Part shown: positions 1-20,359 of the stretch, piece after piece
Layout of the letters: the number at the start of each line of letters is the position of its first letter
Numbering within the stretch: position 1 is the stretch's first letter
Virus record (IMG/VR): IMGVR_UViG_3300008120_010089
Location: 1 to 20,359 of that record
Strand: one strand, 5' to 3'
DNA from: a virus
DNA: 20,359 nucleotides
Program-made: the position numbers and the translations under genes
Notes under the pieces: model-generated
What the model saw: only the letters and a program-made list of their open reading frames with translations
Database searches by the model: none
Told to the model about the DNA's origin: nothing

Positions 1-911
1 TCTTTCATTTTTTCCATGAAAGCTTCAGCTTTGAATGGAGGCAATTGTCCGACATCAATATAAAAAACTCTTCTTTCGGGTGCTCTCGAAAGCCTATACA
101 CCAACATTGCGTCTTCCATGAGTCTTAATTGGTGTGCTGGCCCTCTGGCTGCTTCAACCATTGAAACGCCATAGGGGTAGAAAGTTTTTCTATCATCACC
201 GATTTTGGCATGGACAATTTGTTCTGGAGCAAACCGGATGGCAGTTGCCATCATAATTTCTTGATCTGTCGATTGTACTACAGGCGCTCTTGTAAGGCTT
301 TGGTAATCTGGTCCTTCTTTACTTTGCTGGAATTCGACTATTTTTCCTTTTGTTGTTTCAATTCTGTACATGGAATCAGCTGGCAAACGGACTAATTTCA
401 AAACACCATCTTTGGGGTTGTCTAAATTGACAACAATCTCATAAAACAAATCACCATAAAGCAACAGACTCTTGAAATCTGCCCAAACTCTTCTGTTGAT
501 ATTGACCATGGACCTGTGAAAGAACAAAAATTCAAGTTCATCTCTGACATCATCGTTTTTACAGGAAATAGTAAGCACATTTCCTTTAGAATCTTTCTGA
601 CAGTTATGCACCACCGTACTATTGGTACAAAAGTTTTCGTGTTTTTCAACTGTAAGGTCGTAAACTGGTTGTTCTTTGCCTTCTATTTTACCGATTACTC
701 TTCTTGTGGAAGTAAAGTTGTAGGCCAACCATCTGATTTCACGAATGCTGAATCCTTCAGTCTTCAGTCTATTTTTAAGTGTTCTCCAATCACAATCAAT
801 TAGTTTCATAATTTGACCCATTGAAAGGTCTTGAGCCAAATAACGGCAATATTGATTTACCTTTTCAAGTTTTGGGAAGAACTTTCCTGTTCTCCATTCA
901 TCAACTTTTGG
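1..911 (-). CDS. gp20: Portal protein (T4 gp20-like), C-terminal part preceded by intein C-terminal half; frameshifted and cut by window edge
   Basis: The minus strand is open from 911 down to the left edge, in a frame one base off the upstream portal fragment. The first 101 readable codons (905-603) are the C-terminal part of an intein: a helical segment with helix-turn-helix character (IMKLIDCDWRTLKNRL), then block F (VYDLTVEKHENF) and block G ending VVHN. The C-extein then starts at Cys (600-602) and continues as gp20-like portal: VRDELEFLFFHRSMVNINRR, later RRVFYIDVGQLP, which strongly resembles the T4 portal motif RVFYIDVGNLP. The portal is the dodecameric ring at the capsid vertex through which the terminase pumps DNA. 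A TAG at 912-914 closes this frame upstream. There is no convincing start codon or ribosome-binding site for separate expression (ATG at 821 or 809 are possible but unsupported). The gene continues beyond base 1. Confidence 0.8.
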
Positions 912-1074
912 CTATTTTAGTTTGCCGTGGACTATGAGCCCAGCCAAGCGTGTAGTCATGTTTCTCGAAATCCCAGCAATATACCAAGAATTTTTCATTA
1001 GCATGAGTTTTGGCTAGTTCCTCGATGGGTATTAAACCAAATGGGGTTGCTACTGGAGTGTCACCAGAAAGACA
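603..1074 (-). other. Degenerate intein inside the portal gene (block A and blocks F/G kept, block B lost, +1 frameshift)
   Basis: The element runs from Cys105 of the portal frame (codon 1072-1074) to the terminal Asn (codon 603-605) followed by the Cys+1 extein residue. It is 472 bases, that is 157 codons plus one extra base. Seen directly: block A at the start, about 56 residues in the first frame, a shift at AAAA, then 101 residues carrying a helix-turn-helix-like segment and intact blocks F and G (VVHN/C). The TxxH motif of block B and any LAGLIDADG or HNH catalytic core are missing. Known: the block B His assists the first acyl shift, so splicing should be impaired even if the frame is restored. 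Inference: an internal deletion removed block B and most of the homing endonuclease, leaving its DNA-binding tail. Confidence 0.85.
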
Positions 1075-1386
1075 GGCCTCATCTGCAAATACATTCAGGG
1101 CCATTTCAATTTCTGGAACGCTTCTTAATCTTTCATATTCTTTATATCTTGATTGTCTATTGCTTACTGTTGATAAATCGATAAAATCATTAGTTTCACG
1201 AAGTCTAACAAATCTAGAGTCTGCACCACCCCAAAAGCTGCCATCGGGGCTCATGGATGGAATTGAGTCTGGTGATGTAATGCCTGCGCCTACAACATCT
1301 TTAGTGTTGACTGTTCTTTCAAGGGGATCAGGAGTGAAGGCAAAACTAAATGTCTTAAAAAAGTCAGCCCATAATGGCGTTGGCAT
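901..1386 (-). CDS. gp20: Portal protein (T4 gp20-like), N-terminal part fused to intein N-terminal half; ends at a frameshift stop
   Basis: This 161-codon frame encodes about 104 residues of portal N-extein (EYERLRSVPEIEMALNVFADEA, split here as the segment before Cys105), followed by an intein start, CLSGDTPVATPFGLIPIEEL, a textbook block A. It stops at TGA 901-903, where the downstream intein and portal continue in the +1 frame. The shift can only lie in the few bases between that TGA and the TAG at 912-914, which contain a run of four A. Block B (TxxH), normally expected soon after the GWAHSPRQTKIAK stretch, is absent. As written, only a truncated portal with an unfinished intein would be made. 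The cause may be a true mutation, a sequencing or assembly error, or an unusual recoding event. A late-promoter-like ATAAATA lies 36 bases upstream. Confidence 0.82.
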   Translation of the reverse strand: MPTPLWADFFKTFSFAFTPDPLERTVNTKDVVGAGITSPDSIPSMSPDGSFWGGADSRFVRLRETNDFIDLSTVSNRQSRYKEYERLRSVPEIEMALNVFADEACLSGDTPVATPFGLIPIEELAKTHANEKFLVYCWDFEKHDYTLGWAHSPRQTKIAKS

Positions 1387-1422
1387 ATTTTCTATTCAAC
1401 CTTTCGTACACTATATTGTAGT

Positions 1423-1429
1423 TATTTAT
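1423..1429 (-). promoter_or_regulatory. Putative late promoter (ATAAATA) for the portal gene
   Basis: On the minus strand the bases read AATAAATAA, 36 bases before the portal ATG. This matches seven of eight positions of the T4 late consensus TATAAATA, and similar motifs precede other likely late genes in this window. It is a short AT-rich motif, so a chance match is possible. Confidence 0.5.
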
Positions 1430-1443
1430 TCTAGCTATGTTTT

Positions 1444-1758
1444 TTAACCATTTAATAATTTTGAATCTTGCTGTTGGTTTTCTGCTGCCTTCAGATTGTT
1501 TTGTTCGGATGCCAGCATATCATCTAGAATTTTTAGCGCATTTTGTGCGTCTGCCATGGATGCGAATCCCATCTGCATTCGGGATTGCTCCATTTGTTGT
1601 TGTCGCTTTCTTCTTTTGTTTTCAACAAGATCAATAGATGCTAATGCTTTTTTCAAATAATATTTGGTGTCTTCAAGCGCAAATTGCGATGGAAGGCTTG
1701 AAAGTAAACCTCCGAGTTTTTCTTTAATTTCAGTAAGAATTTTCTCGTTTCTGTTCAT
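1444..1758 (-). CDS. Hypothetical 104-aa coiled-coil protein
   Basis: I do not recognise a family. The product is strongly helical, charged and Gln-rich, with a likely coiled coil in the middle (about residues 35-65, around IDLVENKRRKRQQQMEQ) and a second helix rich in Ala, Asn and Gln near the C-terminus. No membrane segment or signal peptide is visible. The ATG overlaps the stop of the upstream 266-aa gene (ATGA) and is preceded by AGGAG at good spacing, so the start is well supported and the two genes are translationally coupled. It sits between terminase and portal, where phages often place head-assembly or packaging genes; a role there is inference only. Confidence 0.75.
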   Translation of the reverse strand: MNRNEKILTEIKEKLGGLLSSLPSQFALEDTKYYLKKALASIDLVENKRRKRQQQMEQSRMQMGFASMADAQNALKILDDMLASEQNNLKAAENQQQDSKLLNG

Positions 1759-2555
1759 TTAATCTCCTGAATATGAAAAACATTTATTCTTTCACCTAGC
1801 AATGTATATTCTATGCCATCGCTTCTAACAGTTTGATTTGCATTTATTGTTATCTTATAACTTGCATCATTTTGATTGCAGTAAGCAAAATGAGTTGGTA
1901 TCGCTACCTCTTTGAAGTTTAATAATCTTCTTTTTATATTCCTATAATCATTTTCAGAAATTGATTTATAATGAATAAAAAGTTTCTTGAGCAACTTTTT
2001 GTTTTTCCTTTCGATGAAATAATCTACAAATGGATTGTCTTTGTTTTCAAAATGAATAGTGTTTTTCTCAAGTGATAAAACATGGTTGCCAACTTTAAAT
2101 CTTCTAATTGGCTTCCATGTATCTGAAATGTTTTCTGGAAAAGGTTGGATAGTTGTTTCCAAGAAAATTCTAGTGTTGTTTGAAAATTCGTTGAGTAAAT
2201 CTTGAATTCGTTCAGCGTAGTAATAGGTATTTGAATAAATTTCATTGATTAGGGCCATAGTTTGTTCAGGTTTGCCTGCGTCAAAATAGAGGCTAGAAAT
2301 AGAGTCTGGGAGAACTAAATTATTTTTAGTTTCCAACAAATAACGGATATCTCTTGTTTCAGAGAATCTAACAGCATTTTTAATTGGTGAGTTTCTGCCA
2401 AGTCTTTCAAAAAGTCTGAAAAGATTTTCTTTGTCAGTATACAGATTATTAATCCATTCCTCATCGTACATAGATTTTTTCAAGGCATCTGCGTATTCAT
2501 CCATTCTGAATTCGATTTGATTTGTTTTCGATTTCAATTCATTTACTGTTTTCAT
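1755..2555 (-). CDS. Hypothetical 266-aa protein of the packaging cluster
   Basis: No family recognised. The N-terminal half is helical (EFRMDEYADALKKSMYDEEW and following), with a middle stretch rich in Tyr and Asn (NEIYSNTYYYAERIQDLLNE). The second half holds a basic patch (FIERKNKKLLKKL) and a likely beta-rich end. No catalytic motif, membrane helix or cysteine cluster is visible. The start has AAAGG six bases upstream, overlapping the end of the terminase gene, so it is probably co-transcribed with terminase, and it overlaps the next gene by ATGA. Its place between terminase and portal suggests a structural or assembly role, but the sequence itself does not show one. Confidence 0.75.
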   Translation of the reverse strand: MKTVNELKSKTNQIEFRMDEYADALKKSMYDEEWINNLYTDKENLFRLFERLGRNSPIKNAVRFSETRDIRYLLETKNNLVLPDSISSLYFDAGKPEQTMALINEIYSNTYYYAERIQDLLNEFSNNTRIFLETTIQPFPENISDTWKPIRRFKVGNHVLSLEKNTIHFENKDNPFVDYFIERKNKKLLKKLFIHYKSISENDYRNIKRRLLNFKEVAIPTHFAYCNQNDASYKITINANQTVRSDGIEYTLLGERINVFHIQEIK

Positions 2556-2564
2556 GGTTTACCT

Positions 2565-4397
2565 TTATTGCTGTAAAAAGAAAAGTCCAAAAGTAATCCA
2601 AGATATAGCCCATCCAAACTCCTTTAGAATTTTATCATTTTTTCTATACATTCCAATTATAAGTTCCTGTTCATATTCTTCTGGTGTTTTTTCTTGTTTT
2701 ACAACATAATCTTTGATATAGTTATCCAAAGCAGACTTCAATTCACTTCTGATATCATATAAGCCCGATACTTTGTTATCGGTAGAATTACCATCAACTG
2801 TAATTGGTGACTCTCTGACAAGTTCAGTTCTAGCATGAACAGCTAGCGCCATGGCCATGACAGCATCATCGTGTTTTCCTTTTGCAGCTTGAGCTTTTCT
2901 TGTCTGGGTGTTGTATTCAAAAGTATTTAGCTCTTGAATTAGACGGGAGCTTTTTATTTTCAGGGACTTATTAATTACTCTTGATTGAAATTCTTGAAGA
3001 ATAATAGGCCTGTTTGCAGTTGTGATCTTAATTCCGGCTCTAGGGTTTTTTGAGTTTTTTGATGAATAATAAATGTTTTCATAGTAGAGGTCGTTTTGCA
3101 AAATATTCAAAATGATTCCACCTGTCGCCATATCTTCGACAATAACAAGTGCTGTATTGTATAGGTTGGCAAGCTCATGGACAACATTTGCTAAATCATG
3201 GGGTGCAATTAGGTTGCTATAAAATTCAGCACATTGCTCTAAATTGTTTACATTCAAAACTTGAATACAAGAATTATCTCCTTCTTCTCCAACTCCTTCT
3301 GCTGAGTCAACAGATATAATGTATTCTTGGCCATCTACTGGTTGTTTCCAAATCCAAAGAGCCCCTCTTTCAATTTCTTGTCCGTGATCTTCAGAAAAGT
3401 TTTTATTTGCATATCTTGGGAAAAGCTTTTTAGTTGGCCTTGTTTTCCTTACTTCATCTTGCAGTTCCACAAGAACTTTTGATGGAACATAAGTTTCTCC
3501 AGAACCTAAGAACGATCTCAAAACTTCCTGTGCAAAACCTTTTTCACCTAATTGTGCTAGCTGTTCGTCAACCCACTTGGGATTATTTTTCTTGCTGTAA
3601 TCCGGGTGTTCCCAGTAATCAAGATCGATTACATGGAACATATTTTTTCCTTCTTTGGCTTTTGTATATGTTTCCTCGTACCAGTTTCCCAAACCATTTA
3701 CGGTGGAGACGAGGACGCAGCTACCACCTGTTGAAAGCACAGGCCACATAGCCTTCCAATGCTTGTCCATATCTGGAATAAATGCAGCCTCATCAATGAT
3801 AAGAAATGTAACTGACTTACCACGGGCAGCTTCTGGGGAATAGAACTGAAGTGCGCCACCTGTGTCTGGAAACTGTTTAAGGTGATCGTTCCATTTTCCA
3901 TCTTTTTTTGGTTTCATCCAAACTGGCATATGTTCAACAGCACGATCAACCATATAGCCAATAACGGTTGCTTCACGGTCGGTTTTTGATAATGCCATGA
4001 TCTGTTGATCTAATTGAAACATACATTTCCATAAACCATAAAATATACTAACAGTTGTTAGGCCACCTTGACGGAATTTAGATATAATATTGAATCTGTG
4101 ATCTTCATAGTCCTGTATTGTTCTATTTTGGTATTTAAACATCATAAAGGGTATTAGCCCTTTGGTTGGATGCAAGATTCTGATATACTTTTGGCAAAAA
4201 TAAGAAAAACTTTCAGCGCATTTGACAATTTCTTCTTCCTGTCTTTCAATTGGATATTTTTCAATATCATCAATAGTTTCATCAGGATCGATGTTTAGTT
4301 GGTACGCATCGAAATGAAAAAATTCTTGGTCAAAAGTTTTCAGATAATATTCTTTTGTGCTTTTGAATTTGTTTTTCCAAACACTTTTTGCTGTCAT
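2565..4397 (-). CDS. gp17: Terminase large subunit (T4 gp17-like packaging ATPase/nuclease)
   Basis: This is the motor that translocates DNA into the prohead through the portal and cuts the concatemer. Numbering from the chosen ATG (610 aa): deviant Walker A FRQGGLTT at about 108-115, in the place of T4 SRQLGKTT and with Leu where T4 has the Walker Lys; Walker B TFLIIDEAAF with D202/E203; coupling motif LVSTVNG around 229-235. The C-terminal RNase H-like nuclease has acidic residues D364 (SVDSAEGVG), E421/D422 (VIVEDMATGG) and D510/D511 (KGKHDDAVMAMALA). Length matches T4 gp17 (610 aa). An in-frame ATG at 4424 would add nine residues but has no ribosome-binding site; the chosen start has only a weak GGA. 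The last 17 residues are unusually hydrophobic (WAISWITFGLFFLQQ), which is odd for a terminase. Confidence 0.95.
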   Translation of the reverse strand: MTAKSVWKNKFKSTKEYYLKTFDQEFFHFDAYQLNIDPDETIDDIEKYPIERQEEEIVKCAESFSYFCQKYIRILHPTKGLIPFMMFKYQNRTIQDYEDHRFNIISKFRQGGLTTVSIFYGLWKCMFQLDQQIMALSKTDREATVIGYMVDRAVEHMPVWMKPKKDGKWNDHLKQFPDTGGALQFYSPEAARGKSVTFLIIDEAAFIPDMDKHWKAMWPVLSTGGSCVLVSTVNGLGNWYEETYTKAKEGKNMFHVIDLDYWEHPDYSKKNNPKWVDEQLAQLGEKGFAQEVLRSFLGSGETYVPSKVLVELQDEVRKTRPTKKLFPRYANKNFSEDHGQEIERGALWIWKQPVDGQEYIISVDSAEGVGEEGDNSCIQVLNVNNLEQCAEFYSNLIAPHDLANVVHELANLYNTALVIVEDMATGGIILNILQNDLYYENIYYSSKNSKNPRAGIKITTANRPIILQEFQSRVINKSLKIKSSRLIQELNTFEYNTQTRKAQAAKGKHDDAVMAMALAVHARTELVRESPITVDGNSTDNKVSGLYDIRSELKSALDNYIKDYVVKQEKTPEEYEQELIIGMYRKNDKILKEFGWAISWITFGLFFLQQ

Positions 4398-4449
4398 TGG
4401 TTTTTCCAAAAGGTAGACTAACATATATATGAGGGAAAGAGAGGCAAAA

Positions 4450-4908
4450 ATGTTATTAAATCCAGATCATGCTTATTTTGCACAAAAGATGCTTAGTGAT
4501 TTGAGAAATGAAAAAAAACACATGTTGTTTTATTTAACAGCTGCCTCGACAGTAGGGGGAATACACAGGGAAGAATTCAAAGAATACTTTGCAAAAGAAG
4601 CTGCATCTGAAATGGCACATGTAATTGAGTTCCAAAATGCCTTGCTTGGATTAGGTGTTGATCTGACAGAAACAAATGATGCTGTTGAGTTTAATCATTA
4701 TATATTAAGCTATTCTCCTATTGAACTTTTGGATTATGCTATGAAGATGGAAGCTGAAGTAGTTGCTAATTATGCACAGCGTATAAAGGAAGATGTAAAA
4801 TTACTACAAGAGCCAGATCAAACATGGATGGAAAATTTTTATGAGGATCAGTTGGTAAAAAGTAGGGAAGATGTTGATAATTTGAGAATGTTGTTAAGAA
4901 CTGTCTAA
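4450..4908 (+). CDS. Ferritin/bacterioferritin-like four-helix protein with altered diiron site
   Basis: The 152-aa product reads as a four-helix ferritin-like fold. Aligned by eye to bacterioferritin: E21 and Y28 in helix A (NEKKHMLFYL), E54xxH57 in helix B (SEMAHVIEF), E101 in helix C (MEAEVVANY). In helix D the expected ExxH is replaced by S138..D141 (VKSREDVDNL), so one metal site appears incomplete. Family role: iron storage or oxidation, or protection from peroxide; function here is uncertain because of the changed ligands. The start at 4450 is set by AGAGAGG five bases upstream; an in-frame ATG at 4429 lacks a ribosome-binding site. It is divergent from the terminase with only about 50 bases between the two starts. 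A ferritin-like protein next to packaging genes is unusual. Confidence 0.7.
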   Translation: MLLNPDHAYFAQKMLSDLRNEKKHMLFYLTAASTVGGIHREEFKEYFAKEAASEMAHVIEFQNALLGLGVDLTETNDAVEFNHYILSYSPIELLDYAMKMEAEVVANYAQRIKEDVKLLQEPDQTWMENFYEDQLVKSREDVDNLRMLLRTV

Positions 4909-4927
4909 CACTTTGATAGTCAGATAC

Positions 4928-4934
4928 ATAAATA
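4928..4934 (+). promoter_or_regulatory. Putative late promoter (CATAAATA) for the RCC1-repeat gene
   Basis: ATAAATA lies 26 bases before the ATG at 4961, followed by a good ribosome-binding site (GAGG). It differs from the T4 late consensus only at the first base. The spacing resembles that at the portal and 190-aa genes. Confidence 0.5.
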
Positions 4935-4960
4935 AAATAATATATTTGAGGTAATAAACC

Positions 4961-6862
4961 ATGTCATTTTTTCAAAATGTTTTTGATTTCGAGTTCAGGC
5001 CAACACTTTTAGGGGCTGACAGACAATACCAAATGTCTTGGAAGCTGCCAGCAAATACTAATCGCAGCGATTACATGTTGAGTGGAAATGCCGGTCCTTT
5101 TAACCTGTCTAACGGCGAAATACTTACAATAAATTATGCATATGATGTTAATTTTGTGAATTATTCATCTATGGATATTGATATATCTGGAACAACTCCA
5201 GAAGCAACTACTGCTCAAGAAATTGTTAGTACGCTAAACTCAGATGCGACATTTGCGAGTATGTTCACAGCTGTTGTATATCCAAGTACAACAAATCCCC
5301 AGAGTCCTAATAAGATTTTGATCAAAGGATTGAATAGTCGTGGTATATTCAGAGCTTATATTTCCAACAGCGGTGCTGAAAAAATTCTTCAGTTCAATAA
5401 GAAGGCTCCAATTCGTGAACTTCCAAGTTATTTTGCAAGATACACAATTGCAGAAAGATTCAACTATCCCACACTCGGCCCAGATCGTGTAATCGAACTT
5501 GATCCAGCATGCCCCTACGAAGCAGGCCTAATTTCAGCAGCTGGATATGACCCCGCTGCTCCCAAGGAAGACTGGGAGTTGCTACAAGGACAAAACGAGG
5601 CATACTGGACCTATAATAGGACATACGCTGATAGCGTATTAGTTTCTGAAATTAAATATCAATCAGGAGCCAGACCCGGAGACTTGGCAAAGAAGATATT
5701 TTATACCTACTCCGGTAGTGACCTAATTGGTCAACAAGATGTTCCTTATGTTTTACAAGAGGCCGATATACTAACACCTCCAAACGATCCAACTTATTTG
5801 TGGGTAGCAGGCTATAATGACAATGGTCGCCTTGGAACAAATGATACTATTAATTATTCATCACCAGTACAAACTGTTGCAGGTGGCAGCAATTGGAAAA
5901 TGGTATCTGGGGGATATGAGCATAGTGCTGGCGTGAAGTTTGACGGAACGCTTTGGTGCTGGGGAAGAAATGCGGATGGTCAACTTGGAACAAACGATAC
6001 AACAGATGTATCATCTCCAGTTCAAACAATTGCCAATACAGAAAACTGGAAATCTGTGGCTTGTGGTGGGTTCCATACTGTTGCAATCAAAGAAGACGGC
6101 ACTCTCTGGTCGTGGGGGAACAATTACAATGGGCAACTTGGTACGAATGATACAAATTATTATTCGTCTCCAGTTCAAGAAATAACAAATGGCACAACTT
6201 GGAAATCGGTAACTTGTGGTTACGCATTTACAGCAGCTATTAAGAATGACGGCACTCTCTGGATGTGGGGATTCAACTATGCCGGTCAGCTTGGAGATGA
6301 TTCTACTGATAGAAGAAGTTCTCCGGTTCAAACAATTGCTGGTGGTAATAATTGGTTCCAAGTAGCTTGTGGATATTCCTATACGGCTGCTGTAAAGACA
6401 GATGGCACACTTCATGTATGGGGAAGTAATTATGATGGTCAGCTAGGCACAAACGATACGGATGGGTATTCATCGCCAGTTCAAACTGTGACAGGTGGAA
6501 ATAATTGGAAAGCTGTAGCATGTGGAAATAGTCATACACTTGCTCTCGATTGTGATGGAAACATTTGGTCTTTTGGAAGCAATAGTTATGGAGAGCTAGG
6601 TGATTCTACTACAAATGACAAGTCATCTCCTGTACAAATTGAAACTGCAAGTTCTGAATGGGCACAAGTATTTGCAGGCGGTGAAGGATCAGGATCAATA
6701 AGAGACGATAAGACTTTGTGGGTTTGGGGCTTCAATCCAAGTGGTGAGCTTGGCACAGGAAACACTAACTTTTATTCATCTCCAGTCCAAACAGTTATGA
6801 ATGGAAATAACTGGAAATCAGGAGCATTTGGTACTTTCCACGCATTATTGCTGAAAAATTAA
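4961..6862 (+). CDS. Large virion-type protein with N-terminal beta domain and C-terminal seven-bladed RCC1 propeller
   Basis: The 633-aa product has two parts. Residues 1-279 form a beta-rich, Asn/Tyr/Pro-rich region without a family I can name (starts MSFFQNVFDFEFRPTLLGAD). Residues 280-633 are seven consecutive 51-residue repeats of the pattern LWxWGxNxxGQLGTNDTxxxSSPVQT...NWKxVxCGxxHTxAxKxDGT, which is the RCC1/BLIP-II signature and should close into a seven-bladed beta-propeller. In phages such propellers are usually displayed on tail fibres, baseplates or capsids and bind host surface or partner proteins; that role is inferred. The start has GAGG at good spacing and a late-promoter-like motif 26 bases upstream. 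There is no signal peptide. Its stop overlaps the convergent gene by four bases. Blades 6 and 7 are the most diverged. Confidence 0.85.
   Translation: MSFFQNVFDFEFRPTLLGADRQYQMSWKLPANTNRSDYMLSGNAGPFNLSNGEILTINYAYDVNFVNYSSMDIDISGTTPEATTAQEIVSTLNSDATFASMFTAVVYPSTTNPQSPNKILIKGLNSRGIFRAYISNSGAEKILQFNKKAPIRELPSYFARYTIAERFNYPTLGPDRVIELDPACPYEAGLISAAGYDPAAPKEDWELLQGQNEAYWTYNRTYADSVLVSEIKYQSGARPGDLAKKIFYTYSGSDLIGQQDVPYVLQEADILTPPNDPTYLWVAGYNDNGRLGTNDTINYSSPVQTVAGGSNWKMVSGGYEHSAGVKFDGTLWCWGRNADGQLGTNDTTDVSSPVQTIANTENWKSVACGGFHTVAIKEDGTLWSWGNNYNGQLGTNDTNYYSSPVQEITNGTTWKSVTCGYAFTAAIKNDGTLWMWGFNYAGQLGDDSTDRRSSPVQTIAGGNNWFQVACGYSYTAAVKTDGTLHVWGSNYDGQLGTNDTDGYSSPVQTVTGGNNWKAVACGNSHTLALDCDGNIWSFGSNSYGELGDSTTNDKSSPVQIETASSEWAQVFAGGEGSGSIRDDKTLWVWGFNPSGELGTGNTNFYSSPVQTVMNGNNWKSGAFGTFHALLLKN
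5798..6859 (+). repeat. Seven tandem RCC1 repeats of 153 bases (51 residues)
   Basis: Seven in-frame units start with LW, LH or IW and are uniformly 51 residues, the last three residues shorter. Strongly shared cores are GQLGTNDT, SSPVQT, NWK and DGTLW. Units 2-5 are closest to each other at the protein level, suggesting the most recent duplications are internal. The array encodes a single propeller domain. Confidence 0.9.
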
Positions 6863-7380
6863 ACAATATCTCCCCATTTATCTCTAATCCTTTGCAGTTC
6901 ACGATTTTTGATGACTGCAAAGGATTTTTTATCTAGTTGATTTTTCTGTTTTACAAGTTTTTCTATTTTCGTTTCAGCTATAGAAAATAAATTGTCAATA
7001 ACTTTTTCCCATTCTTCATGTGGAATATATGATTGCAAAACTCCAGCTGTTTCCGAATATACCAAGTTTCCTTTATACCACAATTTGATTGTATTTTCAT
7101 ACTCCATAAATGTTATATTAAGGTGATAGCCATACCCAAGTCCATCAAATGAGTGTCCTATTGAGTAGGAGTATGAATCTTCAGCAAATGTTGGCATAGT
7201 GTCTTCGTTAGGTTCTTCGTAAATTTCATCGAAATCTAAAACTTCTGCGCCTTCTGATTCCTTGACAAGTTCGTGTCCAAGAATCTTAGAAACTAAAAAT
7301 ATTTTGCCCTCATAACCCATTAGGTTTTTTTTTATAGCTTCTGTAGTTCTTTGCTCAACAATTCTGCTCTCTAGGTCCAT
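6859..7380 (-). CDS. Hypothetical 173-aa protein
   Basis: No family recognised. The N-terminal part is helical and acidic (MDLESRIVEQRTTEAIKK; then a run rich in Glu and Asp), the middle is a Tyr/Gly-rich beta-like stretch (SYSYSIGHSFDGLGYGYHL), and the C-terminus is a basic helical segment (AETKIEKLVKQKNQLDKK). The frame stays open to 7449, but those codons would overlap the divergent metallopeptidase start, so the ATG at 7380 is preferred. No clear ribosome-binding site is visible; a TATAAT sits just before this ATG. It converges on the RCC1 gene with a four-base overlap of stop codons. Nothing visible assigns a function. Confidence 0.65.
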   Translation of the reverse strand: MDLESRIVEQRTTEAIKKNLMGYEGKIFLVSKILGHELVKESEGAEVLDFDEIYEEPNEDTMPTFAEDSYSYSIGHSFDGLGYGYHLNITFMEYENTIKLWYKGNLVYSETAGVLQSYIPHEEWEKVIDNLFSIAETKIEKLVKQKNQLDKKSFAVIKNRELQRIRDKWGDIV

Positions 7381-7402
7381 ATTATAGAATATGGGGGTAA
7401 TC

Positions 7403-9055
7403 ATGGATTTTTTCAAAAAAATAGCTCTTTGCGGTAAAAATATTTTCACGATGATTTTTTATAGGAAACCGACTAGTCCGACAAAAAGATTTCCACCAAA
7501 ACCAAAACCACCAATTGATAAAAAGAAAGGCGTTATGAAATACTATTTAAACGACCCTGCTTATCCAAATTTAATTGGTGAAGTTACTGATCCTAAACCT
7601 ATGGGTTTGTCTATCAATGTACCAAACCTACAGCCGGGAAACTTTGATTTTAATAGTCCTCAAGGCATAGCAAATAATACCATGGCGCTTCTTTGTCATG
7701 GCATTAATATGTTTAACCAGAAATTTAATTTAAACAAATGGGCTGTGGTAAGCACTTTACAAGTAAATACGATGGCTGGCTTTGATGCAAATGCATACTA
7801 CGACAGAAGCAGCCTTAAATTTTTTTACTTTAATGGAAAGAATAATACTCAAGTATACACAGCTTTAAGCTCAGACATCGTCAGCCATGAATTAGGGCAT
7901 GCGCTTCTAGATGCTTTGAGACCCGATTTCTTCAGCGCAGCTGCTATGGAAGTATGGGCATTTCATGAATCTTTTGGTGATGTGAATTCAATTTTGTGTG
8001 CTCTGTATCATGATGAACTTGTAAATTATGTTCTTAATGAAACGAACTTTGATCTAAGAAAATCTAATTTGGTTTCCAAAGTTGCAGAGCAGTTTGGGGT
8101 TAATTTAGGTAAATCATCATCGCTTAGAGAGGCAGCAAACAATTACAAGTATGTGAATCCAGCTAGTCTGCCAACAAAGTCCAACGATCCAAATGCCATA
8201 GTGCGAGAGCCACATAGTTTTTCGAAAATTATGACTGGAACTGTTTACGAAGTTCTTTGCAGAGTTTATGAGAAGTATGGAAAAAACAAAGATGCATTAC
8301 TAAAGGCTAGGGATTATGTACGAGATACATTTTACAAAGCTTGCACAATGGCACCTTCGACAACCAACTTCTATGAAGCATTTGGTCAGGCTTGGATGAA
8401 ACAAGATGAGAGTATGGGAGGTCAAAACAAAGACATCATCAACTCTGTATTTTCTGATCGTGGTATATTTAAGATACGAATGATGGCTGTTCAAGATTCA
8501 CAAGCCTCTGAAAAAGAAAAAATTGAGTCTGTAAAAACACCCAACATGCATCTTCAAAAATGCAGATTGGATTGTTGTGTATCGGACTTGTTCAAAGACG
8601 AAATTGGAGGGTTGTCTACAAACGAATATATTTCTGATATGAAAGTTCAACTTGCAGTTGACAACTTATATCTTAAAGATATGGACGATGATGACATCGG
8701 ATGGCAAAATGTTTCAGATACAGTAGAGCAAGCAAAAGTAGCTGCTAAGAATTTGGTGGAATATATTTTAGAAAATAAGCTTATAGGTCAAGATGATTCA
8801 GATGTTTGGTTCAAAGATAATGATGGCTATTTGAAAAGAAGGCTTTTCCAATGCGATTGCTATCGTCCAAATTATTTGTTTCCCGGAAATCCAGAATACA
8901 ATAAACCATATAAACCTAAAAACAATTCTGGTTGTTGCACCTATGGTAGTTGCGCCAACTTAACTCCGAATCCTGCACCATCAATACAGCAAAGTTGTAA
9001 TATAAGATATGGCTCTTCATGTAAATCTGTTTCGTTTAACGGAAAAAGTTGTTGA
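7403..9055 (+). CDS. Gluzincin-type zinc metallopeptidase (thermolysin-like site) with Cys-rich C-terminal tail
   Basis: The 550-aa product carries H162-E163-L-G-H166 (DIVSHELGHALLD), then HESFGD with E189 as the likely third zinc ligand and D193 after it, recalling the thermolysin ExxxD helix. A later PHSFSKIMTGTVY (H271) fits the thermolysin His231 region, and the preceding ANAYYDRSSLKFFYF resembles the M4/M36 substrate-side strands. So it should hydrolyse peptide bonds with zinc. There is no signal peptide; the N-terminus is basic and Pro-rich (PPKPKPPIDKKK). The last 70 or so residues hold eight cysteines (QCDCYRP, GCCTYGSC and others), with three more in QKCRLDCCVSDL. The start at 7403 has GGGGG five bases upstream. 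Substrate is unknown; virion maturation, host attack or wall/surface digestion are possible. Confidence 0.75.
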   Translation: MDFFKKIALCGKNIFTMIFYRKPTSPTKRFPPKPKPPIDKKKGVMKYYLNDPAYPNLIGEVTDPKPMGLSINVPNLQPGNFDFNSPQGIANNTMALLCHGINMFNQKFNLNKWAVVSTLQVNTMAGFDANAYYDRSSLKFFYFNGKNNTQVYTALSSDIVSHELGHALLDALRPDFFSAAAMEVWAFHESFGDVNSILCALYHDELVNYVLNETNFDLRKSNLVSKVAEQFGVNLGKSSSLREAANNYKYVNPASLPTKSNDPNAIVREPHSFSKIMTGTVYEVLCRVYEKYGKNKDALLKARDYVRDTFYKACTMAPSTTNFYEAFGQAWMKQDESMGGQNKDIINSVFSDRGIFKIRMMAVQDSQASEKEKIESVKTPNMHLQKCRLDCCVSDLFKDEIGGLSTNEYISDMKVQLAVDNLYLKDMDDDDIGWQNVSDTVEQAKVAAKNLVEYILENKLIGQDDSDVWFKDNDGYLKRRLFQCDCYRPNYLFPGNPEYNKPYKPKNNSGCCTYGSCANLTPNPAPSIQQSCNIRYGSSCKSVSFNGKSC

Positions 9056-9098
9056 GCATTATTTTCTATCAAATTCTAAAATATTTATAAACAAATTT

Positions 9099-9106
9099 TA
9101 TAAATA
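9099..9106 (+). promoter_or_regulatory. Putative late promoter (exact TATAAATA) for the acidic protein gene
   Basis: An exact match to the T4 late consensus lies 86 bases before the ATG at 9193. An exact copy in the opposite direction occupies 9082-9089, making an inverted pair separated by nine bases. The non-coding stretch 9056-9192 shows no other feature. Confidence 0.5.
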
Positions 9107-9192
9107 AAAACTATATTGCTATTGATCCGTCTGGGAAATAGCATAAAATTTTACACATGATTTTCATGCCGAGTTTGCGTGTAGGAGAAAAA

Positions 9193-9570
9193 ATGATCAC
9201 AAGCTTACAACTAATCGATTGCCTTTTTGAAGAATTTTTCATAAGTTCAATTTCTTCAAATAACAATGTTTATGAATTTCTAGAAAATAGTATTTATGAT
9301 GATGAAGACGAAGACGAAGACGAAGATGATGATGATGATTGGGATGACGATGAGGACGATGAAGAAGAAGATGACGATGACGATTGGGACGATGATGAAG
9401 ACGATGATGACGATGATGATTGGGATGACGATGAGGACGATGAAGAAGAAGATGACGATGAGGACATGGAGGAAGAAGAGTGGGATGATGACGATGATGA
9501 TTGGGATGAAGACGAAGAGGATGAAGATGATTGGGACGATGACGATGATGAAGACGAGGACAATTATTGA
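9193..9570 (+). CDS. Hyperacidic Asp/Glu protein punctuated by tryptophans
   Basis: The 125-aa product starts with about 35 ordinary residues (MITSLQLIDCLFEEFFISSI...), then becomes almost purely Asp and Glu to its end, interrupted by six Trp (spacings 15, 12, 20, 7 and 10 residues), one Met and a final Asn-Tyr. A 27-residue block (WDDDEDDEEEDDDDD plus WDDDEDDDDDDD) is partly duplicated, matching an exact 50-base DNA repeat. The start at 9193 is set by AGGAG five bases upstream, and an exact TATAAATA lies further upstream, so it is probably a real, late-expressed protein rather than a chance frame. Possible roles are DNA mimicry, binding of a basic protein or DNA-binding partner, or cation binding; none is shown. 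The mirror frame encoding poly-Ser on the other strand is a shadow. Confidence 0.8.
   Translation: MITSLQLIDCLFEEFFISSISSNNNVYEFLENSIYDDEDEDEDEDDDDDWDDDEDDEEEDDDDDWDDDEDDDDDDDWDDDEDDEEEDDDEDMEEEEWDDDDDDWDEDEEDEDDWDDDDDEDEDNY
9331..9461 (+). repeat. Direct repeat: 50-base exact copies at 9331-9380 and 9412-9461 in the acidic gene
   Basis: The two copies are identical over 50 bases and offset by 81 bases (27 codons), so the duplication keeps the frame. They encode the same DDDWDDDEDDEEED stretch. Identical synonymous codon choice between copies points to recent duplication by slippage or recombination, making length variation likely. Confidence 0.9.
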
Positions 9571-9573
9571 TTT

Positions 9574-9768
9574 TTAGCGAGACATGAACAATAGTTCTCT
9601 TTTTGTTTTTTTCCTACGGTCGGTTGGTGTGGGAGGCTTTTCGGAATTTTCAGCCCCGCCAACCGGCTGTTTGTATTTTTTATATAAATATTCAAGATTT
9701 GGCCCAGTTGGTGTAAGGCCATAATTATCTGCAATCTCAGAAATGTGGAAATAATCTTTGAAATTCAT
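9574..9768 (-). CDS. Doubtful 64-aa protein
   Basis: The product looks protein-like at its N-terminus (MNFKDYFHISEIADNYGLTP) and ends in a Lys/Arg/Pro-rich tail. Against it: no ribosome-binding site, and the same bases contain a 14-pair hairpin followed by a T-rich run and an exact TATAAATA on the plus strand, which together look like an intergenic terminator and promoter. It would converge on the acidic gene with three bases between. No family recognised. If it is not a gene, 9571-9818 is simply a regulatory spacer. Confidence 0.4.
   Translation of the reverse strand: MNFKDYFHISEIADNYGLTPTGPNLEYLYKKYKQPVGGAENSEKPPTPTDRRKKTKRELLFMSR
9616..9685 (+). terminator. Candidate Rho-independent terminator after the acidic protein gene
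   Basis: Arms 9616-9629 and 9657-9670 can form 14 pairs (three of them G-U), with a core of CGGTTGG pairing with CCAACCG, and the plus-strand transcript then runs into a U-rich tract (TTGTATTTTTTATAT). The loop is long (27 bases) and contains a possible small inner GGCT/AGCC stem. This GC-rich patch stands out from its AT-rich surroundings. It lies about 45 bases after the acidic gene's stop. Confidence 0.5.
9683..9690 (+). promoter_or_regulatory. Putative late promoter (exact TATAAATA) for the 168-aa virion-type gene
   Basis: Exact match to the T4 late consensus, directly after the candidate terminator and 128 bases before the chosen start of the next plus-strand gene. The terminator-promoter arrangement is what one expects between two late transcription units. 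Confidence 0.45.
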
Positions 9769-9818
9769 TCTAAATATATGTATACCTAAGTTTGATGTAT
9801 TTTGAATTGGAGAAAGCT

Positions 9819-10325
9819 GTGAAAAGTAAAAAAAATTGGCCCGGAATTATGATTCTCGAATATTTTCGTATTCATAAAAACGGAAAAGTTATTCGAGAAG
9901 AAAAAAACATTCCAAATTTGTTGCATGTACAAGGAGAGCAAAGAATATTAGGTAATCTTTTTGGTGGAATTGCTATTCCTTCAACATATTACCTAGGAGT
10001 TGATGCTAGGACATCTTTGTCTGCATCAGATACATTAGCATCTTTAATCAACGAACCATCTACTGGTGGCTATAACCGTCAAGGAATAGCATCTAATTCG
10101 TTCACAATTGAAACAAGTGGTACAACGGTAAAGGCTAAAACTGGAATTATTACATTTTCTTGTACATCTGGCTCATGGCCACAAGCAAAAAATCTATTCT
10201 TGACTAATGTCGGAAGCGGAACTTCAGGCATTCTCTATTCTAGCGTTGTACTATCTTCACCATTTACTTTGAACTCCGGTGAAAGTATTACTCTAAAGTT
10301 TTCTATGGCATTATCAAACTGCTAA
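9819..10325 (+). CDS. Probable phage virion/tail-associated protein, 168 aa
   Basis: After a short basic start, the product has the pattern common to small phage virion proteins: KNGKVIREEKNIPNLLHVQG, then YYLGVDARTSLSASDTLASL, NEPSTGGYNRQGI, and a beta-rich Ser/Thr/Gly half with SGSWPQAKNLFLTNVGSG and a closing GESITLKFSMAL. I cannot name the exact family. The GTG at 9819 is chosen because GGAG lies six bases upstream; the frame is open further up with an ATG at 9795, but without a ribosome-binding site. It converges on the 163-aa gene with a four-base overlap. A structural role in tail or head decoration is inferred from composition and neighbours. Confidence 0.65.
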   Translation: MKSKKNWPGIMILEYFRIHKNGKVIREEKNIPNLLHVQGEQRILGNLFGGIAIPSTYYLGVDARTSLSASDTLASLINEPSTGGYNRQGIASNSFTIETSGTTVKAKTGIITFSCTSGSWPQAKNLFLTNVGSGTSGILYSSVVLSSPFTLNSGESITLKFSMALSNC

Positions 10326-10813
10326 GAAAAGTTTAGTAATTTTGCGCTATTTTCGAACACGCTTATATCTCGTATCTCAACAGAGTGTACAGATATCACT
10401 CGTTTGTTTTGAATAACATATATTTTTCTAAAACGGAAAAAATATTCTTCTCTGCCACCATCATCCAGATCGAGAATGTCTTCAGAGTAAACAGTATCGT
10501 ATGAATCTTCTGTTAATTTTTTATTGTCTTCTATATCTGATATCATATATTTAATAGGAATGTGAATTTTATAATAGCTCCCAGCAATTTGTATCTTGTC
10601 TTCAGCTTGTTCTGTGTCAATTTCATATTCTAAAAAAATTTCTTTTGGTAATTTATATTCTTTATCGTTGTTGATATTAGTAACTTCTATGCAGGTTCCC
10701 AATACTTTGAGCTTGGCACCAGAATATAAATCATATCTTTGTTCTCTTGTCAAAAATATTAGATGATTCAAGAACAAAGGATAAACAACTGTCTTAGGTT
10801 TTGTCGTACTCAT
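10322..10813 (-). CDS. Hypothetical 163-aa protein downstream of the nuclease
   Basis: No family recognised. The product is mixed alpha/beta: a hydrophobic N-terminus (VVYPLFLNHLIFLTREQRYDLY), a beta-like centre (KLKVLGTCIEVTNI, YYKIHIPIKYMI), an acidic stretch (YSEDILDLDDGGREEYFF) and a beta-rich end. No catalytic motif can be pointed to. Its ATG overlaps the stop of the upstream nuclease gene by ATGA, so the two are translationally coupled and may act together, but nothing in the sequence states how. Confidence 0.7.
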   Translation of the reverse strand: MSTTKPKTVVYPLFLNHLIFLTREQRYDLYSGAKLKVLGTCIEVTNINNDKEYKLPKEIFLEYEIDTEQAEDKIQIAGSYYKIHIPIKYMISDIEDNKKLTEDSYDTVYSEDILDLDDGGREEYFFRFRKIYVIQNKRVISVHSVEIRDISVFENSAKLLNFS

Positions 10814-11577
10814 ATTCCGTTGCTTCTGTTATAAGGACAAATGTTTGAAAAATCGCATCGTCTGCAATGAAAACCTACATTAGCTGTTGCTTTATTTTCA
10901 TCGGTTCCTTCGATTTGCAAGTAAAGTTTTTTAAGGCTTTCTTTAACTGCTAAAAGGTTTTCCATTTGAAAGTTAGTGCTGACGGTCTTGCCACCTTCGA
11001 GATATATCAAAGCTGCTTGAATGTTTTCTGGTTTGATTCCAAATTCTTCATTTACAACCATAGCATACGCATTCAACTGTAAATCACTTTTAATTGTTTT
11101 GCTATTTTTTCTCCAAGCATTATCTTTCGATGTTTTGTAATCAATTATGATTGCACGATCATTCTTTATTATCAATCTGTCAATAAATCCAAGAAGTATT
11201 TTCTTATCTGGTGGAGACAAGTCATACTCTATCTTGTACTCAATCTCGCCATCACAACCAACTCGCTCTGTGAGCTTCTCTACGACCTTCAGATGACTCC
11301 AAAATTTGTTTTTGTATTCGGGTGTGAGTGTATCAAGTTTATGTGAATCTTCAAATAATATATCACGATTTAGCAATTTTTTACCAATTTCAAATATTGG
11401 TTCCTCTGCTTTTTGTTTGACATAAATTTCAGCAGCTTTATGAATTAATTTTCCATAAACAAAATAAATTTGTTCAGGTTTGTCTGGAACGACTTTGAGG
11501 TGGTATTTATACTTGTATTGTGTTTGGCATAGCTCAAAGCATTGGCTACGACTAACACTTAAGTGGTTTATCAGCAT
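10810..11577 (-). CDS. Cas4/RecB-like PD-(D/E)XK nuclease with probable 4Fe-4S cluster
   Basis: The 255-aa product shows the RecB-family nuclease motifs in order: GKLIH (G42, H46), GFIDRL (D133), IDYKT (D146, K148) and DLQLNAY (Q167). Four cysteines, C17 (ELCQTQYKYKY) and C238, C241 and C247 (CRRCDFSNIC), have the spacing of the iron-sulfur cluster of Cas4 and AddB nucleases. It should be a metal-dependent DNA exonuclease acting in replication, recombination or host-DNA breakdown. The ATG at 11577 is used; the frame extends two codons to a TTG. No ribosome-binding site is evident. It is divergent from the primase gene with 30 bases between, and coupled to the following 163-aa gene. No CRISPR array or other cas gene is present. 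Confidence 0.82.
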   Translation of the reverse strand: MLINHLSVSRSQCFELCQTQYKYKYHLKVVPDKPEQIYFVYGKLIHKAAEIYVKQKAEEPIFEIGKKLLNRDILFEDSHKLDTLTPEYKNKFWSHLKVVEKLTERVGCDGEIEYKIEYDLSPPDKKILLGFIDRLIIKNDRAIIIDYKTSKDNAWRKNSKTIKSDLQLNAYAMVVNEEFGIKPENIQAALIYLEGGKTVSTNFQMENLLAVKESLKKLYLQIEGTDENKATANVGFHCRRCDFSNICPYNRSNGI

Positions 11578-11607
11578 AAACAATTATAGTCAGATTATTG
11601 GTGAAAA

Positions 11608-12618
11608 ATGCCTATAGACTTCGACACTTTTCACAATTGGGCTCAAGATCGATTTGACAAAGTTCAGGTCAAAGGAAATGAAATATGCTTGAATTCAATA
11701 TTTGCAGATAGTGATAGCAAATTCCATCTTTGGTGCAATCCAAGTGGTGGAAAAAATGAACGCCCGTATGGTGTGTTCCATTGTTGGAAGTCTGATAGAA
11801 AAGGGTCGTTAGTCAGTCTGGTTATGGAAGTTGATAAGTGCGACAGAGATGAGGCTCTTAAAACCCTAGGTATCAGTAAGCTAAGAGGCAGGCCGATAGA
11901 GGAAATAAGCGAGGACTTAGATCAAGATCAAGCGACTTGGGACATTACACTCCTTGAAAAAAATCTAAGCCTACCCCCACAGACTGTAAAAATAAATCAA
12001 GCAAATATTTATTGGTACAAAAAAGCCAAAGAATATTTAGACAGTCGAAAGATACCATCTGACAACCTTTATATTTGTACTGGAGGCAAATATCAAGGCA
12101 GAATAATAATCCCATACTATAGCCCAAAGGGCAACCTCATTTATTTCAATGGCAGAACGATAGTTGGATCGGAGCTAAGATATCGTGGGCCAGAAAAAGA
12201 ATGTGGTGTAGGCAAAGAAGATGTACTGTTTTTCACATCGTTTCCAGAAAGAGATGCCAAAATTTATTTGTGTGAAGGTGAATTCGATGCTTTGTCACTA
12301 GCTGCATGTGGTTTGGTTGGTGTGGCTTGTGGTGGCAAAAATCTTAGCGATAAACAGGCGACTATGCTTTCTAATTATAAAGTTTGCTTGGCTTTGGATA
12401 CAGATGAAGCTGGAATTACTGCATTAGAGAGGATGTATCAGAAACTAGTTTCTATTTGCCTTATAAATCCAACTCGAAGAATATCCAAAGTACAACCTCC
12501 TGAAAATTTCAAGGACTGGAACCAATTTTTGTGTGAACATAACGCTAAAATAGTAAGTAGTTATATCGAAGCAAAAGAAGAAGAGCTAGAAAGTGAAATC
12601 CCATATGGTTACAGATAA
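11608..12618 (+). CDS. DnaG-type DNA primase (T4 gp61-like)
   Basis: The 336-aa product has a zinc-finger-like N-terminus (LWCNP with C43, then GVFHCW with H58 and C59, followed by KGSLVSLV), a core segment (YQGRIIIPYYSPKGNLIYFNGR, here read as residues 162-183), and a Toprim domain with E223 in CEGEFDAL and D264/D266 in LALDTDEAG. It synthesises RNA primers for lagging-strand replication together with the phage helicase. Length is close to T4 gp61 (342 aa). The fourth zinc ligand is not obvious; C27 or H40 could serve. GGTG lies just upstream of the ATG. It overlaps the following gene's start, so the two are likely translated in tandem. Confidence 0.88.
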   Translation: MPIDFDTFHNWAQDRFDKVQVKGNEICLNSIFADSDSKFHLWCNPSGGKNERPYGVFHCWKSDRKGSLVSLVMEVDKCDRDEALKTLGISKLRGRPIEEISEDLDQDQATWDITLLEKNLSLPPQTVKINQANIYWYKKAKEYLDSRKIPSDNLYICTGGKYQGRIIIPYYSPKGNLIYFNGRTIVGSELRYRGPEKECGVGKEDVLFFTSFPERDAKIYLCEGEFDALSLAACGLVGVACGGKNLSDKQATMLSNYKVCLALDTDEAGITALERMYQKLVSICLINPTRRISKVQPPENFKDWNQFLCEHNAKIVSSYIEAKEEELESEIPYGYR

Positions 12619-12970
12619 ACAAAAGAGAAATCTTGATTACTTCAGAAACAAAATTGTAACAATTTTCACTTCTCCAATAAACAGAAATTTTACTGAACAA
12701 GAAGCTTTGGAATATTTTGTTGGCAAAATAACCAGTATCGATGACAATGGTATTTGGTACGAGCACCTAAAAACAAAATGCTTAAATTTTATATTTTACA
12801 ACAAAATAACTTCTATCTCTGAAGAAAAATTTATCCCAGCAGATCAAGTTGAACAAGCCATGAGTGAACAGGCCGAAGAAAACCAAGTTCAACTCACGGC
12901 AGATGGTGAAATCAAGCCAATAGACAGTCCAAAAACTGTGAGTGATTTGAAAACGCTGCTAGGGATTTGA
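12605..12970 (+). CDS. Hypothetical 121-aa protein, possible Sm/Hfq-like small barrel
   Basis: No family recognised with certainty. Residues about 16-75 read as a five-strand small barrel: KIVTIFTSP, YFVGKITSIDDNGIWYEH, then FIFYNKITSISEE. This recalls Hfq (LQGQIESFDQFVILL then MVYKHAISTV) in strand order and in the turn between the last two strands, but the resemblance is by eye. The C-terminal third is acidic and probably disordered (EQAMSEQAEENQVQL). The ATG at 12605 overlaps the primase end by 14 bases; an in-frame GTG at 12593 is the alternative. It converges on the DUF5659-like gene with a 12-base overlap. A link to replication is suggested only by coupling to primase. Confidence 0.6.
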   Translation: MVTDKQKRNLDYFRNKIVTIFTSPINRNFTEQEALEYFVGKITSIDDNGIWYEHLKTKCLNFIFYNKITSISEEKFIPADQVEQAMSEQAEENQVQLTADGEIKPIDSPKTVSDLKTLLGI

Positions 12971-13426
12971 TGGTCTGGTAAATTCTCCAATTTTTTTCAA
13001 GCTCATGAGCTTTGAGTCGAAATCATGGAATTCGCTGGCCGTATATTGAAAATTCGTTTCATCGAATTGTAATTCTTCTTCTTGCGAATGAATTTCGAAG
13101 TAGAACGATCTTCCTTTTTTGCCAACTAGCTTGAATTTATGCATCAAAAGAAAAGCTGCTGCGCCTAGGTCTGTAACATACTTGCTTGAACTAATTGGAT
13201 AAGGGTACTCATCAAGCTTTTTCAATCCCATTAAACAATGATCAAAGTAGTGAAACTCGCTGAAAAGATAGGATGTTTTCAAATCCTCAAATTCTTTTAA
13301 TTTCTCTTTGTCGATATTAAAAAGAAATGTTTTTTCTTTTCGTCCGCTGAGTGGATAGGAATGCATTAAGATATATGCAGCCACACCAAGGTCTTGCACA
13401 GGCCTCGTAACAGTATCTTTTTTCAT
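12959..13426 (-). CDS. Tandem DUF5659-like protein, 155 aa
   Basis: The product is an internal duplication with a period of about 75 residues: VQDLGVAAYILMHSYPLSGR at 10 repeats as VTDLGAAAFLLMHKFKLVGK at 84, and SEFHYFDHCLMGLKK at 56 repeats as SEFHDFDSKLMSLKK at 131. The unit fits the small DUF5659 type (DLG.AAFLL start, beta strands, final helix with LKK), a phage and bacterial family without known function; this assignment is from memory of the pattern. AAGAAG lies upstream of the ATG. It follows the actin-like gene with 36 bases between and is likely in the same operon. Confidence 0.7.
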   Translation of the reverse strand: MKKDTVTRPVQDLGVAAYILMHSYPLSGRKEKTFLFNIDKEKLKEFEDLKTSYLFSEFHYFDHCLMGLKKLDEYPYPISSSKYVTDLGAAAFLLMHKFKLVGKKGRSFYFEIHSQEEELQFDETNFQYTASEFHDFDSKLMSLKKIGEFTRPSNP

Positions 13427-13462
13427 TTTAGTTCTTCTTGCCTTTCATGCTTTCTTTTTTAA

Positions 13463-14473
13463 TCAACCTGCTGCTTCAGCTGCGATTAGACAGCCTTTTG
13501 CAACTGAGTAGAGTGGTTCAGCGGGACGAATCACTTCTCCTACGGGGATGCTCAAATTTGCTTGCTTCAATGTTTGAGAGAATATATCTGTAAATCCTTT
13601 GGCCATAGAAGTGCCACCGGCAACTACGAAGTCTACAGGATTTTCAGTTTTTACAGCTTGTTTTGCAGAGGCAAGGCCTTCACGAATTCCATGGACTGTC
13701 TTCTCAATCATCAGGCGATACTGAGTAATAATCGCTCTTTCAACTAATGTTGTTGGTTCTGCTGATAAATCAACTTTAGCTTTCTCCTTATTGATAAAGG
13801 TTGGGCTTTCACCTGTAGCCTTGGCAGCTTGCTTATCGATCCAGTCTCCACTATTGACAATTGCAAAAGAAAAGATTGGATTGCCGTACATGGCAAAACA
13901 AACATTTACCATGCCTGCGCCACATGATACTCCAACGCCCGTGAATGCTTTCTTCTGTAGTTCAGCGTAGACGATTGCTAAGGCTTCGTTAATTGGTTTA
14001 GGGTCCACTTTGTACCCTTCATCAGATACATAGCTTTTGAAAATTGATTCCAGCACTCTTGAGTGATAATCAGCATCGGTTTCTTGATTGATTGCGTTGG
14101 CTGGGACGCTGTAATAAAGCTTGGTGCCGTCTTGTTCGACTGGATCAATTAGGCTGTGCGCCATAATGTTCATAATTTGGAAAGCGTCTCTCTCTTTAGG
14201 ATTGACGCAACCGTCTTTCATAGGCCTTTTCAACTCTAGTGTGGGCAGAGTATAGGCCATATTTACAGCAGCTTCGCCCAAAGCATAAGCTACATTTTCT
14301 CTTTCGATTAGAGGCACTCCAGCTTGCTTCATCATGTTGAAAACAAATCTGTTTTCCAATGGTAATTCAAGAAAAGCATTTATTTCTCTTTTGTATAGAA
14401 AATCTCCTTTTTCATTCCTTCTGCAAGCGATAGCATTGTAAGTGCCAGCGTCATAGCCTATGCATTTCTTCAT
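13463..14473 (-). CDS. Actin-like ATPase (ParM/MreB/Alp superfamily)
   Basis: The 336-aa product has the actin-fold motifs in order: phosphate 1 IGYDAGTYNA (D8), connect 1 SVPAN (122-126), phosphate 2 GVSCGAGMVNV (181-191), SGDWIDKQAA (208-217), adenosine motif VVAGGTSMAKGF (283-294) and connect 2 VAKGCLIAAE (324-333). Members bind ATP and many polymerise into filaments that segregate DNA or organise cells. The usual Asp of phosphate 2 (DxGGGT) is replaced by Ser-Cys here, which may slow hydrolysis. The start is supported by AAGGTG four bases upstream. A 76-aa gene lies directly upstream (15 bases between) and the tandem DUF5659-like gene downstream. Phage DNA positioning, plasmid-like partition or host control are possible roles. 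Confidence 0.8.
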   Translation of the reverse strand: MKKCIGYDAGTYNAIACRRNEKGDFLYKREINAFLELPLENRFVFNMMKQAGVPLIERENVAYALGEAAVNMAYTLPTLELKRPMKDGCVNPKERDAFQIMNIMAHSLIDPVEQDGTKLYYSVPANAINQETDADYHSRVLESIFKSYVSDEGYKVDPKPINEALAIVYAELQKKAFTGVGVSCGAGMVNVCFAMYGNPIFSFAIVNSGDWIDKQAAKATGESPTFINKEKAKVDLSAEPTTLVERAIITQYRLMIEKTVHGIREGLASAKQAVKTENPVDFVVAGGTSMAKGFTDIFSQTLKQANLSIPVGEVIRPAEPLYSVAKGCLIAAEAAG

Positions 14474-14488
14474 AAATCACCTTTCACT

Positions 14489-14719
14489 TTACTTTCCAAA
14501 TTTGATCTTTTCGGTTGGCTTAAAATCAGGAATCATCCACGCAACATCATCGTCATCACTTTTTTGTTTAGTAGAAACCTGTTTGACATTAGAATTATCA
14601 GAAACAGATAGACTACCATTCTGATTAAGATTTATATTTATATCTAATTGTAAAGATATAACAACTTCTCCATCTTGGGTTACGACTTTGACATTTTGTG
14701 GTTTAATAAGCTGTGCCAT
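14489..14719 (-). CDS. Small 76-aa protein preceding the actin-like gene; candidate partner
   Basis: No family recognised. The N-terminal half looks like beta strands (VKVVTQDGEVVISLQLDINI), the middle is a Ser/Asn/Gln-rich linker, and the C-terminus has an acidic run followed by a compact hydrophobic-basic tail (DDDDVAWMIPDF...KIKFGK). Actin-like filament systems often have a small adaptor gene next to the filament gene, and this is the only gene in that position, but the product does not resemble ParR by eye. The tail could be a peptide that docks on a partner. No strong ribosome-binding site is visible; AT-rich TATAAT-like bases lie upstream. Confidence 0.65.
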   Translation of the reverse strand: MAQLIKPQNVKVVTQDGEVVISLQLDININLNQNGSLSVSDNSNVKQVSTKQKSDDDDVAWMIPDFKPTEKIKFGK

Positions 14720-14749
14720 ATTGTATAATTTATTATAGTTCTCGTCAAT

Positions 14750-15706
14750 TTATTTAGTATTTTTTAGCACAAATTTCCAAGCAGATTCAATCATTTCATT
14801 TGTCACATCAGTAAGACATGGCTTCAATTTAGCTTGTGGAGCAACTGTGCATGCACCGTAATTATTACATGGCCCGCAATAACCCGGATTGTCATCTGAG
14901 TGTTTTTGAACAACTTTTACAGTATCGTAATACTTACAAATGACTTTGCCGTTTGTGTAACAGAAAATAGCTAGAGTTGGTTTTTTGTATCCGGCTGCAC
15001 AATGCATATGTCCTGTGTCTGTTGTTATCACATAATCAACCAAACTAGTACAAGCCATACATTCTTCTAATTTAAATGTTGTTATGATGGGTATTTTTAA
15101 ATTAATCAAATCTAAAATAGGTGCAGAATGAACAATAAACAAAAAATGATCTTTAGTCATGTTTTTTATAAAAAGTGATTGTTCGTAAGTGAGATTTTTG
15201 ATAGATATAGCCGATCTTGGGCTAAACATGACAAGCTTCTTAAAGCCGTCCCATCCAATCTCTTTTAATTTTTCGACTACTTTTTGATTGTGTTTAGAAT
15301 AGTCAGGCATCCACATATTGTGGTTCGTTAGTTGAAATCCCATTCCATTAGCCCAAATGTCTGCACGATTTTTATCATTATCTTTTCCCTTAAGCCATTC
15401 ATATTTAACGCAAGAGTGGGTGCAGTTGTAAACAGCCAAATACTCAGTTTCATCGTAATCTGCGCTATGAACGATTTTATTAACGAACGGGTGTTCTTTC
15501 GCTGCTGCAAAATAAGCATGAGGCACAGCCCAATCAAAATTAAAATCAGGCATTTCTTTTTTCAAATCCTCAAATATCATTCGCATATTTAGGATATCTC
15601 CGTAGCCACCAGAACTACGAAGTATCAAAATTTTGTTTCTTAATTTATTAAATTGAGATACAGAGATTTGCTTTTTGTTTTTATTAAAATTCAAAAGACT
15701 AGCCAT
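14750..15706 (-). CDS. Glycosyltransferase family 9-like (heptosyltransferase-type) protein
   Basis: The 318-aa product has the two-Rossmann GT-B layout of ADP-heptose:LPS heptosyltransferases: ILILRSSGGYGDILNMRMIF at about 26-45 near the N-terminus, and TTDTGHMHCAAGYKKPTLAIF around 228-248 as the nucleotide-sugar end motif. Four cysteines follow (YCGPC, GAC, KPC; C277, C280, C286, C297) and could bind a metal. It probably transfers a sugar, to cell-surface glycans, virion protein or phage DNA; the acceptor is unknown. There is no ribosome-binding site, and the start lies only five bases beyond the T-run of a strong terminator, so expression may depend on read-through. It is followed after 30 bases by the 76-aa gene. 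Confidence 0.75.
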   Translation of the reverse strand: MASLLNFNKNKKQISVSQFNKLRNKILILRSSGGYGDILNMRMIFEDLKKEMPDFNFDWAVPHAYFAAAKEHPFVNKIVHSADYDETEYLAVYNCTHSCVKYEWLKGKDNDKNRADIWANGMGFQLTNHNMWMPDYSKHNQKVVEKLKEIGWDGFKKLVMFSPRSAISIKNLTYEQSLFIKNMTKDHFLFIVHSAPILDLINLKIPIITTFKLEECMACTSLVDYVITTDTGHMHCAAGYKKPTLAIFCYTNGKVICKYYDTVKVVQKHSDDNPGYCGPCNNYGACTVAPQAKLKPCLTDVTNEMIESAWKFVLKNTK

Positions 15707-15711
15707 ATAAG

Positions 15712-15749
15712 TAAAAAAGAAAAGGGGAAGAATATTCTTCCCCTTTTCT
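15712..15749 (-). terminator. Strong Rho-independent terminator of the 190-aa gene
   Basis: A perfect 32-base palindrome (15718-15749, core GGGGAAGAATATTCTTCCCC) is followed on the minus strand by a T-rich run down to 15712. It stands 20 bases after the stop at 15770. The stem is by far the strongest in the window. Confidence 0.9.
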
Positions 15750-15769
15750 CAAAGAAAAAGTTCATTAAG

Positions 15770-16342
15770 TTAGCTATTACAGATGCTTCTGACAGCGCAG
15801 ATGATTTGTAGGTTGGTGTCTGTTCCTGTTGCGTTATCAAATGCTAGAGCGGTAATTGTCAAATCTCCAGCGTTGAAAACTTGTGTGTCTCCACCATCAA
15901 GATTGAATATGGCACCTGACTGGCCATTGATCTTAACGCTGACAGCACTTGAGCCAGTATTTGTGATCTGTACGAATGTTGCGTATCCACCTGTGTCTGT
16001 AAGAATGTCAGCCACATTTGCAGCATAGCTAGTTCCAGCTGTTACTGTTAGGTTATAAACCTTGGGGAAAGTATTCTCGCCGGGGATGTCAGAGTAGATG
16101 CTGCCATCATCATCCAAAACTTCAACAATTTGATACTCAAGGGGTACTTGAGGATAAGCAAATCGTTTCCAGTAGTTGCAGTCTGTGAATGTTGAGCCGT
16201 CGATTAGTTCACGAATTTTTCTATTAGGACCGGCCACATAAATTGTTCTTTGAATTGAGGGAACAACTTGTGCGCCAGTAGTTGGATTCACATCAAGTAA
16301 CCCTTCAGCTTTATTGTTAATAGCTACTTTAAATACGCTCAT
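15770..16342 (-). CDS. Probable abundant structural protein, 190 aa
   Basis: No family recognised. The first 90 residues are an alpha/beta region (MSVFKVAINNKAEGLLDVNP, then IQRTIYVAGPNRKIRELIDG), the rest is a Gly/Thr/Ala/Asn-rich all-beta domain (YNLTVTAGTSYAANVADIL, FVQITNTGSSAVSVKINGQS, FNAGDLTITALAF), resembling an immunoglobulin- or jelly-roll-like decoration domain. It is a single-gene unit: GATAAATA 30 bases upstream, GGAG just before the ATG, and a strong terminator after the stop. This points to high late expression, as for a capsid decoration or tail protein. Codon use appears more GC-rich than its small neighbours. Confidence 0.75.
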   Translation of the reverse strand: MSVFKVAINNKAEGLLDVNPTTGAQVVPSIQRTIYVAGPNRKIRELIDGSTFTDCNYWKRFAYPQVPLEYQIVEVLDDDGSIYSDIPGENTFPKVYNLTVTAGTSYAANVADILTDTGGYATFVQITNTGSSAVSVKINGQSGAIFNLDGGDTQVFNAGDLTITALAFDNATGTDTNLQIICAVRSICNS

Positions 16343-16372
16343 ATTATCTCCTTAATGAGAATTTTCTTTATG

Positions 16373-16379
16373 TATTTAT
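16373..16379 (-). promoter_or_regulatory. Putative late promoter (GATAAATA) for the 190-aa gene
   Basis: On the minus strand GATAAATA lies 30 bases before the ATG at 16342, with GGAG directly before the start codon. It differs from the T4 late consensus only at the first base. Confidence 0.55.
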
Positions 16380-16420
16380 CTATGTTGCTTAATTATTTAA
16401 ACTAAATATATGGAATAAAT

Positions 16421-16690
16421 TTATACAATGTTATCAATACAACTAGTATTAAACACTTCGAGCTTTTTAGGAAATAAATTTTCATATTCTTTGAATTGTT
16501 CGTAGTTGAAAATCATTTCATCATCATTTTGAACAATATTATTGATAAAAAGATATAAATTTAAATCTTTATAGTTTTTTTTGATTATCTTGAATTTCTC
16601 TAAAAGTGTTTTTTTGATACTATCATTTGATCCAGAATAAATAATAGCAAAGTTATTACGGATGGAATATAAATATTTTATGGAAAACAT
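16421..16690 (-). CDS. Hypothetical 89-aa protein
   Basis: No family recognised. The product is Ile/Asn/Lys-rich and alternates strand- and helix-like stretches (NNFAIIYSGSNDSIKKTLLE, LNLYLFINNIVQNDDE), like a fragment of a Rossmann-type fold, and ends in an acidic helix. The frame stays open to 16855, but that extension is antisense to two well-supported plus-strand genes, so the ATG at 16690, with AAGGG four bases upstream, is chosen. Even so its first 11 bases overlap the start of the 50-aa plus gene. It lies upstream of the 190-aa gene's promoter and may be a truncated remnant. Confidence 0.5.
   Translation of the reverse strand: MFSIKYLYSIRNNFAIIYSGSNDSIKKTLLEKFKIIKKNYKDLNLYLFINNIVQNDDEMIFNYEQFKEYENLFPKKLEVFNTSCIDNIV
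16637..16643 (+). promoter_or_regulatory. Possible late promoter (AATAAATA) for the small plus-strand genes
   Basis: ATAAATA lies 36 bases before the ATG at 16680, the same spacing as at the portal gene. An exact TATAAATA at 16668-16675 is closer, but would leave the start codon inside the promoter. The area is AT-rich and lies within the 89-aa minus-strand frame, so chance is possible. Confidence 0.3.
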
Positions 16691-16832
16691 AGAACCCTTA
16701 TCACCAGATGATATAGTAAAAGAGTCAAAAAGTGCGATAAATATATTTCTTGATTCTTTGGGAGAGGATTCTGTGTACAAAACGATATTTCTGGAACAAC
16801 TTTGCAAACTTATTGCAGAAAAAAGGATATAG
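16680..16832 (+). CDS. Small 50-aa helical protein
   Basis: An ATG-to-TAG frame of 50 codons gives an acidic helical peptide (starts MENIEPLSPDDIVKESKSAI, ends KLIAEKRI). Its stop (TAG 16830-16832) is one base from the ATG of the next plus-strand gene, and that gene's AAAGG ribosome-binding site lies inside its end, which is the usual layout of coupled phage genes. No clear ribosome-binding site precedes its own ATG. Function unknown. Confidence 0.55.
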   Translation: MENIEPLSPDDIVKESKSAINIFLDSLGEDSVYKTIFLEQLCKLIAEKRI

Positions 16833-16833
16833 A

Positions 16834-17136
16834 ATGCAATTTCTCTACATGGCAAGAAGGGATAAATTTACTGTGGAATTTATTTCTACATCCGACTCCA
16901 AGAATAAAGATTTTTACAAAAGAAATCTACAAGTCAATCAAATCAATCTCAATAACGAGCAAAAATTTCAATTAGAAAAAATATACTACCCCAACCGAAT
17001 GGACTGGGAGTTAATTGTAGAAGAAGCTGCTGATATCAATCAAATCCGGGATAGACTACGCAAAAGGGGTTACAAATATGTACCTACCAGCTTTTACCAC
17101 CAAATTCCTAAAAGCCAAAAAGTATTTTTAGCTTGA
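16834..17136 (+). CDS. Hypothetical 100-aa basic protein
   Basis: No family recognised. The product is basic and mixed alpha/beta (MQFLYMARRDKFTVEFISTS, a middle helix, then INQIRDRLRKRGYKYVPTSF). The ATG at 16834 is set by AAAGG eight bases upstream; the longer frame from 16750 would be out of phase with, and overlap, the 50-aa gene. It could bind nucleic acid given its Arg/Lys/Tyr content, but no motif is visible. Confidence 0.6.
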   Translation: MQFLYMARRDKFTVEFISTSDSKNKDFYKRNLQVNQINLNNEQKFQLEKIYYPNRMDWELIVEEAADINQIRDRLRKRGYKYVPTSFYHQIPKSQKVFLA

Positions 17137-17186
17137 CTCGAAAACAATTTTTTATAGATTGATCATAGGCTAAAAAGGAGTTGGCT

Positions 17187-17534
17187 ATGTCAGAAGAGAA
17201 GTACTCAAATAAATACATTCTTGCTTCTTCAATAGTTGGATTATTTGTAAATGCATTTTTAGTCTATGTAATAACAGGAATAGCAGCAAGACAAGAAATT
17301 ACAAATAAAAGTATAACAACATTTCGTTCCTCTTTACCAAATGACATGCAATCTAAATCTATTTTTGAAGCTGGATACCAGCAAGGCATGAAAAATAGAG
17401 AACAAGAGATTGAACAAGCTTATGAAGATGGATATCACAAAGCTACTGAAGATATTCAATGTCCAGCGACAGGAGCATTGCTTCCAGCTAAAAACAATCC
17501 TGAAATTAAAAAACCAATTGTTCCAAACAAATAA
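17187..17534 (+). CDS. Small single-pass membrane protein, 115 aa
   Basis: One membrane helix lies near the N-terminus (YILASSIVGLFVNAFLVYVI, about residues 10-30) after a short charged start (MSEEKYSNK), followed by a polar tail of about 85 residues with a helical, Glu/Gln-rich part (GYQQGMKNREQEIEQAYEDG) and a Pro/Lys-rich end. No signal-peptidase or lipobox motif is seen. The ATG at 17187 is set by AAGGAG six bases upstream. A membrane helix plus external tail fits lysis accessory proteins such as inner-membrane spanins, but the tail is short for that and no lysozyme or holin lies nearby, so function stays open. Confidence 0.7.
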   Translation: MSEEKYSNKYILASSIVGLFVNAFLVYVITGIAARQEITNKSITTFRSSLPNDMQSKSIFEAGYQQGMKNREQEIEQAYEDGYHKATEDIQCPATGALLPAKNNPEIKKPIVPNK

Positions 17535-17834
17535 CTATACTTCTTCGGCAAATTCTTTTTTGATATAGAATTTTCCTCTTTTTGTTTTGATGAGGAATAG
17601 ATCGTCGTAAACTTCTTTAACTATCCCTCCATGTTTAACAAAACAACGAGCAACCATTTTTTCAGTATGTTTCTGAAAAGGACAGTCTATGTTTTCTAGA
17701 ATCTCTTGAAAATTTCCCTTGGCCTTTACGCTATGGCCTTTAAGTATTTCTCCAGTCTTTTCAGACTCTTCAACCCAATGTTTGAAGTCGTTTAAAAAGT
17801 TTTGTGACCAGAGTTTCGAATTTTTATCCTTCAT
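17535..17834 (-). CDS. Hypothetical 99-aa protein
   Basis: No family recognised. It has a helical N-terminus (WSQNFLNDFKHWVEESEKTG) and a C-terminal half that looks like a small beta barrel (CFVKHGGIVKEVYDDLFLIK, then RGKFYIKKEF), with two cysteines (NIDCPF, ARCFV). It is directly adjacent to the stop of the convergent membrane-protein gene and starts six bases after the stop of the DUF115-like gene, so it is probably the last gene of that operon. Confidence 0.65.
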   Translation of the reverse strand: MKDKNSKLWSQNFLNDFKHWVEESEKTGEILKGHSVKAKGNFQEILENIDCPFQKHTEKMVARCFVKHGGIVKEVYDDLFLIKTKRGKFYIKKEFAEEV

Positions 17835-17840
17835 ATACGC

Positions 17841-18734
17841 TCAACTTATTATTTGTATGCAAACATCTTGCTCAAGATATTTAGCAAATGAAAAGCTATT
17901 TTTTATTCCTGTGTAATATAAATTATTATTTGGATTTGCAAATTTATTCCAAAATAAATAAGAATTAATAATTTTGTTTGCCAATATTTGTTGTGGGTAA
18001 CACCAAGCATCTGTGTCAATCTGTTCGCACCCCGGTCGTTCTTTCTTGTAAGCGTTTGAGCAATACGCTAAAACTATGTTCTTGGCACCAAAGTTCCATG
18101 CACATCCTAAAGCAGCACAGATAGGATTTCTGTAATCATCAATATATCCAGATGATTTTTTGGCTACAGGACTTTGATATTTTTGGTTGCATGTTGGATC
18201 ATAAAAATACTTAATATTACGATAATTTGTTACAAATTTATGATTAGTTCTTCTGCTTGCAATAAGTTTTGGCCACCCGTTCTTAGGTGTTTGTGCCATG
18301 ATGTTGTCAAAAGGGTTGTTGACAAGCAAAAAATCTGGGAACCTATTTGATTCCCAGAAACGGATTGCAGAGTTTACCGCTATAACGCAGAAGTTTGGAT
18401 TAAGATTATCAAGAAGCTTTTTGTGCTCTTCGAATCCCAATCCATCAGATATGATCAACACATTGTCAAACTGAAAATTTTCATCTAGTAGATTTGGTGA
18501 TCCAACTTTTGAATTTTTAATTTCATTTTCGATGATGGTTTTTATTTCGTTATCTTCGTATAAAGAATTTAAATCATTTGGTACAACATTAGGTTTAGTG
18601 TAATTTCTAACCCATAAGTCTTCAGTTTTGATGTATTCGTTTCTTGTGTCATCTATTCTCAAAAATAATTCTTCTCTTTTTCCTATCGCATTTAAGACAG
18701 GAATTGTTCTCATATTTGTTTTAGGTTTTTGCAT
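17841..18734 (-). CDS. MptE/DUF115-like protein (possible glycan-related enzyme), 297 aa
   Basis: The pattern FDNVLIISDGLGFEEHKKLL, then CVIAVNSAIRFW, RFPDFLLVNNPFD, and later NPICAALGCAWNFGAKNIVLAY resembles the Rossmann-like core of MptE/DUF115 (MAF_flag10) proteins: a glycine-rich strand end, an invariant Asn/Ser strand, a Pro-Asp strand and an LGAKxI-type helix-strand. That family includes pterin pyrophosphokinases and flagellin glycosylation proteins; which activity applies is unknown. Cysteines are frequent in the second half. The start at 18734 has GGTGA in the end of the upstream Kelch gene (stop 18736-18738), so the two are translationally coupled; it may act on that virion protein. 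An ATG at 18755 would overlap the Kelch gene by 20 bases. Confidence 0.5.
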   Translation of the reverse strand: MQKPKTNMRTIPVLNAIGKREELFLRIDDTRNEYIKTEDLWVRNYTKPNVVPNDLNSLYEDNEIKTIIENEIKNSKVGSPNLLDENFQFDNVLIISDGLGFEEHKKLLDNLNPNFCVIAVNSAIRFWESNRFPDFLLVNNPFDNIMAQTPKNGWPKLIASRRTNHKFVTNYRNIKYFYDPTCNQKYQSPVAKKSSGYIDDYRNPICAALGCAWNFGAKNIVLAYCSNAYKKERPGCEQIDTDAWCYPQQILANKIINSYLFWNKFANPNNNLYYTGIKNSFSFAKYLEQDVCIQIIS

Positions 18735-18735
18735 A

Positions 18736-20359
18736 CTATTCACCAAGAAGCTCATTCATATCTGGAAGAATTTGATTATTTTTAATCATAAGCTTCATAG
18801 TTTTAAATGAGTCTTGCATGGCATTTTTTACATTTTCATCAAATTCTTGATTATTTTGATCTTGTTCTGGAAAATCTGGTGTTGAACTATATCCATTTTG
18901 AGCAAAATAAAAATTGTTTTCGACTTCAGAATTGCTCACAGCTTCTTCTGGAACAACATAGCCATTTCCCAAGGTGATAAATTGTGGGATGTTAGGTTGA
19001 GTTGTTGTCATTTCACTCATGGCAAATGCTGGGGCAGGCGTTGGAGATGGTGCCGGTGTGGAACTTGTGCCAAGATATACTCTAGAAACACAAGCCATGA
19101 GATTTCTTGCTTGCGATAATGTTCCGGGTACTGAAAAAATTGTATCATTTAAATAGTGTATTGTTTCTATAGAGTTTGAATTGGCAGATGTGGAGTAAGA
19201 TGTAGCCCCACCCAAAAAATATCCCTTGCTGCTTCCCTCGTTGAGTCCACCTAGAAGAATCTTGCCAGACGATAATGTAATATACATGGCAACTGTAGAA
19301 TCACTTGGATAATGCATTTTTTCAATACTTTTTAATAAAACATTACTTAGAGTATTTGAGTTTCCCCCAGCTATGTATCCTTGTGAATTGTTCCCATCTG
19401 TGCCTGCGTGTCTTTGTCTAGAGGCCTTCAAATCATCAGTCGTTTTTGCAGAAAAAGTATCAGTACTATAAATCAAAAGCGATGTAAGCGTAGTGCTCAA
19501 TGGTGTTTGTCCTATTGATCCCGTTATTCCTCCAGTCAGATAACCTTTTTCTGTTTGATTGGAAACACCGACATGTGCGTATCGGCCCGGATTAAGCTGT
19601 GCAGTTGCAGGGCTTGTCATAGTTGCCGTTGAATATACTAATTTATCTACAGCGGTGCCTGAGCCAGTATAATAACCAGAGGTATCTCCATGAGAAAGGC
19701 CCGCTCCAGCTTGTCGAGCAGAACTCAAAGAAACTGTTGTATATGCAGCTGTTACTTCAGTTGCAAATGTTATTCTGAAAAAACTTGAAACATAACCTGA
19801 AAATGCTTGGCCACCACCTCCACCCATATAACCATGGGTGCTATTTGCAGTTACGGACATCCAATACCTTTGAAAACCCGTTGGCAACGCTGCACTTGGC
19901 AAAGATGTTACAGAGTCAGTTTTGTATGATATTTTATCTGCGGTTGTTGTTGCTATATTCCCAACAGCGCCACCTATTGCATAACCAGAAAAATTCAAAC
20001 CACCTACTGCACCTTTGCTATCTACAGCACCACCAGAACCGCTTCCAAGAGGAATGCAAACCAATTCAACAAATTGATCCGCTATTACATCGATATTGAC
20101 TGGTGTAATTGAAACTGTACTTGCAATAACAGGAATATTGCTAAATGTGATTTGACTTGGAACAATAACTGGTGGATCAAGAATTATTGTCGATGGAATA
20201 TTTATTGGACCAAATGGACCGATGTCTAAACAAGGAAAAACAATTGGAGGCAAATTGACATCGGCAGAGGTGTTTGGATCAGTAATATACTGCAAATCTG
20301 GAAAGTCAGCTATCGGGTCAATAGTTATGTTTTGATCATCTGGAACAACCGTTATCAAA
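18736..20359 (-). CDS. Kelch-type six-bladed propeller virion protein, N-terminus outside the window
   Basis: At least 540 residues are present and the frame is open at the right edge, so the true start is probably beyond it. The visible N-terminal 100 residues are Pro/Ile/Val-rich. Six repeats follow, each with GYxxGG (GYAIGGA, GYMGGGG, GYYTGSG, GYLTGGI, GYIAGGN, GYFLGGA), preceded by a conserved ARQxxAG-type strand and followed by IxxxxYxxDT, which is a Kelch-like six-bladed beta-propeller (about 115-430). A Pro/Ala/Ser linker (SSTPAPSPTPAPAF) leads to a mostly helical, acidic C-terminus. Such propellers in phages usually sit on tail fibres or baseplates and bind host or partner surfaces (inference). 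It is coupled to the downstream DUF115-like gene. Confidence 0.8.
   Translation of the reverse strand, partial: LITVVPDDQNITIDPIADFPDLQYITDPNTSADVNLPPIVFPCLDIGPFGPINIPSTIILDPPVIVPSQITFSNIPVIASTVSITPVNIDVIADQFVELVCIPLGSGSGGAVDSKGAVGGLNFSGYAIGGAVGNIATTTADKISYKTDSVTSLPSAALPTGFQRYWMSVTANSTHGYMGGGGGQAFSGYVSSFFRITFATEVTAAYTTVSLSSARQAGAGLSHGDTSGYYTGSGTAVDKLVYSTATMTSPATAQLNPGRYAHVGVSNQTEKGYLTGGITGSIGQTPLSTTLTSLLIYSTDTFSAKTTDDLKASRQRHAGTDGNNSQGYIAGGNSNTLSNVLLKSIEKMHYPSDSTVAMYITLSSGKILLGGLNEGSSKGYFLGGATSYSTSANSNSIETIHYLNDTIFSVPGTLSQARNLMACVSRVYLGTSSTPAPSPTPAPAFAMSEMTTTQPNIPQFITLGNGYVVPEEAVSNSEVENNFYFAQNGYSSTPDFPEQDQNNQEFDENVKNAMQDSFKTMKLMIKNNQILPDMNELLGE

Follow-up and report, generated by a model that had tools for sequence, protein, structure and literature searches.

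The window analysed here, a 20,359-nucleotide stretch of viral DNA (IMG/VR record IMGVR_UViG_3300008120_010089, positions 1 to 20,359), carries in its T4-like portal gene both ends of an intein whose reading frame is interrupted. The explanation that best accounts for the results as a whole is that the phage probably has a complete 232-aa intein, of which 224 bp were lost from the contig, most likely by a local error. Most probably, the broken copy in the window does not reflect the real biology of the phage. Judged by its motifs, the intact element looks like a splicing-competent mini-intein of the class 1 type, and it belongs to an apparently undescribed family at one portal site of uncultured large phages.

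Both flanks of the insertion matched the T4-like portal family (Portal_T4, PF07230), with E=3e-75 on an intact relative and E=2e-33 on the C-terminal part in the window, and the portal also matched phrog_213 (E=4e-71). The profile Intein_splicing (PF14890) was found with E=2e-14 on the intact copy and E=2e-6 on the C-terminal part in the window, and the identification as an intein is therefore not due to chance. The original prediction of an intein within an essential packaging gene was thus correct. The residues preceding the intein in the N-extein of the window were the same in 89 loci. In the window, the Cys codon of CLSGDTPV starts at position 1074 of the minus strand and the Asn of VVHN ends at 603, with the C-terminal His-Asn kept (positions 603-608), and the intein stretch comprises 472 nt, i.e., 157 codons plus one base. 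The reading frames of its N- and C-terminal parts differ and meet between the two stop codons listed in Table 1, as had been described earlier with the same coordinates. The lack of block B, also reported at that time, was borne out by comparison: none was present in the window copy, whereas it was found in 50/50 aligned relatives and in all of the 80 relatives selected by their extein sequences.

Table 1. Features of the interrupted portal locus in the window and of the neighbouring gap in contig L002
Feature	Position	Strand	Basis or remark
Portal (gp20-like) N-extein, 104 residues	1075..1386	-	ATG start at 1386; ends ...NVFADEA; translation
Intein N-terminal piece, block A CLSGDTPV, 169 nt = 56 codons + 1 base	906..1074	-	
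Intein C-terminal piece, 101 codons: helical central domain, blocks F and G (VYDLTVEKHENF, VVHN)	603..905	-	
Portal C-extein, starts with C+1 (CQKDSKG), continues past the contig end	1..602	-	Portal_T4 match; tblastn matches to T4-like portals
Deletion junction, 224 bp of L002 and L003 absent	905..906	.	Alignment to L002 and L003
TGA ending the N-terminal frame after the junction	901..903	-	
TAG ending the C-terminal frame before the junction	912..914	-	
Segment of the 104-aa gene (1444-1758), 125 bp absent from L002	1564..1688	-	Alignment; private to L002

IMG/VR was scanned with 107 residues around the intein end, and two contigs, L003 (3300032116_021034) and L002 (3300008259_000280), encoded them at 100% identity. 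Over 3,797 aligned bases (~3.8 kb) a single substitution separated L003 from the window, and L002 was 99.7-100% identical to it over 18.8 kb, with about 50 substitutions. Beyond the intein gap, the only further indel in these alignments was a gap of L002's own. Both contigs contain 224 extra bases, identical in the two, between window positions 906 and 905. Once these are restored, the intein amounts to 169 + 224 + 303 = 696 nt, or 232 codons, and the portal frame together with the 232-aa intein is open in both L002 and L003. Residues 1-56 of the intact intein are reproduced exactly by the N-terminal piece in the window and residues 132-232 by the C-terminal piece, in which PF14890 was matched; the 224-bp segment codes for residues about 57-131, including block B (TTPDHRVLL). 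The absence of the 224 bases (3x74+2) at 905/906 thus accounts at once for the missing block B and for the frameshift. The original prediction had called for a +1 shift; the frame break itself is present, but it is caused by 224 missing bases and not by an extra one. It had also proposed that an assembly artefact would be recognised either by a full intein with block B and an endonuclease, or by a one-base consensus error plus a missed segment. The full intein with block B and the missed segment were both found, no endonuclease accompanied them, and a separate one-base error is not needed.

Based on these alignments, we infer a technical rather than a biological origin of the lesion, probably a local assembly or library error which joined two points of one locus and produced a false frameshift. 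The reason for this reading is that two private, frame-breaking gaps occur in contigs that are otherwise nearly free of indels, and that each is contradicted by other contigs. The second gap, of 125 bp, is that of L002, and it breaks the frame of a 104-aa gene sitting between the portal and terminase genes, just upstream of the portal; this gene is open in the window and in L003 and has homologues in many relatives. The two gaps lie within 0.8 kb of each other in one contig trio, and the one in L002 also showed no microhomology. Moreover, the broken intein was unique among those examined. Local assembly errors in metagenome assemblies are documented and yield incorrect protein-coding gene sequences (PMC7111523). 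However, such gaps are uncommon in the collection: a control on about 33 further pairs of near-identical contigs, drawn from the retrieved loci, showed no comparable private deletion, and a deletion-prone region or defective genomes could therefore also be considered. The presence of two gaps in one trio hints at a local cause, either technical or biological. A further point against the error reading is that neither a hairpin nor a direct repeat at the breakpoints accounts for the gap.

The corresponding biological reading would be a real and recent deletion of 224 bp in part of the phage population, leaving a defective genome without a portal that is either not self-sustaining or rescued by intact co-infecting genomes. 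The consensus of the contig does carry the deletion, the near-identical L002 lacks another segment nearby, as might be seen in a region prone to deletions, and the breakpoints at 905/906, at which neither microhomology nor direct repeats were found, are compatible with end-joining-like events. However, a lesion that breaks the frame of an essential structural gene would not be expected to dominate; the intein halves and flanks in the window showed no decay relative to the intact copies, and the exact junction sequence had no match in the other contigs of the IMG/VR scan, from which the window's own record was left out. No copy of the missing segment was present elsewhere in the window, and a hairpin was not indicated as the cause of a deletion, the segment with its flanks folding no better than shuffled sequences (z = 0.18). 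A real deletion is regarded as unlikely.

Two further explanations raised by the original prediction did not survive the comparison. According to the first, the allele would be functional through recoding, by a +1 shift at AAAA/AGT TGA, or through a portal made in two pieces. The two frames do meet within a few bases, and the stop codon in the shift window might superficially resemble known recoding sites. However, even the corrected frame would lack the 75 intein residues 57-131, and with them block B, whose T71, D73 and H74 are invariant, as well as core strands of the Hint fold. No N-terminal splicing chemistry is to be expected of such a product, and repair of the frame would therefore not restore splicing. 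Moreover, the relatives need no recoding, the frame was broken in 0/80 of the extein-selected relatives, and the arrangement was found in no other scanned contig. Programmed recoding was accordingly rejected as extremely improbable. According to the second explanation, the contig joins two alleles, e.g., an intein-bearing and an empty one or two types of intein, which would likewise produce a sudden frame break. The parts to the left and right of the junction, however, matched the same two contigs at 99.8-100% (for L002, 905/905 and 657/658 bases on the two sides), they are co-linear pieces of one 232-aa intein, and an empty site was not found in the clade. A chimaera of two alleles is not needed when both sides match the same strain, and it was dismissed with hardly any probability left to it. 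A local error within one locus thus remains the preferred reading.

The intact intein has the class 1 layout, i.e., C1, a TxxH block B, and H-N followed by C+1. It is an in-frame insertion with portal extein homology on both sides in L002, L003 and 80/80 extein-selected loci. C1 is invariant and a Cys occupies position +1 in all parsed loci of the family, and block B (T71-x-D73-H74) and block G (H231 N232) are invariant in the relatives. The AlphaFold2 model of the intact intein (mean pLDDT 96) adopted the Hint fold, the nearest solved structures being mini-inteins such as Npu DnaB and DnaE (PDB), and PF14890 was matched in 50/50 members scanned. Ordinary protein splicing is the expected mechanism, since C1, block B, H-N and C+1 are all present. 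In the living phage, translation of the portal precursor would proceed in a single frame, and self-excision of the intein would yield the mature portal; that splicing occurs is what we infer from these motifs.

A conserved insert of about 95 residues separates blocks B and F in the family; in the model it is made up of a beta hairpin, one helix and a bundle of helices resembling an HTH. Neither a LAGLIDADG nor an HNH domain appeared among the Pfam matches listed for the 50 members, which contained nothing closer than weak HTH matches. The known mini-inteins (Npu DnaB and DnaE, Ssp DnaB, and the splicing domain of Mtu RecA) likewise have the Hint fold, C1, a TxxH block B, H-N and C+1, but lack these roughly 95 extra residues, which are present family-wide in the portal intein. 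The HNH-containing intein of Bacillus phage SP-15 (SP15_022) showed 36% identity over the N-terminal splicing half, with blocks A and B; it has an HNH-like motif (MHHRDFNKRNNDPRNL, recognised by eye) between its halves, a motif missing from the much shorter inteins of the portal family. The insert may be a remnant of an endonuclease, possibly an HNH one in view of the motif seen by eye in SP-15, although it did not itself align to SP-15, the profile alignment spanning residues 1-99 of the portal intein only. Inteins inside a phage portal gene are known from mycobacteriophages (PORT, cluster C1; PMC5050341). Those belong to other phages, while here a portal of the T4 gp20 type, from large phages that are uncultured, is the host protein, a distinction drawn from phage and gene type. 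A literature search, which is not proof of absence, found the mycobacteriophage portal inteins and no description of the family in uncultured large phages.

A second, LAGLIDADG-type intein occurs in the same gene of related phages (e.g., L037, L062 and L069), but it differs from the present family in its site (YRL|CLVG), its length (395-418 aa) and its weak homing endonuclease matches. It was seen in the C-extein after YRL in L037, L061, L062, L069 and L072, and L009 was similar; in L037 the weak matches were to homing endonuclease/LAGLIDADG profiles. L098 has a longer C-extein.

The family was recovered by an intein-profile search from 80 IMG/VR contigs, and the 595-kb uncultured phage LR756511 carries it as well. 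The intein is always 228-235 aa long and is inserted between ...(F/Y)(A/S)DE(A/S/T) and CQ(K/R). As a selection independent of the intein, IMG/VR was also queried with the joined extein junction, and the best 80 contigs were taken, some of which are near-duplicates, so that the independent phages are fewer than 80. In each of these contigs the match to the query either stopped or began at the insertion point, and therefore 80/80 sites were occupied and none was empty. All of them encoded the intein at full length, without stop codons and with block B. In a separate scan with the C-extein only, 10/10 portals at >=58% identity carried the intein. The inspected portals below about 37% identity, which are more distant T4-like ones, had an empty site, many with ...IYADD(S/C/A)|(T/S)Q.... 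Intein and extein distances were correlated (Mantel r = 0.79; best of 999 permutations 0.14), and the two trees shared 21 strongly supported splits, with seven strongly supported intein clades in conflict; inheritance has therefore been mostly, perhaps not purely, vertical. Members of the family differ at about half of their residues despite the nearly constant length. Among GTDB genomes one further member, L180, was found in a contig of a Neisseriaceae MAG, which is possibly a binned phage or a hint at the host.

Several other genes of the window were also noted. A ferritin-like protein (4429-4908, plus strand; PF00210, E=2e-7) is encoded next to the large terminase gene, in divergent orientation. 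It is followed by a 633-aa protein (4961-6862, plus strand) in which seven or more RCC1 repeats were recognised (PF00415, E=1e-70), which is unusual for a gene of the phage virion region, and by a 554-aa protein (7391-9055, plus strand) with weak matches to thermolysin/fungalysin metallopeptidases (M4/M36). A possible 137-aa ORF (9157-9570, plus strand) lies over a repetitive stretch and is made up nearly entirely of Asp and Glu with regularly spaced Trp (DDDWDDDEDDEEEDDD repeats). An actin-like protein (13463-14473, minus strand; Volactin, PF25216, E=4e-64) is also encoded in this phage.

The results remove the apparent paradox of a lethal allele of an essential gene standing as the consensus, and they are a warning that frameshifts seen in single contigs of metagenomic phages need comparison with near-identical contigs. 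Of wider interest is that an intein without a recognisable endonuclease occupies one portal site in a broad group of large phages, with every examined contig occupied. For inteins that do not home, the usual expectation is loss or decay with time, or else survival only because precise removal is difficult. It could be speculated, though we consider it rather improbable, that this endonuclease-free intein was retained while the group diversified because splicing has become useful, e.g., by timing portal assembly or making it conditional, the HTH-like insert acting as a sensor or regulator. The portal intein family is a good set in which to separate neutral persistence from such a selected role.
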